Notes under the pieces: model-generated
Databases searched by the model: none
What the model saw: only the letters and a program-made list of their open reading frames with translations
Told to the model about the DNA's origin: nothing
In this document: piece by piece, positions 1 to 64,000 of the stretch
How the letters are laid out: every line of letters starts with the position of its first letter
Numbering within the stretch: the stretch's first letter is position 1
Assembly (NCBI RefSeq): GCF_017742995.1
Contig: NZ_CP072426.1
Coordinates: 806,001 to 870,000, forward strand
Direction of reading: 5' to 3'
DNA length: 64,000 nt
Source of the DNA: Pseudoalteromonas viridis
GTDB lineage: Bacteria > Pseudomonadota > Gammaproteobacteria > Enterobacterales > Alteromonadaceae
Position numbers and translations under genes: made by a program

Positions 1-359
1 GCAACCGAAGTAAGCAACTTTTGATCGTCCCAGGGTTTGGCAAGATAATCCGCAGCACCAGCTTTAACCAGCTCTATGGCCATTTCCAGCTCGGTCCATG
101 CGGTGATCAGGATCACGGGTAAATGTGGGTTAATGGCGCGCAGTTCACGGAATAAGGCTTTGCCTTCTTCCCCTGAGGTGGTGTCCGCTGTGAAGTTCAT
201 ATCCTGGATCACTAAAGCAATACGCTGATAGCGCACGATTTGCAGTGCCTCAAAAGGTGTTAAGGCCGTTTCGACCTGATAGTCATGGAGTTCCAGCAGC
301 AGTGATAACGCATCCAGCACAGCCTGGTTGTCATCGACGACGAGGATCTTATTCATCAT
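1..359 (-). CDS. Response regulator, N-terminal receiver domain (partial, probable NtrC-type)
   Basis: The gene starts at 359 (ATGATGAAT, so Met1 or Met2) and runs off the left edge; only about 119 residues are visible. They form a CheY-like receiver: the acidic pair D9-D10 after a hydrophobic strand (ILVVDD), the phospho-acceptor D53 in VIQDMNF, a conserved Thr in ILITAW and the Lys in YLAKPW. The insertion after the phosphorylated Asp (TADTTSGEEG) resembles the sigma-54 activators usually encoded beside MacB-type ABC operons, but the AAA+ and DNA-binding domains lie outside the window, so NtrC-type is an inference. It lies just downstream of the ABC operon in the same direction, after a hairpin, and probably regulates it from the sigma-54-like promoter near 5190. 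Confidence 0.85.
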   Translation of the reverse strand, partial: MMNKILVVDDNQAVLDALSLLLELHDYQVETALTPFEALQIVRYQRIALVIQDMNFTADTTSGEEGKALFRELRAINPHLPVILITAWTELEMAIELVKAGAADYLAKPWDDQKLLTSV

Positions 360-480
360 TATTATGCTCGTGTTTTATCTGTGAGCCAGCTCTATCCATC
401 GCTTTGGCTCTGTGTACCCAGTGTAACATAATCGCTTTTATTATCAGTAACTCATAATACCAATTTAACCCCTTGGCAGT

Positions 481-513
481 GTGCACAGTGGCAAGCAAGT
501 TGCCACTGTGCAC
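481..513 (-). terminator. Strong hairpin between ABC operon and response regulator
   Basis: A perfect 14-bp inverted repeat (GTGCACAGTGGCAA / TTGCCACTGTGCAC) is separated by 5 nt. It follows the stop codon of the last ABC permease gene by about 30 nt. There is no U-tract on the minus strand, so it may be a 3'-end stabilising hairpin or a factor-dependent stop rather than a classic intrinsic terminator. Confidence 0.55.
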
Positions 514-544
514 TCATTACTTAATTGGATTTGATAAAGCCCAC

Positions 545-1750
545 TCAGACACTGCGCGTCGCAATGCTGGGAGAGATATTGGCTGCTCGCAGCGCTGGCA
601 TCAGCACTGAAAGCAGACTCATCAGCAATAGTAACCCGGCAGTAACGGCAATGAAGGAGTAACCCAATGCCGGCACTGAGTACCACTGCATCAGTTGTTG
701 ACCAAGCAGCACTGCCGCTGCAGCCCCCAGTGCCAGACCCATGGCGCATATGAGCGCATTTTCTACCACAAAGTAGCGTACTATGGCTGACTTTCGGGCG
801 CCCAGAGCGCGTCGGGTGCCAATCTGTTTGGTTCGTTTACTGATATTAAAGGTCGACAAACCAAAAATACCCAGTGCCGTTACAATGACCAGTACCACAA
901 TCAGCGTCATCAGCATACGCATCATCAGGACATCCTTAGCATCATAGCGAGCTTTTTTCTGATCCAAGCCAGTCACATCGCTAATGACTCGCTCACGATG
1001 GCTGGCAAGCATAAGCTCTTCAATCTGGCGCATCACTTGTGCCCTGTCTTGTGGCGCAGTGCGAACGATAAACTTCTGGAAATTACCGGCACGAATAACC
1101 GGAATGAGCGCTGTGTTTTCGCCAAAGCTGCTTTTTGGCCACTGGTTTGCCATAGTGTCCACAATGCCCACTATGGTCAGCGGGTTGGTGCCCCAGTAAA
1201 CGGTCTCACCCAATCCTTTTGATGGACCAAACAGCGCATCGGTCACTGCGCGGCTGACAATGATCACCGAAGGCAATCGGCCATCGCCATCACTGACAAC
1301 CACATCATCCTCGGTAAAATCGCGCCCTTCTGATAAACTTGCTCCCAGGGCACGTAGCATGTGTTCATCACCGGTCACATAACCCATATTAACTCGCTTG
1401 CTTTCTTGCGGCATCGGTTTCAGCTGTATCCCATCCGAGCTACCACTGCCCGACAGAGGTACAGAGCTAACCGCAGCGGCCGCTATCACCCCATCAATAT
1501 TGCGTAGTTGCTGCTCATCGAGCTCTACTTGCTGTAATCGGTTCAGCTGCTTATCGAAGTTCAGAGAATTAAACTTGAAAATAGCCGCTTCAGGGTAACC
1601 CGTATCCTGGTTTAAATAGGTCAATCTGTCCTGAATAATCGACACCGCATTGCTGACTATGGCCAAAGTGATGGCCAATTGCAAAATGAGCAGTACCGCA
1701 CCGAGTTTGGAGCGCATCAGGGCATTGAGTGTTGGTTTAATTTCAAACAT
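545..1750 (-). CDS. MacB-type ABC transporter permease (second permease of operon)
   Basis: A 401-aa FtsX/MacB-type permease. It has an N-terminal transmembrane segment (about residues 12-36), a large periplasmic domain of the MacB_PCD type, then three C-terminal membrane helices. The conserved cytoplasmic segment TKQIGTRRALGARKSAIVRYF, between the second and third of these, contains the RRALGA motif typical of MacB permeases. I chose the ATG at 1750 over longer readings because AAGGAG lies 8-9 nt upstream and the extended reading overlaps the previous gene. It follows the first permease by 14 bp. The two half-size permeases presumably form a heterodimer with the ATPase at 3080. The substrate is unknown; export of a peptide, antibiotic or lipid is typical of the family. 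Confidence 0.9.
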   Translation of the reverse strand: MFEIKPTLNALMRSKLGAVLLILQLAITLAIVSNAVSIIQDRLTYLNQDTGYPEAAIFKFNSLNFDKQLNRLQQVELDEQQLRNIDGVIAAAAVSSVPLSGSGSSDGIQLKPMPQESKRVNMGYVTGDEHMLRALGASLSEGRDFTEDDVVVSDGDGRLPSVIIVSRAVTDALFGPSKGLGETVYWGTNPLTIVGIVDTMANQWPKSSFGENTALIPVIRAGNFQKFIVRTAPQDRAQVMRQIEELMLASHRERVISDVTGLDQKKARYDAKDVLMMRMLMTLIVVLVIVTALGIFGLSTFNISKRTKQIGTRRALGARKSAIVRYFVVENALICAMGLALGAAAAVLLGQQLMQWYSVPALGYSFIAVTAGLLLLMSLLSVLMPALRAANISPSIATRSV

Positions 1751-1764
1751 GGTCAGGCTCCTTG

Positions 1765-3078
1765 TTATTGTACTTTCAGGTGGGTTGCCGGGGTGGTTCG
1801 ACAAACCAGCCAGGCCGGGTACAGTCCTGCCAAAATACAGGCAGATATCGCAATTACCGGCGCACTCAGTAACATCACCCAGTCCATATTGGCCAGATTA
1901 TTGTAGTAGTCATAACTTTGTCGCACGCCCAGCAAGCCAAGCTGCGCAAACACAATACCGACCGCACCACCGAGTAACCCAAGCATACCCACTTCAACCA
2001 GGTGCTGATAAAAGACCTGACGCTTGCTGGCGCCGAGCGCGCGTCTTACACCAACATCAGCTGCACGGCGCATAAACTTGGCCAGCAACAGGCCTAAGAT
2101 GTTGGCCACACACACGGCCAGAAACATAAAGCTCAGACCGACCAGAATTTTATTGTCTTCGCTTATCACCTTGTTGTAGCTCATCCAGGCGTTGACGTCT
2201 TGCAATCCGTACGCTAACTCTTCACGGTTAAAGCGACCCAGCTTTTGCTGCTGTTGCATATAGGCCATCAGCATATCGCCATAGGCCTGACGCTGCGCAG
2301 GCGTATCCAGCTGCACCCAGAACTGGATCCAAGTCATTTCAGAGTTCATTTTGTCGTTAAAGTTACGGGTTTCTTCAAATTTCCAGGCGTTAGTATTGCC
2401 CCAGGTGTCCACATCATAAGCTTTGACATGACTAAACGGCACGAATAGTCGCTCAGCCTTACCAAAGGCACCGTTGTTCAAGTCATAGAATTTGATGTTG
2501 GGCCGCCACTTTTGCGTCACTCCCACAATTTCATGGCGACGCTCACCGAGAAACAAGGACTCACCCACCACGTCGGTTTTACCGAACATTTGCTGCGCCA
2601 TTTCTTCATCTAACACCACCACCGGGGCGGCACTTTGCGCCTGCGTCTCAGTCCAGGCGCTGCCATGGATAAAGGTCAGGTTAAACATGCTGAAGAAGTC
2701 GCTATCGGTCACCCGTGCATCTTCTACCACAGGCTTACTTTGTGGTGTATTCAGGTGCACAGAAAACCCAGCCCGGATCATCGGAGCGCGCAAAAAGTCG
2801 CCCGACAACGCCTGCAGATTAATGGCATCCTGATAGGCCAACTGATAGGGCATATCATGCCCTGTGGCCAGGTTCGCACCATCATCCATAGGTTGCAATT
2901 GCACCGCAAACAAACGGTCACTTTTATCGGGGATCGGATCCGTCGACATCATGTGATAGACAGACAAAGTTGTCATAGTCACGCCAATGCCAATGGCAAT
3001 GGCCAGGACCATTAAAAAAGTCACCAGAGGGGTCTGGCGCAGACTGCGCCATGCCAGGTCAATATAATGCGTAAACAT
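1765..3078 (-). CDS. MacB-type ABC transporter permease (first permease of operon)
   Basis: A 437-aa permease with the same layout as its downstream neighbour: an N-terminal helix (about residues 18-42), a long periplasmic MacB_PCD-like domain, and C-terminal helices. The loop RRAADVGVRRALGASKRQVFYQ holds the VRRALGA signature. It starts 1 bp after the ATPase stop codon, with its ribosome-binding site inside the ATPase 3' end, so the two are probably translationally coupled. The pair differ widely in sequence, so this is an old duplication, as in many MacB-like systems with two permease subunits. Confidence 0.9.
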   Translation of the reverse strand: MFTHYIDLAWRSLRQTPLVTFLMVLAIAIGIGVTMTTLSVYHMMSTDPIPDKSDRLFAVQLQPMDDGANLATGHDMPYQLAYQDAINLQALSGDFLRAPMIRAGFSVHLNTPQSKPVVEDARVTDSDFFSMFNLTFIHGSAWTETQAQSAAPVVVLDEEMAQQMFGKTDVVGESLFLGERRHEIVGVTQKWRPNIKFYDLNNGAFGKAERLFVPFSHVKAYDVDTWGNTNAWKFEETRNFNDKMNSEMTWIQFWVQLDTPAQRQAYGDMLMAYMQQQQKLGRFNREELAYGLQDVNAWMSYNKVISEDNKILVGLSFMFLAVCVANILGLLLAKFMRRAADVGVRRALGASKRQVFYQHLVEVGMLGLLGGAVGIVFAQLGLLGVRQSYDYYNNLANMDWVMLLSAPVIAISACILAGLYPAWLVCRTTPATHLKVQ

Positions 3079-3079
3079 A

Positions 3080-3793
3080 TTAGCCTCCTGCCGCCATCGC
3101 GGTGTCCATTGTGCGACCCTGGTACAGCGTAAAGTCTGTTACCCGGCCATCTACAATCTGAATATTACGTGGTGCGCGCCTTGCCAGCTCGGGGTCATGC
3201 GTCACCATCACTATGGTTGCCCCTTCGCGATTGATTTGCTCCAGCAGTTCCATCACCTGACGTGCCATCAGACTATCTAGGTTACCTGTCGGTTCATCCG
3301 CCAGCAAAAAACGAGGACGCCCCGCCAGCGCTCGGGCTATCGCAACACGCTGTTGCTGACCGCCTGACAATTGCTGAGGTAAATGTTTGGCGCGCCCTGC
3401 CAGACCCACCAGCTCCAGACATTCCTCGACCCGGCGTTTACGCTCAGCGGATTTGATCCCCCGATAGCGCAGCGGTACTTCCACGTTTTCATACAAGTTC
3501 AGGTCGGGGATCAGGTTGAATCCCTGGAAAATAAAGCCAATTTTCTGGTTTCTCAAGTCGGCTCTGGCGTTGTCGTTGAGCTTGCCAATATCAACGCCAT
3601 CCAGGCAGTATTGCCCGCCACTAAAGGGCTCCAGCATACCCGCAATATTCAAAAAGGTGGTTTTACCTGAGCCGGAAGGACCCGTCACGGCCACAAACTC
3701 TCCCTCGGCCACATGGAGGTTGAAGTCCCGCAGCGCGTGCGTCTGTACCATATCTGTTTGATAGACTTTACTGATAGCTTTCATATCTAGCAT
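3080..3793 (-). CDS. ABC transporter ATP-binding protein, MacB/LolD class
   Basis: A 237-aa nucleotide-binding subunit with all motifs intact: Walker A GPSGSGKT (38-45), Q-loop near Q90 (FIFQGFNL), signature LSGGQQQR (about 142-149), Walker B FLLADEP followed by TGNLDS (D-loop, about 162-174), and H-loop H199 in VTHD. The TGNLDS sequence and the length are typical of LolD/MacB-type ATPases that power mechanotransmission across the periplasm rather than substrate passage through the membrane. It sits between the adaptor gene (15-bp gap) and the permeases, as expected for one operon. Confidence 0.95.
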   Translation of the reverse strand: MLDMKAISKVYQTDMVQTHALRDFNLHVAEGEFVAVTGPSGSGKTTFLNIAGMLEPFSGGQYCLDGVDIGKLNDNARADLRNQKIGFIFQGFNLIPDLNLYENVEVPLRYRGIKSAERKRRVEECLELVGLAGRAKHLPQQLSGGQQQRVAIARALAGRPRFLLADEPTGNLDSLMARQVMELLEQINREGATIVMVTHDPELARRAPRNIQIVDGRVTDFTLYQGRTMDTAMAAGG

Positions 3794-3807
3794 TTTCGTT
3801 ATCCTTC

Positions 3808-5064
3808 TTATCTCAGTTGCACTAGGGGTGCATGTTCAAATTGTTCGTAATTAGACACTATGATTTGGTCGCCAGGCGACAAACCTTCCAAAATTTCCAC
3901 TTCGTTCACGCTGGATGCGCCGGTGCGTATATTGAGCCGCGTTGCCACCTCACCCTCAACCCGGTAAACCACGTTGCCTCCGGCGTTCATAAATGAGCCC
4001 CGACGGACTTTAATCACGTCCTCTTTGCTGTCTAATAATATCCGCGCAGATAATCGCTGATTCTGCCTGATCCCACCCATGTCGCTGTGGTCAAAACGCA
4101 CCCTGGTTGTTACTTCCCGATTACTGACCTCCGGAGATATCGCGGAGAGCTTACCATAGACTTCACTGGCACCGACCTTCAGCACCACACTCATACCCAG
4201 GCCTAACTCATTGGCATAGCTTTCAGGCACTTGTAATTGTGCTTCATAGGCCGATAAATCAACCAGCGTCATCAGTGCCTGCTGATCTGTAACGGCTGCC
4301 TTAGTTTGAACAAAGAGGTTCCCAACCAGGCCGCTTACCGGCGCACTAATCTCCAACGCGTTAACCTGACGCTGGAGCTCATCGACGACCAGTTGCTGTC
4401 GCTCAACCAAGTTGCTCGCCGCAGCCAGCTCAAACGCCAGCGTATCTTTGCCCAGCGCAACTTCTTGCTGCGCATGCTGATAGTTCAGTTTCGCACGGGC
4501 CAGGTCATCCACGGCTTCTTCCAGGTCGATCTGGCTGATCAGGTTTTGCTTGATGGACAACTGTGCCCGACGATTTTCCCGCTCTGCGGCATCCAGCGTC
4601 ACTTTGGCTAGCTCCAGGCTGCGGTTTAGGGTCAGCGTCTCTCGTCTGACCTCCAGTTGCTCCCGCGCCAGGCTATCGCGCAGTCGTGCCAGCTCGGCCT
4701 GCTGCTGCTTAAGCTCATTGGTCAGCGCCGGGCTATTTACCCGGGCAATCACCTCGCCTTGGGTAACGGTATCGCCTGCTTTCACCAATAAGTCGACAAA
4801 GCCCGCTTGTGGGCTGTAAATCTGCGGTGCATTGGCCGCCACTATCCGGCCGCTGGCCTGGATATCGCGCACAAAATCGCCCCGCGAAACCATCGCAACC
4901 TGTAAGGCACTGCGCTCAAAGGAACGGCCTGTGGTATCTGCCATTGAAATAGCACGTGCCGTGACGCCTAAAGCGCCAATCAAGGCCACCACACCGACGG
5001 CCTTCTTCCAGCTTATTTTGGTGGACTTCACCACTAAATCCTGTTGACTGGTGTCTTTAATCAT
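3808..5064 (-). CDS. Periplasmic adaptor (HlyD/MacA/RND-type membrane fusion protein)
   Basis: A 418-aa membrane fusion protein and the first gene of the ABC operon. An N-terminal signal anchor (about 20-42) is followed by a lipoyl-like half motif (IYSPQAGFVDLLVKAGDTV). A long alpha-helical hairpin rich in Gln, Glu, Leu and Arg (about 110-240) leads to the second lipoyl half (LEISAPVSGLVGNLF), then beta-barrel and membrane-proximal domains. This is the MacA layout, which links the inner-membrane permease to a TolC-like channel; no TolC gene is in the window. The ATG at 5064 follows a GAGGGAGTA ribosome-binding site. Confidence 0.9.
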   Translation of the reverse strand: MIKDTSQQDLVVKSTKISWKKAVGVVALIGALGVTARAISMADTTGRSFERSALQVAMVSRGDFVRDIQASGRIVAANAPQIYSPQAGFVDLLVKAGDTVTQGEVIARVNSPALTNELKQQQAELARLRDSLAREQLEVRRETLTLNRSLELAKVTLDAAERENRRAQLSIKQNLISQIDLEEAVDDLARAKLNYQHAQQEVALGKDTLAFELAAASNLVERQQLVVDELQRQVNALEISAPVSGLVGNLFVQTKAAVTDQQALMTLVDLSAYEAQLQVPESYANELGLGMSVVLKVGASEVYGKLSAISPEVSNREVTTRVRFDHSDMGGIRQNQRLSARILLDSKEDVIKVRRGSFMNAGGNVVYRVEGEVATRLNIRTGASSVNEVEILEGLSPGDQIIVSNYEQFEHAPLVQLR

Positions 5065-5185
5065 GGGTACTCCCTCGTTTTATTCTCATCATCTTGTCAG
5101 GTCCATCACATCCGGCAGCGCTTGATTGCAAAGCCATGCACCATGGTGTGTAGATATGCCCTGTCGTCTGTTGTGTAGAATGAAT

Positions 5186-5200
5186 ACCAAAGTCGTGCCA
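5186..5200 (-). promoter_or_regulatory. Candidate sigma-54 promoter of the ABC efflux operon
   Basis: On the minus strand the sequence reads TGGCACG-N4-TGGT. The -24 element is perfect and the -12 element keeps T and the key G (consensus TGGCACG-N4-TTGC) at the right spacing. It would start transcription about 110 nt upstream of the adaptor ATG at 5064. The neighbouring response regulator and the enhancer-like motif cluster at 5255-5320 support it. The -12 element is imperfect, so this is a candidate only. Confidence 0.5.
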
Positions 5201-5254
5201 ACTTTTATCTTGTTGTTTTTATTGAATTAAATGATTTTAAGAACGGGATGAAAG

Positions 5255-5320
5255 TGTCCGCGGACGGAAAAAGTGTCCGCTGTTTTGCGCAAAACCGGAC
5301 AGATCACCATAAGCGGACAG
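5255..5320. promoter_or_regulatory. Cluster of TGTCCG/CGGACA motifs, candidate enhancer sites
   Basis: TGTCCGC occurs at 5255-5261 and 5273-5279, exactly 18 bp apart. CCGGACA (5295-5301) and GCGGACA (5313-5319), on the opposite strand, are also exactly 18 bp apart. The first copy is part of the palindrome GTCCGCGGAC (5256-5265). The cluster lies about 55-120 bp upstream of the sigma-54-like -24 element, where activator sites are expected. It could equally act on the divergent phosphatase gene at 5403. Confidence 0.45.
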
Positions 5321-5402
5321 CACGGCCTTTGTCTGGCCCAGCTTGCTATCGGGAACAAAATTGGACACACTGTCGGCTTTAGTTTTAAGGATAATAGATA
5401 CG

Positions 5403-5888
5403 ATGAAAATCCTACTCCTGATGCTGTTAACGCTCGCTTCGCTCACTGTCCATGCGCTGCCAGAGCAGATTGTGTTAATACGCCACGCAGAAAAGATGAC
5501 TGGCAAGGATCCTGAACTGACGCCACAGGGTCAGCAGCGGGCACAGAGGCTTGCCACGTTATTGGCTCCTCTTAACCCTAAGAAGCTGTTTTCAACGGAT
5601 TACCATCGTACAAGGCAGACTCTGGCACCATTGAGTGCAGCGACCTCAGTCCCGGTACAAATGTATAACCCCAAGGCATTGGCGGATTTCGCGAAGCAAC
5701 TTAAAAACGACTCCGGAACCATTGTGGTTGCGGGCCACAGTAATACCACACCCGAGCTGATCAAGTTGCTAAGCGGACACACTGTGAGTATTCACGAAGA
5801 TGAGTTTGATAAGGTGTTCATCGTAAGCTGGAAAGAGGGTAAAGCAATACTAGAGAAGCGACATTCAAATGAGGGGAAGGCCCAGTGA
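5403..5888 (+). CDS. Secreted histidine phosphatase (phosphoglycerate mutase-like)
   Basis: A 161-aa protein with a signal peptide (MKILLLMLLTLASLTVHA, probable cleavage near residue 18). The catalytic motif of the histidine phosphatase superfamily is LIRHAEK, an RHG variant with Ala in place of Gly. The second catalytic His is in VVAGHSNTTPELI, and a conserved Arg is in YHRTRQT. The length matches short, single-domain SixA/PGAM-like periplasmic phosphatases; the substrate cannot be read from sequence. The start at 5403 has AAGGATAA upstream; the longer in-frame reading from 5343 would bury the signal peptide. It is divergent from the ABC operon and not clearly connected to it. Confidence 0.85.
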   Translation: MKILLLMLLTLASLTVHALPEQIVLIRHAEKMTGKDPELTPQGQQRAQRLATLLAPLNPKKLFSTDYHRTRQTLAPLSAATSVPVQMYNPKALADFAKQLKNDSGTIVVAGHSNTTPELIKLLSGHTVSIHEDEFDKVFIVSWKEGKAILEKRHSNEGKAQ

Positions 5889-5910
5889 ACCTGGGCCTCA
5901 AAACAAACGA

Positions 5911-6282
5911 TTAATGGCCTGTTTCGTAGTACGCAGTTGCCGTTTTAGTGCGCTCCCATGTGCCATCCTTGTAAAGAATTAATGCAGAGGCAGTTGTGTT
6001 GCTATATGAGCGGATTGTAACGTTACAGGTGGTGCCACCAGAGCACCGAGCGTCTCCGCTCCAGCTCACTTCCTGAATCGGCTTAGTGACATTTTTTAGG
6101 TAAAAGCGTCCACCCGTCGAGTTGCCAAATGAGAAATCTATGGCAGAGCAATTGGGTGTGCCGTTACCCCAGCTGTGGCCACCACTTTTAGGGTAAACGT
6201 CGCACACCAGCTGTGCAGACATGGCTGAACCCGCGAAAAATGTACCGGCTACCAGCGCCAAAGCTTTGATTGTTGTTTTCAT
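5911..6282 (-). CDS. Small secreted Cys-containing protein, copy 2 of a tandem pair
   Basis: A 123-aa protein with a clear signal peptide (MKTTIKALALVAGTFFAGSAMSA, cleavage about residue 23). The mature part has four cysteines in pattern VCDVYP, PNCSAIDF, RCSGGTTC and ends YYETGH. It is predicted beta-rich and periplasmic or extracellular; no known family was recognised. The neighbouring gene at 6385 encodes a paralogue of identical length. The start at 6282 follows GAAAGGAAATATC; the extended upstream reading has no signal peptide. Four conserved cysteines suggest two disulfides. Function unknown. Confidence 0.8.
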   Translation of the reverse strand: MKTTIKALALVAGTFFAGSAMSAQLVCDVYPKSGGHSWGNGTPNCSAIDFSFGNSTGGRFYLKNVTKPIQEVSWSGDARCSGGTTCNVTIRSYSNTTASALILYKDGTWERTKTATAYYETGH

Positions 6283-6384
6283 GATATTTCCTTTCTCGTA
6301 TTTTGCTTGTGAGGTATGTAACATTTCATCTGAATAGAGTTTGGGGGTGTGAAGCCCGTTGCACTTGGACCCCACACTCACCTG

Positions 6385-6756
6385 CTAGTGTCCTGTTTCG
6401 TAAAAAGCGCTGGCTGCTTTGGGGCGCTCCCAGGTACCGTCTTTGTAAAGGATAAGCGCAGTAGCTGTGTTGCTTGTGTAAGCGCGAATAGTTGTTCTGC
6501 AGCTGGTACCACCAGAGCAGTTTGCTTTACCTTCCCAGCGTACTTCCTTAATTTCCTTTGTGACATTTTTTAAGTAAAAACGACCGCTAGTGGAACTGCC
6601 AAATGAGAAGTCAAAGCCAGAGCAGTTAGGTGTCCCATTACCCCAGCTGTGGCCATTAGATGCAGGGTAAACATCACATACCACTTGTGCAGAGAAAGCA
6701 GAGCCCGCAAACAGAGTACCGGCAATCAGAGTGAGCGCTTTTATTGTTGTCTTCAT
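6385..6756 (-). CDS. Small secreted Cys-containing protein, copy 1 of a tandem pair
   Basis: A 123-aa paralogue of the protein at 5911: the same signal peptide (MKTTIKALTLIAGT...), the same four-Cys spacing (VCDVYP, PNCSGFDF, NCSGGTSC), the shared segments GHSWGNGTPNCS and ALILYKDGTWER, and the same ETGH end. The two genes are about 100 bp apart and arose by tandem duplication. Substitutions are concentrated in the stretch around residues 70-90 and near the C-terminus. A GGATAATAACT ribosome-binding region precedes the ATG at 6756. Function unknown; secretion is the only property supported. Confidence 0.8.
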   Translation of the reverse strand: MKTTIKALTLIAGTLFAGSAFSAQVVCDVYPASNGHSWGNGTPNCSGFDFSFGSSTSGRFYLKNVTKEIKEVRWEGKANCSGGTSCRTTIRAYTSNTATALILYKDGTWERPKAASAFYETGH

Positions 6757-7073
6757 AGTTATTATCCTTTTCTTTATTGTGAATCACTTGACAGTTAAAC
6801 GAAACATAAAATGAATCATTGATTAACAACACTAGCGAAACACTTACGCAAAAGTCAACATTCAAGAAACCAAAAGGCACAATGAAAACAAAAAAGTTAC
6901 ACTTTGGTTATGCTTTTTCGCACTCCTGAGACGCGAATGCGCCTGTTAAAACGAAGAATATTTTTATCCAACACCCTGTTTAAAATAAATATATTATTCA
7001 TTACATGGTGATGAATAAGGATAGCCCCAGCTTTAAGATAGGATAAAAATCAACAAACCGGATAGGTGACTCT
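6757..7073. other. A+T-rich intergenic region without a recognised gene
   Basis: This 317-bp stretch separates the 3' end of the MocR gene from the start of the small secreted protein gene. It is A+T-rich and must hold the promoter of the 6756 gene. No convincing reading frame, RNA gene or terminator was found. Confidence 0.6.
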
Positions 7074-8513
7074 TTAGAGTAGCGCGATGATACGCGCCAG
7101 TCCTGAGCGCATCTTCTCCTCACTTTGCCCGGCAAATCCAAGGCGAATATGGGTATAGTTTTGTTGTGGAAATTGCCAGAATTCTGCTTCGGTCTGCACA
7201 TACACGCCCTGCTCTGCCGCACGGGCCGACAACTGAGAAACGTCCCTGTGTACATTCACCCAAAATGCCATGCCCCCGTCTGGCACTGTGAAAGTCAACG
7301 CATAGCCCTTCGCCTGATAGTGTTTAAGCGCCAGTGCCATCGCATCGCAGCGCGCCTGGTAGCGCTTGGTCATTCGCCTTAGGTGGCGTTCAAACTCTCC
7401 AGAGGCCATCCAGCTCGCCAGCGCCATTTGCAGCAAAATATCGTTTTTATGGTTCATTAACTGCTTAAGCAACACCAACTGATTCAGCACATCCGCTCTG
7501 GCGACCAGGTAACCCATTCTGGCGCCGGCAAACATGATTTTTGAAAACGTTGAGACATAGATCACTATCCCGTGCGGGTCGTTTGCTGCCATAGGCTGTA
7601 GGGGCGGACAACGGTAGTGAAACTCGTGGTCATAATCGTCTTCAATAATAAACACACCATGCTCGGCACACAGCTGATAAATCGCCATGCGGCGTGCAAC
7701 GGATAAGGTCACCATAGTCGGATACTGGTGTAATGGCGTTAAATACAGCAATTTGATCTTATTGCGCTCGAAGCACGCACGCAGGCTATCGACGCTCAGC
7801 CCTTCCTTGTCTTGCGCGATGCCGTGCAGGGTTGCGCCGCATGCTTCAAATGCACGATGCGCCGGTGGGTAACCCAGAGATTCAACCGCAACGCCTTCGC
7901 CATGCTTAATAAAAGCTTTGGCAATCAAAAACAGCGCTTCCTGAGAGCCGTTACACACCAGAAGATCATCGCACTCCAGAGCACGCGCACGGCGCAGATA
8001 ATGCTGGAGTTGTTGCTTCAGCGCAGGCTCACCACTGCAATTACCATAATGTAAATGCGGCACATTCACAGCCCGACAAGCCTGGCTAAGATGGCGCCGA
8101 AACTCATCATAAGGAAAGTCAGACAAATCAGCCAGGCCACCGGCAAAACTATACTCACAGGTTTCTTTTTCTGTACTACTGCTGTGGGTATCTGGCAGCG
8201 ATAATGCAAAATCAGGTTTAATATTGAGGGCCTGTGTGTTGGGCTGGGCTACCAGCTGACTGGACTCGACCGGCAATGCCTGATTAACCCGGTATCCACG
8301 CCTTTGTGCAGAGCACAGCCAGCCCTGAGCCACTAAGTTTTGTAGCGCGGTCATTACCGTATGACGGTTGATGCCATATAACTCGGCCAGCTTTCTGGCC
8401 GATGGCAGCGGGTCGTCAGGCTGCAAATGTCCCTGCTTAATTGCATCACAGATCTGCTCCGCCAGTTGAATATACTTAGGTGTATTCTGAGTCAAAGGCG
8501 CACCCGTTAACAT
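7074..8513 (-). CDS. MocR/PdxR-type GntR regulator with aminotransferase-like domain
   Basis: A 479-aa protein with an N-terminal GntR winged helix (about 12-75; LPSARKLAELYGINRHTVMTAL) and a fold-type I aminotransferase domain. The PLP-lysine motif is YVSTFSKIMFAGARMGYL, preceded by IIEDDYDHEFHY, which carries the cofactor-binding Asp. MocR proteins sense PLP or an amino compound and regulate divergent genes. Here the divergent neighbours are the GNAT/PaiB pair at 8641-9827. I chose ATG 8513 (GGGAGAG upstream) over a longer TTG start at 8558. Confidence 0.88.
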   Translation of the reverse strand: MLTGAPLTQNTPKYIQLAEQICDAIKQGHLQPDDPLPSARKLAELYGINRHTVMTALQNLVAQGWLCSAQRRGYRVNQALPVESSQLVAQPNTQALNIKPDFALSLPDTHSSSTEKETCEYSFAGGLADLSDFPYDEFRRHLSQACRAVNVPHLHYGNCSGEPALKQQLQHYLRRARALECDDLLVCNGSQEALFLIAKAFIKHGEGVAVESLGYPPAHRAFEACGATLHGIAQDKEGLSVDSLRACFERNKIKLLYLTPLHQYPTMVTLSVARRMAIYQLCAEHGVFIIEDDYDHEFHYRCPPLQPMAANDPHGIVIYVSTFSKIMFAGARMGYLVARADVLNQLVLLKQLMNHKNDILLQMALASWMASGEFERHLRRMTKRYQARCDAMALALKHYQAKGYALTFTVPDGGMAFWVNVHRDVSQLSARAAEQGVYVQTEAEFWQFPQQNYTHIRLGFAGQSEEKMRSGLARIIALL

Positions 8514-8640
8514 AGTTTCTCTCCCAGCCAGTTCTGCCACATCGCCTGGTCTAATCAAAAATAAAGTTCTGGTTGTTTATAACCTACCAGAAAACACTAA
8601 GCTGATCACACTCAGAACACAGTTATGGGAGTACAGACTT

Positions 8641-9216
8641 ATGTTGACACAAATGACACTGCAAACAGACAAGGTGCGCCTCGCACCGCTGACACGAGAA
8701 CACCTGCCACACTTGCGCGGTTTTGGCGAACAAACCGAGCTGTGGACCTGGGTGCTGGATAATTACTGTCAAACGGATGAGAAACTCGTCCACTGGTTTG
8801 AACAAAGCGCACAGTTTGACCCCGATGTTCAGTTACCTCTGGTCATTATCGACCAGCAAAGCAATGCGGTGGCAGGCAGTACTCGCTTGTTCAGACTGCA
8901 CAAATCCAACCTGAGCGCGGAAATAGGCCATACATTTATTGGTCAACAATGGCAGCGCAGCCACATTAATACTCATGCCAAATATCTGCTGCTAAAACAT
9001 GCGTTTGAAACCCTGGGCCTGGTGCGCGTGCAGTTGCGCACACACGAACACAATCAGGCGTCGCGTGCAGCTATCACCCGACTGGGTGCACAGTTCGAAG
9101 GAGTCATATTAAAAGACCAACGCGTTGCGCCGAATGCATTTCGTAACACGGCCCAGTTTGCCATCACAGATGACATGTGGCCGCAGGTAAAAAACCAACT
9201 GGAGGGCTGGTTATGA
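8641..9216 (+). CDS. GNAT N-acetyltransferase, RimJ/RimL type
   Basis: A 191-aa protein with the RimL-like fold: an opening strand TDKVRLAPLTREHL, AEIGHTFIGQQWQRSHINTHAKYLLLKHAF (the acetyl-CoA site region) and RVQLRTHEHNQASRAAITRLGAQFEG (the conserved Asn/Ser-Arg-Ala/Lys-Gly segment of the family). The acceptor could be a small amine, an antibiotic or a protein N-terminus. It has GGAGTACAGACTT upstream and overlaps the next gene by 4 bp (ATGA). Pairing an acetyltransferase with a PaiB protein recalls Bacillus paiAB. Confidence 0.85.
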   Translation: MLTQMTLQTDKVRLAPLTREHLPHLRGFGEQTELWTWVLDNYCQTDEKLVHWFEQSAQFDPDVQLPLVIIDQQSNAVAGSTRLFRLHKSNLSAEIGHTFIGQQWQRSHINTHAKYLLLKHAFETLGLVRVQLRTHEHNQASRAAITRLGAQFEGVILKDQRVAPNAFRNTAQFAITDDMWPQVKNQLEGWL

Positions 9217-9827
9217 GCTATCCACGCAGCGCCTTTGCAGAGCAAAATAGCGAGCATCTGTGGCAACTGGTTGAGGACTATCCGCTCGCTACAGTGATCA
9301 CCTCAGAGCCGGACTGTCAGCTGGTGCATATGCCTTTGAGCCTGAACCAGGATAAAACCCAGTTGCTTGGCCATGCGAATCTGGCAAACCCGTTAACACA
9401 ACTGAAAAGCGCCCAGTTGCGGGTTCTGTTCAGAGGACCAGATGCCTATTTATCCCCGAGTCAGGTTGCCGGGATCATGTTGCCAACCTGGGATTACGCC
9501 ACCGTGCATATCAGCGGGCAACTTAGGGAGATCACACACCCGGACGATAAGTACGCGGCCATGCAGCGCCAGCTAAAGCAATTTGAATCCCCGGCCAATC
9601 CCTGGGAGATGTCCATGCTCAGTGAAAACCAGATTGCAAAGCTGTTTTCACAGCTGTTCTTTTTCAGCATAGAGATAACGTCAATGACCGGCACATTTAA
9701 ACTGAGCCAGAACAAAAATAACGACACCCGCCAGGCCATTGCACACCTGCTTGAAGCTCAGGGCAACCCGCTTAGTCGCTACTATCAGCAGAAAACAGGG
9801 TGTTCAGCGTCTCGGTCAGCGCAATAA
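9213..9827 (+). CDS. PaiB-family FMN-binding protein
   Basis: A 204-aa protein of the FMN-binding negative regulator family, PaiB-like: opening MSYPRSAFAEQNSEHLWQLVEDYPLATVIT, a flavin-binding split-barrel with LVHMPLSL, GHANLANPL and YLSPSQVAGIMLPTWDYATVH (the conserved P-x-W-[DN]-Y-x-x-V-H motif), then a helical tail. The start ATG lies in an ATGA overlap with the acetyltransferase stop, so the two are translationally coupled. Its 3' end overlaps the convergent serine-hydrolase gene by 56 bp. Confidence 0.88.
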   Translation: MSYPRSAFAEQNSEHLWQLVEDYPLATVITSEPDCQLVHMPLSLNQDKTQLLGHANLANPLTQLKSAQLRVLFRGPDAYLSPSQVAGIMLPTWDYATVHISGQLREITHPDDKYAAMQRQLKQFESPANPWEMSMLSENQIAKLFSQLFFFSIEITSMTGTFKLSQNKNNDTRQAIAHLLEAQGNPLSRYYQQKTGCSASRSAQ

Positions 9828-10988
9828 CGGGTTCATCGCACTCATCCTGAGCCCCACAGTTGGCGATCAGGCCGATCGCCACATCCTGATTGGCCAGGTA
9901 GACACTTTGCGTGATGTAACCAAATTCATTGCCGCCATGATGATATAAAACGCCGCCTTCATGCTTCTCAACCATCACGCCTAACCCATAAAACAGCGCT
10001 CCGTCCAAAAAGCGCGGCAACCACCAGGCTGTTTGTAAATACGCATCGCCAACCATATTGCGATGGATACGTTCATTTACAGGCTTTTCTTTAGCAACGA
10101 TGGCTTTGAGTAGCTTGGCCATATCCTGTGCACTGGATGCAACCGGCGCATCGGCCAGTGCCGTATTCACAATCAGCTGTTTTGTGTTGTAACGCTCACG
10201 GTATGGCAGCACAAAGTCGGGTTCCTCCATGTTAAAGAAATAACCAGATGCCACATCATCCGCCGCAACGTCATACCCTTTTACAAAGGTCTCAGTCAAA
10301 CCCAGCGGCTCAAGCACATGCTCGTGTAATAGTTGACCAAGAGGCTGTTTTAACTTGTTTTCGATCACTATGCCTGCCAGTACATAGCCAGAATTTGAAT
10401 AGGCAAAGCCCTCGCCCGGTTCAAAATAAGGCGGCTGATCCAGAACAAACCGCAGTGCAAACTTATTCCCTTTGCGATTCGCCTGCTGAGCCAGTTGCGC
10501 ACGTATAAAATCCAGCTCCCCCACATCATTGTATTCCACTATCCCTGCGCTGTGATTAAGCAGCTGACGCAGTGTCATAACTTCAAGATGCTGAATGCGT
10601 CCTGCCATATCTTCGGGCACCCAGGGCAATATCGACTCATCGAGACGTAGTAATTGTTTATCATCCAGTATAGCCACCAGCAAGCCAATCAGCTTTTTGC
10701 CTGCACTGCCATTGGGAATACGGGTCTGACTGGTCATGGGAGCCCGCGTCTGGAGGTCGGCATAGCCGGCGCTTGCAGCATAGCGGCCGCTGGGCGTGTC
10801 GATATAAACGCTCACGCCGGGAATAAAGTCCGATACTAAATCGGCCAATAAGAAATCTATCTGCCGGTGGCGCTCGCTTTCAGGCTGCTTGAGCTCACCC
10901 GGCGCTGCGTGTTGCGCCCCCCGCAACTGCTGACTAACCAGATCAGCATGGCAAGCCATACTCCAAGTTGCGCTGTTTTATTTCCCAT
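9772..10988 (-). CDS. Class C beta-lactamase-family serine hydrolase lipoprotein, apparent frameshift near N-terminus
   Basis: The body is a serine-hydrolase (S12/class C beta-lactamase) domain: SAGK carries the catalytic Ser and Lys (SxxK), AYSNSGY is the YxN motif and HHGGNEFGY the HxG-like motif. The main frame opens only at 10959, with no signal peptide. Starting at ATG 10988, after AAGGAAATTAACTG, another frame encodes a good lipoprotein signal (MGNKTAQLGVWLAMLI, then the lipobox VSSC). The two frames meet at a run of six G (10917-10922 as C); one more G would join them perfectly. This is either a real frameshift or slippage site, or a homopolymer sequencing error. Confidence 0.8.
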
Positions 10989-11159
10989 CAGTTAATTTCC
11001 TTTTCATTACTGCCACTACAAACTACTTTAAATTTCGGTACAAATACATACACTAAGTCATATATCGATTTACAGCATTTGATCCGGTATTACCAACTTC
11101 TCCTGATTGTGCTGCGCGTTTTGTTATGACTCAAGGCGCAAATTAAAGGACAAGCGCTC

Positions 11160-11684
11160 ATGAATAAGAATCACCAACACACCTATGAGATCCGCCGTGC
11201 AACTGCACAGGATTGCGCTAAGTTGGCCGAGCTGGCTGCGGATGTTTGGCTGGATACTTATGCCACCGACGGGATTAAGCCGGAATATACCGAGTACGCC
11301 AACAGCACCTTTACCACGGCTTATTTTCAGTCCTTGCTTGAACACCCGACCTACCGGCTGCTTGTCAGTGAGCAAGCTGACGTGTTACAGGGCTTTGTGC
11401 TGATCAATCTTGGCGCTCAGTATCGGACACCAGATAATGGCTATGAAGTTGACAAACTCTACGTGCATAAGTCCTATCAGGGGATGGGGGTTGGACGAGC
11501 ATTGCTGAGCCAAGTTGCCCGCCTCTATGGCACGCCAATGTGGCTTTACACCTGGACAGAAAACGCAGCCAATCAGTTTTATAGCAGGCTGGGCGCCCAG
11601 CAGATTGGGACACTCAGTTTTGAGGCATTCGGCAGTACAATCAATAATAACGTCTATAAAATAACCTCAGAGAATTTGCAATAA
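11160..11684 (+). CDS. GNAT N-acetyltransferase
   Basis: A 174-aa single-domain acetyltransferase. It opens with YEIRRATAQDCAKLAELAADVW. The acetyl-CoA pyrophosphate loop is VHKSYQGMGVGRALLSQVARL (the Q/R-x-x-G-x-G/A motif), preceded by the strand YEVDKLYVH. A C-terminal strand, NQFYSRLGAQQIGTLSF, matches the usual FYxRxGF ending of GNAT enzymes. AAAGGACAAGCGCTC precedes the ATG. It stands alone between two minus-strand genes; the substrate is unknown. Confidence 0.87.
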   Translation: MNKNHQHTYEIRRATAQDCAKLAELAADVWLDTYATDGIKPEYTEYANSTFTTAYFQSLLEHPTYRLLVSEQADVLQGFVLINLGAQYRTPDNGYEVDKLYVHKSYQGMGVGRALLSQVARLYGTPMWLYTWTENAANQFYSRLGAQQIGTLSFEAFGSTINNNVYKITSENLQ

Positions 11685-11710
11685 AGCAGGAGGGCCAGAG
11701 CCCTCCTGCT
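11685..11710 (-). terminator. Hairpin terminator between convergent genes
   Basis: A perfect 10-bp stem AGCAGGAGGG/CCCTCCTGCT with a 6-nt loop lies between the convergent genes ending at 11684 and 11730. On the minus strand it is followed by TTTATT, so it best serves the lipoprotein gene; it may also stop the plus-strand gene. Confidence 0.7.
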
Positions 11711-11729
11711 ACCGAGTTATTCCGATTCG

Positions 11730-14336
11730 TTACTGCCGGTGTGCTACTCCGGCACGGTAAAACTTAGCCAGGTGAGATTGCAAACGCTGTATGTTTGAAC
11801 CATCGCTGTAATGGCCGTCTTCAGCATTCGCAAGTGCCACAACCCCAGTTTTAGTGTAAGGGTTGTAACTCATTATGGTATGAGTACCCGGATCGCCCCC
11901 ATCATGACCCACAAACGGGCCCTGCCAGAACCAAAACAGCCCCTGGGTGTCCATCCAGTATGTGGGGACGTCTGTTTGCACCGACAGCATAGTGGCGACA
12001 CTTTGCTCGCTCAGCACGCTGACATTATCCAGTGTGCCACCCTGACTGATGGCAATTAACAACCGCGCCAGATCGTGCGCTGATGAATTCAGATCGCCGT
12101 CAAAAAAAGTCGGGTAGCTGAACTCAGGCACATACTGCGCAACCCCTTCAGCATCTATTGTATACTGAGGCGTTTTTGGATTATCTTCTGGTAATTGAGT
12201 GTGATCCCAATGGGTGTTGTTCATTCCCAGCGGCGCAAACAAGTGCTGCTGCATATGATCCACCAGGCTGATACCCAGTTGATGCTCCACGGCATACCCT
12301 GCCAGGCCCGCGCCCACATTGCTGTAGTTGTGCACACTGCCCGCAGGTAAGCTGCCTTCCCCTATAAATACGTCTTCACTGTAGTATTGGCCATCTGGTA
12401 ATAAGTAAGCCTGATAGAACTCAGTAGAGTCTGTCAGCGTGGTCTCTTCACAACTCTCACGCCCGCCCCGAGCATATAAAGACAGGTTGGTACCGTGAAT
12501 ATAGTAGCTGCAATTGTATTGCGCTGTGTCTGCGATTCCTGAGGTGTGCGTCACTAAATGCCGCAGCAGAATATCGCGCTCATTATTTGGCGGGGCAAGC
12601 TCAAATGGCAAGTTCATTTCAGACAGTGGTGTATCCAGACTCAGCCGGCCTTGTTCAATCAACTGCATGATGGCGACTCCCATGACCGCTTTGCTGGTTG
12701 AGCCAACATTCATTGGCGCGTGCACTGTCATGGCCTGCTCGGTCTCCAGATTTGCAATACCGTAGCCTTTTTCAAAGACGATCTGGCCGTCTTTAATCAC
12801 CGCCACAGCAACACCGGGAATAGCCATATCGGCCAGCTCCTCAGTGAACCCCTGATCTACGGCGTCGAAACTGTGGCCTCTGTCGGGCACGCCACCGAGC
12901 TGTGCTATAGCATAATCAAGCACATTATCGGATGCCCACTCGAGTTCTTTTCTGGCATAGACAGGAAGCTCGATATCAGGCATAACACCTGCGGCTTCAA
13001 GCGCCACATTGTTAAGATCGGAATAGCTTTGATGGCTCAGCGACCCTGTCCAGCCATTAGGCAACGTAAAGTCCAAAGCATCTGACACCGCACCATTGGT
13101 CGCACCACCAATCAGGGTCACATGGGGCAAAGATTTAAGTGCCTGGGTCAGGACTTCACCGGCGCTGTAAGCCAGCTCGCCAGTGAGCACATAAACGGGC
13201 TTGGTGTAAGCCTGATCGGGCGCGGCTTGCAAAGTTAGCGCCTGTTTCTCCTGTTGGTAGTCGCTATTGTCGATCTGCTTATAGGCCACGGTTTGTGCCT
13301 GATCGTTAAAAAATCGTGCAATCTCCAGCGAGACGCCATCAAATCCGCCGTCGTTTACCCTTAAATCAATGATGATGCCGTCGCTGTCTGCAAGGTCTTT
13401 CATCACCTCACGCATTAACGTTTGGGTATCTTCAATATCTTGCTTTGCTTGCGAAATAACTGCCAAGAAATCGTCTGCCTCCGTCTCTTCATTCGCCAGC
13501 ATGGCAGACTCACGGTCAATTCGAATATAGCCCAGGTTGCCTGCCACTTTGCCCCAGCCAAGGGCGTTGCTGTCCGGGTATCTCGTCAGCTTTTTATCCG
13601 TCAGATACAAGTCGGTCAGTCTCGCAAATTCACTGAGCTGTTCGTCGTAAGCCTTACCAATATGCGCTTCCCATTCGTCGGCATAGCGCAACTGCATCAG
13701 CCAGGCTAAATCCTCGTACAGCGCCGTGCTGCCTTCACCTGATACCTCAAAACGCTTGCTATCCGTCAGTGATATATGCGCATCATCAAAGTCTTCAAGC
13801 ATGGCTTCAAAAACACTTGCAAGCTGCTCTGGTGAAGTATCTGCATTGATCTGCGGCCGGTAAGCTGCATAAGCCGCCTGCCAGTCAATGTCTCTAAGCG
13901 CAAAAAACGCATAATAATCGTTAAACATATGCCAGAGATACTCGAAGTTTGCCTCCGGATCGTCACCGCTCAGGCGGTTTTTAGGCAGACACTGCTCGCG
14001 CATTTCGGCTTGCTTTGTGAACACCCAGTCATTGGTTGCGTGAGTAGTTAACGTCAATGTATTTTTATCACTTTCGAGGAACTGGTCTAACGCATCCAGC
14101 TCTTTGTACGGATGCGCTTCAATCTGCACACAGCCATGGCTGTTGTACTGAAAACGGCGTAAATGATCGGTATCGAACTGCCACAGGTTACCTGTGCCCT
14201 GCTGCACCCACACACCCCGATGCTTTGCAAGCGCATGATCGTCACTGCTGTTGCCACACCCTGCGAGCAACACAGCCGCACTGATCAGGCTCAGTGCCAT
14301 CCATCCTGATTTTTTCTTACCCTTTAAGTCAAACAT
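11730..14336 (-). CDS. Lipoprotein fusing an S41-type peptidase domain to a beta-lactamase-family serine hydrolase
   Basis: An 868-aa lipoprotein (signal and lipobox LLAGC, lipidated C27). Residues about 125-470 resemble S41 C-terminal-processing/Tricorn-like peptidases: DFDDAHISL, GNLGYIRID, GIIIDLRVNDGG and LTGELAYSAGE, where Ser391 is the expected nucleophile, then GGATNGAVSDA. Residues about 490-868 form an S12 beta-lactamase-family domain with SxxK (STSK, 546-549), YSN (671-673) and a C-terminal HDGG motif. Both active sites look intact, giving two serine hydrolases on one periplasmic lipoprotein. The start at 14336 has AAAAGGACGAAGG; longer readings lack a signal. Substrates unknown; peptides or cell-wall fragments are plausible. 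Confidence 0.85.
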   Translation of the reverse strand: MFDLKGKKKSGWMALSLISAAVLLAGCGNSSDDHALAKHRGVWVQQGTGNLWQFDTDHLRRFQYNSHGCVQIEAHPYKELDALDQFLESDKNTLTLTTHATNDWVFTKQAEMREQCLPKNRLSGDDPEANFEYLWHMFNDYYAFFALRDIDWQAAYAAYRPQINADTSPEQLASVFEAMLEDFDDAHISLTDSKRFEVSGEGSTALYEDLAWLMQLRYADEWEAHIGKAYDEQLSEFARLTDLYLTDKKLTRYPDSNALGWGKVAGNLGYIRIDRESAMLANEETEADDFLAVISQAKQDIEDTQTLMREVMKDLADSDGIIIDLRVNDGGFDGVSLEIARFFNDQAQTVAYKQIDNSDYQQEKQALTLQAAPDQAYTKPVYVLTGELAYSAGEVLTQALKSLPHVTLIGGATNGAVSDALDFTLPNGWTGSLSHQSYSDLNNVALEAAGVMPDIELPVYARKELEWASDNVLDYAIAQLGGVPDRGHSFDAVDQGFTEELADMAIPGVAVAVIKDGQIVFEKGYGIANLETEQAMTVHAPMNVGSTSKAVMGVAIMQLIEQGRLSLDTPLSEMNLPFELAPPNNERDILLRHLVTHTSGIADTAQYNCSYYIHGTNLSLYARGGRESCEETTLTDSTEFYQAYLLPDGQYYSEDVFIGEGSLPAGSVHNYSNVGAGLAGYAVEHQLGISLVDHMQQHLFAPLGMNNTHWDHTQLPEDNPKTPQYTIDAEGVAQYVPEFSYPTFFDGDLNSSAHDLARLLIAISQGGTLDNVSVLSEQSVATMLSVQTDVPTYWMDTQGLFWFWQGPFVGHDGGDPGTHTIMSYNPYTKTGVVALANAEDGHYSDGSNIQRLQSHLAKFYRAGVAHRQ

Positions 14337-14525
14337 ACCTTCGTCCTTTTCCATTTGATAATGTTCCGGCCCAGACAACCTGAGCAGGTCCCGATAAGGA
14401 GACTTAAGGCTAGATGAATGCGTTGCTCGATTCTGTAGTATGCTTATTTGAGTTTGTTGGTTCCTGTGGCGAACTGTCAGCAAGTGTGGCTAACTGTGGG
14501 ATTATGGCCTTTTCAAGACCGTGTG

Positions 14526-14540
14526 TATGGCATTGCCATA
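14526..14540. promoter_or_regulatory. Perfect 15-bp palindrome in intergenic region
   Basis: TATGGCA-T-TGCCATA lies 19-33 bp beyond the stop codon of the ABC permease and about 190 bp upstream of the lipoprotein start. It could be an operator for the lipoprotein gene or part of a 3' hairpin; the single-base centre favours a protein-binding site. Confidence 0.35.
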
Positions 14541-14558
14541 ACCCCAGGCTAGTGTGCT

Positions 14559-17087
14559 TTACACGCCTTCTTTTAATAACCCCATGCTACTTTGGCACAG
14601 CTGTTTGCGGCTGAGTAAAATGCCACTGATTGCCACCACCAGCGCGATGGCCAGCGCATGTACAAGCATCAACAGCACACTACCCGGGTAAGACATGGCT
14701 AGATTCTGCCGATAAAATGCGTCGATAAAGCTATAAATTGCCCCGAGTGCGCACAAGGCCGGGATCATAGTCACTATTAACCATTCAATGGTGAGGATCT
14801 TCAAGCCCTGTGCGGGTGACAGGCCAAAGCTCAGTAGCAAGCCATTACGAGCCTGATCTTTTTTCATGTGGGTCTGAACAGCGGCTACCATCAGCAGGTT
14901 ACTAAGCAGCGCGATAAATACGCCGTAACTGATCACCAATCCAATCAATACCTGAACTTGCGTGCGGATCTTCTCCAGCAAAGCATCCACTGTCACCAGG
15001 CGTAGCTGAGGGTGCGCACGCCACAACTCACCAATAGCCTCAACGCCTTGCGCATCAAGCGCAATACTGCCCATATGGTAGATTGGCTCCAGCAAACTGG
15101 GCGCGCCGTTTTGCTGGAGCACAAACCAAAAGGTGACTGAGCTGCCACCGGGTTTAAACTGATGAACCGCTGTGATCCTAACCTCAATGGCTTCATTGCC
15201 AACAAAAAACTGCACGGTATCACCCAGCGCCAGTGCCATTTCAACAAATACTTCGTGGTCAACAGAAACGCCAACCCGGGATGAACTGACAGGCCAGGTG
15301 CCCTCTGTGATCCGGACATTGTCTGGCGCTTGAGTACGCCAATGCAGATTAACGGGCTGCATCAAACGACGCAGGGTATCGCTGGGCTGCACGTCTCGAT
15401 CTTGCAGTGCGGTGCCGTTAATGTGCGTTACCTGAGCCAGCTGAAATGACTTCATCTCTTTGATGCTGCCCTGGTGGCGCGCCACAAAAGACGCAAGCGC
15501 TTGTTTTTGTTCATCATCGGCCCTGCTGACAAACACATTACCCTGATTCTGATAAAGGTAAAGTTCCAGCATATTGGTCACATCCCGCCCCATACTGATA
15601 CACAGTAAGAGTAAGGTGACGCTCAGGCCCAGCGCCGTCATTTGCACCAGTTTCACCGACATACGTTTGCGTAGCAGCAGTACGCCAAAGCGCGCCAGGG
15701 TCCAGGACTTTGGCATCAGATACGCCCCAAAGCGAAGCACCAGCCAGGTAATAGCGAGCACCAGCAATACACAGATACCCAGTCCGCCCAATAACATACC
15801 ACTGAGTAACCAGTTGTCGGTGTAATAGAGTACCAGGGCTATCAGCAGGACTGCCGGGCTCAGCATTGCCAGCCAATGCCAGCGCCCTTGCTCTGTGCGT
15901 TGCGCCAGTAGCAGGCGAATATCCCCTTGTAGCAATGACAGCCATACAGGCAGAGCAATAAAAAAGTAGACGGTGACGGCCAAAGTGCAGGCAGCCAGCA
16001 GATCTTGCCACTGCCATTGCAGGGCAAAACCTTCGATATACCCCTGCGCCAGATGGCTGACCCCGTAGCCTGCCAGTAACGCTAGCACCAGCGCCGGCAG
16101 TAAGCTCAGTAGCAGGATCATCACCCCGCCGTGGATTGCCAGCAAGGGCAACCAATTGCGTGGCATGCCACAGGCCAGCATCACCGACACGCTTTTTTTC
16201 AGGGGCTGAGTTTGCACCTGACTGCACAACCACAGGATCAACACGCTGAGTAACACGATGATCATACTCAGCAGCCCGAGAAAGTTCTGCACCCGTGCCC
16301 AGACTTTGGCCAGAGGATAGTTATTCAGGGATTTACTGATCACCTGCGCTGTGGGTGAAGCCGACTGAAACTGGGATATGCTGCTTTGAGGCAAAACATT
16401 ATGCAGCATCAGTGCTCTGTTCAGGTGCGGCGTCAATTTGGCTGCGCCCAGGCTGGACTCAGACACCATGGCGCGCATATCACTGCCAAGTCCTTCAAGC
16501 ACTCGATCTGGCTCTAACAACAACAAGGCTGCGACGCGCAGTTGTGTTTCGCCAAGTGTTATGGTGTCGCCCAGCTCTGCCGCCAGTGCTGCGGCTAGCC
16601 TGGGCTCCAGCCAGATCTCCCCGGGCTGCGGCCCTGCTTGAACAGGCTTTGTATTAAGCCCTTTACTGAGACTGATATGAATATCCCCCTGCAACGGATA
16701 GTCATTATCAACGGCTTTAAGCAGCACCTGCTGATGCCGACTCCGGTGGCTCACAGTAACGTGATACTGAGATTGCAAGCTGTAAGCCCGGCTATGCGTG
16801 CGGAACCACTCGAGTTCAGATTGCTGCCATTCTCGCCTTACAGTAACTTGTGTATCTGCGCCCAACGTGGCTTGCAGATTGTGCGCCAGGAACCGCTCAA
16901 TCCCCTGGCCCAGCAGGCTGCTGAACAGTAAGTAAAAGAACAACAGGCACAGCGCGCACAGCGTCAGCCAGTATTTGCCTTGCAGCACCTGGCGCCACAG
17001 CACGGTGGTAAAAACAATCAACGCGTTGTAAGGTGTTAGCGTGTGAAGGCATTCAGAGCCACAGCGCCGGGTGTGTGCTAATGACAT
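14559..17087 (-). CDS. ABC transporter permease, FtsX/YbbP type
   Basis: An 842-aa permease with two FtsX-like repeats. There is an N-terminal helix (about 35-57), a periplasmic domain, helices near 270-400, a central hydrophobic block (about 405-460), a second periplasmic domain and C-terminal helices (about 715-830). The FtsX-like loop THMKKDQARNGLLLSFGLSPAQGLKIL precedes the last helices. The layout matches the large YbbP-type permeases that pair with a LolD-like ATPase. It overlaps the ATPase gene by 10 bp (ATG at 17087, ATPase stop at 17078), implying coupling. No adaptor gene adjoins. Likely role: handling of lipids, lipoproteins or export intermediates. Confidence 0.85.
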   Translation of the reverse strand: MSLAHTRRCGSECLHTLTPYNALIVFTTVLWRQVLQGKYWLTLCALCLLFFYLLFSSLLGQGIERFLAHNLQATLGADTQVTVRREWQQSELEWFRTHSRAYSLQSQYHVTVSHRSRHQQVLLKAVDNDYPLQGDIHISLSKGLNTKPVQAGPQPGEIWLEPRLAAALAAELGDTITLGETQLRVAALLLLEPDRVLEGLGSDMRAMVSESSLGAAKLTPHLNRALMLHNVLPQSSISQFQSASPTAQVISKSLNNYPLAKVWARVQNFLGLLSMIIVLLSVLILWLCSQVQTQPLKKSVSVMLACGMPRNWLPLLAIHGGVMILLLSLLPALVLALLAGYGVSHLAQGYIEGFALQWQWQDLLAACTLAVTVYFFIALPVWLSLLQGDIRLLLAQRTEQGRWHWLAMLSPAVLLIALVLYYTDNWLLSGMLLGGLGICVLLVLAITWLVLRFGAYLMPKSWTLARFGVLLLRKRMSVKLVQMTALGLSVTLLLLCISMGRDVTNMLELYLYQNQGNVFVSRADDEQKQALASFVARHQGSIKEMKSFQLAQVTHINGTALQDRDVQPSDTLRRLMQPVNLHWRTQAPDNVRITEGTWPVSSSRVGVSVDHEVFVEMALALGDTVQFFVGNEAIEVRITAVHQFKPGGSSVTFWFVLQQNGAPSLLEPIYHMGSIALDAQGVEAIGELWRAHPQLRLVTVDALLEKIRTQVQVLIGLVISYGVFIALLSNLLMVAAVQTHMKKDQARNGLLLSFGLSPAQGLKILTIEWLIVTMIPALCALGAIYSFIDAFYRQNLAMSYPGSVLLMLVHALAIALVVAISGILLSRKQLCQSSMGLLKEGV

Positions 17088-17740
17088 AACATCAGCCTCC
17101 CCTGGCTCAAACGATAAGCCTTGTCCATCCGTCTTGCCAGTGTCATATCGTGCGTCACCAGCAGCATAGCTGCGCCACTTTCTCTGGCACCTCTGAGCAT
17201 CAGACTCATCACATGCTCGGCGGTGGTTTCATCCAGATTGCCCGTGGGTTCGTCTGCAAACAGTATTTGCGGACTCACACACAAAGCACGAGCAATCGCC
17301 ACTCGTTGCTGCTCACCGCCGCTTAACTGACTAATGCTGTCTTTGAGCCGCTCGGCCAGTCCCATTTGTGTTAGCCAGTCAGCCGCTTTGTGCTCAGCAT
17401 CCCGCTCGCCTCTGAGCTGCAAAGGCAGGGCCACATTCTCCAGCGCATTTAACTCAGGTAAGAGGTGAAACTGCTGAAACACAAAGCCACTTTGAGCCAG
17501 TATCCCGGCGGGAGGCAGTGTCTGATTATCGCGTCGATAACACACCTGCCCGGACTGATAATGCGTCAGCCCGGCCAGTAATGACAGTAAAGTCGACTTA
17601 CCACACCCCGAAGCCCCGACAATGGCGATGTGCTCGCCTGCTTCCAGGCGCAAGTCCAAATTATCAAGCAACGTCAGGTGCGAACCATTACGCAGTTTGA
17701 TAGTGTGTGAAAGGCCACTGACCTCAAGTGACAAAGCCAT
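17078..17740 (-). CDS. ABC transporter ATP-binding protein, LolD/YbbA type
   Basis: A 220-aa ATPase with Walker [10 protein letters not shown] (42-50), Q-loop [12 protein letters not shown], signature LSGGEQQR, Walker B ILFADEP then TGNLDE, and H-loop LLVTHD. It partners the overlapping YbbP-like permease. I chose the ATG at 17740, with GAGGGATTCAGAC upstream, over a TTG start at 17755. It is separated by 135 bp from the preceding kinase gene, so it may have its own promoter. Confidence 0.93.
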
Positions 17741-17875
17741 GTCTGAATCCCTCAATAAATTATCGAGGGTTCAGCATGTGCTATACATTGTGAAATGCGT
17801 GTGAAACGCTCAAAGTTGCGATATAAACAGCGTCTGGACGACCCTGTTCCGCCATTTATTAGTGGCAAAGACCAG

Positions 17876-19207
17876 CTATAAAAAGCGCCATAAAGGCGTG
17901 AGGTCTACTTTTGCCTTTAATCTGGCTGCGATTAAATACAACCCCGCCAGCTTGCGATGGATAAACAAGGCATCTACCGGCGGCGTATGCCACTGCCTGG
18001 ATTGCATGCTCAGTTGCCTGCCCTGCTCACTGATTTGTTTAGCGAGCCCACTGGCGGCAAAATCAAACGCCGTAGAGGATCTTAGAGGCGACATAGCCAG
18101 GTCGAACAAGGACAATACCGCCTGTTGATAGTGCCCGTCTATATCATCGGCGAAGTAACCAATCTCACAGGCCGCTTGTTTCAGCGCCTCGCGGTTTTGT
18201 TCGGCACCGGCCCTGAGCAGCTTTTTATAGCCCTGACGCAACACGGGCGATATGGTTCTGGTTGCCCCAAAGTCGAGCAGTACAATCTGCCCGCTTGAGC
18301 GGTTGTACTGATAGTTAGCCAGATTCGGGTCTGTCTGTATCATACCCAGCTCAAACATCTCGATGAAAAACAGTTCAATCAACCGAAACGCCAGCTCATC
18401 CCGAATCTGCTGTGGCAAAGTGACCATGTTTTCCAGCGGCTCTCCCTCAACAAACTCCATAGTCAGCAAATGTCGGGTACTGAGTGATGGATAGCAGCCC
18501 GGTACTTTAAAATGCGGGTTATCAACCAGTGCCTGGGCAAACCCATTGAGCGCGTTTGCTTCAAGGAGGTAGTCGGTTTCTGCCAGTAGCTGTAATTTGG
18601 CCTCTTCAACCAGTGGCTGAATGTTTAGGGTTTTAGGCAGCAGCCCGCTGAGTTTGATGAGGCTCACCACGTTATCAACGTCACTGTGAATGCTGTCGGC
18701 AACGCCCGGATATTGCACTTTGATGGCCAGTTTCTGACCCTGCTCTGAGGTGGCTTTATGCACTTGCCCTATCGAGGCACGAGCAAAGCTGTTCAGTTCG
18801 ATATGGCTGAATTTATCCAGCCAGTCGGGGCCTAGCTCTTTGGCCAAAGTGGCAACCAACTGTTTGTGTGGCATAGGCGCAGCATCGGCCCTGAGTCGCG
18901 CCAGCAAAGCCGACAACTCAGGGGGCAGCAGCTCACCGGCATCCATCGACAGTAATTGGCCCAGCTTCATCGCCGCACCACGTAAATGAGACAGCTTTTC
19001 AGCGACCGCATTAATGTTGCCCGGTTGCAGCAATAGCTCAGTGCGACTGGTTTTTTGACCACTCAAGGCTTGCCTGGCCCCGGCTATCATCACATTGGAT
19101 GCCACTTTACCTGCCAGACCTCCAAAATGGGCCAACCTGCTCAGGCGACTGGCCGGAACACGACGCGATTTATTGTTCAACACTTCACTCCTGTATTTGG
19201 GCTTCAT
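17876..19207 (-). CDS. ABC1/UbiB-family atypical kinase
   Basis: A 443-aa protein with the hallmarks of the UbiB/ADCK family: the KxGQ motif in GAAMKLGQLLS, the Ala-rich nucleotide loop in FARASIGQVHKA, a catalytic Lys in LAIKVQYPG, MEFVEGEPLENM, and the metal-binding DFG in VLLDFGATR. The catalytic-loop motif reads TDPNLANY, where the family usually has a His-containing form. No C-terminal membrane segments are obvious, unlike UbiB itself, so this is probably one of the accessory ABC1 kinases rather than the ubiquinone factor. Divergent from the aldehyde dehydrogenase gene. Confidence 0.85.
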   Translation of the reverse strand: MKPKYRSEVLNNKSRRVPASRLSRLAHFGGLAGKVASNVMIAGARQALSGQKTSRTELLLQPGNINAVAEKLSHLRGAAMKLGQLLSMDAGELLPPELSALLARLRADAAPMPHKQLVATLAKELGPDWLDKFSHIELNSFARASIGQVHKATSEQGQKLAIKVQYPGVADSIHSDVDNVVSLIKLSGLLPKTLNIQPLVEEAKLQLLAETDYLLEANALNGFAQALVDNPHFKVPGCYPSLSTRHLLTMEFVEGEPLENMVTLPQQIRDELAFRLIELFFIEMFELGMIQTDPNLANYQYNRSSGQIVLLDFGATRTISPVLRQGYKKLLRAGAEQNREALKQAACEIGYFADDIDGHYQQAVLSLFDLAMSPLRSSTAFDFAASGLAKQISEQGRQLSMQSRQWHTPPVDALFIHRKLAGLYLIAARLKAKVDLTPLWRFL

Positions 19208-19386
19208 CCTATATTACGCACAGTTTACCCATTTTGTTCAGGGTTGCGGGCAAAAACGCACTCAGTCAACACCAGGAAAGAAACTATTTTTGCTCAATTT
19301 TAGAGCTTTTATTCACACCTCTGCGTATCGGGGTTATTATCAGGTAAACCGTTTTGCTAATAACCGAAACAAAAAGGCCTCTAACA

Positions 19387-20802
19387 ATGAGCGATATGAG
19401 CACAGTATCTGAACACACGCTGCTAACGATGAATTTTCAGGCAATGCAGTCGGCCTATCGCCGCGATCCTGCGCCGGACCATGCGCAGCGTGTGGCGGTG
19501 CTCAAAAAACTCAAAAGGTCGCTGATTAATCACGAGCAGCAGATTTACCAGGCATTATCCAAAGATTACGGCTATCGCAGTGAATTCGATACCTTTTTTG
19601 CCGACATCATGCCAACCATAGCCGCCATTAAGTATGCCATAAGACACCTGAAAAAATGGATGCAGCCCTCTAAGCGCCACGCCGGGCTAATGCTCGCCCC
19701 TTCTAGAGTCAAGGTGCATTATCAACCTCTTGGTGTTGTTGGCGTTGTCACGCCCTGGAATTTTCCGTTTTACCTTGCGCTGGGCCCGACTATTCAGGCG
19801 CTAGCCGCTGGCAATCGGGTGATGATCAAAATGAGTGAGTTTACGCCCCACGCCAACCAGGTGCTGCGTACCATTGTTGAAGACATCAGCGACCATGTGC
19901 ACGTGGTAGAAGGCGATGCAGAGATTGGCGCGGCATTTTCTGCACTGCCCTTTGATCATCTGATATTCACGGGGTCTACCGCCGTTGGCAAACAGGTTGC
20001 CAAGGCCGCAGCCGACAATCTCACGCCCATTACCCTGGAGCTGGGGGGCAAGTCACCGACCATTATCGATGAGCAAATCGACATGAAGATTGCCGTGGAT
20101 GCGGTGATCATGGGCAAGTCTATCAATTCAGGGCAGATCTGCGTGGCGCCGGATTATATTTTTGTGCCGACGTCGCGTCTGGACACCTTTATTGAAACCT
20201 TTATTGCGCGCTACAGCGAATATCATCTGAACAGCAGCAACCGCAATCAGCAAAGCCATATAATTTCACAGCGCCAGCACGATCGCTTAATGCAATTGCT
20301 GGAAGACGCAAAGACCAAAGGTGCCGAAGTGCATGTGGTCAAAGCGCTGGAACCAGGCGACGACAAACGCGTATACCCGCATTTGCTGACTAACCTCAGT
20401 GACGATATGGCGGTGCTTAAAGAAGAGATATTCGGCTCTTTATTGCCCGTTATGAGCTATGAAAGCTTAGATGAGGTAATCGCGTATATCACGGAGCGCC
20501 CTCGCCCGCTGGCCCTGTACATTATGTCAAACAACCCGGCTGTGATTGACCGCCTCATCAACCACACCCACAGCGGCGGGATAAGCATTAACGATACCAC
20601 CATGCATGTGGTGGCGGACGATGCGCCCTTTGGCGGGATAGGCCATTCGGGTATGGGCCATTATCATGGTTACGAAGGGTTTTTAACTTTCTCGAAAGCC
20701 AAAACGGTGTTGTATTCCAGCAGCTGGCTGCCGAAAAATCGTTTTGTGCTCAAACACCGGGACTGGGTGTTAAAAGTGCTCCGTCAATGGCTGCTGAGAT
20801 AA
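19387..20802 (+). CDS. NAD(P)-dependent aldehyde dehydrogenase, coniferyl-aldehyde-dehydrogenase type
   Basis: A 471-aa aldehyde dehydrogenase: PWNFPFYLALGPTIQALAAGNRV (cofactor site with the N/F signature), FTGSTAVGKQVAKAA (Rossmann loop), ELGGKSP (general-base Glu) and NSGQICVAPDY with the nucleophilic Cys. The C-terminal extension ending FVLKHRDWVLKVLRQWLLR and the lack of a long N-terminal segment match the coniferyl aldehyde dehydrogenase group, which also takes fatty and aromatic aldehydes. ATG 19387 follows AAAAAGGCC. It precedes a di-haem oxygenase-like cytochrome gene, so it may oxidise aldehydes made by lipid cleavage (inference). Confidence 0.88.
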   Translation: MSDMSTVSEHTLLTMNFQAMQSAYRRDPAPDHAQRVAVLKKLKRSLINHEQQIYQALSKDYGYRSEFDTFFADIMPTIAAIKYAIRHLKKWMQPSKRHAGLMLAPSRVKVHYQPLGVVGVVTPWNFPFYLALGPTIQALAAGNRVMIKMSEFTPHANQVLRTIVEDISDHVHVVEGDAEIGAAFSALPFDHLIFTGSTAVGKQVAKAAADNLTPITLELGGKSPTIIDEQIDMKIAVDAVIMGKSINSGQICVAPDYIFVPTSRLDTFIETFIARYSEYHLNSSNRNQQSHIISQRQHDRLMQLLEDAKTKGAEVHVVKALEPGDDKRVYPHLLTNLSDDMAVLKEEIFGSLLPVMSYESLDEVIAYITERPRPLALYIMSNNPAVIDRLINHTHSGGISINDTTMHVVADDAPFGGIGHSGMGHYHGYEGFLTFSKAKTVLYSSSWLPKNRFVLKHRDWVLKVLRQWLLR

Positions 20803-20932
20803 GCGCAGCCACAAGCCCCACACTCACTTTAAATCACAACGGGTAACACGCCTGATATGTAACTAGCTGTAATAGCCAAACGCTCACCCTGTCACTATTC
20901 TTTTGTCTCTCTCTGAGCGCAAGGAAAAACCA

Positions 20933-22759
20933 ATGAGCAAGTTACCTGTTATCACAGCGCTGAGCGCAGCCAGCCTGCTGGTCTTAGTTGGCTGTACAAG
21001 CAACCGTCATACAGCCCCCGCTGATCCGATAGATGTGACCCCTGAGCATGGCAATGTGCCTAAAAGGGTGTGGTTAGATCAGGGCTGGAGCGACAAAATT
21101 CGCGAAGATTTCTGGTTTACCGGACAAGGCTCGCAGATCATTCCCTACACCTGGTTTGTCTGGCTCGAACAGGCCGACAACCAGCAACTGTTTCGCCACA
21201 GCGAGCACATGGAATTTTTGCGATACCTGCCGAGCAAGGCAAGCGAGCGTAACCCCGGAGGATTGCCCATTGGCTTTGCTCTGCACAGTAACCAAAAAAC
21301 CGGTGAAAACTGGGTTGGTATGACCTGTGCGGCTTGCCATACCAGCCAGATTGATTACAAAGGTACCAAGATGTTGGTTGAGGGCGCGCCGACGCTGGCC
21401 AATTTCGTATTGTTCTTTGATCGCCTGGTCGCGGCCCTGAACAATACGCTGAAAGACGATGCCAAGTTCGAGCGCTTTGCCCGCAATGTACTGGGTTCTA
21501 AATACAGCAACAGCAGCAGCGCCAGCCTCAAACAGCGACTGCAACAAGTTGCACTGCAAACAGCGCAAAGGCAAGCCGTCAACGCCCTGCCAGATGACTA
21601 TCCGGAAGACTTTACCAGCTACGCCCGCTTAGATGCATTTGGCAATATTCAAAATGCCGGTACGGCATTTGCGCTCAACGACCTCAGCAACAAAAACACC
21701 CCAACCGGGCCTGTGTCTTATCCGTTTTTGTGGGGCACCCACCAGTCAGACGTGGTGCAGTGGAACGCCTCCGCCCCGAATACTCCCATTGTCGGCCCCT
21801 TGGTGCGCAATATTGGCGAAGTGGTTGGCGTATTTGGCGAATTACAGATAGAGGAAGCGCCCTTCTGGCAACGCGTTTGGGGTAAAAAGTTCCGTTACAG
21901 CTCGACCGTCGACATGATTGGGCTGGGCTATCTTGAGTCCTGGGTTAAGACTTTGAGGTCACCTCAGTGGCCGGTTGAGTATCTGCCCGCCATAGATACG
22001 CAAAAAGCGGCCAAAGGTGAGCTGCTGTATAAACAAGCCTGCGCCAGCTGTCATCAGCTGATCCCTCGTGAAAAAGAACACCTGGATTATATTGCCAATC
22101 AAACTCTGGTTTCTGAGCTGGGCACCGATCCGGTAACGGCCAATAACGCTTCCTGCCATATGGCTAAAACACTGATTTTAGAGGGCACCAAAGAACGAAT
22201 CCTGATCGGCAGTAAGTTTCAGGCCGTCGACAACGCCATCGATGTGCCTGTCAATGGGGTGGTCGGTCTGGTGTTGAAGGACTTACCCACAGCCCTGAAG
22301 GCCGGCAACATTCCTGAAAGAACCGGCACTGACGGGCAAAAGATCTCGGTGGTTAAAGAGCTGGAAAACCTGGTGATGCAACACCTCAAAGCGCGTGGAA
22401 AGCGTGCCGACGCGGTAGAGTCCGATTGTGTTGATGGGAAGCTTGACGGCGCTGTATACAAAGGTCGCCCGCTCAATGGTATTTGGGCAACGGCACCGTA
22501 TCTGCATAACGGCTCTGTACCCAATCTCTATGAGTTAATGAAAAAACCTGAGCAGCGTGTCACCGAGTTTTGGGTGGGCAGTCGCGAGTTCGACCCGGTC
22601 AATGTGGGCTATGTCACTACGCAAGGGCTGAACAAGTTCAGAGTAAACGCCAGTAATGGCCACATCATGCCCGGTAACTCCAACCTTGGCCACAGCTATG
22701 GCACCGAGTTTAGCGACGAGGAAAAGTGGCAGATCATTGAATTTATGAAGACGCTGTAG
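20933..22759 (+). CDS. Di-haem c-type cytochrome lipoprotein, RoxA/cytochrome-c-peroxidase-like
   Basis: A 608-aa lipoprotein (lipobox VLVGC, lipidated C21). Two haem-binding motifs, CAACH (132-136) and CASCH (370-374), are widely spaced, and the C-terminal segment LNGIWATAPYLHNGSVPNLYELM is typical of the di-haem peroxidase superfamily. The length and spacing fit the RoxA-like branch, which includes rubber oxygenase RoxA and the Pseudomonas fatty-acid dioxygenase/diol synthase pair, better than the 330-aa classical peroxidases. Probable periplasmic oxygenase of unsaturated lipids or isoprenoids; peroxidase is the alternative. A clear terminator follows. AAGGAAAAACCA precedes the ATG. Confidence 0.8.
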   Translation: MSKLPVITALSAASLLVLVGCTSNRHTAPADPIDVTPEHGNVPKRVWLDQGWSDKIREDFWFTGQGSQIIPYTWFVWLEQADNQQLFRHSEHMEFLRYLPSKASERNPGGLPIGFALHSNQKTGENWVGMTCAACHTSQIDYKGTKMLVEGAPTLANFVLFFDRLVAALNNTLKDDAKFERFARNVLGSKYSNSSSASLKQRLQQVALQTAQRQAVNALPDDYPEDFTSYARLDAFGNIQNAGTAFALNDLSNKNTPTGPVSYPFLWGTHQSDVVQWNASAPNTPIVGPLVRNIGEVVGVFGELQIEEAPFWQRVWGKKFRYSSTVDMIGLGYLESWVKTLRSPQWPVEYLPAIDTQKAAKGELLYKQACASCHQLIPREKEHLDYIANQTLVSELGTDPVTANNASCHMAKTLILEGTKERILIGSKFQAVDNAIDVPVNGVVGLVLKDLPTALKAGNIPERTGTDGQKISVVKELENLVMQHLKARGKRADAVESDCVDGKLDGAVYKGRPLNGIWATAPYLHNGSVPNLYELMKKPEQRVTEFWVGSREFDPVNVGYVTTQGLNKFRVNASNGHIMPGNSNLGHSYGTEFSDEEKWQIIEFMKTL

Positions 22760-22769
22760 TGCGGGTAGC

Positions 22770-22800
22770 GGCCTGCTTTGTTATGTAGCAGGCCATTTTT
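22770..22800 (+). terminator. Intrinsic terminator after di-haem cytochrome gene
   Basis: The stem GGCCTGCT/AGCAGGCC with a 9-nt loop is followed by ATTTTT: a canonical rho-independent terminator 10 nt after the stop codon at 22759. Confidence 0.85.
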
Positions 22801-22827
22801 ACACAGTACAAACAATAAGGATCCGAT

Positions 22828-24018
22828 ATGTGTACTAACTTCAAAATTAAAACCACCTTTGACGACATCATTGTAGGGCGCAGCCAGGAGTTTTCTCAGC
22901 TGCTCGGACGCTCCTTGATGTTCAGAAAACCCGGCCATCACTATCAGCAAAACTTGTTTGATCCCGATGGTAAAGACTGCCAGCCAAGTGAATGGGCAAA
23001 AGCACACTGCCAGTTTACCTGGACCGGCGAGTATGGCTTTGTTGCCATGCAGTCGTTAGATTTTGATGAGGTTGCCAAAACCTACAACATTCAAATTGCA
23101 GACTCAGTGAAAACCCCTATTGCAACGGACGGCATTAATACCGAGGGCTTGTATATTGGTTGTTTGTTGCAAAATGCCGCCGATTATCCGGTCGTGACCG
23201 ATCCCGCCAAAGGCTTAGCGGTTACCAACTTGATAGACTACATTTTGAGTACCTGCCAGAGCTGCCAGGATGTGCGGGACAGACTGGCGCCAAACAGTGC
23301 AGAAGGTGCTTGTCAGCAAGATAAACCGCAGGCGCAGGTACAAGTGACGGATGCGACCAGACATAAGCTGTTTCATCAGCACTTTCCGGTTCATGACCGC
23401 TTTGGCGACAGCATAGTAATTGAGTTTATTAACGGCCAGGTTCAGATCCACGACAACAACCAGTACGGGGTATTAACAAATGACCCGGATTTTCAGTGGC
23501 ATATCACTAACCTGAAAAATTATGCCAATGTTACACCGGTTTCGTCGCACCACTCGCAACCGGGCAATCTGGACGACATCACCATGCAAAGTCAGGGTAA
23601 CGGATTTTCTTTGTTGCCGGGTGGTCTGCTGCCTATGCACCGGTTTGTCAGAGCCGCGATGATGGTCAACTATGCCAAGCCAGTTGCCAGCACAGATGAA
23701 GCCATCAACCTGGCTGCACACATTTTAAATACCGTGGATATTCCACTGGGCGTGATCCGCGAAGTCTCTGAAGAGAAATCACTCAAGCCTGAGCTTGATT
23801 ATACCCAGTACATCACCTTATCGGACCTGAGCCAGCAAAGGTTTTATGTGCGTTTGTATGAATCGCCACAAGTGTATTGTGTTGACCTGAACAAGCTAGA
23901 TCTCTGTGCGCTCAATGGTAAAACCTTTGATATTCCCAGGAACACACTCGCAACCAACCTGACCGAGCAAATCTCAACCAGCAAAATAGCCAATTCGCCA
24001 TTTCAGGCGGCCGGCTAA
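22828..24018 (+). CDS. Choloylglycine hydrolase/penicillin V acylase-family amidase
   Basis: A 396-aa Ntn hydrolase. It starts Met-Cys (MCTNFKIKT), so removal of Met exposes the N-terminal Cys nucleophile, as in bile salt hydrolases and penicillin V acylases. The GVI-type strand GVIREVSEEKS and YTQYITLSDLSQQRFYVRLYESPQVYCVDLNKL match the C-terminal part of the family. There is no signal peptide, so it is cytoplasmic unless the start is misplaced. Gram-negative members often deacylate N-acyl homoserine lactones or acylated amino acids, so a quorum-quenching or lipid-amide role is possible. AATAAGGATCC precedes the ATG; a hairpin follows the stop. Confidence 0.85.
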   Translation: MCTNFKIKTTFDDIIVGRSQEFSQLLGRSLMFRKPGHHYQQNLFDPDGKDCQPSEWAKAHCQFTWTGEYGFVAMQSLDFDEVAKTYNIQIADSVKTPIATDGINTEGLYIGCLLQNAADYPVVTDPAKGLAVTNLIDYILSTCQSCQDVRDRLAPNSAEGACQQDKPQAQVQVTDATRHKLFHQHFPVHDRFGDSIVIEFINGQVQIHDNNQYGVLTNDPDFQWHITNLKNYANVTPVSSHHSQPGNLDDITMQSQGNGFSLLPGGLLPMHRFVRAAMMVNYAKPVASTDEAINLAAHILNTVDIPLGVIREVSEEKSLKPELDYTQYITLSDLSQQRFYVRLYESPQVYCVDLNKLDLCALNGKTFDIPRNTLATNLTEQISTSKIANSPFQAAG

Positions 24019-24030
24019 GATCACCTGCAA

Positions 24031-24067
24031 TCAGGGCGGCGACATAGCCGCCCTGACAGGCATTTTA
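24031..24067 (+). terminator. Hairpin terminator after amidase gene
   Basis: The perfect 10-bp stem TCAGGGCGGC/GCCGCCCTGA with a 6-nt loop, followed after CAGGCA by TTTT, lies 12 nt past the stop codon. Confidence 0.7.
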
Positions 24068-24071
24068 GCAA

Positions 24072-24236
24072 TTACAGATCAAACACACTTGTTGAGCGAT
24101 TCTCAAGCCACTTTTCAAACTTAGCTTCGCTGACCTGGTTAGCTATTTTTTGCTTGAAACTTCTGTACCCCGTTCGTTCATTAAAGCGGATTAAATTCAG
24201 AGACTCTTCATGGCGTGATGCTGATAAAACGACCAT
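24072..24236 (-). CDS. Possible 54-aa ORF or C-terminal gene remnant
   Basis: A short minus-strand frame (MVVLSASRHEESLNLIR...) ends FEKWLENRSTSVFDL. It is rich in Lys, Glu, Arg and Asn with a soluble helical look, but has no convincing ribosome-binding site. The frame extends 9 codons further upstream (YANLHWLHM), suggesting the tail of a longer lost gene. No family recognised. It could also be non-coding. Confidence 0.3.
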   Translation of the reverse strand: MVVLSASRHEESLNLIRFNERTGYRSFKQKIANQVSEAKFEKWLENRSTSVFDL

Positions 24237-24421
24237 GTGCAACCAATGTAGATTGGCGTATTAAACATTCTCAATTGTGCATGCCTGTGCAGTAGGTTAA
24301 ATTTTGTACCTAAAAATATAATACCGTGAATAATTGGCACAATAATTGGTACACCCGATTTTTGTATGGCGTCACAAGCCAGCGCTTCATTTGCGATGCC
24401 TGTAAGGTTTAAGGAGAGAAC

Positions 24422-25522
24422 ATGAGCCGAGATTTAACCTATGATGGCCTGAGAGGCTGGTTGCTAATCATTATTGCCTGCAACCACTTGTTTGGCAGCT
24501 TTGTTACTCAGTTTACCCGTACTCCGCTGGGGTTTGTGTCGGCCGCCGAGGGATTTGTGTTTTTATCCGGATTTGTGGCTTATCTGGTGTATGGTCGACT
24601 GGCCAGTGATAACAAAACAATGCAACGCAAAATATGGCGCCGCTGTTGGGTCATTTACGGGTTTCATCTGAGCGCAATTGTTGTCTGCTTTTCGCTGGTG
24701 GCGCTGTTTCCTTTATATATCCCGCAGTGGTCTGATTTTTTTAATGCCGCTAACTGGTTTAGCAACCCCTTTCAAAGTGCTTTGTCTGCCGCCTTACTGC
24801 TTGAGCATCCTGGTTTTCACGATATTCTGATCCTTTATCTGGTGCCTATGGCATTTCTGCCTTTTGCTATCCAAGTACTTAAACGCGGCAAAGCCTGGTA
24901 TGTGGTTGCCACTTCCTTGTCAGTCTGGCTGCTGGCCCAGTTTGTCACCGCTGAGTTTTTAGCAGCGCCATTTAGCCGGGTGTTTAGCGATATTACCCTG
25001 AACGTTAGCCATTTTGATCCCTTCGCGTGGCAGATTTATTTTTATCTGGGTGTGATGCTCAGTTATCTGAAGTTTGATAAAGGCTATACCTTTACATTTA
25101 CCCCTGTGGTGAGAATATTGCTGCTAAGCGGTGTGGGCTGCTTTTTTGTTATTAAACATGGCTACCCAGAGCTGATGCAACCCTATTTTGCGGGCCACGG
25201 CAGCGCCTCTGTGCTCTATCAGCTTAATTTGCTGCTGAGCTCGTATTTAATCATGCTGCTGATGCGGCGTTTTTCGTGGTTTTTTACCCTGAGATACCCG
25301 GTATTTATCGGCCAGCATGCCCTACCGGTTTTCGCCTTTCACTGCGTGGTGATTTACTTTTTACTGCCCTGGAGTCATGCATATACCACAGCCCAGTGGT
25401 ACTGGGATGTGTTGGTTTGCATCGGCTTTGTGGGCCTGCTTGCAATCCCGGCTAAACTGGACGCGCGCTGGCGGGCACATTTCAGCACAAACACAGCAAC
25501 GATGAGGACATCAAAAGCCTAA
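24422..25522 (+). CDS. OpgC-like membrane acyltransferase
   Basis: A 366-aa polytopic membrane protein with about ten helices. The opening LTYDGLRGWLLIIIACNHL, with an Asp-Gly-Leu-Arg-Gly motif, then TPLGFVSAAEGFVFLSGFVAYLVYG, matches the OpgC domain family (succinyl transfer to periplasmic glucans in model species) and the broader acyltransferase-3 class. No glucan synthase genes are nearby, so the acceptor is unknown. AAGGAGAGAAC precedes the ATG. It is followed 116 bp later by the lanthipeptide-like precursor gene, without evidence that they share a function. Confidence 0.8.
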   Translation: MSRDLTYDGLRGWLLIIIACNHLFGSFVTQFTRTPLGFVSAAEGFVFLSGFVAYLVYGRLASDNKTMQRKIWRRCWVIYGFHLSAIVVCFSLVALFPLYIPQWSDFFNAANWFSNPFQSALSAALLLEHPGFHDILILYLVPMAFLPFAIQVLKRGKAWYVVATSLSVWLLAQFVTAEFLAAPFSRVFSDITLNVSHFDPFAWQIYFYLGVMLSYLKFDKGYTFTFTPVVRILLLSGVGCFFVIKHGYPELMQPYFAGHGSASVLYQLNLLLSSYLIMLLMRRFSWFFTLRYPVFIGQHALPVFAFHCVVIYFLLPWSHAYTTAQWYWDVLVCIGFVGLLAIPAKLDARWRAHFSTNTATMRTSKA

Positions 25523-25562
25523 GCGCTTAGCGGTTAATCCCAAAGAAAGGGAACACACTGTA

Positions 25563-25590
25563 TTGACAATCCATAACCAGATGTTAACTT
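25563..25590 (+). promoter_or_regulatory. Possible sigma-70 promoter of the precursor peptide gene
   Basis: A perfect -35 TTGACA (25563-25568) is followed, after 16 bp, by a weak -10 TAACTT (25585-25590). It lies about 50 bp upstream of the ATG at 25639. Confidence 0.35.
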
Positions 25591-25638
25591 CGAACATGAA
25601 AGGTACAAAAGTCAAACTGAAATATTAAGGAAAATACG

Positions 25639-25806
25639 ATGAAACTCAATTTAAACAAAAAAAGCATTAAATCTTTGAGCACTGGCCGCAAGCAACTACC
25701 TAATGATGCAACACCGGCCGTTGCCGGCGGCAGATTAACCGATCGCTGTTCACGCTATTGCCAAACCATCGACTTTGAACAGTGCGTCACCACCATTGAG
25801 CCTTAA
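25639..25806 (+). CDS. Lanthipeptide-like RiPP precursor with double-Gly leader
   Basis: A 55-aa peptide. The leader opens MKLNLNKKSIKSLS and ends ATPAVAGG (residues 24-31), a double-glycine cleavage motif. The 24-residue candidate core, RLTDRCSRYCQTIDFEQCVTTIEP without the final residues, carries three Cys (37, 41, 49) and several Ser/Thr. The Lys/Asn/Leu-rich start is what is often annotated as class I lanthipeptide precursor in marine bacteria. No LanB/LanC, radical-SAM or exporter gene is in the window, so modification and export would depend on genes elsewhere. AAGGAAAATACG precedes the ATG. It is the first of a run of small peptide genes. Confidence 0.7.
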   Translation: MKLNLNKKSIKSLSTGRKQLPNDATPAVAGGRLTDRCSRYCQTIDFEQCVTTIEP

Positions 25807-25903
25807 TCACTGAGTGTTACCTTGCTGTGCGTTCTCCTGATGCCAAACATGCATCGTTAAATACAAGACAGTGCGTTAAACAGCACAGGTATAAACCTAC
25901 AAA

Positions 25904-25969
25904 ACCAGACAGATCAGTGGCAGTTTAAACCACTATGATGTGTCCAAGTTAAAGGATTACGAAAAATGA
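25904..25969 (+). pseudogene. Relict 3' end of XRE-type regulator gene, unit 1
   Basis: In frame it reads ...RQISGSLNHYDVSKLKDYEK-stop, matching the C-terminus of the intact regulator at 28138 (RQISGGVDSAKGSKLQDDE-stop). The stop TGA overlaps the ATG of the 61-aa ORF (ATGA), as expected for an old translational coupling. Confidence 0.7.
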
Positions 25970-26151
25970 AAAAGATACGCTCACTTACATTTCTAACTAA
26001 ATTGGCTTCTCTGACTAACTTAACAGGTAAGGAGAAGGGCCAAGCTCTGAGTAACAAAAAAACCTTATCTACTGACCAGGGGGCATTGATATCGGGTTAC
26101 GGTATTTATGAACCTACTGATCCTCGCGTCTCAGGTGCTTTTAAGCGGTAA
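25966..26151 (+). CDS. 61-aa peptide, array copy 1 (candidate precursor peptide)
   Basis: A 61-aa ORF opening MKKIRSLTFLTKLASLTNLT and ending GIYEPTDPRVSGAFKR. The N-terminal half is basic and amphipathic. The middle segment LSTDQGALISG resembles the LSxEExxxIxG part of double-glycine leaders, followed here by Tyr rather than Gly. It would leave a short core of about 17 residues (inference). The copy differs from copy 3 at seven positions; residue 45 is Tyr where copies 2 and 3 have Cys. AAAGGATTACGAAAA precedes the ATG. No known family recognised. Confidence 0.65.
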   Translation: MKKIRSLTFLTKLASLTNLTGKEKGQALSNKKTLSTDQGALISGYGIYEPTDPRVSGAFKR

Positions 26152-26167
26152 AGCCAGACGCTTCAGA

Positions 26168-26266
26168 TGCAAAATAGATACACACTCTTTACTCAATAAA
26201 ATCAGACAGATCAGTGGCAGTTTAAACCACTGTGATGCGTCAAAATTAAAGGATTACGAAAAATGA
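26168..26266 (+). pseudogene. Relict 3' end of XRE-type regulator gene, unit 2
   Basis: An open 32-codon frame, CKIDTHSLLNKIRQISG then SLNHCDASKLKDYEK-stop, aligns without gaps to the C-terminus of the intact regulator at 28138 (CKIDTKSMLNQIRQISG then GVDSAKGSKLQDDE). The stop overlaps the next ATG. The frame is intact but lacks its own start and HTH domain. Confidence 0.8.
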
Positions 26267-26448
26267 AAAAGATACGCCCACTTACACTTCTCACTAAATT
26301 GGCTTCTCTGACTAACTTAACAGGCAAGGAGAAGGGCCAAGCTCTGAGTAACGAAAAAATCTTATCAGCTGGTCAGGAGGGATTAGTATCTGGTTGCGGT
26401 ATTTATGAACCTAATGATCCTCGCGTCTCAGGTGCTTTTAAGCAGTAA
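26263..26448 (+). CDS. 61-aa peptide, array copy 2 (candidate precursor peptide)
   Basis: A 61-aa paralogue of the copies at 25966 and 26559: MKKIRPLTLLTKLASLTNLT start, LSAGQEGLVSG leader-like segment, then CGIYEPNDPRVSGAFKQ. It differs from copy 3 at five positions (P6, L9, I33, N51, Q61). Residue 45 is Cys. Same ribosome-binding site and ATGA overlap with the preceding regulator relict. High conservation of length and frame across three copies argues that the ORFs are real and selected. Confidence 0.65.
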   Translation: MKKIRPLTLLTKLASLTNLTGKEKGQALSNEKILSAGQEGLVSGCGIYEPNDPRVSGAFKQ

Positions 26449-26464
26449 AGCCAGACGCTTCATA

Positions 26465-26561
26465 CGCAAAATAGATACACACTCTTTACTCAATAAAATC
26501 AGACGCAACATAGCAGTTTAAACCGCTATGATGCGTCAAAATTAAAGGATTACGAAAAATG
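26465..26561 (+). pseudogene. Relict 3' end of XRE-type regulator gene, unit 3 (frameshifted)
   Basis: It begins RKIDTHSLLNKIR in frame, then a 1-bp deletion relative to unit 2 ends the frame at TAA within the loop of an inverted repeat (26502-26537). The downstream part SKLKDYEK is still recognisable in the shifted frame. Confidence 0.75.
26502..26537. repeat. Near-perfect inverted repeat, unit 3
   Basis: GACGCAACATAGC (26502-26514) and GCTATGATGCGTC (26525-26537) pair over 13 bp with one mismatch around a 10-nt loop AGTTTAAACC. It ends 21 bp upstream of the 61-aa start at 26559. Units 1 and 2 have only a rudimentary version. Confidence 0.75.
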
Positions 26562-26744
26562 AAAAAGATACGCTCACTTACATTTCTAACTAAATTGGCT
26601 TCTCTGACTAACTTAACAGGCAAGGAGAAGGGCCAAGCTCTGAGTAACGAAAAAACCTTATCAGCTGGTCAGGAGGGATTAGTATCGGGTTGCGGTATTT
26701 ATGAACCTACTGATCCTCGCGTCTCAGGTGCTTTTAAGCGGTAA
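26559..26744 (+). CDS. 61-aa peptide, array copy 3 (candidate precursor peptide)
   Basis: The third 61-aa copy: MKKIRSLTFLTKLASLTNLT, GKEKGQALSNEKTLSAGQEG, then LVSGCGIYEPTDPRVSGAFKR. Cys45 follows the SG of the leader-like segment. It is preceded by the near-perfect hairpin of unit 3 and the standard AAAGGATTACGAAAA ribosome-binding site. The three copies may be expressed from one promoter upstream of unit 1 or individually. Function unknown; peptide signal, bacteriocin-like precursor and small antitoxin-like protein are all open. Confidence 0.65.
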   Translation: MKKIRSLTFLTKLASLTNLTGKEKGQALSNEKTLSAGQEGLVSGCGIYEPTDPRVSGAFKR

Positions 26745-26760
26745 AGCCAGACGCTTCAGA

Positions 26761-26853
26761 TGCAAAATAGATACACACTCTTTACTCAATGAAATCAGAC
26801 GCATCATAGCAGCTTAAACCGCTATGATGCGTCAAAGTTAAAGGATGACGAAG
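26761..26853 (+). pseudogene. Relict regulator tail and leader of an interrupted fourth unit
   Basis: CKIDTHSLLNEIR is readable, then the frame is lost in the perfect inverted repeat. The leader AAAGTTAAAGGATGACGAA is closer to the leader of the 158-aa gene at 28449 (AAAGTTACAGGATGACGAA) than to units 1-3 (AAAATTAAAGGATTACGAA). The peptide ORF that should start at about 26855 is replaced by IS66 sequence. Confidence 0.7.
26798..26833. repeat. Perfect 13-bp inverted repeat, unit 4
   Basis: GACGCATCATAGC (26798-26810) and GCTATGATGCGTC (26821-26833) pair perfectly around a 10-nt loop. It is the end point of a series from an imperfect pairing in units 1-2 to a perfect hairpin in unit 4. Confidence 0.8.
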
Positions 26854-27126
26854 TTCGGCGCTGAGTGTAACGACGTCATCGTCTTATTTGTCGGGCCATT
26901 TAAACTTGTCTTTTTCAAGGCGCTTATACCACAAGGCAAAACCGGTTTTATCCCAGTACAGTACCTTCAGCTTGTCCTTGTTTTTATTGCAATACGCAAA
27001 CACCTGGCCGCTCATCGCGTGTGCAGCCATTTCTTGCTCAACAATCGCCACGAGGCCATTGGTGGATTTACGAAAGTCCACTGGCTGGCGGTGCAAGTAA
27101 ACAGACTCATTGTGCCAGCAGATCAT
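26854..27126 (-). pseudogene. tnpB: IS66 accessory protein TnpB, broken
   Basis: It reads MICWHNESVYLHRQPVDFRKSTNGLVAIVEQ (shown in part) through VLYWDKTGFALWYKRLEKDKFKWP, diagnostic of IS66 TnpB. A TAA at 26884-26886 interrupts it; beyond the stop the frame continues DDDVVTLSAEL, recognisably the family C-terminus, up to the junction at about 26854. Its ATG overlaps the tnpA stop (ATGA), the usual IS66 coupling. Confidence 0.82.
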
Positions 27127-27425
27127 GACAGCGCCCTGAGCAGTGCAGCTAACCACTGAGCGTCAGTGTTTGATGGCAACAACACCGTACTCTGACCATG
27201 CTTGAGCTGCAACAACTCAGGCAGAGAAGCGGACTGAGATGCATCAGGCTTGGCGGCAATAAAAGATGACTCAGGTGGTTTTTAACTGCGAAGCTTACTT
27301 CGGCGATTATAAAAAGACTTGGTACTGAGATTGTGCTGCGTGCAGAAGTCAGTGACAGACAAACTACTGAGTTCCTGTTGTTCGATAAGTTTCAGCCATT
27401 GCTGTGCGGCTTTGTGTTTAGGCAT
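27123..27425 (-). pseudogene. tnpA: IS66 accessory protein TnpA, nonsense-interrupted
   Basis: It starts MPKHKAAQQWLKLIEQQE and holds a helix-turn-helix typical of IS66 TnpA (SVTDFCTQHNLSTKSFYNRRSKLR). A TAA after 47 codons (27282-27284) interrupts it; the same frame then continues for 52 codons (KPPESSFIAAKPDASQ...) to a TGA at 27123. A single nonsense substitution accounts for the break. Confidence 0.8.
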
Positions 27426-27552
27426 GGTCAGCTCCGAGTTGAGATCAGAGCTGTACTTTATAAGCTGAGCGTATTCAGTAGCTAGGTGGTGTTCAGGTGA
27501 AGCTTACGATGATAAGACGGCCAGACCAAAGTACTTCGCCCGGTTTACGGCT

Positions 27553-27843
27553 TTATTCCTGAAGGCATCCATCCTTGTTTTTGGTCTTATTTTGCTCAGA
27601 AAACAAAATATCCGGGCAGGAAAAGTCTTCACCAAACATCAAATATAATTCGTATACGTGCTCTATGGTCATCACAGAGCGGCCCGACTCAAAATTACTA
27701 ATGGTAGACTGATCCACGTTAAGCTTAGCGGCAAGCTGAGCCTGGGAGAGTTTGTTTTTATATCTCAAATTTCGCAGGTTGCACTGCAAACGCCCCATCA
27801 GCTTATTGATTCTCTGTTTTCTGGCAAATGCATCGTTTTTCAT
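27553..27843 (-). CDS. XRE-family helix-turn-helix regulator
   Basis: A 96-aa protein with a Cro/CI-type HTH (about 24-78): LRNLRYKNKLSQAQLAAKLNVDQSTISNFESGRSVMTIEHVYEL. No sensor domain; the C-terminus (about 80-96) is short and charged. AAAGGATTAGGCT precedes the ATG at 27843, the same ribosome-binding layout as the peptide genes. It is divergent from the XRE/peptide/membrane cassette starting at 28138, with 294 bp between them, so it may repress itself and the cassette. Confidence 0.85.
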   Translation of the reverse strand: MKNDAFARKQRINKLMGRLQCNLRNLRYKNKLSQAQLAAKLNVDQSTISNFESGRSVMTIEHVYELYLMFGEDFSCPDILFSEQNKTKNKDGCLQE

Positions 27844-27993
27844 AGCCTAATCCTTTTACACGCTTGTATATTGGCCTGCACAAGCGCTGACCGTGTTTTT
27901 ATCGGATACACCTGAAAAGCAGCGTTTCAGGCACATCCACCGAGTTAATCTGTTGGAAAAACCGCTCTCAATGTAAACGCCCTGTTGACCTTT

Positions 27994-28003
27994 TTAACGT
28001 TAA
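27994..28003. promoter_or_regulatory. Palindrome TTAACGTTAA between divergent XRE genes
   Basis: A perfect 10-bp palindrome in the 294-bp intergenic region. A further inverted repeat, GTTGC-GATT-GCAAC, lies about 40 bp to its right. Both are plausible operators for the XRE proteins. The rest of the intergenic region shows no ORF. Confidence 0.35.
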
Positions 28004-28088
28004 GAAATATCGTGTAACTCACAGTCCCGCACGGCTGTTAGTGTTGCGATTGCAACGAAATAAATTGATATCTCTAACTTAAGTCAGT

Positions 28089-28116
28089 TTGACATGTTCC
28101 GTTTTTGTATTAACAT
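28089..28116 (+). promoter_or_regulatory. Probable sigma-70 promoter of XRE/peptide cassette
   Basis: A perfect -35 TTGACA (28089-28094), a 16-bp spacer and a -10 TAACAT (28111-28116). The implied start near 28123 leaves a leader of only about 15 nt before the ATG at 28138, in keeping with the lack of a strong ribosome-binding site there. Confidence 0.5.
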
Positions 28117-28137
28117 TGCGACTTTCTTGTTAAGATT

Positions 28138-28449
28138 ATGTTCATTCGAATGTGGAAAAGTCTCCGCATTCCAATAAAAAAAGGAAAAAAGGACGTGATA
28201 GATGGCGATGATTTAAAGGCAATGAGGAAAAACGCCGGCATATCCCAGGAACTGATGGCAAAAAAGTTAGAGTGCGACCGAAAGACAATCAGTAACTATG
28301 AGCAGGGTGTCAGTGACATTAAGTCTAAACAGCTTTTTCGCTGGCTGATGCTTTGTAAAATAGATACTAAGTCTATGCTTAATCAGATCCGACAAATTAG
28401 CGGCGGTGTAGATAGCGCTAAAGGATCAAAGTTACAGGATGACGAATAA
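28138..28449 (+). CDS. XRE-family HTH regulator, first gene of peptide cassette
   Basis: A 103-aa protein with HTH at about 25-78 (LKAMRKNAGISQELMAKKLECDRKTISNYEQG). Its C-terminal 35 residues (CKIDTKSMLNQIRQISGG...SKLQDDE) are what recur as relicts upstream of each 61-aa peptide gene in the array at 25901-26853. The stop TAA shares a base with the ATG of the next gene (TAATG), so regulator and downstream protein are translationally coupled. A second Met (residue 5) is an alternative start; neither has a strong ribosome-binding site. Likely DNA-binding regulator of its own cassette. Confidence 0.82.
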   Translation: MFIRMWKSLRIPIKKGKKDVIDGDDLKAMRKNAGISQELMAKKLECDRKTISNYEQGVSDIKSKQLFRWLMLCKIDTKSMLNQIRQISGGVDSAKGSKLQDDE

Positions 28450-28925
28450 TGAAAAAGGTAAACCCCTTTGGCTTTGTGCAATTTTTTCCCCTCTGCAAAC
28501 GATTCCTTATTACAATAAGAACTAGAATATGTATGCCAGTTAATAGTGGCACTGGCCCTTTTAAGACAGATAGGTCATTTGAGGGAAACGATCCAGGATT
28601 GAATGTTTGCAAGAGTGAAATTGAGGCCTATAAACCACAAGCCGCCTCTAGAAATATGGTTGGAAAGCGGTTGAACCATGAACTAACAACCAACATCTGT
28701 CTAGCTGTTAACGGTGGTGTTGGCCCATGGAAACCAGTAAAGCCTGCCAATTTCAACCAGCTCGAAGGCAAGGCACCGACTTCATCTAAACCAGCCGCGC
28801 TAACTCCTGTACAATGTAGGAGTGTTTTTGGTGCTGGGCCATACAAGCCAATTCGTCCAAGTCAAGCAAGAGCTCTGAGTACATCAGATCTAAACTTAAG
28901 TAAGGATAACTGGGATAAAAAATGA
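28449..28925 (+). CDS. 158-aa protein with repeated Cys-GPxKP motifs (candidate multi-core peptide precursor)
   Basis: An unrecognised, basic, low-complexity-leaning protein. Three related blocks recur: CMPVNSGTGPFK (28-39), CLAVNGGVGPWKP (84-96) and CRSVFGAGPYKP (123-134). A weaker fourth block is CKSEIEAYKP (54-63). Each has Cys, a Gly-rich turn, then aromatic-Lys(-Pro); spacers are variable and polar. There is no signal peptide. The start MKK and the leader AGGATGACGAATA match the small-peptide genes of the array. It is coupled on both sides: TAATG with the regulator, ATGA with the membrane protein. Repeated short motifs in a regulator-linked ORF suggest a multi-core precursor or a repeat scaffold; function is not known. 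Confidence 0.7.
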   Translation: MKKVNPFGFVQFFPLCKRFLITIRTRICMPVNSGTGPFKTDRSFEGNDPGLNVCKSEIEAYKPQAASRNMVGKRLNHELTTNICLAVNGGVGPWKPVKPANFNQLEGKAPTSSKPAALTPVQCRSVFGAGPYKPIRPSQARALSTSDLNLSKDNWDKK

Positions 28926-29521
28926 AAGTTTCACATTTAATTGTGCTAAGCATTTTCGCTCTAGCATTTTTTTATATACAAATCTGGAATCATGAAGTTG
29001 TCGCACCAATCTTCCTCACCCTGCTTTGCAGCAGTGTGATGTATGGAATGTACAGTCGCGATATCAATATAACTCACATATCTTTGATATTATTATTTAT
29101 TCACGCTTTGGAATACGTTATTTTTGTTATGGGAATAATTGACATACTAACCCCTGTAGAAGATCAACTTATTCACGGTACTCTGGTTTTTGGAGTTCAA
29201 CTTATAATTAGTCTATGCGCATTTTTCATTCTTGTCTTTCGAGTTCAAGTGTCTAGATTTTTGTCTAATTCTAAGAATATTAAGTTGACCTATTTCGACG
29301 GGATCTTTCACTGGCTATTCTTGCTACTATCTGTAATAAACCTTTTAGCATTAATAGAGAATATACTTTGGTCCTACTTTGGCCTAAAATCCATTACCTT
29401 TATCTATGATAGCTTCGAGCCCCTTAATTACATTATTTGGTCTCTCACATGTGGAGCTATACTGGCAATGATCATCATCTCAGTTAAATCATCCCCACCT
29501 CAAGAACCAGAGATTTCCTAA
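28922..29521 (+). CDS. Multi-pass membrane protein of peptide cassette
   Basis: A 199-aa hydrophobic protein with about six predicted helices (near 5-22, 26-43, 52-72, 88-110, 130-150, 168-190) and a short Pro/Glu-rich tail (SSPPQEPEIS). No family motif recognised. Its ATG overlaps the previous stop (ATGA). The gene is visibly A+T-richer than the flanks, with many ATA and TTA codons, suggesting horizontal acquisition. By position it could be an immunity protein, exporter or sensor for the upstream peptide product (inference). Confidence 0.7.
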   Translation: MKVSHLIVLSIFALAFFYIQIWNHEVVAPIFLTLLCSSVMYGMYSRDINITHISLILLFIHALEYVIFVMGIIDILTPVEDQLIHGTLVFGVQLIISLCAFFILVFRVQVSRFLSNSKNIKLTYFDGIFHWLFLLLSVINLLALIENILWSYFGLKSITFIYDSFEPLNYIIWSLTCGAILAMIIISVKSSPPQEPEIS

Positions 29522-29541
29522 CAATCAATAGTAGCGGAAGA

Positions 29542-30465
29542 TCAATTAGCATTATGCACCCGCTTTATTTCTTCTATCAGCGCCTCAGCCAATGGTGAGG
29601 TGCTGTTGCTTTTTGACGTGATCAGCATCACCGGGATCTGATAGGCGTATTTTTCTGCTTGTATGGCTCTGAATATGCCTTTATCGACCCAGTAGCTGGC
29701 ATAGTGTTCGGGCAGATAGCCGATAAACTCGCCGGACAATATTAAGTGGGCAATGCCTTCATCATGATAGGCAATGGCGCTGTTTTGGTAATTAAGGCCA
29801 TCATTACGTACTTCTTTATCGCGCAGATAGTTACTGGTGATCACCTCAGCCTCGGCCAGTAGTGCCTCTAATTTTGCACTGTCGCTTTCGGCCACATCAT
29901 CTTCCAGCAGTTCAAACAAGGGATGACCCTGCGCACAATATAAATAGTTGTACTCGTTATGCAGCGGATAATAGTCCAGGCCGCGCAGCTGATGGCGGCT
30001 CACGCCCAGCCCCACCAGAGAGCGGCCGTTTACCACTGAGGTTTCGACTTCACGGGCTTCACACACCTGGATATCAAACTGAATATTGCCACCGCGCGCT
30101 TTGAGCGCCGAAATGGCCCGTGCCACGCCACAGCGGGGATCGCTGACCATAGTGTCTATGGTGGCAATGGTCACCCTTCCAGAGAGTTCATTTTTAGAAC
30201 TGGCGACGGTACTGGCAAAGGCCTCACATTGCTGTAACAGCTCTAAAGAAGCCTGATAAGTCACCCTGCCCGGCTCAGTCAGCTCAAAGCCGCTGCGCCC
30301 GCGTTTACATAATTTCAGGCCCAGCCGCACTTCCAGGTCCGACAGATGCGAACTTATGGTCGAACGGCCGATGTTCAGACGCGACTCCGCAGCCGACAGT
30401 CCGCCGCATTCCACGATAGCGACAAAGATCCTCAGTAGTCTTAAATCAACGTCTTGTACCTGCAC
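29542..30465 (-). CDS. LysR-family transcriptional regulator
   Basis: A 307-aa LysR regulator: an N-terminal winged HTH (about 5-65, LRIFVAIVECGGLSAAESRLNIGRSTISSHLSDLEVRLG), then a substrate-binding domain from about residue 92. The 3' end follows the small-peptide island by 21 bp. It is divergent from hutHU but separated from it by the repeat array of about 2 kb, so control of hutHU is possible but not shown. Confidence 0.9.
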   Translation of the reverse strand: MQVQDVDLRLLRIFVAIVECGGLSAAESRLNIGRSTISSHLSDLEVRLGLKLCKRGRSGFELTEPGRVTYQASLELLQQCEAFASTVASSKNELSGRVTIATIDTMVSDPRCGVARAISALKARGGNIQFDIQVCEAREVETSVVNGRSLVGLGVSRHQLRGLDYYPLHNEYNYLYCAQGHPLFELLEDDVAESDSAKLEALLAEAEVITSNYLRDKEVRNDGLNYQNSAIAYHDEGIAHLILSGEFIGYLPEHYASYWVDKGIFRAIQAEKYAYQIPVMLITSKSNSTSPLAEALIEEIKRVHNAN

Positions 30466-30522
30466 GCGTATTTACCTCTTTTATTTATGTCTTGTAATGC
30501 TCCGGCCGACTCTATTTCTTCC

Positions 30523-32180
30523 GTCAAATTTAACACCCAAGTTGCCGGTGAGTAGTTCCCGCATCAAGTGCGGGATGACCGGAGTTGGGCGCTGATTGAC
30601 CGGAGTTGAGTGCAGGAGAGCTGGAATTGAGTGCCGAATGACGAAGCATAACAACATACTAATCAAACTATCCACCATCACACCTTTTCACGAAAACCTA
30701 CCCTTTTCTCCCGTCATCCCGGCCTTGAGCCGGGGTCTGCGCCCAGACTATTCAGCCGTCTGTTTTAACACCCAAGTTGCCAGTGAGTAGTTCCCGCATC
30801 AAGTGCGGGATGACCGGAGTTGGGTGCTGATTGACCGGAGTTGAGTGCAGGAGAGCTGGAATTGAGTGCTGAATGACGAAGCATAACAACATACTAATCA
30901 AACTATCCACCATCACACCTTTTCACGAAAACCTACCCTTTTCTCCCGTCATCCCGGCCTTGAGCCGGGATCTACGCCCAGACTATTCAGCCGTCTGTTT
31001 TAACACCCAAGTTGCCGGTTGGTAGTTCCCGCATCAAATGCGGGATGACCGGAGTTGGATGCGGGATAACAGGATGTACAGACTAATTGCATAGTATAAG
31101 TGCAGCCATTTAAATTCTTTCACCATCTGAGCTAAAACGAAAGACTCACCCTCTACTTCCGTCATCCCGGCCTTGAGCCGCGATCTACGCCCAGACTATT
31201 CAGCCGTCAAATTTAACACCCAAGTTGCCGGTGAGTAGTTCCCGCATCAAGTGCGGGATGACCGGAGTTGGGCGCTGATTGACCGGAGTTGAGTGCAGGA
31301 GAGCTGGAATTGAGTGCCGAATGACGAAGCATAACAACATACTAATCAAACTATCCACCATCACACCTTTTCACGAAAACCTACCCTTTTCTCCCGTCAT
31401 CCCGGCCTTGAGCCGGGGTCTGCGCCCAGACTATTCAGCCGTCTGTTTTAACACCCAAGTTGCCAGTGAGTAGTTCCCGCATCAAGTGCGGGATGACCGG
31501 AGTTGGGTGCTGAATGTCCGGAGTCGGGTGCAGGAGAGCTGGAATTGAGTGCTGAATGACGAAGCATAAAAGCACACTAATCAAACTATTCACCATCACC
31601 CCTTTTCACGAAAACCTACCCTTTTCTCCCGTCATCCCGGCCTTGAGCCGGGATCTGCGCCTAGACTATTCAGCCGTCAAATTTAACACCCAAGTTGCCG
31701 GTGAGTAGTTCCCGCATCAAGTGCGGGATGACCGGAGTTGGGTGCGGGATAACAGGATGTACAGACTAATTGCATAGTATAAGTGCAGCCATTTAAATTC
31801 ATTCACCATCTGAGCTAAAACGAAAGACTCACCCTCTACTTCCGTCATCCCGGCCTTGAGCCGGGATCTACGCCCAGACTATTCAGCCGTCAAATTTAAC
31901 ACCCAAGTTGCCGGTGAGTAGTTCCCGCATCAAGTGCGGGATGACCGGAGTTGGGCGCTGATTGACCGGAGTTGAGTGCAGGAGAGCTGGAATTGAGTGC
32001 TGAATGACGAAGCATAACAACATACTAATCAAACTATCCACCATCACACCTTTTCACGAAAACCTACCCTTTTCTCCCGTCATCCCGGTCTTGAGCTGGG
32101 ATCTGCGCCCAGACTATTCAGCCGTCAAATTTAACACCCAAGTTGCCGGTTGGTAGTTCCCGCATCAAGTGCGGGATGAC
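30523..32180. repeat. REPIN-like array: seven 102-bp doublets plus a partial one, with a 683-bp higher-order period
   Basis: Each ~102-bp element starts GTCATCCCGGCCTTGAGCCGG and ends TTCCCGCATCAAGTGCGGGATGAC (listed in part), so it has terminal inverted repeats GTCATCCCG/CGGGATGAC, each arm with its own small hairpin: a REP doublet. Element starts: 30713, 30948, 31161, 31396, 31631, 31844, 32079; a partial copy lacking the left arm is at about 30523-30580. Spacers are of two kinds: A (about 133 bp) and B (about 111 bp), in order A-A-B-A-A-B-A, giving a 683-bp higher-order repeat. Short ORFs in it are by-products. Confidence 0.85.
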
Positions 32181-32320
32181 CGGAGTTGGGTGAGGGATGA
32201 CCGGAGTTGGGTGCTGAATGTCCGGAGTCGGTGCCGACATAACCGGAGTTGAGTTCAGGATGACCGAGGTTAAACGTACACTGTTCAACCAAAACGACAC
32301 CTCTTACTCGCTCGAACTTT

Positions 32321-32358
32321 TAGTTCGATACTTTTTAGTTCGATACTTTAGTTCGATA
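32321..32358. repeat. Three direct repeats TAGTTCGATA upstream of hutH
   Basis: Copies at 32321-32330, 32336-32345 and 32349-32358 (spacing 15 and 13 bp) lie 110-150 bp upstream of the hutH start. They may be regulator binding sites or simple slippage products. Confidence 0.5.
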
Positions 32359-32469
32359 AAGCCGGAATGAATTACGATAATTATGCATTTATAAAACTGC
32401 CACAGCAAGTTAGGATTGCGGGATAAAAACACCATCTGCATGTAACAAGATGATATTTAGGAGAATAAA

Positions 32470-33963
32470 ATGACGTTTAGATATGGTATCGATCGTCTGG
32501 ACCTGGACACAGTCAACGGCATTGCCGACGGCAGCATTAAAGCCGAACTGTGTCAGGAAGCGCTGGATAAAATCAACACCAGCCGCAGTAATGTTGACGT
32601 GATGGCCGCCTCAGACAAGGCTGTGTACGGTATCAACACCGGCTTTGGTCCGTTGTGCGACACGCAAATCTCACCAGAAGAGACCAATCTGCTGCAAAAA
32701 AACCTACTTATCACTCATGCTGTTGGGGTTGGCGAGCCAATTGCTAAGCCGATTTCTAAGCTGATGTTGATCACCAAAGTCCATGCGCTGAGCCAGGGTT
32801 TTTCAGGTATTCGCCTCGAAACCGTGGAGCGTATGCTGAAGTTTATTGAGCTGGACCTTATTCCTGTGGTGCCGGAGCAAGGCTCTGTGGGTGCATCGGG
32901 CGACCTTGCGCCGCTGTCTCACTTATTCCTGCCATTGCTTGGCGAAGGTGAATTCTGGCAGGGCGACAAAATAGTACCTGCGGCCGAAGCACTGAAAGAG
33001 CATGGTCTGGAGCCAATGGAGCTGCACGCCAAAGAAGGCCTGGCGCTGATCAATGGGACTCAGTTTATCCTCTCACACGCCATTACCGCGCTGACCAAAA
33101 TGCGCTATCTTCTGGACTTAGCTGACGTAGCTGGCGCCATGAGTATCGAAGGCATGCAAGGCAGCCAGTCGCCATTCCGTGAAGAGCTGCACCAGATTCG
33201 CGCCTTTGCCGGTAACCTGGAAGTGGCCAAGCGAATGCGCCGTTTATTCAAAGACTCGCAAAATATGGCCGACCACGAAGAGTGCGACCGCGTACAGGAC
33301 CCGTATTCACTGCGCTGTATTCCGCAGGTACACGGTGCATCTCGTAACGCTTACAACCACCTTAAAGAGCTGGCTGAGATTGAAATGAACTCAGTGACCG
33401 ACAACCCGATTGTGATCAGCAGCGAAGAAGCCATCTCGGGTGGCAGCTTCCACGGCCAGCCGCTGGCCATGGTACTGGATTACGCCTCAATCGCCGCAGC
33501 TGAGCTGGGTAATATTTCAGACCGCCGCTGTTATTTGCTGCTGGAAGGTCTGCACGGCCTGCCGCGCCTGTTGACGACTTCTGGCGGTCTTAACTCGGGC
33601 ATGATGATCCCGCAGTACACCACCGCAGCTTTGGTCACGGAAAACAAATCACTATGCTTCCCGCCGTCAGCAGACAGCGTACCCACCTCTATGGGCCAGG
33701 AAGACCACGTGTCTATGGGCAGTATCTCGGGTCGTAAACTGAACCAGATCCTGGGCAACCTGGAAAAAATCTTTGCCATTGAGCTGATGTATGCCGCTCA
33801 GGCCATTGAGTTCAGACGTCCTAACACTTGCTCAGACCTGATTGAAGAGAACTTTGCGCTGATCCGCAGCAAAGTCGCCAAACTTGAAGAAGACAGACTG
33901 CTTAAACCCGACATTGATCACATGGTAGCATTGGTTAAGTCACAAGCATTTACGGTTAACTAA
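32470..33963 (+). CDS. hutH: Histidine ammonia-lyase
   Basis: A 497-aa enzyme that converts L-histidine to urocanate and ammonia, the first step of histidine degradation. The MIO prosthetic group arises from Ala142-Ser143-Gly144 (GSVGASGDLAPL), at the same numbering as the Pseudomonas enzyme. The active-site Tyr53 is in YGINTGFG; NGTQ (about 195) and the DNP motif in SVTDNPIV are also present. Cytoplasmic homotetramer in known members. AGGAGAATAAA precedes the ATG. hutU follows 13 bp downstream in the same operon. Confidence 0.97.
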   Translation: MTFRYGIDRLDLDTVNGIADGSIKAELCQEALDKINTSRSNVDVMAASDKAVYGINTGFGPLCDTQISPEETNLLQKNLLITHAVGVGEPIAKPISKLMLITKVHALSQGFSGIRLETVERMLKFIELDLIPVVPEQGSVGASGDLAPLSHLFLPLLGEGEFWQGDKIVPAAEALKEHGLEPMELHAKEGLALINGTQFILSHAITALTKMRYLLDLADVAGAMSIEGMQGSQSPFREELHQIRAFAGNLEVAKRMRRLFKDSQNMADHEECDRVQDPYSLRCIPQVHGASRNAYNHLKELAEIEMNSVTDNPIVISSEEAISGGSFHGQPLAMVLDYASIAAAELGNISDRRCYLLLEGLHGLPRLLTTSGGLNSGMMIPQYTTAALVTENKSLCFPPSADSVPTSMGQEDHVSMGSISGRKLNQILGNLEKIFAIELMYAAQAIEFRRPNTCSDLIEENFALIRSKVAKLEEDRLLKPDIDHMVALVKSQAFTVN

Positions 33964-33976
33964 GGGGAAAATAACA

Positions 33977-35989
33977 ATGACCACCACACTGAGTTTTCAG
34001 GACCAAATTAAGCAAGGGATCCCCAGCGAGTTGCCTGCGCCTAAGCCTTACCCGGCCGGTGCCAACCGCGCTCCAAAGCGTAAAGACATTTTATCAGCCG
34101 ACGAAAAGCAACTGGCGCTGCGTAACGCCCTGCGCTATTTCCCGAAAGAATGGCATCAGGAGCTGGCGGCAGAGTTCGCCGAAGAGCTGAAAAACTTCGG
34201 CCGTATTTACATGTACCGCTTTAAGCCTAACTACGACCTTAAAGCGCGCTCAGTTAGCGATTACCCGGCCAAATGTCAGCAGGCCGCAGCCATTATGCTG
34301 ATGATCGACAACAACCTAGACCCGGCAGTAGCCCAGCATCCAGAGGAGTTGATCACTTACGGCGGTAACGGTGCGGTATTCCAGAACTGGGCGCAATATC
34401 TGCTGGCCATGAAGTACCTGAGCGAAATGGAAAGTGACCAGACACTACACATTTACTCTGGTCATCCGATGGGCTTGTTCCCGTCAAGCGAAGACGCACC
34501 GCGCGTTGTTGTCACCAATGGTATGATGATCCCCAACTACTCAAAACCTGATGACTGGGAAAAATTCAATGCGCTGGGCGTGACTCAGTACGGCCAGATG
34601 ACGGCGGGTTCTTTCATGTACATTGGCCCGCAGGGCATTGTTCATGGCACCACCATCACTGTGATGAACGCATTCCGTAAAGTCCTTGAACAAGGTGACA
34701 GCCCGAAAGGCAAGATCTTCCTCACCGCCGGTCTTGGCGGCATGAGTGGCGCACAACCTAAAGCGGGCAACATCGCTAACTGTATTACCGTCTGCGCCGA
34801 GGTGAACCCGGCCGCTGCCACTAAACGTCACCAGCAAGGCTGGGTTGATGAGCTGGTAGACAACATGGACGAGCTGGTTGCGCGCGTTAAAACCGCGCAG
34901 GCGAACGAAGAAGTGGTATCAATCGCTTACATCGGCAACGTGGTTGATGTCTGGGAAACATTCTATGAGCAGGATATCTTTATTCATCTGGGCTCAGATC
35001 AAACATCGCTGCATAACCCCTGGTCAGGCGGTTACTACCCGGTCGATATCAGTTTTGAAGAGTCAAACAGACTGATCCGCGAAGAGCCGGAAGTGTTCAA
35101 AGAAAAAGTGCAGGCCACGCTGAAGCGTCATGCCGATGCGGTGAACAAGCACACGGCCCGCGGCACTTACTTCTTCGATTACGGTAATGCCTTCTTGCTG
35201 GAGTCATCCCGTGCCGGTGGCGATGTGATGGCCGAAAACGGCATCGACTTCAAATATCCATCTTACGTGCAGGATATTCTTGGTCCTATGTGTTTTGACT
35301 ACGGTTTTGGCCCGTTCCGCTGGGTCTGTGCTTCTGGCAACCCGGCCGATCTGGATAAAACCGACGCCATCGCGGCAGAGGTGCTGAACAAGATCATGGC
35401 AGAGTCTCCGGCTGAAATTCAGCAGCAGATGCAGGACAACATCACCTGGATAAAAGATGCCAAGCAAAACAAACTGGTTGTTGGCTCACAGGCGCGTATT
35501 CTGTATGCCGACGCACAAGGTCGTATGGAAATTGCCAAAGCCTTTAACGATGCAATCGCACGCGGCGACATTGGTCCTGTGGTACTGGGCCGTGACCACC
35601 ACGATGTCAGTGGCACAGATTCACCGTTCCGCGAAACCTCAAACATTTATGATGGCAGCCGCTTCACCGCAGATATGGCCATTCATAACGTGATTGGCGA
35701 CAGCTTCCGTGGCGCAACCTGGGTATCTATCCACAACGGTGGTGGCGTTGGCTGGGGCGAAGTGATCAACGGCGGTTTTGGTATGGTGCTGGACGGCAGC
35801 AACGATGCTGAGCGTCGTCTTAAGTCTATGCTGTTGTTCGATGTGAACAATGGTATTGCACGTCGCAGCTGGGCTCGCAACGAAGAAGCCAACTTTGCGA
35901 TTAAACGCGAAATGGCCCGCACGCCTAAGCTTAAAGTGACACTGCCAAACGGCGTAGACGACGAGATTTTAAATAATCTGTCGCTGTAA
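33977..35989 (+). CDS. hutU: Urocanate hydratase, long form
   Basis: A 670-aa enzyme that hydrates urocanate to 4-imidazolone-5-propionate, using NAD+ as an electrophilic cofactor. Diagnostic segments: GGNGAVFQNWAQYL, SGHPMGLFPS, TAGSFMYIGPQGIVHGT, FLTAGLGGMSGAQPKA (Rossmann Gly loop), FDYGFGPFRWVCASG (conserved Cys region) and GRDHHDVSGTDSPFRET. Most bacterial HutU proteins are about 555 aa; this length matches the long form known from animals (UROC1) and some marine bacteria. AAGGGGAAAATAACA precedes the ATG; a strong terminator follows. Confidence 0.96.
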   Translation: MTTTLSFQDQIKQGIPSELPAPKPYPAGANRAPKRKDILSADEKQLALRNALRYFPKEWHQELAAEFAEELKNFGRIYMYRFKPNYDLKARSVSDYPAKCQQAAAIMLMIDNNLDPAVAQHPEELITYGGNGAVFQNWAQYLLAMKYLSEMESDQTLHIYSGHPMGLFPSSEDAPRVVVTNGMMIPNYSKPDDWEKFNALGVTQYGQMTAGSFMYIGPQGIVHGTTITVMNAFRKVLEQGDSPKGKIFLTAGLGGMSGAQPKAGNIANCITVCAEVNPAAATKRHQQGWVDELVDNMDELVARVKTAQANEEVVSIAYIGNVVDVWETFYEQDIFIHLGSDQTSLHNPWSGGYYPVDISFEESNRLIREEPEVFKEKVQATLKRHADAVNKHTARGTYFFDYGNAFLLESSRAGGDVMAENGIDFKYPSYVQDILGPMCFDYGFGPFRWVCASGNPADLDKTDAIAAEVLNKIMAESPAEIQQQMQDNITWIKDAKQNKLVVGSQARILYADAQGRMEIAKAFNDAIARGDIGPVVLGRDHHDVSGTDSPFRETSNIYDGSRFTADMAIHNVIGDSFRGATWVSIHNGGGVGWGEVINGGFGMVLDGSNDAERRLKSMLLFDVNNGIARRSWARNEEANFAIKREMARTPKLKVTLPNGVDDEILNNLSL

Positions 35990-36007
35990 GCTTTAAGAGC
36001 ACAGTGG

Positions 36008-36034
36008 AAAAGGCTGCCCCGGGCAGCCTTTTTT
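36008..36034 (+). terminator. Intrinsic terminator of hutHU
   Basis: The stem AAGGCTGCC/GGCAGCCTT with a short CC(GG) loop is followed by TTTT, about 20 nt past the hutU stop. Confidence 0.9.
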
Positions 36035-36267
36035 GTGGGCAATGCGCTAAGTGAGCGACCGTTCACGCACAACAAAAACAACCATTAAGCCTTTGTTTTT
36101 TAATGCAATTTAATTATTACCCACAGATTTTGTGACTATCTTGTGAGTAACTCAGGAATAATTCAGAAAACCAGCCGTTCAATTGCGCTCAATGTACAGT
36201 GAAATGTGCCATCCGCCTTGCAAATCCCTGGCCTGCATCACTAAACCCCTCCCTGCCATAAACGGGA

Positions 36268-37494
36268 TTAATGTCTAAGCGCCGGCAATAAAGACGCGCC
36301 CGTACCGTCGATATCAGACAGTAATTCAAGACCCAGGATCTGCGCAACGACCGGGTAAATATCCAGATTCTTCACCGGGCCAATTTCTACGCCCTGTTTA
36401 AACGCAGGGCCCACAGCGACAAAGGTGGCGTGCATATCGGGTGTGACTGCAAAGCCATGAGTGCCGTAGTGCTTATCTTTATCATCATAGGCAAAATAAC
36501 GCGGCGCCTGCGTTTCTATCACTATGTCAGCGGTGGTTGAATTGATGGTTACGCCACGGCTTTTCAGGGTTGCTTCACTGGTAATATGGTAGCGACCACG
36601 GGCATTGCGCATCAGCTGAGCGCGCACCTCATCGAGGTCTAACGTTGCCTTTGACTTCTTGTACAGCCAAACCTGAGTACCGCTGTTTTTAACGATGAAA
36701 TCGCTGAGATCGACGCTTAAGTCCGACAACTGCAAACGCTGCTCCGGGTCGAGCTGCGCCATGCCGTGATCCGACACTATGATCAGGTTCACGTCCTGCT
36801 CGACCTCGCGCTGAATGCGTCTTGCAAGCTGGCCAATCAGTTTGTCTACCTTTTGTACCGCCTGATAGGTTTGCTGTGCATCCGGGCCAAACTCATGTCC
36901 CATGGTATCCACCAGTGAAAAATACCCCGCAACAAAGCGGGGGCGCGTTTGCGCTGGCAGCTTAAGCCACTGCATTATCTGGTCGATGCGTTGCTGGTAG
37001 TCACTGTGCTTTGAGTAATGATAAAAATAGCTAGGTGTCATGCCATTAATGCGGGCATCCGACTCAGGCCAGAAATAGGTTGCGGCCTTTAAGCCTTGCA
37101 TTTCGGCCAGGTTCCAAAGCGGGATCCCGTTAAGCCAGGAGCTGTCGTCCTGACCACGGCCCATTTTGTAACACTGATCGCGCGCACTGTCGCAAAAATG
37201 ATTACCAACAATACCATGATTGGACGGCAGCAATCCGGTGATAATAGAAAGGTGATTGGGAAAAGTCTTGGTTGGATAAACAGGCTCCAGGTACTCGGCC
37301 CGAACGCCCTGTGCGGCGATAGAAGCCAGGTTTTTAGCCTTGTGCTTTTCGATGTAATCCCAGCGAAAGCCATCGAGCGAGATCATCACCACACTTTGCT
37401 CAGCACGCTGCTTATTTGCAGTTTGCTTTGCCAGAGTTAATGTCGGGATCAGAGAAATAAAAAAGAATAAAACCAGTAATACGCGATTGATCAT
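36268..37494 (-). CDS. Ectonucleotide pyrophosphatase/phosphodiesterase-type alkaline phosphatase superfamily enzyme
   Basis: A 408-aa exported protein (signal peptide about 1-22, LFFFISLIPTLTLA). NPP hallmarks: metal-binding D41 in VVMISLDGFRWDY, the nucleophile Thr77 in YPTKTFPNH, then GLLPSNHGIVGN; SLVDTMGHEFGP and IIVSDHGM hold the other metal ligands (Asp/His). The HGF in YGTHGFAV completes the second site. It probably cleaves nucleotide or lipid phosphodiesters in the periplasm. AAGGGCATT precedes the ATG. Confidence 0.9.
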   Translation of the reverse strand: MINRVLLVLFFFISLIPTLTLAKQTANKQRAEQSVVMISLDGFRWDYIEKHKAKNLASIAAQGVRAEYLEPVYPTKTFPNHLSIITGLLPSNHGIVGNHFCDSARDQCYKMGRGQDDSSWLNGIPLWNLAEMQGLKAATYFWPESDARINGMTPSYFYHYSKHSDYQQRIDQIMQWLKLPAQTRPRFVAGYFSLVDTMGHEFGPDAQQTYQAVQKVDKLIGQLARRIQREVEQDVNLIIVSDHGMAQLDPEQRLQLSDLSVDLSDFIVKNSGTQVWLYKKSKATLDLDEVRAQLMRNARGRYHITSEATLKSRGVTINSTTADIVIETQAPRYFAYDDKDKHYGTHGFAVTPDMHATFVAVGPAFKQGVEIGPVKNLDIYPVVAQILGLELLSDIDGTGASLLPALRH

Positions 37495-37610
37495 AATGCC
37501 CTTGCGTTCCTAAAACGATAAACCAGCGCAGGCACTGTAAAACCAAAAGATGAATAAAATGAAGGACCTTTTACCGAACCAGAGGCGTTTTACGACCAGT
37601 AACAGATTTT

Positions 37611-37633
37611 CGGGACGAGCAACGCCCGTCCCG
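37611..37633. terminator. Weak hairpin downstream of S66 peptidase gene
   Basis: CGGGACG/CGTCCCG, 7-bp stem with 9-nt loop, 17 nt beyond the stop codon at 37650 on the minus strand. No U-tract follows on that strand, so it is only a tentative transcript end. Confidence 0.35.
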
Positions 37634-37649
37634 TGCAGGCATGCGCAGG

Positions 37650-38690
37650 CTAACGTAAATGCTGGACCAGCGTCCACTGCTCACCACAAAATGAAACTTC
37701 TGCAAACGCCCCGTTGATCACCACCAGATTGGGGGCAATATGTGAAATATCGACACCCGTGACGACCGGTATCGACAGGTCGCCTAGCGCCATTTTCACC
37801 GCAGTTTCTCCATCAAAAGCTTTACCGGCCATGCCGGATACCGCATTTCGACCTATCAGAATACCGGCGGCATGCTCAAACGCACCGCGTAATTTCAGGC
37901 TCTGTAACGCCCGATAGTAGGCTGTCGGTGACTGCTCGGCGTTTTCGAAGTAAAAAATAAGCTTATCGTCCGGGTGCCTGTTGAGCAGTGACCGGGGATC
38001 AAAATACTCAGAGCCATACATCAGCATATGCGTATCCAGACAGCCGCCAATCAGCCTGCCCTGAAAAGACACCGGTTTTTTACTGCTAGCATCGTCCCCC
38101 AGCAACTGCCAGCCGCCTGGTTCAGTGAGGTTGAATACTGCATGACTGTCCTGCGCATAGTTACTGAAGCCCTGCTCAAAAAACGGCGCGTTGTTCTGAG
38201 TAAAGGCTTCACCTGTTGGCGTTTGCAGGTGCGCAAAGGTATTGGCTGTTAAAGGATCGCTTTGTGCCAGCGACAATTGCATCAGATTCGTACAATGGGC
38301 GCTTGCCCAGCCGAGCTTGCTGGTAAACGCGCTCAGCACTGTGCTGATATCGGAAAACCCCATCAGCCATTTTGGTCGTACCTGCTTTAATGCTTGCCAG
38401 TCCAGCAAAGGTAACAAGTCCATGGCAATTTCTCCGCCCCAGGGCGCCATGATGGCATCTACCTGGTCGTCGAGCAAAAACCGCATCAGTTCATCGGCTC
38501 GCTGCGTTGCAGGCGCACTAACATGCAACTCATTTTCGCGTAAGCAGCGCCCTTCGAGCACATTAAACCCACGCCGTACCAAATCGCCAAGCACCAGCTC
38601 AAGGCGTGCGTGCAGGGGCGATTCAACACCACTGGAAAATGCAGTTACCGCAATGGTACTGCCAGAGGTTAAAGGGGCTGGATAGTGCAT
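37650..38690 (-). CDS. S66-family LD-carboxypeptidase / MccF-like protein
   Basis: A 346-aa serine peptidase. The nucleophile Ser113 is in LMGFSDISTVL, following the conserved APWGGEIAMDLLPLLD segment. The Glu of the triad is probably in IFYFENAEQSP and the His in VTGVDISHIAPN. S66 enzymes trim murein tetrapeptides (LdcA) or, in the MccF branch, inactivate microcin C-type nucleotide-peptide antibiotics. The length and the EGRCLRE/HTDMLMYG-type features favour the MccF branch, but without a database comparison this is tentative. No microcin gene is adjacent. AAAGGACCGCTT precedes the ATG. Confidence 0.85.
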   Translation of the reverse strand: MHYPAPLTSGSTIAVTAFSSGVESPLHARLELVLGDLVRRGFNVLEGRCLRENELHVSAPATQRADELMRFLLDDQVDAIMAPWGGEIAMDLLPLLDWQALKQVRPKWLMGFSDISTVLSAFTSKLGWASAHCTNLMQLSLAQSDPLTANTFAHLQTPTGEAFTQNNAPFFEQGFSNYAQDSHAVFNLTEPGGWQLLGDDASSKKPVSFQGRLIGGCLDTHMLMYGSEYFDPRSLLNRHPDDKLIFYFENAEQSPTAYYRALQSLKLRGAFEHAAGILIGRNAVSGMAGKAFDGETAVKMALGDLSIPVVTGVDISHIAPNLVVINGAFAEVSFCGEQWTLVQHLR

Positions 38691-38859
38691 AAGCGGTCCT
38701 TTTTACATACTAAAAATTTAAAACCAGTTTTTTCATTACGTTAGGCAGGTATTAGTCACATAATTTCCCCACTTTGTCACTTCATTTCGCGCCTTTCTCA
38801 CGCTTTTTATTTTCGCAGCAACAACAATGGAGCCAGCTTTTTACGAAACGGATAAAACA

Positions 38860-41046
38860 ATGAATAAGTTGAACGCACTAAGCTTAGCACTATGTACCCT
38901 TTACACGACTTGTAGCGCAGCGCAGCAAACACCAGAACCCATTCGACCCTGGCAGCAGTTTACCCAAAGCGACACTGCTATCCCACGACTTGCGAAAGCC
39001 CCGAACATAGACGGTGAACTTGCACCTGATGAATGGACAAACGCCCGTGTGATCACCGAGTTTGTTGAGTTCCGCCCGACTGTGGGTGGTACACCCAGAT
39101 ACCCAGTCACCGCCTATGTGGCCTACGATGAACACTTCTTTTATGTTGCCGCAAAAATCACTCAGCCTGCTAACACTATAGTGGACCGGGTACTCACTCA
39201 GGGCGAGCGGATTTGGAATGAAGACTATTTTGGCCTGATCCTGGATACCAATCACGATAAATCCGATGGCTACTTATTTCATGTTACTCCCTCTGGCGTG
39301 CGCGAAGATGGCCTGGTGAATGGGACCGAGTACATCGCCGAATGGAAAACTCTGTGGTATGCCAAAACACAGCAACAACAAGACGGCTGGACAGTGGAAA
39401 TTGCTATACCCATGCAGTCTTTATCCTTTGACCCGGATGCCAAAAACTGGGGGTTACAATTACGCCATAAGCTCTCCAGCCCCTACGTGCAATCTTACTG
39501 GAATCTTAACAACCCCAACTCGCCAGGCTGGCATGCATCGCAAACTGCGCCCATTTCCGGTCTCGGTGAGTTGGACCAGGGGTTGGGAGTTGAAGTTAAA
39601 CCAGGACTGGCCTACAAGGATACCCTCGACGAGAGCAGCTTCGAGCCCTCCCTGGATGCCACCTACCGATTTACGCCCAGCCTGACCGGCCAGCTCACGC
39701 TGAATACCGACTTCTCTGGTACCGATGTCGACGAAATCGAAATGAACATGACCCGATTTGGTCAGTACTACAGCGAAAAGCGCGACTTCTTTTTACAGGA
39801 CAGTCAGATCTTCCGCTTTGGTGGCATGGATGATGACGATTATAACGGCATGCCCTTTTACTCCCGACGCATTGGTCAGGGGCCACAATCGGGCGTTCTG
39901 GATGTTAACTGGGGCACCAAGTTAACGGGTCGTGTGGGTAATACCGATCTGGGTGTATTAAGCGTCAATCAGGAGCGCGATGGCAATATTGACGAAACCA
40001 CTCAGCTCAGTGTCGCCAGAGCCAAGCAACATATTGGCGAGCGCCACCAGCTCGGTGCCATACTCACCCATGGCAGCGCCGATGACAGTGCCAGTCATGG
40101 CCTGACTGGGGTAGATTATCGTTTTGAAGATTTATTATTTGGTGAAGAGCAATTGATTGCCAACGCCTTTTACCAGTCCATTGACTTACCAGACGACACA
40201 CCCGACAGTGACAGCAAATCTTATGGCCTGGCGTTTTTGCTGCCCAATGATCGATTTTACCTGAATGCCAAATATCGCTATATCGGCAAGGACTTTAACC
40301 CGGCGCTGGGCTTTGTGAATCGCACCGACCTGAAATACTACCACCTCACCAGTCATTACCGGGTTCGTCCACAAACAGGCTGGCTCGGAGATAATCTTAA
40401 CCTCTACCAGGTCAGAGCCTATTATAAACGTTGGGAAAGTACCGAAGGCGAAAAAAAAGGCCAGCAGCTGTTTTTGCAACCTTTAGTCATTCAAACCCGG
40501 TCTAATGACTACTTTCACATCAGTTATGATATGTATAATAAAGTGCTCAAAGATCCGTTTAAATTCCGCGATAACATTCAATTTGCCAAAGGTGAATATG
40601 ATTATAATCAGTGGAACCTGTATTACGAAAGCGCCAGTGATCGACCAGTTTTCGTCAGCGGTCGGGTTGTAAAAGGCGACTTTTTTGATGCCGATTTAGA
40701 GCGCCTCAGCTTGACCATAAATACTCGTCCAAACAAACACTGGTATGTGCAACTTGGCCGTCATATGTACTATTACGAGCGCGCGGGCGAGAAAAACAAC
40801 ATGTATAACACCCGCTTGAAAGTGAATATTGCTTTCAACAGCGAATGGTCGTGGAATTCCCTGTTTCAGCACAATACCCAGTCAGACAGTTTCTCGCTGT
40901 TTAGCCGCTTGCGCTATGAACCGGCGCCGGATGAGCTCTACCAGCTCAGTATTAATAAGGGATATGACTTAGAGGATGGATGGCACGACAAACAAGCGCG
41001 ATTCAGTGAGACCGCCGTGAAGCTCAACTACACCTATCGGTGGTAA
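38860..41046 (+). CDS. CBM9-like/DUF5916 outer-membrane protein
   Basis: A 728-aa protein with a signal peptide (about 1-21, ending CSAAQ). An N-terminal CBM9-like domain (about 42-235: APNIDGELAPDEWTNARVI, AYVAYDEHFFYVAAKI, EDYFGLILDTNHD) is followed by a long region of amphipathic beta strands ending in aromatic YRW, consistent with a barrel. This matches the DUF5916-type proteins common in marine bacteria; function unknown, with carbohydrate or proteolysis-related roles proposed. I chose the ATG at 38860 because the signal peptide starts there. Convergent with the CadC-like regulator. Confidence 0.85.
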   Translation: MNKLNALSLALCTLYTTCSAAQQTPEPIRPWQQFTQSDTAIPRLAKAPNIDGELAPDEWTNARVITEFVEFRPTVGGTPRYPVTAYVAYDEHFFYVAAKITQPANTIVDRVLTQGERIWNEDYFGLILDTNHDKSDGYLFHVTPSGVREDGLVNGTEYIAEWKTLWYAKTQQQQDGWTVEIAIPMQSLSFDPDAKNWGLQLRHKLSSPYVQSYWNLNNPNSPGWHASQTAPISGLGELDQGLGVEVKPGLAYKDTLDESSFEPSLDATYRFTPSLTGQLTLNTDFSGTDVDEIEMNMTRFGQYYSEKRDFFLQDSQIFRFGGMDDDDYNGMPFYSRRIGQGPQSGVLDVNWGTKLTGRVGNTDLGVLSVNQERDGNIDETTQLSVARAKQHIGERHQLGAILTHGSADDSASHGLTGVDYRFEDLLFGEEQLIANAFYQSIDLPDDTPDSDSKSYGLAFLLPNDRFYLNAKYRYIGKDFNPALGFVNRTDLKYYHLTSHYRVRPQTGWLGDNLNLYQVRAYYKRWESTEGEKKGQQLFLQPLVIQTRSNDYFHISYDMYNKVLKDPFKFRDNIQFAKGEYDYNQWNLYYESASDRPVFVSGRVVKGDFFDADLERLSLTINTRPNKHWYVQLGRHMYYYERAGEKNNMYNTRLKVNIAFNSEWSWNSLFQHNTQSDSFSLFSRLRYEPAPDELYQLSINKGYDLEDGWHDKQARFSETAVKLNYTYRW

Positions 41047-41057
41047 TAATACATAAT

Positions 41058-41089
41058 AAAAAGCGCGTTGCCCTATTAAAGCGACGCGC
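41058..41089 (-). terminator. Intrinsic terminator of CadC-like gene
   Basis: Read on the minus strand: GCGCGT, 15-nt loop, ACGCGC, then TTTTTATTATG, beginning 7 nt after the stop codon at 41096. Confidence 0.8.
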
Positions 41090-41095
41090 AGCCTG

Positions 41096-43144
41096 TTACC
41101 TCGCAACAGTGCTGTACACGTCGCTGCGAAACGCCGCTTTACGACCATAGATCACCTGCCCGTCACGAACATCAAACCCCATATATGCGCCAATGTCCTG
41201 GCGCGACAACGGCTGTACTCCCTCATCGCTTAGAGTGTAGCGAACCAGCTCATGCCACTCTTTGGTCATCAGGTAAACCTTGCCATTTTCCAGTTCCAGG
41301 TTTGAAAACGCCTCAAGTTGTCCGACTTTTTCTCCTTCTGCCTGTCCCAGCCCATTTAAAATACTGGCAAAAGGAAAGCGATAGAGCACATGGTCTTTGT
41401 CGGTCAGATACACGTATTGTGGTGTTGTCGGGTCTGTTTGTGCGGTCATCCAGCCCTCTGGCAACTGCGCCACCAGCTGCATCTGACGATTGTATATTTG
41501 CACCCGTTTTTGCTCATTCTGTTTCACTGAGAGCGCAAACAGGCTATTGCTCAGCCAGCTTTGCTGATAGATATAGCCATCAAAGAACAAATTGTTGCCT
41601 GGCTGTGCTTCATTGGTTGGGATCAGCCACATGGCGTGATTATCGTGATTGATCAGCAGCAGTTCATCGTCTGGCGACAACACCATACCTCTGAGGCGCA
41701 CATGCTCCGGGAGCCTGGGAAGTGGCTTGGCCTGGTCCTGTGGGCGCTGATAATACACCTGAGAGCTGCCGGAACGATCAGAAATAAAATACACGCCCGG
41801 ATTAGTGTGCGCTAAGCGTGGTGAGCGGTCCAGCCCGTTGCTGTTATCCAGCACAAATCCAGTTTCCAGCCACTGCAGTTCAATATCTTTGTCATAGGTC
41901 GTGAAAATATAGTCCACACCGTTACTGTGGCGGGCGATATTACAGCAGATTTTATCGCTGAGGCTGCTCAGTAAGGTGGGCTCAGTGTCAGTAAATGCCT
42001 GATGATACATCTGAGTGCGCGGACTGGAAGAGGAGAAAACAACCCCTTGGTGGTTGTGATCCCAAATAGCACCATGCATCAGGCCAGTCCGCGAAAGATG
42101 CAAGACTTGGTGTGCCGACTCGGGCTCATAGCTGAGCACCCGGCTGTTGCCATCATTTGTGTGTGCGGTCAGCAACAATTGGTGCGTGTTGGGATGAGCA
42201 TCCACATAGGCCAGTCGCCAGCTTGGCGCCAGGTTGGTCGGCAACTTGGTGATCTGGGAGGAGAAACTGAGCGCGTACAAATCGTTTTTATGCTCAAAGC
42301 GGCGTTCATGGGCCAGCGCATAGATAGTATCTGAATCGGCGACGTAAATGCTGTCGTGATAGATCAGGTCGCAGTTATACAATGCCTCAGTGGGCGGCGA
42401 CAGTTGTTGCCCTGCTATATCCAGTCTGGCCTTAAACCAGCCACATTGCTCCTTATAGTAACCTTTAAAAACCAGGTACTCCCCCTGGCTGCCTAGTAGT
42501 TGTTGCAGGTGGTAGTCGGGTGTCTTTATCGTTTGAGGTAAGGCGCTGCCAGAATTCCCATAGTCAGCCACCCACAAACGACGCCCCTGCGCTGCGGTCA
42601 CGTTCAAAAATGCAACATGGGCCTGCTCTGCCAACACAACCGGAAACAATTTACCGCCGCTGACACGGCTCAGTGCGCGGCTTTCGCCATACTGTGCCAT
42701 GGGCGCACCGCCATGCTGCCAAATAAGACGACCCAAAAGCCCGACAAACAGGACAAGACCCAAGAGTATGTATCGCCCGGGTAAGCGCTTTTGCACAGCG
42801 CTCTGTTCGAGTGAAGGCGTATTGTCTTCGGCACCGACAACGATTGGCGCAATAAAGCGATAGCCCTGCTTGGGCACGGTTTGTATGTATTGCGGCGACT
42901 TAGGATCATCGCAAAATGCCTTTCTCAGGTTCGCTACCAGCTTATTAATGGCATTATCTGTTACTATCGAGCCTTGCCAGATAGCATCTTGTAATTCATC
43001 CCGACCGATAATGCGATTGGGGTTGTCAGTGAAGAATATCAGCAGTGACAGCAACCGAGGGTCCAGTGTAATGCTGTGCTCACCCTTTATGAGTTCGTTG
43101 GTCTGATGGTAGAGGCGAAATTCGCCAATTTGAATAAAATCCAT
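41096..43144 (-). CDS. CadC-like membrane transcriptional regulator with beta-propeller sensor region
   Basis: A 682-aa protein: an OmpR/PhoB-type winged-helix domain at the N-terminus (about 1-100; LDPRLLSLLIFF, IGRDELQDAIWQGSIVTDNAINKLVANLRKAF, YIQTVPKQGYRF), a linker, a single transmembrane helix (about 128-147, YILLGLVLFVGLLGRLIW), and about 520 periplasmic residues with TolB/WD-like repeats (YFISDRSGSSQVYY, DELLLINHDNHAMWLIP). Signals sensed outside the membrane would act directly on DNA, as in CadC/ToxR. I chose ATG 43144 over 43204 since the winged helix begins there and GAGAAG precedes it. Divergent from the lipoprotein gene at 43541, a likely target. Confidence 0.88.
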   Translation of the reverse strand: MDFIQIGEFRLYHQTNELIKGEHSITLDPRLLSLLIFFTDNPNRIIGRDELQDAIWQGSIVTDNAINKLVANLRKAFCDDPKSPQYIQTVPKQGYRFIAPIVVGAEDNTPSLEQSAVQKRLPGRYILLGLVLFVGLLGRLIWQHGGAPMAQYGESRALSRVSGGKLFPVVLAEQAHVAFLNVTAAQGRRLWVADYGNSGSALPQTIKTPDYHLQQLLGSQGEYLVFKGYYKEQCGWFKARLDIAGQQLSPPTEALYNCDLIYHDSIYVADSDTIYALAHERRFEHKNDLYALSFSSQITKLPTNLAPSWRLAYVDAHPNTHQLLLTAHTNDGNSRVLSYEPESAHQVLHLSRTGLMHGAIWDHNHQGVVFSSSSPRTQMYHQAFTDTEPTLLSSLSDKICCNIARHSNGVDYIFTTYDKDIELQWLETGFVLDNSNGLDRSPRLAHTNPGVYFISDRSGSSQVYYQRPQDQAKPLPRLPEHVRLRGMVLSPDDELLLINHDNHAMWLIPTNEAQPGNNLFFDGYIYQQSWLSNSLFALSVKQNEQKRVQIYNRQMQLVAQLPEGWMTAQTDPTTPQYVYLTDKDHVLYRFPFASILNGLGQAEGEKVGQLEAFSNLELENGKVYLMTKEWHELVRYTLSDEGVQPLSRQDIGAYMGFDVRDGQVIYGRKAAFRSDVYSTVAR

Positions 43145-43540
43145 GGACTTCTCGTCTATCCGCTGCGGCTTCACCCTACCTGAGAAGGAATATGAAGTCG
43201 GCAAATTCGCGCTCGTTATTGTTATTCTGGTATTGCATCTGCGTGCTCACGCCTGCGAAGGAAGCAATGACGAAACAAGGTATGCCCTAGTCTATGATCA
43301 TCTCAACGCTTTGCAACCCACCAACTGAAGAACATAGCAAAAATCGACAACAGCAGTACTAAAAGCGTGCAAAAGCTAAGGCAATTTAACACAAACTGAG
43401 CCAATATACTTCAGCACATTTGTTGCTGAATTTAAGCTGAATTTGAATTCACTTTTCTGACTTATAAACTATGCTTACCCTGCTCATTTTATAACCAAAG
43501 GAAGGGCGAGTTTATTTCGCTAAATCGAACAGGTGTGTTT
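43145..43540. other. Intergenic region between divergent genes
   Basis: About 400 bp between the CadC-like regulator and the large lipoprotein. It must hold both promoters. No ORF with a ribosome-binding site, RNA gene or strong hairpin was recognised. GGAAGGGCGAG at about 43500 is a purine-rich stretch too far from the ATG at 43541 to serve as its binding site. Confidence 0.5.
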
Positions 43541-46500
43541 ATGACAAATCTAAAATTATTGCTGGCTGCTTCTTGTTTGACAGCCATACTGGCTGGATGT
43601 GGGGGCTCCTCAGACAGTGGTTCCTCTCCAAGTCCCAACCCAACTCCAACTCCGACTCCGACTCCAGATCCTGCCCCAAATAATCAGGCGCCTACCGTCA
43701 GTATTACTGGCGACAGTGAAGCGCTGGAGGGCACCTCGGTATCACTCAAAGCCAGCGCAACTGACAGCGATGGTCAGGTCGTCAGCTACAGCTGGAGTAT
43801 CAGTACAGGCCCCTCGATTACACTCAGCAACAGCACGACCAGTGACGTAAGCTTTACAACGCCGGATGTCACTGAAGATACCGCTATGGTACTGGCCGTG
43901 ACTGTAACCGATGACGACGGTGCAACGGCTACCGCAACGAAAAACTTCACCGTAAAACGCTTAGTGAGATCCGTCACGCTAACCGGCATTGTCACCGATG
44001 CGCCCGTGGCGAATGCATCACTTATGGTATACGTAGGCGATGAAACCTTCCCGGCGACCGCTGGCAATGACGGTACCTATACAGTTCAGCTGGATATCGA
44101 CGATTCGGCCGTAAACCAGCTTATTCGTATCAAAGCAAATGGCGGCACAAACCAGGAGAATGTAGAGTTTTACTCTCAACTGGAAAGCTTTACTTCTGTT
44201 GCCACCCAGGCCGGAGACGACGGCATAGTGAATAGCAGTGAGAACTTCGGCGTTAATGTGACCAATGTGACCACTGCTGAATATGCCCTCATTACGCGGG
44301 CCATAGGCGGTATACCAAAATCCACCAACGAGCTGAACAATGCTCTGGTGGGGATTGATGCCAATGAAAAGCTCACTTTATCAGCGCTGATAAAGCTGGT
44401 TGTCGATGGCAGCGGCGGTACTAAGTTCTCTTTGCCCGCGGGCGTCAACAATACCTTTGAACTGGTTTCAAGTCAAAGTGCTGTCGATGAACTGACCAAT
44501 ACCATCAACGATGCCGACCCTACCTTAATTGATAAAACCAAAGAAGAAATCAAGAAAGATGACAAACTGGTTGATAACGGCGAAGGCTCTATTGTTGGCG
44601 ACTACCTGATTGGCTCAACACGCTGGTTCCGTAGCCCCTTTACAGAAATGACATTAAATGAAGATGGTACAGGTACTTTCACCAGTCACACCAGCGGTGT
44701 TATTACCTGGACACAGGCCACTAACGGCGCAGTCAGTATTGTTTTTGGCGACGGTATTTTTTCTCCCAGGCACAGCTGCAAAAATGCTGAGGGCATGGAC
44801 TACACCTGCTACTCGCGATACAAAACAGCAAGCTTCACCATTTACGACGACAATGACTTTGCTAAAGCAATCAGCCTGACTGCTGTACGTGACGAAATCA
44901 AAGCCGATGACGATACTGTGCTCAATGCAGATGTCACCGACACCGACGATTTCACTATGGTGGTACGTAACAATACAATCACCCCGACTGCCGCACAAAT
45001 GCCTGGCACCTGGCATTTTGACCAAATGTATTATCTGATGGGCGGTCAAACCGGTGAAGAGTACTACCTCCCTCAGGCTGGTAAAATGGTGTTCAATCAA
45101 GGCGGTACCGGCAAATCTACCCAGCCCGACGGCACCGAACGTGATTTCAGCTGGCAAGTCAGTGGCAATAATCTGGTTGTGATGTTGGCCAAAACCGACA
45201 CACTGGAAGCAAAAACGCTCACCTACTGGCTTCTGAAGACACTGCAAGGTGGTTTCCAGTTCTGGGCAATCACAAATGATGCCGTAGCAACGGAGCCTGA
45301 TAAAATGGCGTCAATGACCCATCGCCATCGCAGCGGGGTCATGATGCCCGAGCAGGCTATCACATTGAATGATGCCATGGCCCTGGGCCGCTTTATTCCA
45401 TACTATGGAGCAAACCTGCCGCAAAACTATTTCTTTGATAACTATGTCAATGGCATCAGTTATAACCGGCTGAACAAATACACAGATGTCTGGGAGATAG
45501 ACGGCCGCACCTTATCAATCAAGCGCTATTACGACAGTATGAATAAGCGCAATGTATACCAGTGTCCAGAGGGCGCAACGCCCGAAAATTGCTCAGTCAA
45601 TAGCAGCACTAGCTATCAGGTTCTCTCCATGGATAACAACAGCTGGTATGTGCGCTACAGCTTTGCCAATACCAATGAACCAGATCCGGGTTCCAGTTAT
45701 ATGGTTAAATACGTCAAGACCGACACAAACTTAACCCAGTTTGATTATATGTGGATGGACAATCGTACTTTCCAGATCCTCAACGACAATAATCAGGTTG
45801 AGCAAAAGTATTACTTCCTGAATTACAGCGACTATGACACCTTTACCCGGGTTATCCGCGACACTAACTTCAGCGAAATTGGCACATTCTCTGTTAAATC
45901 CGGCAAGCTGCATTCTGATGAATCTGGCTCAGTGACAGTAAGTGATTTAAAAGGCTTTGATCGTGACTATATCAAGGTTTGTAACTACCCGCTGGATACT
46001 AACTGTGATCAAGGTATAGAAAAAACTTACTATCTCAACCGCCTGGCTGCGGACAAAACAATTATGGCCCCTGCACCACCTACTGTTGTTTACTCGACTA
46101 AGCCACTCAATGGTGCCTGGTACGACCCGACTCGGCCAGACTTTGTTGTGGTGATCCGCGACGGTAAGTGGGTTCATATGGAGCTCAAAACCGATACAGA
46201 CCCCGATGGCAAAGCCGGGCTTGAAGTGGGCTATGCCGATTGGGATGAGCAAACCGGCGAGTTTATGGTTGACCTGGTTTTTGACTCCAATGGTGTATAT
46301 GGTTTTGATGCATCACTGAAGCATACCCTGATGGTAGAGGGTGATAAACTGACTATTGACATCGAGGGTGAGCCAAGCTTTACATTGAGCAGGCTGGTTG
46401 ATGCAAACAACCCCTTGGTCGGTGCATACGTTGAGTATCCGCTGTATAGCGGGCGGATCTGGATCAGTGCATTCCTGCCTGGCAACAAGTTCTTTGAAGC

Positions 46501-47053
46501 AGACTATGAAAGCGCAGACTCAGCCAAAGCTGGGATCAATTATGGCAGCTTTAACTATGACGCCAGTACAGGGAGAACAGAGCTCACCTTTGAATTGAAC
46601 CAAATCTCAGACAGCGACCCCATTTTCGCTATGTTCCTGAACGGGGATGTGATCCAATGGAAAGACGGCAACGAATTAGGCACAGTGCAGCGCGTTAAAC
46701 CAAGCTCAGATCAGCCTATGTTCGATAGCCGTGCCCTGATGTATGAGCGCTTTGCACTCATTAATGGCAGCGAGACCATGTATATCGACTTCCATATCGG
46801 CAATGGCCAGGCGGAAGTGGTCGCAGATGGCAAAACTCGTACCTATACTTGGTCGCTCAATCAGGGACAACTGACCTTGATGGCAAACACCCCGGCTACC
46901 GGGCTAAGCGCCGAAGGGTATGTGATTTCACCAAGTTCAAAACTCGATGATGGCTGGAAGGTGTCGGTATTGAAAATGATGGAGCCGGTGCTTGTTTTAG
47001 AAAACGACCCGAGCAGTTCGTACATGCAATTTAACGCCGATATGCGCCGCTAG
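43541..47053 (+). CDS. Large PKD-domain lipoprotein
   Basis: A 1170-aa lipoprotein (lipobox ILAGC, lipidated Cys about residue 20) with a Pro/Thr linker (PTPTPTPTPDP, about 33-45). Residues about 50-140 form a PKD/Ig-like domain (APTVSITGDSEALEGTSVSL...DSDGQVVSYSWSIS...VTDDDGATA). A carboxypeptidase-regulatory-like fold may follow (VTLTGIVTDAPVANASLMVYVGD). The remaining 850 residues have repeated short beta-rich lipocalin-like stretches (GTWHFDQMYY, GTFSVKSGKL, GAWYDPTRPDFVV), unassigned. Probably surface-exposed or periplasmic. Divergent from the CadC-like regulator. Terminator follows. Confidence 0.8.
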   Translation: MTNLKLLLAASCLTAILAGCGGSSDSGSSPSPNPTPTPTPTPDPAPNNQAPTVSITGDSEALEGTSVSLKASATDSDGQVVSYSWSISTGPSITLSNSTTSDVSFTTPDVTEDTAMVLAVTVTDDDGATATATKNFTVKRLVRSVTLTGIVTDAPVANASLMVYVGDETFPATAGNDGTYTVQLDIDDSAVNQLIRIKANGGTNQENVEFYSQLESFTSVATQAGDDGIVNSSENFGVNVTNVTTAEYALITRAIGGIPKSTNELNNALVGIDANEKLTLSALIKLVVDGSGGTKFSLPAGVNNTFELVSSQSAVDELTNTINDADPTLIDKTKEEIKKDDKLVDNGEGSIVGDYLIGSTRWFRSPFTEMTLNEDGTGTFTSHTSGVITWTQATNGAVSIVFGDGIFSPRHSCKNAEGMDYTCYSRYKTASFTIYDDNDFAKAISLTAVRDEIKADDDTVLNADVTDTDDFTMVVRNNTITPTAAQMPGTWHFDQMYYLMGGQTGEEYYLPQAGKMVFNQGGTGKSTQPDGTERDFSWQVSGNNLVVMLAKTDTLEAKTLTYWLLKTLQGGFQFWAITNDAVATEPDKMASMTHRHRSGVMMPEQAITLNDAMALGRFIPYYGANLPQNYFFDNYVNGISYNRLNKYTDVWEIDGRTLSIKRYYDSMNKRNVYQCPEGATPENCSVNSSTSYQVLSMDNNSWYVRYSFANTNEPDPGSSYMVKYVKTDTNLTQFDYMWMDNRTFQILNDNNQVEQKYYFLNYSDYDTFTRVIRDTNFSEIGTFSVKSGKLHSDESGSVTVSDLKGFDRDYIKVCNYPLDTNCDQGIEKTYYLNRLAADKTIMAPAPPTVVYSTKPLNGAWYDPTRPDFVVVIRDGKWVHMELKTDTDPDGKAGLEVGYADWDEQTGEFMVDLVFDSNGVYGFDASLKHTLMVEGDKLTIDIEGEPSFTLSRLVDANNPLVGAYVEYPLYSGRIWISAFLPGNKFFEADYESADSAKAGINYGSFNYDASTGRTELTFELNQISDSDPIFAMFLNGDVIQWKDGNELGTVQRVKPSSDQPMFDSRALMYERFALINGSETMYIDFHIGNGQAEVVADGKTRTYTWSLNQGQLTLMANTPATGLSAEGYVISPSSKLDDGWKVSVLKMMEPVLVLENDPSSSYMQFNADMRR

Positions 47054-47068
47054 TTAAGTATGTTATTT

Positions 47069-47099
47069 GCGGTCCCTTATATCTGAGGGACCGCATTTT
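47069..47099. terminator. Bidirectional terminator between convergent genes
   Basis: GCGGTCCC/GGGACCGC, 8-bp stem, 10-nt loop, with ATTTTC on the plus side and AAATAAC on the other. It sits between the lipoprotein stop (47053) and the decarboxylase stop (47104). Confidence 0.75.
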
Positions 47100-47103
47100 C
47101 GTG

Positions 47104-48483
47104 CTAACTTGCCAGTCTGGCGAGTTCTGCAATCGCCAATTCAACATCCTGCATTTCGGTGCGCCAGTTACTAAATGCGCAGCGGATCACCGCTTTCCCC
47201 TGCCACATGCCTGGTGTCATAAATACCTGACCACTCTCATTTAACTGTGCTAACACTGCTTGTGTATCCAGTTTATTTTTATCGCTCGCAGAGAACACCA
47301 CAACGTTCAGCGCACATGGCTTATTTAATTCATAGCCATCGGATGCGTTTACCCAGTTTGCCAGGGCGTTAGCCTGATCGACATTACGCTGGATCTGTGC
47401 CCTGATCCCCTGTTTGCCATAGGCGAGCAAGGTTGCCCAGACTGGCAAGGCACGAAAACGTCGGGAATTTTCAATCCCCAAAGACATAAAGGGCTGCTCA
47501 GCATCGCTGTTGGCTAAATAAGGTGCATCCACATTACAGGTTGCTAGCAGCGTGTGAGGGTGACGGGTCAAAAAGACGCCGCAATCATAAGGCACATTGA
47601 GCCATTTGTGACAATCCAGCGTAATACTGTCTGCCAGCTCTATGCCCTGGGTTTTGCCTTGCGGACCCATCAACAGCCTTTCAAAAATACCAAATGCGCC
47701 ATCCACATGTAGCCAGGCCTGATGCTGACGGCATAATTGTGCCACCCGGACCAGATCGTCGTAATCGGTGCCGGTCACCGTTGCTGCGCTGGCGATAACG
47801 ATTTTTCCAGGGCCCCGACATTCAGCCAGTTTACTGGCCAAGTCGGTGGTATCCATCGCTTCACTGTTTGGCTCACAGGCGACCTGCACCCAGCTTTCCT
47901 GACCCAGACCAGCCAGCCCAAGTGCCTTGACCATGCTGGCATGTGGGGTCGCGGCAAACACGGTATAGTCCAAATCCTTGCAACCGACTTTTGCAACATC
48001 AATCCCTTGTTTACGCCCGACTTCCTGCCTGGCCACCATTGCGCCCAATACGTTAGCGGCTGTCGCACCTGTGGTCATCACGCCTTCAAATACCGCAGGT
48101 AACTCAAATAACTCCGTGATCCACTTAATCGCCTGGCGCTCTACCTGGCTGGCAACTGAGTCGCCGCCTTTAGACACGTTTTGGTTATACAAGGTCACGA
48201 GCCAATCGGCATAGGTGGCAACCGGATTGGCACCGCCAGTGACAAAGCCCCAATAGCGACCACCATTACTGGCCGACAGCTGTGGGGCGATTTCTGTACT
48301 AAAGACTTGCCTGAAAGCCTCAAACCCGGCCGACTGTTCGCTCAGTACGCGAGGCACTATACAAGACGCCGGATTGCTTACTCGACGACTGTCTAGCGAC
48401 GCGTTGAAGGCCTGACATTCTTGCTCCAGTGCTGCGAGCAGATGTTCATAAGTCGGCAAATGCCGGGGTGTTAATGACTGCAT
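47104..48483 (-). CDS. PLP-dependent group II amino-acid decarboxylase
   Basis: A 459-aa enzyme of the glutamate/aromatic amino-acid decarboxylase superfamily. The PLP lysine K293 is in LDCHKWLNVPYDCG, the cofactor Asp is in WLHVDGAFG, and TTGATAANVLGA binds the phosphate. The substrate is uncertain; aromatic amino acids, aspartate or related acids are possible. It is divergent from a MocR regulator (48571), which binds PLP and probably controls it. AAAAGGAGTCATT precedes the ATG. Confidence 0.88.
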   Translation of the reverse strand: MQSLTPRHLPTYEHLLAALEQECQAFNASLDSRRVSNPASCIVPRVLSEQSAGFEAFRQVFSTEIAPQLSASNGGRYWGFVTGGANPVATYADWLVTLYNQNVSKGGDSVASQVERQAIKWITELFELPAVFEGVMTTGATAANVLGAMVARQEVGRKQGIDVAKVGCKDLDYTVFAATPHASMVKALGLAGLGQESWVQVACEPNSEAMDTTDLASKLAECRGPGKIVIASAATVTGTDYDDLVRVAQLCRQHQAWLHVDGAFGIFERLLMGPQGKTQGIELADSITLDCHKWLNVPYDCGVFLTRHPHTLLATCNVDAPYLANSDAEQPFMSLGIENSRRFRALPVWATLLAYGKQGIRAQIQRNVDQANALANWVNASDGYELNKPCALNVVVFSASDKNKLDTQAVLAQLNESGQVFMTPGMWQGKAVIRCAFSNWRTEMQDVELAIAELARLAS

Positions 48484-48530
48484 AATGACTCCTTTTGACT
48501 TTACGTCCCTACTTTAAGCGTGGTAATTAA

Positions 48531-48572
48531 TAGATAACAGATACAAAAAATAGAACTTTTTAGATAACAGAT
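48531..48572. promoter_or_regulatory. Direct repeats TAGATAACAGAT, candidate MocR operator
   Basis: Identical 12-bp copies at 48531-48542 and 48561-48572 are spaced exactly 30 bp (about three helical turns) in the 87-bp region between the decarboxylase and its divergent MocR regulator. The second copy overlaps the regulator's start codon. MocR proteins are known to bind spaced direct repeats. Confidence 0.6.
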
Positions 48573-49980
48573 GACTAAGCAAGCAAAATATAAAGCACTG
48601 GCTGGGCAATTCATCCGGGCCATCGAAGCAGGCGAGTATCAAGGTGGCCAGCCTCTGCCTTCTCTGCGCCAGCTTAGCGCACTCAATCAGGTCAGTATGA
48701 CCACGGCACTGGCCAGCTATCGTTACCTTGAATCGCTGGGCATTATTACAGCAGATCCAAAACGTGGCTTCTTCGTCAACCTTGAGCACAACCCGGCAAG
48801 CGACATCAGACACGCCCAATTTACGGCGCAGGTCAGGCCTTTGCCTGCAACGCCTCCGCCAAGGCTCAGATCCGGTTTAGCAACAGCGCAGCTAGACCCG
48901 GCCCTGATAGATGCACAAACATTACGCGCCTCATTAACACGTACCATGAAAAGCAATCACACGCTGTTCAACTATGGCGATCCGCTCGGTGAGATATCTT
49001 TGCGACAGGCACTGGTTAGTCATATGAAAACACAAGGCTTTGTCTTAAATGAGCAGGACTTGATTATTACTCAGGGCTGCCTGGATGCGGTGAAAACAGC
49101 GCTGGAACTAACTACGAAAGAGGGTGAAGTTATTGCTGTACCCTCGCCATGTTATACCGGCTTGCTCGACACACTCAGTGTCATGGGCAGGCAAGTTATG
49201 GAGATCCCTTGTAATCAGGATGGCATCGACCTTGTGCAAATGGAGCACGCAATGGCTGGTCAACAAATTGCGGCCTGTTTGCTCAGCGCTAACTTCCAAA
49301 ATCCGACGGGACACTGCCTGAGCGCAAAGCAAAAACAGGCACTGGCACGCATGGCCCGGCAGTATCAAATCCCGGTTATTGAAGACGATGTCTACCGTGA
49401 GCTAAGTCACGACGGCACGCCCCCCTTGCCTGTTAAACACTTTGACAATGATGGCTGGGTCCTCTGGTGCAGCAGTATTTCTAAAACGCTGGCGCCCGGA
49501 CTCAGATTAGGCTGGTGTGCACCAGGACGGTTTTATAATCGCTACAGCGACCTAGTCCGTGTACGCTCTTTAGGGTGTAATCGGCCACTCCAACTGGCCC
49601 TGGCAGACTACATTGGCCGGGGGCATTACACCCGATATCTTAAAAAGCTGAACCGCATGCTTGCACTACAGTGCGATCAATACATACAAATGCTGACATC
49701 ACAGCTCCCTAAAAACACCCAGATCAATCGTCCAAAAGGGGGGCTGGTACTGTGGTTTGAGCTGCCGAATGTGGACACAAAACAGCTGCAAGCTCAGTTG
49801 GTGGAAGAGCATATTTATATCCTGTGTGGCGATGCCTTTTCAACCACCGACCTTTACCACAGATATGTTCGCCTGAACTTTGGTCAGTGCCTGAGTGCAG
49901 AGGTAGAGTCACAGCTTACTCGCTTTGCCCAGGTCGTAGAGCAATATTTGTGTCAAAAGCCAGACAAAAATATAAGCTAA
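48571..49980 (+). CDS. MocR-type GntR regulator with aminotransferase-like domain
   Basis: A 469-aa protein with a GntR winged helix (about 8-70, LPSLRQLSALNQVSMTTALASYRYLE) and a fold-type I aminotransferase domain from about 115. The PLP lysine motif is CSSISKTLAPGLRLGW, preceded by VIEDDVYREL. Divergent from the PLP decarboxylase, probably its regulator. The ATG overlaps the second operator-like direct repeat; there is no strong ribosome-binding site, suggesting low or autoregulated expression. Confidence 0.88.
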   Translation: MTKQAKYKALAGQFIRAIEAGEYQGGQPLPSLRQLSALNQVSMTTALASYRYLESLGIITADPKRGFFVNLEHNPASDIRHAQFTAQVRPLPATPPPRLRSGLATAQLDPALIDAQTLRASLTRTMKSNHTLFNYGDPLGEISLRQALVSHMKTQGFVLNEQDLIITQGCLDAVKTALELTTKEGEVIAVPSPCYTGLLDTLSVMGRQVMEIPCNQDGIDLVQMEHAMAGQQIAACLLSANFQNPTGHCLSAKQKQALARMARQYQIPVIEDDVYRELSHDGTPPLPVKHFDNDGWVLWCSSISKTLAPGLRLGWCAPGRFYNRYSDLVRVRSLGCNRPLQLALADYIGRGHYTRYLKKLNRMLALQCDQYIQMLTSQLPKNTQINRPKGGLVLWFELPNVDTKQLQAQLVEEHIYILCGDAFSTTDLYHRYVRLNFGQCLSAEVESQLTRFAQVVEQYLCQKPDKNIS

Positions 49981-50036
49981 AATTGGTACAAAACCTGCTT
50001 AAATTTTAAACTACGAATTATGCGGTGATTACTATC

Positions 50037-50684
50037 ATGGACTTGACACAGGACGAGCTAGACTATATTAACCTGGTGGTGGAAACGTCTCAGCTAGATT
50101 TATTTCAGGCACACACCAACTTATGTAATGAGCTAAAAGCGTTTACCAGTGACTTGCTTGAAGAGCTGGCTCAGCACGAGGCCAGCTATGCACAAAGTGA
50201 GCGCCTGCTCGATACTCATTTGCGCGCCGCCAATATCGTTGATTTCCCGGTTCAACCTTCGCTGGAGTCGAACAATCACAGTCAGTGGCATCCGGATCAC
50301 CAGACGCTGTTGTCCATTATTGACGACTTGCCGCATATCGTTGAAGGACACGGTATGCCGCGCAGCTGGCGCTTTACCCCTTACCCTTCCGTCCGCCTGT
50401 TGCTCAGCTTTCCCCGAGCATCATTTCATGTCGATTCTTTGTCACTGACCGGTGCCTGCATCAATACTTTCCCACTCTACGCCCGGGCATATCAGGACAT
50501 GTTTTCGCTAAGAGGGGCAAGCCTGGTGTTACCCAATGGACATTGCATCCATGTCGACATTGCCTCGGTGGCCAGCCGGGGCGAACACCGCCTGGCGCTG
50601 AAATTTGATCATTACACCGTCGCCAGCCCGACCCTGAAGGTCTATGTGGTCAGCAATTATGTTCGCCTACATGGCTGGCATTAA
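50037..50684 (+). CDS. Uncharacterised protein with a possible degenerate PilZ domain
   Basis: A 215-aa soluble protein. The N-terminal half (about 1-85) is helical and acidic; the C-terminal half is beta-rich with RSWRFTPYPSVRLLLSF followed by FHVDSLSLTGACINTF. The latter recalls the PilZ motif D/N-x-S-x-x-G, but the expected Asp is Ser (SLSLTG) and the upstream RxxxR is not clear. If PilZ, c-di-GMP binding would be doubtful. I chose ATG 50037 over GTG 50025. It follows the MocR gene by 56 bp in the same direction but has no evident link. Confidence 0.5.
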   Translation: MDLTQDELDYINLVVETSQLDLFQAHTNLCNELKAFTSDLLEELAQHEASYAQSERLLDTHLRAANIVDFPVQPSLESNNHSQWHPDHQTLLSIIDDLPHIVEGHGMPRSWRFTPYPSVRLLLSFPRASFHVDSLSLTGACINTFPLYARAYQDMFSLRGASLVLPNGHCIHVDIASVASRGEHRLALKFDHYTVASPTLKVYVVSNYVRLHGWH

Positions 50685-50687
50685 AGC

Positions 50688-51308
50688 TTAGATGGTTTGA
50701 TAAACAACCCGGGCAGCCAGTAACAAAAAAGCGCAGCCAAGTAGTTTGTCAATCACGGCCTGCTTTGCCGTTAAATCAAACCGCTCCCGGGCAGAAGCGG
50801 TGACAACAGACACAAAGAAATACCACAACGCATCTATCACCAGTACGGTCATACACATGATCACCGCCGTTTTAAGCGTCAGTGCCTCGGGGTCAATAAA
50901 CTGCGAGAACAGCGCCAGGAAAAAAATGGCCAGCTTTGGATTGAGAAAAGCAATGGCAAAGCCATCTTTAGCCGCTGCAAGATAGCTTTTCGCATCGTGC
51001 TCTTTGGCCACTTCAATACCGCTGCTTTTACTGCTGAGGATTTTGTAACCCATATAGGCAAGATACGCCGCGCCCGCGTACACCAGACCCTGATAGACCA
51101 AAGGGAATTGTTCAATCAAACTGGCCAGGCCCAGCAGAGACAAACTGGCATAAATGCCCACGCCCAAACCATGAGATAAACTTGCGACAATCCCATGCTG
51201 CGCACTGTGATACAAGCTGTACCGTAACACAACTGCCAAACTGGGTCCGGGAGACATGGCCCCCACACAACATATAAACGCCAGACTTAACCAGGCCGTG
51301 AACTCCAT
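50688..51308 (-). CDS. LysE/RhtB-family amino-acid exporter
   Basis: A 206-aa membrane protein with about six helices. The family signature is in the first helix region: CCVGAMSPGPSLAVVLRYSL. GIVASLSHGLGVGIYASLSLLGL and AYLAYMGYKIL, then FLNPKLAIFFLALFSQFI (the NPK motif), complete the LysE pattern. It exports a neutral or basic amino acid, or an amino acid derivative. I chose the ATG at 51308 (GGGGGAATTAAG). Convergent with the gene at 50037, 3 bp between stops. Confidence 0.9.
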   Translation of the reverse strand: MEFTAWLSLAFICCVGAMSPGPSLAVVLRYSLYHSAQHGIVASLSHGLGVGIYASLSLLGLASLIEQFPLVYQGLVYAGAAYLAYMGYKILSSKSSGIEVAKEHDAKSYLAAAKDGFAIAFLNPKLAIFFLALFSQFIDPEALTLKTAVIMCMTVLVIDALWYFFVSVVTASARERFDLTAKQAVIDKLLGCAFLLLAARVVYQTI

Positions 51309-51453
51309 CTTAATTCCCCCGCACACTAAAAAGCGCATAGTCTAACCGAGCATCCAGAGCGGGCCAACGTTTAAATAGGACCGCCACCCTACTGACACTC
51401 CCTGACACCACCACGTGTTTTACTGTCACCAACTTAAACAAGGAGACAAAACC

Positions 51454-51771
51454 ATGAGTACTAACTGTGTAGAAATCGCCACTTTCAAACTGGCTAACGG
51501 CGTCACTGAAGCTGACTTTTTAGAACAAAATGAACATTTTATGGCATATATCAAAGCGCAGCCAGGATTACTATATCGTTCGGTTTCAAAGCAAGCTGAC
51601 AGCGCTATATACACCGACATTGTGTACTGGAACACGCAGGAGGATGCCAAACGCGTGCAAGCGGCTTTTGAGCATGAGCCAGTCTGTCAGCAATTCGCTA
51701 AGCTTATCGACAAAGATAGCCTGTCACTGGTCCTGACTGAGGTGGTTGCACAAACGCCTTGCAGTGAGTAA
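51454..51771 (+). CDS. ABM-like dimeric alpha/beta-barrel protein
   Basis: A 105-aa protein of the antibiotic-biosynthesis-monooxygenase-like ferredoxin fold: CVEIATFKLANGVTEADFLEQNEHFMAYIKAQPGLLYRSV..., DIVYWNTQEDAKRVQAAF. Such proteins act as dimers, as monooxygenases or isomerases of small aromatics, or without known activity. AAGGAGACAAAACC precedes the ATG. The WYL-type regulator gene follows directly after a hairpin. Confidence 0.8.
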   Translation: MSTNCVEIATFKLANGVTEADFLEQNEHFMAYIKAQPGLLYRSVSKQADSAIYTDIVYWNTQEDAKRVQAAFEHEPVCQQFAKLIDKDSLSLVLTEVVAQTPCSE

Positions 51772-51790
51772 CCTGACCGGGCGTATGAAT

Positions 51791-51815
51791 GCCGGGCCCC
51801 TGTCCCGGCGTTTTA
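51791..51815 (+). terminator. Hairpin terminator or attenuator between ABM and WYL genes
   Basis: GCCGGG/CCCGGC, 6-bp stem with 7-nt loop, followed by GTTTTATT. It ends 13 nt before the next start codon, so read-through would be needed for co-transcription. Confidence 0.65.
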
Positions 51816-51827
51816 TTGGAGAGAGAA

Positions 51828-52538
51828 GTGCACAAATCTGAGCGTTTATTTCAGCTGGTTAATCTGCTTAAAGGGCGGCGTCTGGCCATTACGGCTAAAC
51901 AGCTTGCCGAGCGGCTGCACGTATCTGAGCGCACCATCTACCGCGATATTCAGCATTTGCAAAGTTCAGGCGTTCCTATCGAAGGCGAAGCCGGTATTGG
52001 ATACCTGATAGCGCAATGCGATCTGCCACCTATGATGTTTACCGTGGCGGAACTGCAATCTTTACTACTGGGCACACGCATGGCCAGCGCCTGGACCGAT
52101 CCGCTACTGTCGGAGCATGCCAGCAGTGCCATGGCAAAAATTGAGGCTGCGCTGCCCGAGCACCTAAAACAACAACTGGACGACTTTCCTTATGTGGCCG
52201 CCAGCTTTGGTCACACCGAAGATCATCAAAGATTCAGCAGTACGTTACGTGAAGCCGTGGTACAAAAACGCCAGGTCCGATTGCATTACAAAGATGCCAA
52301 AGAGGCCTATAGTGAGCGTGACATAGAGCCGCTGGGGCTGGTGTACTGGGGCGGCAAATGGACCATTATAGGCCATTGCCTTTTACGCAATGACTATCGT
52401 GAATTCCGTCTGGACAGAGTCTGTGATATTTCTTTGCTGGCACACCATTTTGAGCTCACTAAAGAAAAAAACCTGCAACACTATATCGCCCTGGTAAAGG
52501 CAAAATATGCCAACGAGGCAGACAAGACAAGCCCTTAG
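51828..52538 (+). CDS. YafY-type regulator with HTH and WYL domains
   Basis: A 236-aa protein: an N-terminal DeoR-like winged HTH (about 5-60, KQLAERLHVSERTIYRDIQHLQSSGVPIEGE), the AAGIGY-type wing (EAGIGYLIA), then a WYL domain (about 140-215: RQVRLHYKDAKEAYSERDIEPLGLVYWGGKWTIIGHC), the ligand- or nucleic-acid-binding module of the family. GTG start at 51828 with GGAGAGAGAA upstream; the extended upstream frame runs through the hairpin. It probably regulates the ABM gene it follows. Confidence 0.87.
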   Translation: MHKSERLFQLVNLLKGRRLAITAKQLAERLHVSERTIYRDIQHLQSSGVPIEGEAGIGYLIAQCDLPPMMFTVAELQSLLLGTRMASAWTDPLLSEHASSAMAKIEAALPEHLKQQLDDFPYVAASFGHTEDHQRFSSTLREAVVQKRQVRLHYKDAKEAYSERDIEPLGLVYWGGKWTIIGHCLLRNDYREFRLDRVCDISLLAHHFELTKEKNLQHYIALVKAKYANEADKTSP

Positions 52539-52708
52539 ACAGTACCTTAGGGTGTGTTCTAAACGGGTTGCAGGCGAATGTAAACAGTCATCCGATCTGT
52601 GTACTTTTTTTACTCGATTGTTTTTATTTAATAAATTATCAATAATTCATTCTCAGCAGGTAAACCAGATCAAATAATTCGCCACACAAGCAACATTTAT
52701 TAAACGCA

Positions 52709-52727
52709 AATGAGAGTTGTTATCATT
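52709..52727. promoter_or_regulatory. Candidate Fur box upstream of siderophore receptor
   Basis: AATGAGAGTTGTTATCATT is an imperfect inverted repeat (AATGA...TCATT) that matches 15 of 19 positions of AATGATAATAATTATCATT. It lies 71-89 bp upstream of the receptor start in an A+T-rich promoter region, as expected for iron control. Confidence 0.6.
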
Positions 52728-52797
52728 TAAAATCACTGCTAGTATGCGCTCCCTCTGCAGTCCCGAAGCCGGGTTCCTTAGTTGTATGGAGTGTAAA

Positions 52798-55233
52798 ATG
52801 CAATTCTCTCGCTCGAAGAATTCACCGAATATGTTGGCTAATGCCGTTAAAATCGCCCTGCTGGGCGCCGCTGTGAGCAGCCCCGCGGCTTTTGCTCAGA
52901 ACACTGACGAAAACATCGAACGGATCAGTATTTACAATAAACACAATAAGTTGATCCTGGAATCAGGCACAGCCACTAAATCCAACATGGCTTTAATGCA
53001 AACGCCAGCAGCCATTGTCGTGGTTGATAAAGAATTACTCAAAGCACAAAACGCCACAACGCTTCAGGAGGCCCTGCGTAACGTCAGTGGTCTGGGACAA
53101 GCTGGTAACAACTATGGCATTGGTGACACGCTTACTGTGCGTGGCCTGGGCGTCAACTACACCTATGATGGCATGTATGGCGGTGCTGACTTAGGCAACA
53201 ACTTTAACCCTACCCGCTCGATGACCAATGTTGAGAGCATTGAGGTATTAAAAGGCCCGGCAACCGGTTTATACGGTATTGGTGCCGCAGGTGGCGTGGT
53301 TAACCTGGTTGAGAAAAAACCTCAGCAACAAGACGCTTTTGAGATCAGTGCCAAAGCGGGCAGCTGGAACAGCTATGGTATTGGCTTTGATGCCACGGGT
53401 GGTCTGAACGACCAGTGGGCCTACCGCCTGGTAACCAACCATGAGCGCAGCGACGGTTATCGCGACCTGCAGTCAGACCGAGACGAAGTGTATGCCAGCC
53501 TGAGCTTTGATGTAAACGCCAGCCACAAGCTACTGCTTTCAACCGCTTATATCGACGATGCGCTGCAAATCGATTCTATTGGCGATCCGGTGCGGATCAT
53601 GAACTGGGACAGCACTAGTGGTACGCCTGGTAATCTGAGCGGTAATGATCTGCCAAACGATGCCAAAATGGATGACGATGGCAAAAACTATTTGGGTGTA
53701 CAACTGACCGCGCAGCAACGCGAGCAGCTGGCAGCCTCAATCCAGGCTAACGATGGCCTTAAGCCTTACAACCTGGGCGATGGCAGCCTGATCTCGCCTT
53801 TGTCTAAACCAAACGAAGGTGAAGAGCTGCGCATCAAACTGCGTCATGACTGGCACATCAACAACGACTCGACTCTGACACAGCAAGTATTGTGGCGCAG
53901 CTATGATTCTGAGTTTGCACGCCAAACCGGTGCATATAACTATGTGTACTGGGAGCGTCGCGGCGTCATCAATGCGGACCCTCGCGCACCGCTGCTTATT
54001 GATGGCGAACTGCATCCCTTTGCCGCCCGTCGTCAGGAATACCGCCGTCAGGTTGCTGAAGAACAAACCTGGCAATACTTTGCCGATCTACAACTGGGCT
54101 GGAGCCTGGGTGGCGTGATGGGTGAGCACCTTGTCAGCGTAAACTATGAAAACCGGGAAATGGCACTCAAGAGCTGGTCAGCTTACGATGCCGACAGTGC
54201 CAAAGGCGACAACGCAATCCCGTATATTCTGGATATTCGCAACCCGAACTGGGGCACTGGCGACATCATGGATTACGACCCGTCACTGCGCAGCAACTAT
54301 GATAAGTCTCTGGATGCCTATGGGATCAGCTTCCAGGAAGTCTTGTATCTGACAGATCAGTTAACCGTACGTGCCGGTCTTGCGTATTCTGCGATTGAAC
54401 AGGCTTATCAGCACAAAGGCAGCGACCGTGCGCCAGAAGCCAGCAAAGAGCTGGATTCAGATGACTCAGGTATGACCTATAATTTTGGTGTTAACTATCA
54501 GGTTCATCCTCAGCTATCTGCGTTTGTTAATGTCGCCAAAGGTCGCACGGCTTACAGTATTTTAGGTGCACTGTCCGATGAGACGGCTTCACCAAACCGT
54601 CCAGATTCTGAGTCAGAGTCACTGGATCTGGGGATCCGCTTCACAGCGCTGGACGAAGACTTACTGGGCTCAATTGTATGGTTTGAGACCAGTCGTACTA
54701 ACCTGCGATATGCCAACCCGCTGTATAATGATGACCCTAAAGACCCTGAGTACAACATCAGTGTTACGCAATACTTCTACGACGATGAAGATGAATCAAA
54801 GGGTGTTGAAGTCGACCTGAACCTGGCACTGGCCGAGTCGGTTGATTTAAACCTGAACGCTACCTGGCAGGACGCAATTGAGATCCGTGCCCAGGAGCGC
54901 TCAGAGCAGAAGAAAGGTGTACCAGAAAAAATGGCCAGCGCCTGGGTTAACTACCAGTTGCCTGCCACGGTTATGGAAAACCTGACCCTTAGCCTGGGTG
55001 TGAACTATGTGGATGAGCGTACCGTTAATTCGGCCTCTTTCGGCCTGCCAACAGCAACCATCGACAGCTACACGCGCTGGGATGCGGCGGCGCGCTATCA
55101 GGGTGACAAGTACCAGATCCAGCTCAATATTGAGAACCTGACGGATGAGCGTTATTACAGCAAAGCCCTGTTCCTGGGCGGCCTGCCAGGCAACGAGCGT
55201 AACGTTAAGCTGTCGGTAAACTATCAGTTCTAA
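52798..55233 (+). CDS. TonB-dependent siderophore receptor
   Basis: An 811-aa outer-membrane receptor. Signal peptide about 1-37 (ending SPAAFAQ), then a TonB-box-like segment ERISIYN. A plug domain (about 60-175: TPAAIVVVDKELL, TTLQEALRNVSGL, GDTLTVRGLGVNYTYDGMYGG, TRSMTNVESIEVLKGPATGLYGIGAAGGVVNLVEKKP) is followed by a 22-strand barrel with the TonB C-terminal signature (IQLNIENLTDERYY) and a terminal Phe. The GPATGLYG/GGVVNLVEKKP plug segment is typical of ferric-siderophore receptors. ATG 52798 follows GGAGTGTAAA; a candidate Fur box lies upstream and a strong terminator downstream. Confidence 0.93.
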   Translation: MQFSRSKNSPNMLANAVKIALLGAAVSSPAAFAQNTDENIERISIYNKHNKLILESGTATKSNMALMQTPAAIVVVDKELLKAQNATTLQEALRNVSGLGQAGNNYGIGDTLTVRGLGVNYTYDGMYGGADLGNNFNPTRSMTNVESIEVLKGPATGLYGIGAAGGVVNLVEKKPQQQDAFEISAKAGSWNSYGIGFDATGGLNDQWAYRLVTNHERSDGYRDLQSDRDEVYASLSFDVNASHKLLLSTAYIDDALQIDSIGDPVRIMNWDSTSGTPGNLSGNDLPNDAKMDDDGKNYLGVQLTAQQREQLAASIQANDGLKPYNLGDGSLISPLSKPNEGEELRIKLRHDWHINNDSTLTQQVLWRSYDSEFARQTGAYNYVYWERRGVINADPRAPLLIDGELHPFAARRQEYRRQVAEEQTWQYFADLQLGWSLGGVMGEHLVSVNYENREMALKSWSAYDADSAKGDNAIPYILDIRNPNWGTGDIMDYDPSLRSNYDKSLDAYGISFQEVLYLTDQLTVRAGLAYSAIEQAYQHKGSDRAPEASKELDSDDSGMTYNFGVNYQVHPQLSAFVNVAKGRTAYSILGALSDETASPNRPDSESESLDLGIRFTALDEDLLGSIVWFETSRTNLRYANPLYNDDPKDPEYNISVTQYFYDDEDESKGVEVDLNLALAESVDLNLNATWQDAIEIRAQERSEQKKGVPEKMASAWVNYQLPATVMENLTLSLGVNYVDERTVNSASFGLPTATIDSYTRWDAAARYQGDKYQIQLNIENLTDERYYSKALFLGGLPGNERNVKLSVNYQF

Positions 55234-55284
55234 CGCAAAAGGTCCGTAATCCGATAACCGGTTACCAACGGATTAACAAAACAC

Positions 55285-55316
55285 AAAAGCGAAGTGGGCC
55301 TGCCCACTTCGCTTTT
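55285..55316 (+). terminator. Intrinsic terminator of siderophore receptor gene
   Basis: AAAAGCGAAGTGGGC/GCCCACTTCGCTTTT, a very strong stem with a minimal loop and a T-run, 51 nt past the stop. Confidence 0.92.
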
Positions 55317-55404
55317 TTATTACCAGATTTGTAATCCCGACCTGAGAAAAAATTTGGGTACACTCTTTGCTTAGGTATTGCCAACTGTGCAAAGGAATTA
55401 CCAA

Positions 55405-56031
55405 ATGAAAATTAATACAACTCCTCCTCAAAGCGCCTTTTCTGCCAATCAGTACGCTGCACACAATGCAGCACAACTGGATAAACAGGCGCACTTTACG
55501 CAACAACTGAGCGGTGCCATGGATGCAGCCGGGCGATCACGACCAGACAACGAGATTGCGGTTTCTGTTGGGGTGGATTATCAAAGTATTTCTGAGCAGG
55601 CCAGCAACTACTATCAGATAGCCAGAGACAACGCTTACAAACGCGTCGATTTAAGCCAACCGGAAAAGCAGCAGCAGATCCAGTTCTACCTGGAAACCAT
55701 GAGCGAAATAATGGAGATGCCAATCGAGGTTAAAGTCGAGCCCCACGAAGTCAATGAAGCCTTACTGTTCAATAACCTCGGCATTGACTTTCTGGCCTAT
55801 AAAGAGCTCAAAGTCCGAATTGAAATGCTCGACCTGACAGAACAAGAAATAACTGGTGATAAGTCGCTTGAGACCCATGAAAAAGACAAGCTGAAAGACA
55901 AAATTGATGAACTCAAAGCCAAACTGGAGGCGGCCATCGATGAGCTGCTTGGCGACAGCCAGGATAAACCACCAGAAACCGACCTAAGTGGCACACCCAG
56001 CGACGTGTTTTCGCTCTATCAGACTCCTTAG
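55405..56031 (+). CDS. Uncharacterised coiled-coil protein
   Basis: A 208-aa soluble protein, no signal peptide. It opens MKINTTPPQSAFSANQYAAH, is rich in Gln, Glu, Lys and Ala, and has a strong predicted coiled coil at about 135-190 (LTEQEITGDKSLETHEKDKLKDKIDELKAKLEAAIDELL). The Ser/Ala-rich N-terminus with surface-like composition recalls flagellar or motility accessory proteins of marine gammaproteobacteria, but no family was recognised. AAAGGAATTACCAA precedes the ATG. Confidence 0.65.
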   Translation: MKINTTPPQSAFSANQYAAHNAAQLDKQAHFTQQLSGAMDAAGRSRPDNEIAVSVGVDYQSISEQASNYYQIARDNAYKRVDLSQPEKQQQIQFYLETMSEIMEMPIEVKVEPHEVNEALLFNNLGIDFLAYKELKVRIEMLDLTEQEITGDKSLETHEKDKLKDKIDELKAKLEAAIDELLGDSQDKPPETDLSGTPSDVFSLYQTP

Positions 56032-56165
56032 ATAAGCAGCTGCACTGATTGATGCGATACCAGATCATCAAGCAGTGCAATCACGCTCAGCGTACTATAC
56101 TGACATTATGTCGATTTACAGCTCTGTGCCGACCCCTGCTCGGCCTGATTGCGAGGTAGGTTGCA

Positions 56166-56903
56166 ATGCATCAGTTAGTACGTTTGGTTGCCCTGTATCC
56201 ACTGATGAGCTTTGGGGCGACCTATGATACGCCCAATCTCGATTGGGTAACCGAAGACTACCCGCCTTTTAATTACCACATAAACGGTGAGATAGAAGGC
56301 TTATCTATTCGCATCTTAGAGAACATTTACCGGGACCTGGGCTGGACGCTGGACAGAAGAGACATCATGCTGGTGCCCTGGCCCAGAGCCTATCGCATGG
56401 CCTTGACCTCGCCCAAGACCTGTATTTTTTCGATTACCTATACTCAGGAGCGGGCCCAGTTATTTCAGTTTATTGGCCCTTCGCTTGATAACCAGGTGGC
56501 CATCATGGGCCATAAAGAAAACGACTACGAAGTTTCAGACCTCAGGGATCTGAAAAACTACAAAATTGGCGTGGTTAAAGATGACATCGGCCACCAGCTG
56601 TTGCGCCAGTCCAATGTACCACAAGACAACCTTGTTTTTCTGGCCTCCGGGTTTGAGCTGGTACAAATGCTCAAACTAAAACGCATTGACTTAATCGCCT
56701 ATGGCGATATTATTGCGCGTTTTCAGTTCGAACGGGCAGGCATAGACCCGGCCAACTACCGCGTCATTTTGCCCCTGTCTCGCTCCTATCTGGGCTTTGC
56801 CTGTAACAAGCAGGTTGATACACAGTGGGTGCGCAGTATGAACCAGGCACTGCGGCGTTTACGCCGAAATGAGCCGTCGCTGTTTTCGCCCCAATCATAT
56901 TAA
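56166..56903 (+). CDS. Periplasmic solute-binding protein, family 3 type
   Basis: A 245-aa protein with a short N-terminal signal-like segment. The SBP_bac_3 core shows WVTEDYPPFNYHINGEIEGLSIRILENIY (strand-loop-helix 1), LVPWPRAYRMAL, IFSITYTQERAQLFQF and LKNYKIGVVKDDIGHQLL. Small orphan members like this are common in Pseudoalteromonas-type genomes without linked permeases, and may sense rather than transport. A paralogous gene follows in the same direction, 18 bp downstream. Confidence 0.82.
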   Translation: MHQLVRLVALYPLMSFGATYDTPNLDWVTEDYPPFNYHINGEIEGLSIRILENIYRDLGWTLDRRDIMLVPWPRAYRMALTSPKTCIFSITYTQERAQLFQFIGPSLDNQVAIMGHKENDYEVSDLRDLKNYKIGVVKDDIGHQLLRQSNVPQDNLVFLASGFELVQMLKLKRIDLIAYGDIIARFQFERAGIDPANYRVILPLSRSYLGFACNKQVDTQWVRSMNQALRRLRRNEPSLFSPQSY

Positions 56904-56921
56904 CACTTAGCAGAGGAGCCA

Positions 56922-57701
56922 ATGACGCGTTTTTACTTGCTTTTCACCTTCGCATGCTGTGCAACGCTCGCAGGATTATCACTAAGCGCAAAGACTTGGG
57001 CATCACAACCTGAGCAAAGGGCAACCTCAGAGCCCATCACCGTCTGTTTTGAGCGCTGGCGCCCTTTTAGCTATACCGATCACGGTGGGATTGCTCGTGG
57101 CCAGGAAGTGGATCTGATCAGAGCCGCTGCCCGGTCAATGGGCCGCGCCGTAGAGTTTAATGAGCTCCCTTTTAAACGCTGCGTTGCTAACGTTAAATAT
57201 GGCGATACGGATTTTTCACTTCATGTAGATAAAACGGACGGACTGGCCATTTTTTCAGGCTCGGCAACATCCTGGCAGCTTAGCCTGGCGGTATCAGCTG
57301 CCCGGTTTCAGAGCATGGCAGAGTTCAAACACCTCGATACGCCCAGGATCATGTTAGCGACGGAATACCCTTACCCCAAAGCGGTATATCGAAAACTCGA
57401 AGCGCTAAATGCCAGATTAGTCAGACGCTCTTATTATGAAGAAAACGACGAGCATGCAAAAACTTTCTTTAATATCCTCACCACAGCGCGTGTCGATGCC
57501 ATACTGGTAGATAAGTTATGGGCAGAGCACATTGTCAATCAGTTCAGGCTCCCGGTGTTGATATTGGCGCAGGACTTCCACAGCGAGCCGCAGTATATTG
57601 GCTACCGTCACAGCAACGGTGCACTTGCCCGGCAACTCGAAGCGGCTTTGGCTGCCTTGCCAGCCGATTTGGTGACTGAGATTAAAGCGCGTCAGTACTA
57701 G
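56922..57701 (+). CDS. Periplasmic solute-binding protein-like, family 3 type
   Basis: A 259-aa protein with signal peptide (about 1-27, ending AKTWASQ). The core matches SBP_bac_3: TVCFERWRPFSYTDHGGIARGQEVDLIRAAARSMG, FNELPFKRCVANVKYGDTDFSLHVDKTDG and AEYPYPKAVYRKL-like lobes. It is only distantly similar to the preceding gene. Orphan binding protein; ligand unknown. AGAGGAGCCA precedes the ATG. It overlaps the convergent GAF gene by 4 bp. Confidence 0.82.
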   Translation: MTRFYLLFTFACCATLAGLSLSAKTWASQPEQRATSEPITVCFERWRPFSYTDHGGIARGQEVDLIRAAARSMGRAVEFNELPFKRCVANVKYGDTDFSLHVDKTDGLAIFSGSATSWQLSLAVSAARFQSMAEFKHLDTPRIMLATEYPYPKAVYRKLEALNARLVRRSYYEENDEHAKTFFNILTTARVDAILVDKLWAEHIVNQFRLPVLILAQDFHSEPQYIGYRHSNGALARQLEAALAALPADLVTEIKARQY

Positions 57702-58204
57702 CTGAATGTCTGCTGGCGGGCCAGTTTAACCAAGCGCTCCACCACATCCGCAGCAACCTGAGTTAAAATAGACGCATCATGGTCGTTAAACTCTCTCGGC
57801 TCAAAGTCAATCAGGCACAAAGTGCCTATCTGGCTGCCATTAGGGTGCCGTAGAGGGCAACCCGCGTAAAAGCGGATACTCAGCTCCCCTGTCACCAAAG
57901 GGTTATCAAAAAACCGCTCATCTTTTAGGGCATTATCCACAACAAAGACCTCGTCCTGACAAATGGCATGACCACAAAACGAAATGTCGCGGTGTGTTTG
58001 CTCTGCATCCAGCCCCACTTTGGATTTAAACCATTGCCTGTCGCTGTCGACCAAGCTGATAAGCGCAATGGGTACATTAAATACATGGGCGGCAAATTCG
58101 GTGAGTCTGTCCAGTTCGGCATCGGGCAGGGTATCAAGCGCCTTTAAGTCATGCAGCGTTTGTAATCGCAGTGCTTCGTTATCCGGAAGTGGTGGATTTT
58201 TCAT
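57698..58204 (-). CDS. GAF-domain protein
   Basis: A 168-aa protein consisting of one GAF domain: LDTLPDAELDRLTEFAAHVFNVPIALISLVDSDRQWFKSKVGLD (shown in part), HRDISFCGHAICQDEVFVVDNALKDERFFDNPLV, AGCPLRHPNGSQIGTLCLIDFEPR. The FCGHAI and GTLC motifs mark a common class of stand-alone or kinase-linked GAF domains with unknown ligand. Probable signalling accessory to the kinase at 58280, which starts 75 bp away on the opposite strand. ATG at 58204 has no strong ribosome-binding site. Confidence 0.85.
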   Translation of the reverse strand: MKNPPLPDNEALRLQTLHDLKALDTLPDAELDRLTEFAAHVFNVPIALISLVDSDRQWFKSKVGLDAEQTHRDISFCGHAICQDEVFVVDNALKDERFFDNPLVTGELSIRFYAGCPLRHPNGSQIGTLCLIDFEPREFNDHDASILTQVAADVVERLVKLARQQTFS

Positions 58205-58279
58205 CCAAATGACCAATTAACAGGTGGTTTATAAACTATAGTTAAAAATGCCTGAACGTCTACATTAAGGACAGCACAC

Positions 58280-61200
58280 GTGCATGTGCAATTAAAAGTT
58301 GTTGTTTGGTTAATAATGGTGCTGGTCAGTTTACTCTCACTCGACAGATTTTCACGCGCCTATTTTGTCTCCCATCACCAGATAGTGGCAACGCAGGACA
58401 GCTTGCATAATGTCAGCCATATGCAACAGATAAGCAATGCCATCTTCGCTTTGCAAAAAGAGCGCGGCTATACATTTGGCCTGTCTGAGCGCGCCTCTGG
58501 CGAAACACTCAGTCAGCTCAATCAATATCGCAATGCCAGTAACGCAGCACTCGTGGACATCGCAGCTCAGAGCGCACAGAACCCCAATTTGCTCTCATCG
58601 TTGCCCAATACCGCCGAGCTGATGAACCTCAGAGCCCTGTTTGACCAACGTCTGCTCACCCGAGAGCAAGCAATGACACTCTATACAGCAAAAATAAATG
58701 CGCTGCTGGATTTGTTTTTAGCGATTGAACTCAAAATAGCCGCCGATGCGGTTAACACACATTTATACAGCCTGACCCTGGCCATTGAGCAGGCCGGCAA
58801 GCTCAGGGCACACACCTATGCCATGCTCAACAATACACTGGACAGTCGTGCCGGCGCCATATTTGAGCTGTCAACTTTACACAACACCCATCAAGCACTG
58901 CTAGCCAACACGCCATTTAGCGAAGTCATTGCCAGGCAAATAACAGCTTTGCAGGCCCAGCCACAGAATCAGACCTTAAACAATGTACTGGTGGCACTCG
59001 AACAAACCGGGCAGAGTACATTCAATGCGCTGCAATGGTGGCAACAAAAAACGCAGTATCTTGAGCAACTCATCAACATTGTTAGCTCACAGTTATCCGC
59101 GCATCAGCAGCAGCTCAGCACAGAATTGAGTGAACACAACGCGACTAAAGCAAACTATGCCCTGTTCGCTGTGCTTGCGTTTGTAGGTGTGGTCATCACC
59201 AGTGTTTTACTGTGGCGCACACTAGGACGCACCAGCAAACCAAAGCGACACCAGACCCCGGTCAAACTCTCCCAGCTTCTATTACTACTGGGGCTGATCG
59301 TGTCGTTTATTATGTCTGAACACGACATTAGCCAGGGTGAGCTAAGCAACGGCCTGTACACCCGTTCAGCGAATGAATTGAGCAATAACCTGGCCTACTC
59401 CGTGATTGCCATCGATAATTTATGGCTGAAACCGCTGGCCGAACGTCTGCACACACTGAGCATCACCAAGCAGCCGGTTTTTTCAAATGCCACCGGGACC
59501 GAGTACATAGGTAAGTTTACTCTTTCGGATAATGACCTGGTCGGGCTGTTTCCTGCCACTTTGCCCGTACAAAAACTACAAAAAACTATAACAGACAGCA
59601 TTGCCAGACAAGGGGCTAAGTCGCTCTCTCTGGCATTGATGTCTGACAGCAATAACAAACTTTATAGTGTCTCGACGGCCCCGCAGGCCAGCGTAAACGG
59701 GTTGTCAGATATACTGCTGGTATTGATCCAACCTGTGGACGATACCCTCACTAAGATCCTCAAAATGCCCGTTGCTTATCAGGGGATCACCACACACTTG
59801 CTGTTCAACGACATAGTGATTGGTCGCAACGACTACTCGACCGACAAAACTGCTACGCTGCCCAAAAACGGGTTAGAGCTGGTACATGAAAATTTTGCCT
59901 TCGGGTTTACTATCAGGGCAACTCAGGACCCGGAACAAATTGAGCGTTATATCAATACCTTGCAGCAGGAGTTTTCGGTGCAACTAGCCCTTTTACTGAC
60001 GCTGAGCCTGACCGCGCTGGTACTGGCCCACCGGGCTCAAAACCGCATTATTGAGCAATTACAACATTCCGAGACCCAGCTTGATAAAGAGCGTTTGCTG
60101 CTGTCTAACTCTGAGCAGATTGTCGGCATGGGCAGCTGGGAGTGGCAACAAGGTAGTCGTAACGTATTGTTATCAAAGACACTGAAAACACTATTGAACG
60201 TGCAAAGTAGCAGCAAATACGTGCCTTACACTGAGGTGCTGCGTAAATTAACACAAGCAAGCAGGCGCACCTTACTTAAACACCTGCGCACTCAGGCGCT
60301 GGATTCACAGGTCAAACTCACATTGAGCTTCTGTAACGACGGGTCTGAGAAACAACTGGAAGTGATCATGACGTCACACCAGACAGACGCGGCCGACTCG
60401 CTATGTGTGGTTGGCGTGGTGCGAGATATTTCCGAGCAAATCGCACAGCAGCAAAGGCAGAGCAAGTACCAGGCGTCGTTGCAGGCAGCCCGTCAGGAAG
60501 CGCTCGATCGCATGAAAGAAGCGGAGACCCAGCGCCACGAGGTGCAGCAACTGCTGCACCGTAACCGCGAAACCGAAAGCCTGCTGGAAGCGACCCTGGA
60601 CAGTATTCCCGCCTTTATCCTGCTCCTGGACGGTGAAGCCAACATCCGCCTGATCAACCGCTTCTGGTATAAAAGTAAACGCCTAAATCTGGAAGAAAGT
60701 GGTCTGTTTATCAACACCCTGATGCGGGTGAACGACAACCTGATTGACGTTATTTCTTTGCTGCCACTATCGAATAAGAAGCCGCTGCTCGAAGCGCTGA
60801 CAGCCGCAAAAACGCGCGACCTGTATTACAAGGATATGGAGATTTGCTACCAGCTGGACGGCGCTCAGATGTGGTTTGAGGTGATCCTGACCAATATTAT
60901 GTGTAACGATAAAAAATACATGTTGCTCTACCAGCATGATATTACCCAACGCAAAAACGACGCCTCCATACTAGCCGATGCCAAAGAAACCGCCGAAGCG
61001 GCCAACAAAGCCAAATCCCGCTTTCTTGCTACAATGAGCCATGAGATCAGAACCCCAATGAACGGCGTGGTCGGCATGCTGGATATTTTGTCACAGTCCC
61101 GTCTCAGCGATGAGCAACGCCACCTGACCTCGGTGGCTAAGAATTCAGCTATGATGCTGCTAAGGATCATAAACGACATACTCGACTTTTCTAAAATCGA

Positions 61201-62995
61201 AGCCGGCAAAATGGTCATTGAGCATACGCCCTTTAGCTGGCAAAACCTGACCAAAGAGCTGTGCGAACTGATGAGCCATCAGTGCCACGAAAAACGCATC
61301 AACCTGAACTTTTATTTTGACCCGGCTTTAGGCTATTGGCACAAGAGCGACCCTATCCGGATCAGGCAGATCTTACTCAATCTTGTGGGCAATGCCGTCA
61401 AGTTCACCAAAACGTCAGCCAGTAAAGTCGGCAATGTGGAAGTGTTTGTATCGCCTGGCGCTGAGGCCGGGTATCTGGAGATCAGCGTCAAGGACAATGG
61501 CAAAGGCATGAGTGAAGAGCAAACTCAGGGGCTGTTCAAGCCCTTTGTCCAGGCAGATGACAGCATTCAGAGAAAATACGGCGGCACCGGGCTTGGGCTG
61601 TCTATTACCATGCGACTGTGTGAGCTGATGAATGGCTCTATAACGTGTCACAGCCTGGAAGATGTCGGGAGTAACTTTATCGTGACTTTGCCGTTTGCGC
61701 CCAGCGAAACGGGCGACCAGGAAATTGCGATAAACTTTGCGGGATTAACCGCTTATATTGTCTCAGATGATGATAAATTTGAACAGGATTTGGCAAACAA
61801 CCTTAGCGCCCATGGTATGCATTGTCAGCTCATTAGTGATGAGGACCTCAATGCCTATTTGCTTGCCCGCCTGAGTGTTGATTATCTGATCATCACCAGT
61901 GAAAAATACCAACACCTGGTCACCAATGGGCAGGACATTATTTCTACCAACAGTGAACTCAAGTGCCTGGTGCTGGAGCACACCAGTATCCAAATGCCGA
62001 CCGTCGAGGGCGCAAATATATATGCAATAGAGAATAACCCCTATTATGCGGTCAGAGTGATTGAGAAAATTGCCACACTGGAAGGCCAGATCAGCCCGGA
62101 ACCAGATATCAGGCAGCTCGCCAGTGAAGAGCAGCTACCAACCATTGAACAAGCACAGCAAAGAAATGCCTTAATTCTGGTGATAGAAGACAACGTTTAC
62201 AATCAGGATTTGTTTAAGCGCCAGCTGGCATTGCTTGGCTTACAGTGCATTATTGCCGAGCACGGCGCCATTGCGCTGGAGCTCATGCAGAAGTATCAGT
62301 TCTCTTTGATCATCAGTGATTGCCATATGCCGGTCATGGACGGGTATAGCTTTGCGAAAACCTACCGCGAACTTGAAGCGCAAGGTAAAGTACCGAGCCT
62401 GCCCATCATCGCAGCCACGGCGAATGCACTCAGTGGCGAGCGCGAAAAATGTCTTAAAGCCGGGATGGATGATTATATCTGCAAGCCCATAGTATTGCAT
62501 GCTCTGCGCGGCAAAATAGAACAATGGTTGCACAGACCACAGCCATCTGGATTAGCGGCCCTGAACGGCCATAGCGCAGAGCAAGTCAGTCTGCTTACCG
62601 AGCCCTCTGAAGTGGCTTCCACAACAGCTCAGGAAGAGACTTCTGAACCGGAAGCCCCTTCAGCACGTATCGTAGATTTAAGTGTGCTGGAAAACTATGT
62701 TGGCGCTGACGAAGCGATTCAGAAGCAATTCTTACAAGGCTTTTTGGCCGACTCCCGCCCTTTGGTGGAGGGGATGAATGGCCGCGACGACGTGTCTCTC
62801 AGCACCATTAAAAACACCGCGCACCAGTTAAAATCATCAGCAAAGGCCATTGGCGCGCAGTCACTTGCTGACGACTTTTCCGCACTGGAACAAGCCGCTA
62901 AGGCTGAAGATGTCACGCAGGTACAGGCCTTGCAAAAGGCCTGCGACGAAAAGTTTAATGCCGCATGTGTGGAAATAGAAACTATACTTGAGTAA
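58280..62995 (+). CDS. Hybrid histidine kinase: NIT, double PAS, kinase, pseudo-receiver, receiver, HPt
   Basis: A 1571-aa hybrid kinase with GTG start at 58280 (AAGGACAGCACAC). Order: TM1 (about 5-23); NIT-like nitrate-sensor domain (about 45-285; FALQKERGYTFG); TM2 and TM3 (about 293-313, 328-346); a second extracytoplasmic region to about 560; TM4 (about 566-583); PAS (about 605-720); PAS (about 768-890); HisKA with H921 (SHEIRTP); HATPase with N1038, DNGKGM and GGTGLGL; a degenerate receiver (about 1153-1265) without phospho-acceptor Asp; a canonical receiver with D1347 (DCHMPVMDG); HPt with H1515 (HQLKSSAKAIG). A full His-Asp-His relay. The output is probably the receiver-EAL protein that follows. 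Confidence 0.93.
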   Translation: MHVQLKVVVWLIMVLVSLLSLDRFSRAYFVSHHQIVATQDSLHNVSHMQQISNAIFALQKERGYTFGLSERASGETLSQLNQYRNASNAALVDIAAQSAQNPNLLSSLPNTAELMNLRALFDQRLLTREQAMTLYTAKINALLDLFLAIELKIAADAVNTHLYSLTLAIEQAGKLRAHTYAMLNNTLDSRAGAIFELSTLHNTHQALLANTPFSEVIARQITALQAQPQNQTLNNVLVALEQTGQSTFNALQWWQQKTQYLEQLINIVSSQLSAHQQQLSTELSEHNATKANYALFAVLAFVGVVITSVLLWRTLGRTSKPKRHQTPVKLSQLLLLLGLIVSFIMSEHDISQGELSNGLYTRSANELSNNLAYSVIAIDNLWLKPLAERLHTLSITKQPVFSNATGTEYIGKFTLSDNDLVGLFPATLPVQKLQKTITDSIARQGAKSLSLALMSDSNNKLYSVSTAPQASVNGLSDILLVLIQPVDDTLTKILKMPVAYQGITTHLLFNDIVIGRNDYSTDKTATLPKNGLELVHENFAFGFTIRATQDPEQIERYINTLQQEFSVQLALLLTLSLTALVLAHRAQNRIIEQLQHSETQLDKERLLLSNSEQIVGMGSWEWQQGSRNVLLSKTLKTLLNVQSSSKYVPYTEVLRKLTQASRRTLLKHLRTQALDSQVKLTLSFCNDGSEKQLEVIMTSHQTDAADSLCVVGVVRDISEQIAQQQRQSKYQASLQAARQEALDRMKEAETQRHEVQQLLHRNRETESLLEATLDSIPAFILLLDGEANIRLINRFWYKSKRLNLEESGLFINTLMRVNDNLIDVISLLPLSNKKPLLEALTAAKTRDLYYKDMEICYQLDGAQMWFEVILTNIMCNDKKYMLLYQHDITQRKNDASILADAKETAEAANKAKSRFLATMSHEIRTPMNGVVGMLDILSQSRLSDEQRHLTSVAKNSAMMLLRIINDILDFSKIEAGKMVIEHTPFSWQNLTKELCELMSHQCHEKRINLNFYFDPALGYWHKSDPIRIRQILLNLVGNAVKFTKTSASKVGNVEVFVSPGAEAGYLEISVKDNGKGMSEEQTQGLFKPFVQADDSIQRKYGGTGLGLSITMRLCELMNGSITCHSLEDVGSNFIVTLPFAPSETGDQEIAINFAGLTAYIVSDDDKFEQDLANNLSAHGMHCQLISDEDLNAYLLARLSVDYLIITSEKYQHLVTNGQDIISTNSELKCLVLEHTSIQMPTVEGANIYAIENNPYYAVRVIEKIATLEGQISPEPDIRQLASEEQLPTIEQAQQRNALILVIEDNVYNQDLFKRQLALLGLQCIIAEHGAIALELMQKYQFSLIISDCHMPVMDGYSFAKTYRELEAQGKVPSLPIIAATANALSGEREKCLKAGMDDYICKPIVLHALRGKIEQWLHRPQPSGLAALNGHSAEQVSLLTEPSEVASTTAQEETSEPEAPSARIVDLSVLENYVGADEAIQKQFLQGFLADSRPLVEGMNGRDDVSLSTIKNTAHQLKSSAKAIGAQSLADDFSALEQAAKAEDVTQVQALQKACDEKFNAACVEIETILE

Positions 62996-63062
62996 AAAGT
63001 ATGGCCGCGCAAGTCGTATTCAGGACTATACATGCTTAAAACGCAGGGTCACAAAAGGCAAG

Positions 63063-64000
63063 ATGAATAATCTGATCAGAGTAATCGCAATCGATGACAA
63101 TCAGTTCATAATTACCCAGCTGGAATTGTTGCTACAACAAGTTGCCCGGGACGTCGACTATCATGGCTTTACGGCAGGTCGCCGTGCCTTAGACTCAGGG
63201 CTATGTGACTCAGCATCCCTGATTTTTTTAGATCTAAACATGCCCGAAATCGACGGGATTGAATTACTGCGTATTTTTGCCGATGCCAAGTTAACAACAC
63301 CTATCGTTTTGCTCAGCGGCGAAGACAAAGACGTACTCGAAACCGCCAGTAATCTGGGCACCATGCACAACCTTAACATCATCTCTAACATCGACAAACC
63401 AGTGTCTCTGCCACGACTGAAATCGCTGCTTGAATGTTTGGATCAGCACCATAGAGCGTCGCCCACTGTGGCAGAAAAAAGCTATAACGCCAGTGACATT
63501 CGCATTGGACTGGACCGAGCGCAATTTAAAGCCCATTACCAACCCAAGGTATCACTGGAATCACTCAACGTAATTGGTATGGAAATACTGGCGCGCTGGT
63601 ATCACCCTTTCGATGGCTTAGTATCTCCCGGCGATTTTATTCCTCAGCTCGAACGTGCCGGTTTATCTGCCGAGCTCTCATTACAACTACTGACACAAAC
63701 CCTGGCGCTTTACGACACACACTATGAGCAGGTTAAGTCGCTGAGTTTCAGCCTGAACCTTAGCGCGGGTGCCCTGTACGACATTGAGCTGCCAAACAAG
63801 CTGGCCACTTTATGTGACCAATACGCCGTACCGCGTAAGCAGATCATTCTGGAGATCACAGAAAGCCAGCTGCTCGACAACCTTCCCCGCACACTGGAGG
63901 TGCTGCTGCGCTTCAGATTAAAAGGGTTTCCGCTGTCAATCGACGACTTTGGCACGGGGTTTTCAAGCTTTACCCAACTCAATCAAGTGCCCTTTAGCGA
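63063..64000 (+). CDS. Receiver-EAL response regulator, c-di-GMP phosphodiesterase (3' partial)
   Basis: Starting at ATG 63063, 67 bp after the kinase, it runs off the right edge (about 312 residues visible). Residues about 1-125 form a receiver: acidic pair VIAIDDN, phospho-acceptor Asp in IFLDLNMPEIDG, then IVLLSGEDKD and NIDKPVS (Lys). An EAL domain begins at about 145: FKAHYQPKVSLE, GMEILARWYHP (EIL in place of EAL, but the E-x-L-x-R catalytic pattern is kept), FSLNLSAGAL, ILEITES and IDDFGTGFSS. The visible catalytic residues are intact, so it probably degrades c-di-GMP under control of the upstream kinase. Confidence 0.88.
   Translation, partial: MNNLIRVIAIDDNQFIITQLELLLQQVARDVDYHGFTAGRRALDSGLCDSASLIFLDLNMPEIDGIELLRIFADAKLTTPIVLLSGEDKDVLETASNLGTMHNLNIISNIDKPVSLPRLKSLLECLDQHHRASPTVAEKSYNASDIRIGLDRAQFKAHYQPKVSLESLNVIGMEILARWYHPFDGLVSPGDFIPQLERAGLSAELSLQLLTQTLALYDTHYEQVKSLSFSLNLSAGALYDIELPNKLATLCDQYAVPRKQIILEITESQLLDNLPRTLEVLLRFRLKGFPLSIDDFGTGFSSFTQLNQVPFS

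Follow-up and report, generated by a model that had tools for sequence, protein, structure and literature searches.

A three-gene peptide cassette and a neighbouring, probably worn-out tandem array of another allele in Pseudoalteromonas viridis

Introduction

Signalling by double-glycine peptides has been described mainly for Gram-positive bacteria, where kinases serve as receptors. A second kind of precedent are orphan toxin/immunity modules beside contact-dependent inhibition (CDI) or Rhs loci, in which displaced allele fragments adjoin an active polymorphic locus. The streptococcal receptor ComD has six transmembrane segments and three extracellular loops (PMC4873836). According to PMC6363468, the C39 protease has pockets for leader positions -4, -7 and -12, and the recognition sequence of ComA contains Glu at -8. 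Confirmed class II microcin immunity proteins are 51-216 aa long (PMC9746304), a range that includes the 199 aa of the membrane protein treated below. A literature search retrieved no title or abstract opening that describes the cassette reported here.

The window, i.e. the whole stretch of 64,000 nucleotides analysed (contig NZ_CP072426.1, positions 806,001 to 870,000), contains an intact locus that reads, on sequence grounds, as a three-gene cassette of an XRE regulator, a peptide precursor and a six-helix membrane protein, not as a regulator-peptide pair (Table 1). The initial annotation extended across the third gene and left it out of its scheme. Upstream lies a tandem array of peptide ORFs. 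The anatomy of the cassette and the fossil nature of the array, taken alone, are highly probable; the readings of their function given below are graded lower.

Table 1. Features of the locus (positions in the window)
Feature	Position	Strand	Remarks
Tandem array	25901..26852	+	3.2 copies of 296 bp, 92% matches (Tandem Repeats Finder)
Unit 1, relict of regulator 3' end	25914..25965	+	5' part missing; DNA score
Array ORF 1, 61 aa	25966..26151	+	leader and truncated first core
Unit 2, relict of regulator 3' end	26168..26266	+	open to stop; tblastn, DNA score
Array ORF 2, 61 aa	26263..26448	+	matches start of intact G099 peptide
Unit 3, relict regulator tail	26464..26558	+	frame-shifted; DNA score
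Array ORF 3, 61 aa	26559..26744	+	
Unit 4	26760..26852	+	relict tail alone, then interrupted
IS66 remnant	26884..27425	-	at array end; TnpB and TnpA-like ORF
Second XRE regulator	27553..27843	-	divergent from cassette
Promoter-like site, TTGACA-16-TAACAT	28089..28116	+	consensus match only
Operator-like inverted repeat	28150..28169	+	only match in the window; 0 in 100 shuffles
XRE regulator, 84 aa	28195..28449	+	GTG start; HTH_19 and HTH_3 above cut-off
Peptide precursor, 158 aa	28449..28925	+	three core-like repeats
Six-helix membrane protein, 199 aa	28922..29521	+	relatives found only in Pseudoalteromonas

The intact cassette and its control sites

The start of the regulator had been placed at ATG 28138. 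GTG 28195 is the most likely start, because relatives either have TAA within the stretch upstream or begin to match only at residue 10, and because an 84-aa relative exists (P0001). In the searches run here, cassette relatives were found in Pseudoalteromonas only. They keep the coupled regulator-peptide layout, whose conservation in related genomes had been proposed as a test. The earlier idea of a regulator coupled to a small protein stands insofar as the array came from such a junction and the coupling persists in relatives; the ancestral unit itself, however, has three genes and not two. Of 22 cassettes read, 21 have a peptide ORF separating the regulator gene from the membrane gene, as do 35 of 40 loci listed; the two sets overlap, and the regulator is partial in L058 (the first cassette), L065 and L066. 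No recognisable peptide was found in L060. A homologue of the second XRE regulator is present at 23 of 41 cassette loci, the window included.

The inverted repeat upstream of the regulator precedes at least 10 of 45 regulators; genome-wide, matches allowing three mismatches showed no excess over a reversed control. Seven promoter-like sites were found in all, a number not above that in shuffled sequences (8.3). In PADLOC, the regulator yielded eight weak matches via its HTH (best 9.8e-6), and at E 0.01 there was no match for the peptide, the membrane protein, the fusion protein (see below) or an array ORF.

The tandem array: a probable remnant of another allele

As initially annotated, three 61-aa ORFs recur at a spacing of about 296 bp (296-297 bp), and a fourth unit lacks its ORF: It comprises the tail alone and is cut off beside the IS66 remnant. 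In this remnant, TnpB (26884-27156) matches PF05717 (5.4e-31) and NF033819, and the ORF at 27282-27425 on the minus strand, which also occurs in G041, is presumably TnpA-like, judged from the layout of IS66 elements. No ORF in the ORF list is long enough for TnpC. A palindrome is located at 26798-26833. No Rfam family was found in 25500-29700.

The proposal that a relict of the regulator tail precedes each ORF was borne out. In tblastn, the tail matches unit 2 with E 6.3e-8 and 61% identity over 31 residues. The nucleotide alignment with the intact regulator end, suggested as a check, gave DNA scores of 24, 41, 20 and 20 for relicts 1-4, all higher than the best of 300 shuffles (14, 11, 12 and 13, respectively). 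Homology to the regulator end covers about 100 nt in unit 2 and less in the other units. Only in unit 2 is the tail open to its stop, while those of units 1, 3 and 4 are truncated or frame-shifted. The claimed overlap between regulator stop and next ATG is present in both the intact cassette and unit 2, albeit in different forms (TAATG and ATGA, respectively).

The array had been derived from the adjacent cassette. It matches instead another allele, which is intact in G099 (92% DNA identity over 292 nt) and in G033 (88% aa identity); over 59 aa, array ORF 2 shares 98% identity with the beginning of the intact peptide of G099. The first core of array-type peptides has GC or GY, not GG. All five full units, three here and two in G041, have one single-base deletion and a junction in common relative to G033. 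The array is a tandem copy, truncated, of the junction between regulator and peptide genes in a different allele of the same cassette, and its repeated small genes are probably worn-out fragments.

The further suggestion that the peptides were multiplied and diversified under one remaining regulator is not supported. Besides the deletion and junction common to the five units, 24 changes were inferred, eight synonymous and 16 nonsynonymous, which fits neutral drift (p=0.82, low power). Pairwise dN/dS values are 0.3-0.95 between array copies (1.26 for one pair) and 0.36-0.51 against G033, counts too small to exclude weak constraint. The sole operator-like site in the window precedes the intact regulator, and a search of the window found no copy of this candidate operator in the array. 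A selected peptide family was considered as a separate reading and rejected because there is no departure from neutrality.

A functional array, in which short single-core peptides are expressed and serve another allele as decoys or additional signals, is improbable. All three ORFs are open and have a Shine-Dalgarno-like AAAGGA, and the array is common to two species, P. viridis and that of G041. However, the open frames are uninformative, since about one stop is expected by chance; the substitutions fit neutrality, the units are truncated by deletion, the array ends at an IS remnant and an operator copy is missing. Still less probable is a reservoir of silent cassettes that would alter the peptide by recombining with the active locus. 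The homology of unit 2 to the regulator end and the strong differences of the active locus between species would suit it, but the units are nearly alike and have no downstream homology to the membrane gene, and therefore offer little variety.

Peptide precursors, leaders and the exporter

Cassette peptides have leaders of the double-glycine type, in many cases more than one, and behind each leader stands a short K/R-P core. In the precursor of the window, cores begin at about 28551, 28719 and 28836; the search pattern caught two of them, and the first was recognised by eye. Leaders of C39/PCAT substrates are expected to carry hydrophobic residues at -12, -7 and -4 and G[GAS] at -2/-1, and the cassette leaders fit this. 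With Cys accepted at -7 and a pattern that itself demanded G[GACS] and a K/R, the three positions are hydrophobic in 35 of 47 core sites, compared to 8 of 47 in the best of 2000 shuffles. This pattern missed six of 34 precursors. The Glu at -8 is not conserved in the cassette leaders.

The P. viridis genome encodes one C39 transporter, located elsewhere in a lanthipeptide cluster, and also an HlyD-type protein. All 40 genomes with the membrane family encode a C39 transporter, compared to 21 of 59 genomes that lack the family, relatedness being ignored. Among the genes listed, the shortest distance between a C39 gene and a membrane gene is about 19 kb.

These properties would also suit a bacteriocin or microcin module, in which the precursor yields short proline-rich antibacterial peptides, the membrane protein confers immunity and the operon stays repressed by the XRE regulator until induction. 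Double-glycine-type leaders, a multi-helix membrane protein of 199 aa adjoining the peptide gene, the genomic C39 transporter and HlyD-type protein and the allele-like variation of peptide and membrane protein speak for it. In addition, minimal peptides gave two near-chance, below-cut-off matches (E 0.1 and 0.15), one with the model of a bacteriocin leader and one with an enterocin induction factor. The distance of the listed C39 genes from the membrane genes argues against such a module, which is a serious competitor at roughly one chance in three. Two further objections come from the membrane protein.

The membrane protein and a tentative signalling circuit

AlphaFold2 predicts a confident helical bundle (pLDDT 88) for the membrane protein. 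It has no Pfam or NCBIfam family; among 22 relatives, Pfam hits were weak and scattered (best E 0.0046, in two of 22), a PDB sequence search found nothing better than E 0.24, structure comparison returned no telling fold match, and no relative was found in plasmid or phage records. Pfam showed no kinase or receiver domain in the regulator or in 22 membrane proteins. When one locus was compared with five other genomes, identity was 83-99.8% in the flanks and 90-94% in the HTH but only 46-54% in the membrane protein; the peptide could be aligned in one of the five.

With sidedness assigned from charges, conservation among the loops is highest in the cytoplasmic loop 107-132, where mean pairwise identity is 0.69, compared to 0.36, 0.37 and 0.52 for the outer loops; the contrast between inside and outside is partial, because the other cytoplasmic loop is at 0.53 and TM6 at 0.65. 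At least 11 proteins unite HTH and membrane domain in a single chain, with no peptide. The well-supported branches of the membrane tree require that the fused state changed at least twice, and one fused protein, in L049, lacks the conserved loop. Such fusions would be odd for an immunity protein, and so would a conservation peak in a cytoplasmic loop.

A circuit of exported-peptide signalling is favoured over the bacteriocin module, although at less than an even chance. The leader pattern, the co-occurrence with C39 transporters, the fusions and the conserved cytoplasmic loop speak for it. The unconserved Glu at -8, the occurrence of the inverted repeat at some regulators only, the lanthipeptide setting of the C39 gene, the GC or GY of array-type peptides, locus L060 and the loop loss in L049 speak against it. 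Cleavage of the precursor would take place at its leaders, and the C39 ABC transporter of the genome would export the peptide. The 199-aa protein might recognise the released cores with its variable outer face and could alter the XRE regulator through its conserved cytoplasmic loop. The regulator in turn may control its own operon, probably via the inverted repeat, and the array would contribute little or nothing, as a fossil. As a whole, the best explanation, an intact cassette with a fossil array and a strain-specific peptide signal circuit without kinase, falls somewhat short of being probable.

A broader and rather doubtful proposal is kinase-free peptide communication in Gram-negative marine bacteria. 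Here a family of signals would be released from one polyprotein in which double-glycine leaders and short proline-rich cores recur, and a hyper-polymorphic six-helix receptor would read them and act directly on, or be fused to, an XRE repressor. A strain would change its signal type by exchanging peptide and receptor at a single locus, and the window would keep the fossil of another type. What can be seen is a rapidly changing Pseudoalteromonas module with an XRE regulator and a six-helix protein in fused and split forms. Such a module would be either a new and simple means of sensing secreted peptides or a new bacteriocin family. Next to it, the fossil array preserves traces of an allele that is older or foreign.

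Comparison with known systems

The cassette resembles streptococcal ComCDE/Blp in that a double-glycine peptide is encoded beside a six-segment membrane protein and the signal occurs in allele types, termed pherotypes there. It differs in that Pfam finds neither a histidine kinase nor a response regulator domain, that the regulator belongs to the XRE type and in some cases forms one protein with the membrane domain, and that precursors can hold several leader-core repeats. With class II microcins and bacteriocins (PMC9746304), it has in common a GG-leader precursor, an adjoining small membrane protein, here placed in the inner membrane from its helices only, and a C39 exporter in the genome. 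Unlike in these systems, an XRE regulator overlaps or adjoins the peptide gene, regulator and membrane protein can be fused, leader-core units are repeated and the exporter is not adjacent. As for LahT and the prochlorosins, double-glycine RiPPs with multiple precursors (PMC6363468), one tolerant C39 exporter could serve many precursors; in the cassette, however, the repeats sit within one precursor.

Displaced allele fragments are kept beside an active polymorphic locus, similar to orphan CDI/Rhs modules. In contrast to these, the array units are nearly identical, truncated and drifting, with no sign of reuse.

Cassette architecture and distribution

The object of interest in this part of the Pseudoalteromonas viridis genome (5.55 Mb, two contigs) is a three-gene cassette (see table). 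Across loci the gene order recurs: a regulator comes first, then a short peptide gene whose start usually overlaps or touches the stop of the regulator, then the gene for a membrane protein of roughly 199 aa. In the first set of loci, 21 of 22 cassettes contain the intervening peptide ORF; L060 has no recognisable peptide, and the first cassette of L058 retains only a piece of the regulator. The second set, which overlaps the first, comprises 40 named-species loci with the membrane protein, 35 of them read for peptides. Here, the regulators of L065 and L066 are partial. L076, L077, L098 and L099 yielded no regulator match, and in L097 the regulator match runs directly into that of the membrane protein. 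The order is also kept, with short peptides, at L023 and L022, which are very divergent. The L023 membrane protein belongs to the family; that of L022 shares only 17-24% identity, which does not establish kinship. The GTG assigned as regulator start is supported by relatives with TAA in the upstream stretch and by one relative of 84 aa; the alignment of regulator starts was built with the start motif itself and is not independent support.

The regulator is present in 20 of 99 genomes searched, all of the window's genus, and the membrane family in 40 of 99 genomes of that genus, with strong matches in 30. Among 295 genomes drawn from the order, two carry the family, both of this genus (best ten candidates or fewer per genome). 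A search with the membrane protein gave 12 matches among 8000 candidates scored, and all 8 named ones are Pseudoalteromonas, as are by title all 40 loci in named species genomes. Named relatives of the regulator and of the membrane protein are from Pseudoalteromonas, with P. rubra among the nearest.

Truncated HTH fragments directly behind the membrane genes of L050 and L052 are probably remnants of a second cassette. Separately, a pair of distant membrane protein relatives lies in tandem at locus L103 of P. viridis, where the neighbouring ORFs of 60 aa or more on their strand include no XRE gene; other genomes of the genus have comparable distant matches.

Features of the window and of loci read elsewhere
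Feature	Position	Strand	Remarks
Precursor-like peptide	25639-25806	+	55 aa, leader ending VAGG
Terminator-like hairpin	25886-25930		after VAGG peptide gene
Array	25901-26852		3.2 copies
Palindrome	26798-26833		36 bp, near-perfect, array unit 4
Divergent XRE gene	27553-27843	-	
Inverted repeat	28150-28169		
XRE regulator	28195-28449	+	GTG start
Peptide precursor	28449-28925	+	
Membrane protein	28922-29521	+	six helices
Tandem repeat	30521-32214		period 235, 7.4 copies, recurring small ORFs on both strands
HTH fragment	L050 6411-6614		
HTH fragment	L052 4751-4888		
Hairpin in G041	L044 ~5540-5560		
Membrane protein relatives	L103, G000:C1:1947659-1948921	-	
LanB/LanC/C39/HlyD cluster	L124, G000:C1:1208000-1222000		

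Peptide precursors and export

From both sets, 34 precursors were picked by hand, excluding the near-copies L064 and L094 and leaving three further genomes uncounted. A pattern search found 47 core sites in them, a few of which look mis-registered; six precursors lack a pattern match, though a core-like stretch is visible by eye. Leader residues are hydrophobic at -12 in 43 of 47 sites, at -7 in 38 (Cys allowed) and at -4 in 43. All three positions are hydrophobic in 35 of 47 sites; shuffling residues within leaders reaches at most 8. The three positions agree with the C39 protease pockets for -4, -7 and -12 described in PMC6363468; Glu at -8, named there for ComA, is not conserved in the cassette precursors. 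By pattern, precursors have one to five cores, each with its own leader; cores are short and K/R-P rich with frequent KPPR. The smallest precursors (33-43 aa) consist of leader and core only, and two of these give near-chance, below-cut-off matches to bacteriocin models.

P. viridis encodes one C39 transporter, beside lantibiotic dehydratase, LanC-like and HlyD-type genes. Such a transporter is found in 40/40 genomes with the membrane family versus 21/59 without it (Fisher p 2.5e-12, kinship ignored). Among the matches listed, the closest C39 and membrane genes to share a contig are separated by about 19 kb (G102), which places the exporter outside the cassette. The VAGG peptide has 12 matches in its own genome, itself included, and there is one LanB/LanC/C39/HlyD cluster; this looks like a single lanthipeptide machine serving many dispersed precursors.

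Membrane protein and its fusions to the regulator

Hydropathy of 22 aligned proteins and an AlphaFold2 model (mean pLDDT 88.4, pTM 0.82) indicate a helical bundle of six long helices; among solved structures none stands out as similar. The positive-inside rule, applied manually, puts the N-terminus in the cytoplasm, together with the loop at alignment columns 107-132. Of all loops this one has the highest mean pairwise identity (0.69; outer loops 0.36, 0.37 and 0.52); the other cytoplasmic loop reaches only 0.53 and TM6 0.65.

In a set of 45 distinct regulator starts, a motif picked out ten fused regulator-membrane proteins. Eleven were aligned, including that of L049, which has diverged and lost the conserved loop. 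Fusions keep HTH and membrane domain with no peptide between them. A tree of 34 membrane domains requires four changes of the fused state, and well-supported branches force no fewer than two of these. The fused membrane domain of T1lg23B is almost the same as the free one of P. byunsanensis. A model of one fused protein shows the HTH followed by the bundle at moderate confidence (pLDDT 75). Because both parts occur fused, we favour the view that the membrane protein acts on the regulator.

Regulatory elements

The inverted repeat upstream of the regulator is its sole match in the window (0 in 100 shuffles). Genome-wide, one exact and one single-mismatch site exist; allowing three mismatches gives 3 sites, and the reversed control gives 3 and 3 as well. 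The repeat precedes at least 10 of the 45 regulators, several being alleles of one locus, and is therefore not general. Of 41 cassette loci, 23 have a gene like the divergent XRE, lying upstream in divergent orientation in some cases and downstream in others; this suggests a fourth member more loosely tied to the system.

Origin of the array

Three 61-aa ORFs are spaced 297 and 296 bp apart, each preceded by DNA resembling the 3' end of the regulator. All four relict tails score above the best of 300 shuffles, that of unit 2 most clearly (tblastn E 6.3e-8). The unusual tandem structure reported in the initial annotation is real. The story drawn from it there is the wrong one; that peptides were multiplied and diversified under one remaining regulator is not supported. 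The units match an intact allele of other genomes, not the window's own cassette: the G099 cassette matches the array at 92% DNA identity over 292 nt, and its peptide start is nearly identical to the array ORFs (83-98% over 59 residues). G033 is a second genome with such an allele. The array also occurs in G041, in the same position; there it comprises two full units, a partial one and what is left of a further unit, along with an IS66 remnant. In the window, unit 4 ends beside an IS66 remnant. Common to all five full units is a single-base deletion relative to G033 that terminates the ORF behind the first core; they also have an identical junction with the regulator tail. Most simply, a 296-bp segment reaching from regulator end to first core would have been copied and amplified ahead of the split between the window's species and that of G041. 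Counted against the majority sequence of the six copies, changes are 8 synonymous and 16 nonsynonymous (neutral expectation 29% synonymous, p=0.82). The open frames are uninformative because about one stop is expected by chance. Most likely, the array is a fossil of another cassette allele.

The palindrome of unit 4 is also nearly perfect in unit 3 and the G041 units and by eye absent from the intact G033 and G099 alleles; it looks like quasi-palindrome correction. The hairpin behind the VAGG gene appears by eye cut at the array edge, making read-through into unit 1 conceivable. By eye it is whole in L044 of G041; a terminator scan of this locus did not list it.

Variability and possible function

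The window cassette was compared with five other genomes that share its neighbourhood. Flanking genes are conserved: OpgC 83-95% (found in four of five), the divergent XRE 85-96%, and two genes which we take to be LysR-like (91-99%) and HAL-like (99.6-99.8%, four of five). Within the cassette, the HTH is 90-94% and the membrane protein 46-54% identical, and the peptide is alignable in only one genome, at 27%. The cassette locus is hyper-variable.

Our tentative reading is that the cassette works as an exported-peptide signal circuit; a bacteriocin with its immunity protein, close behind, is a slightly less probable alternative. We could not match the cassette to a described system in the literature searched. 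Hyper-variability of this kind is known from pheromone types and from bacteriocin-immunity pairs; the pattern does not choose between the two readings.
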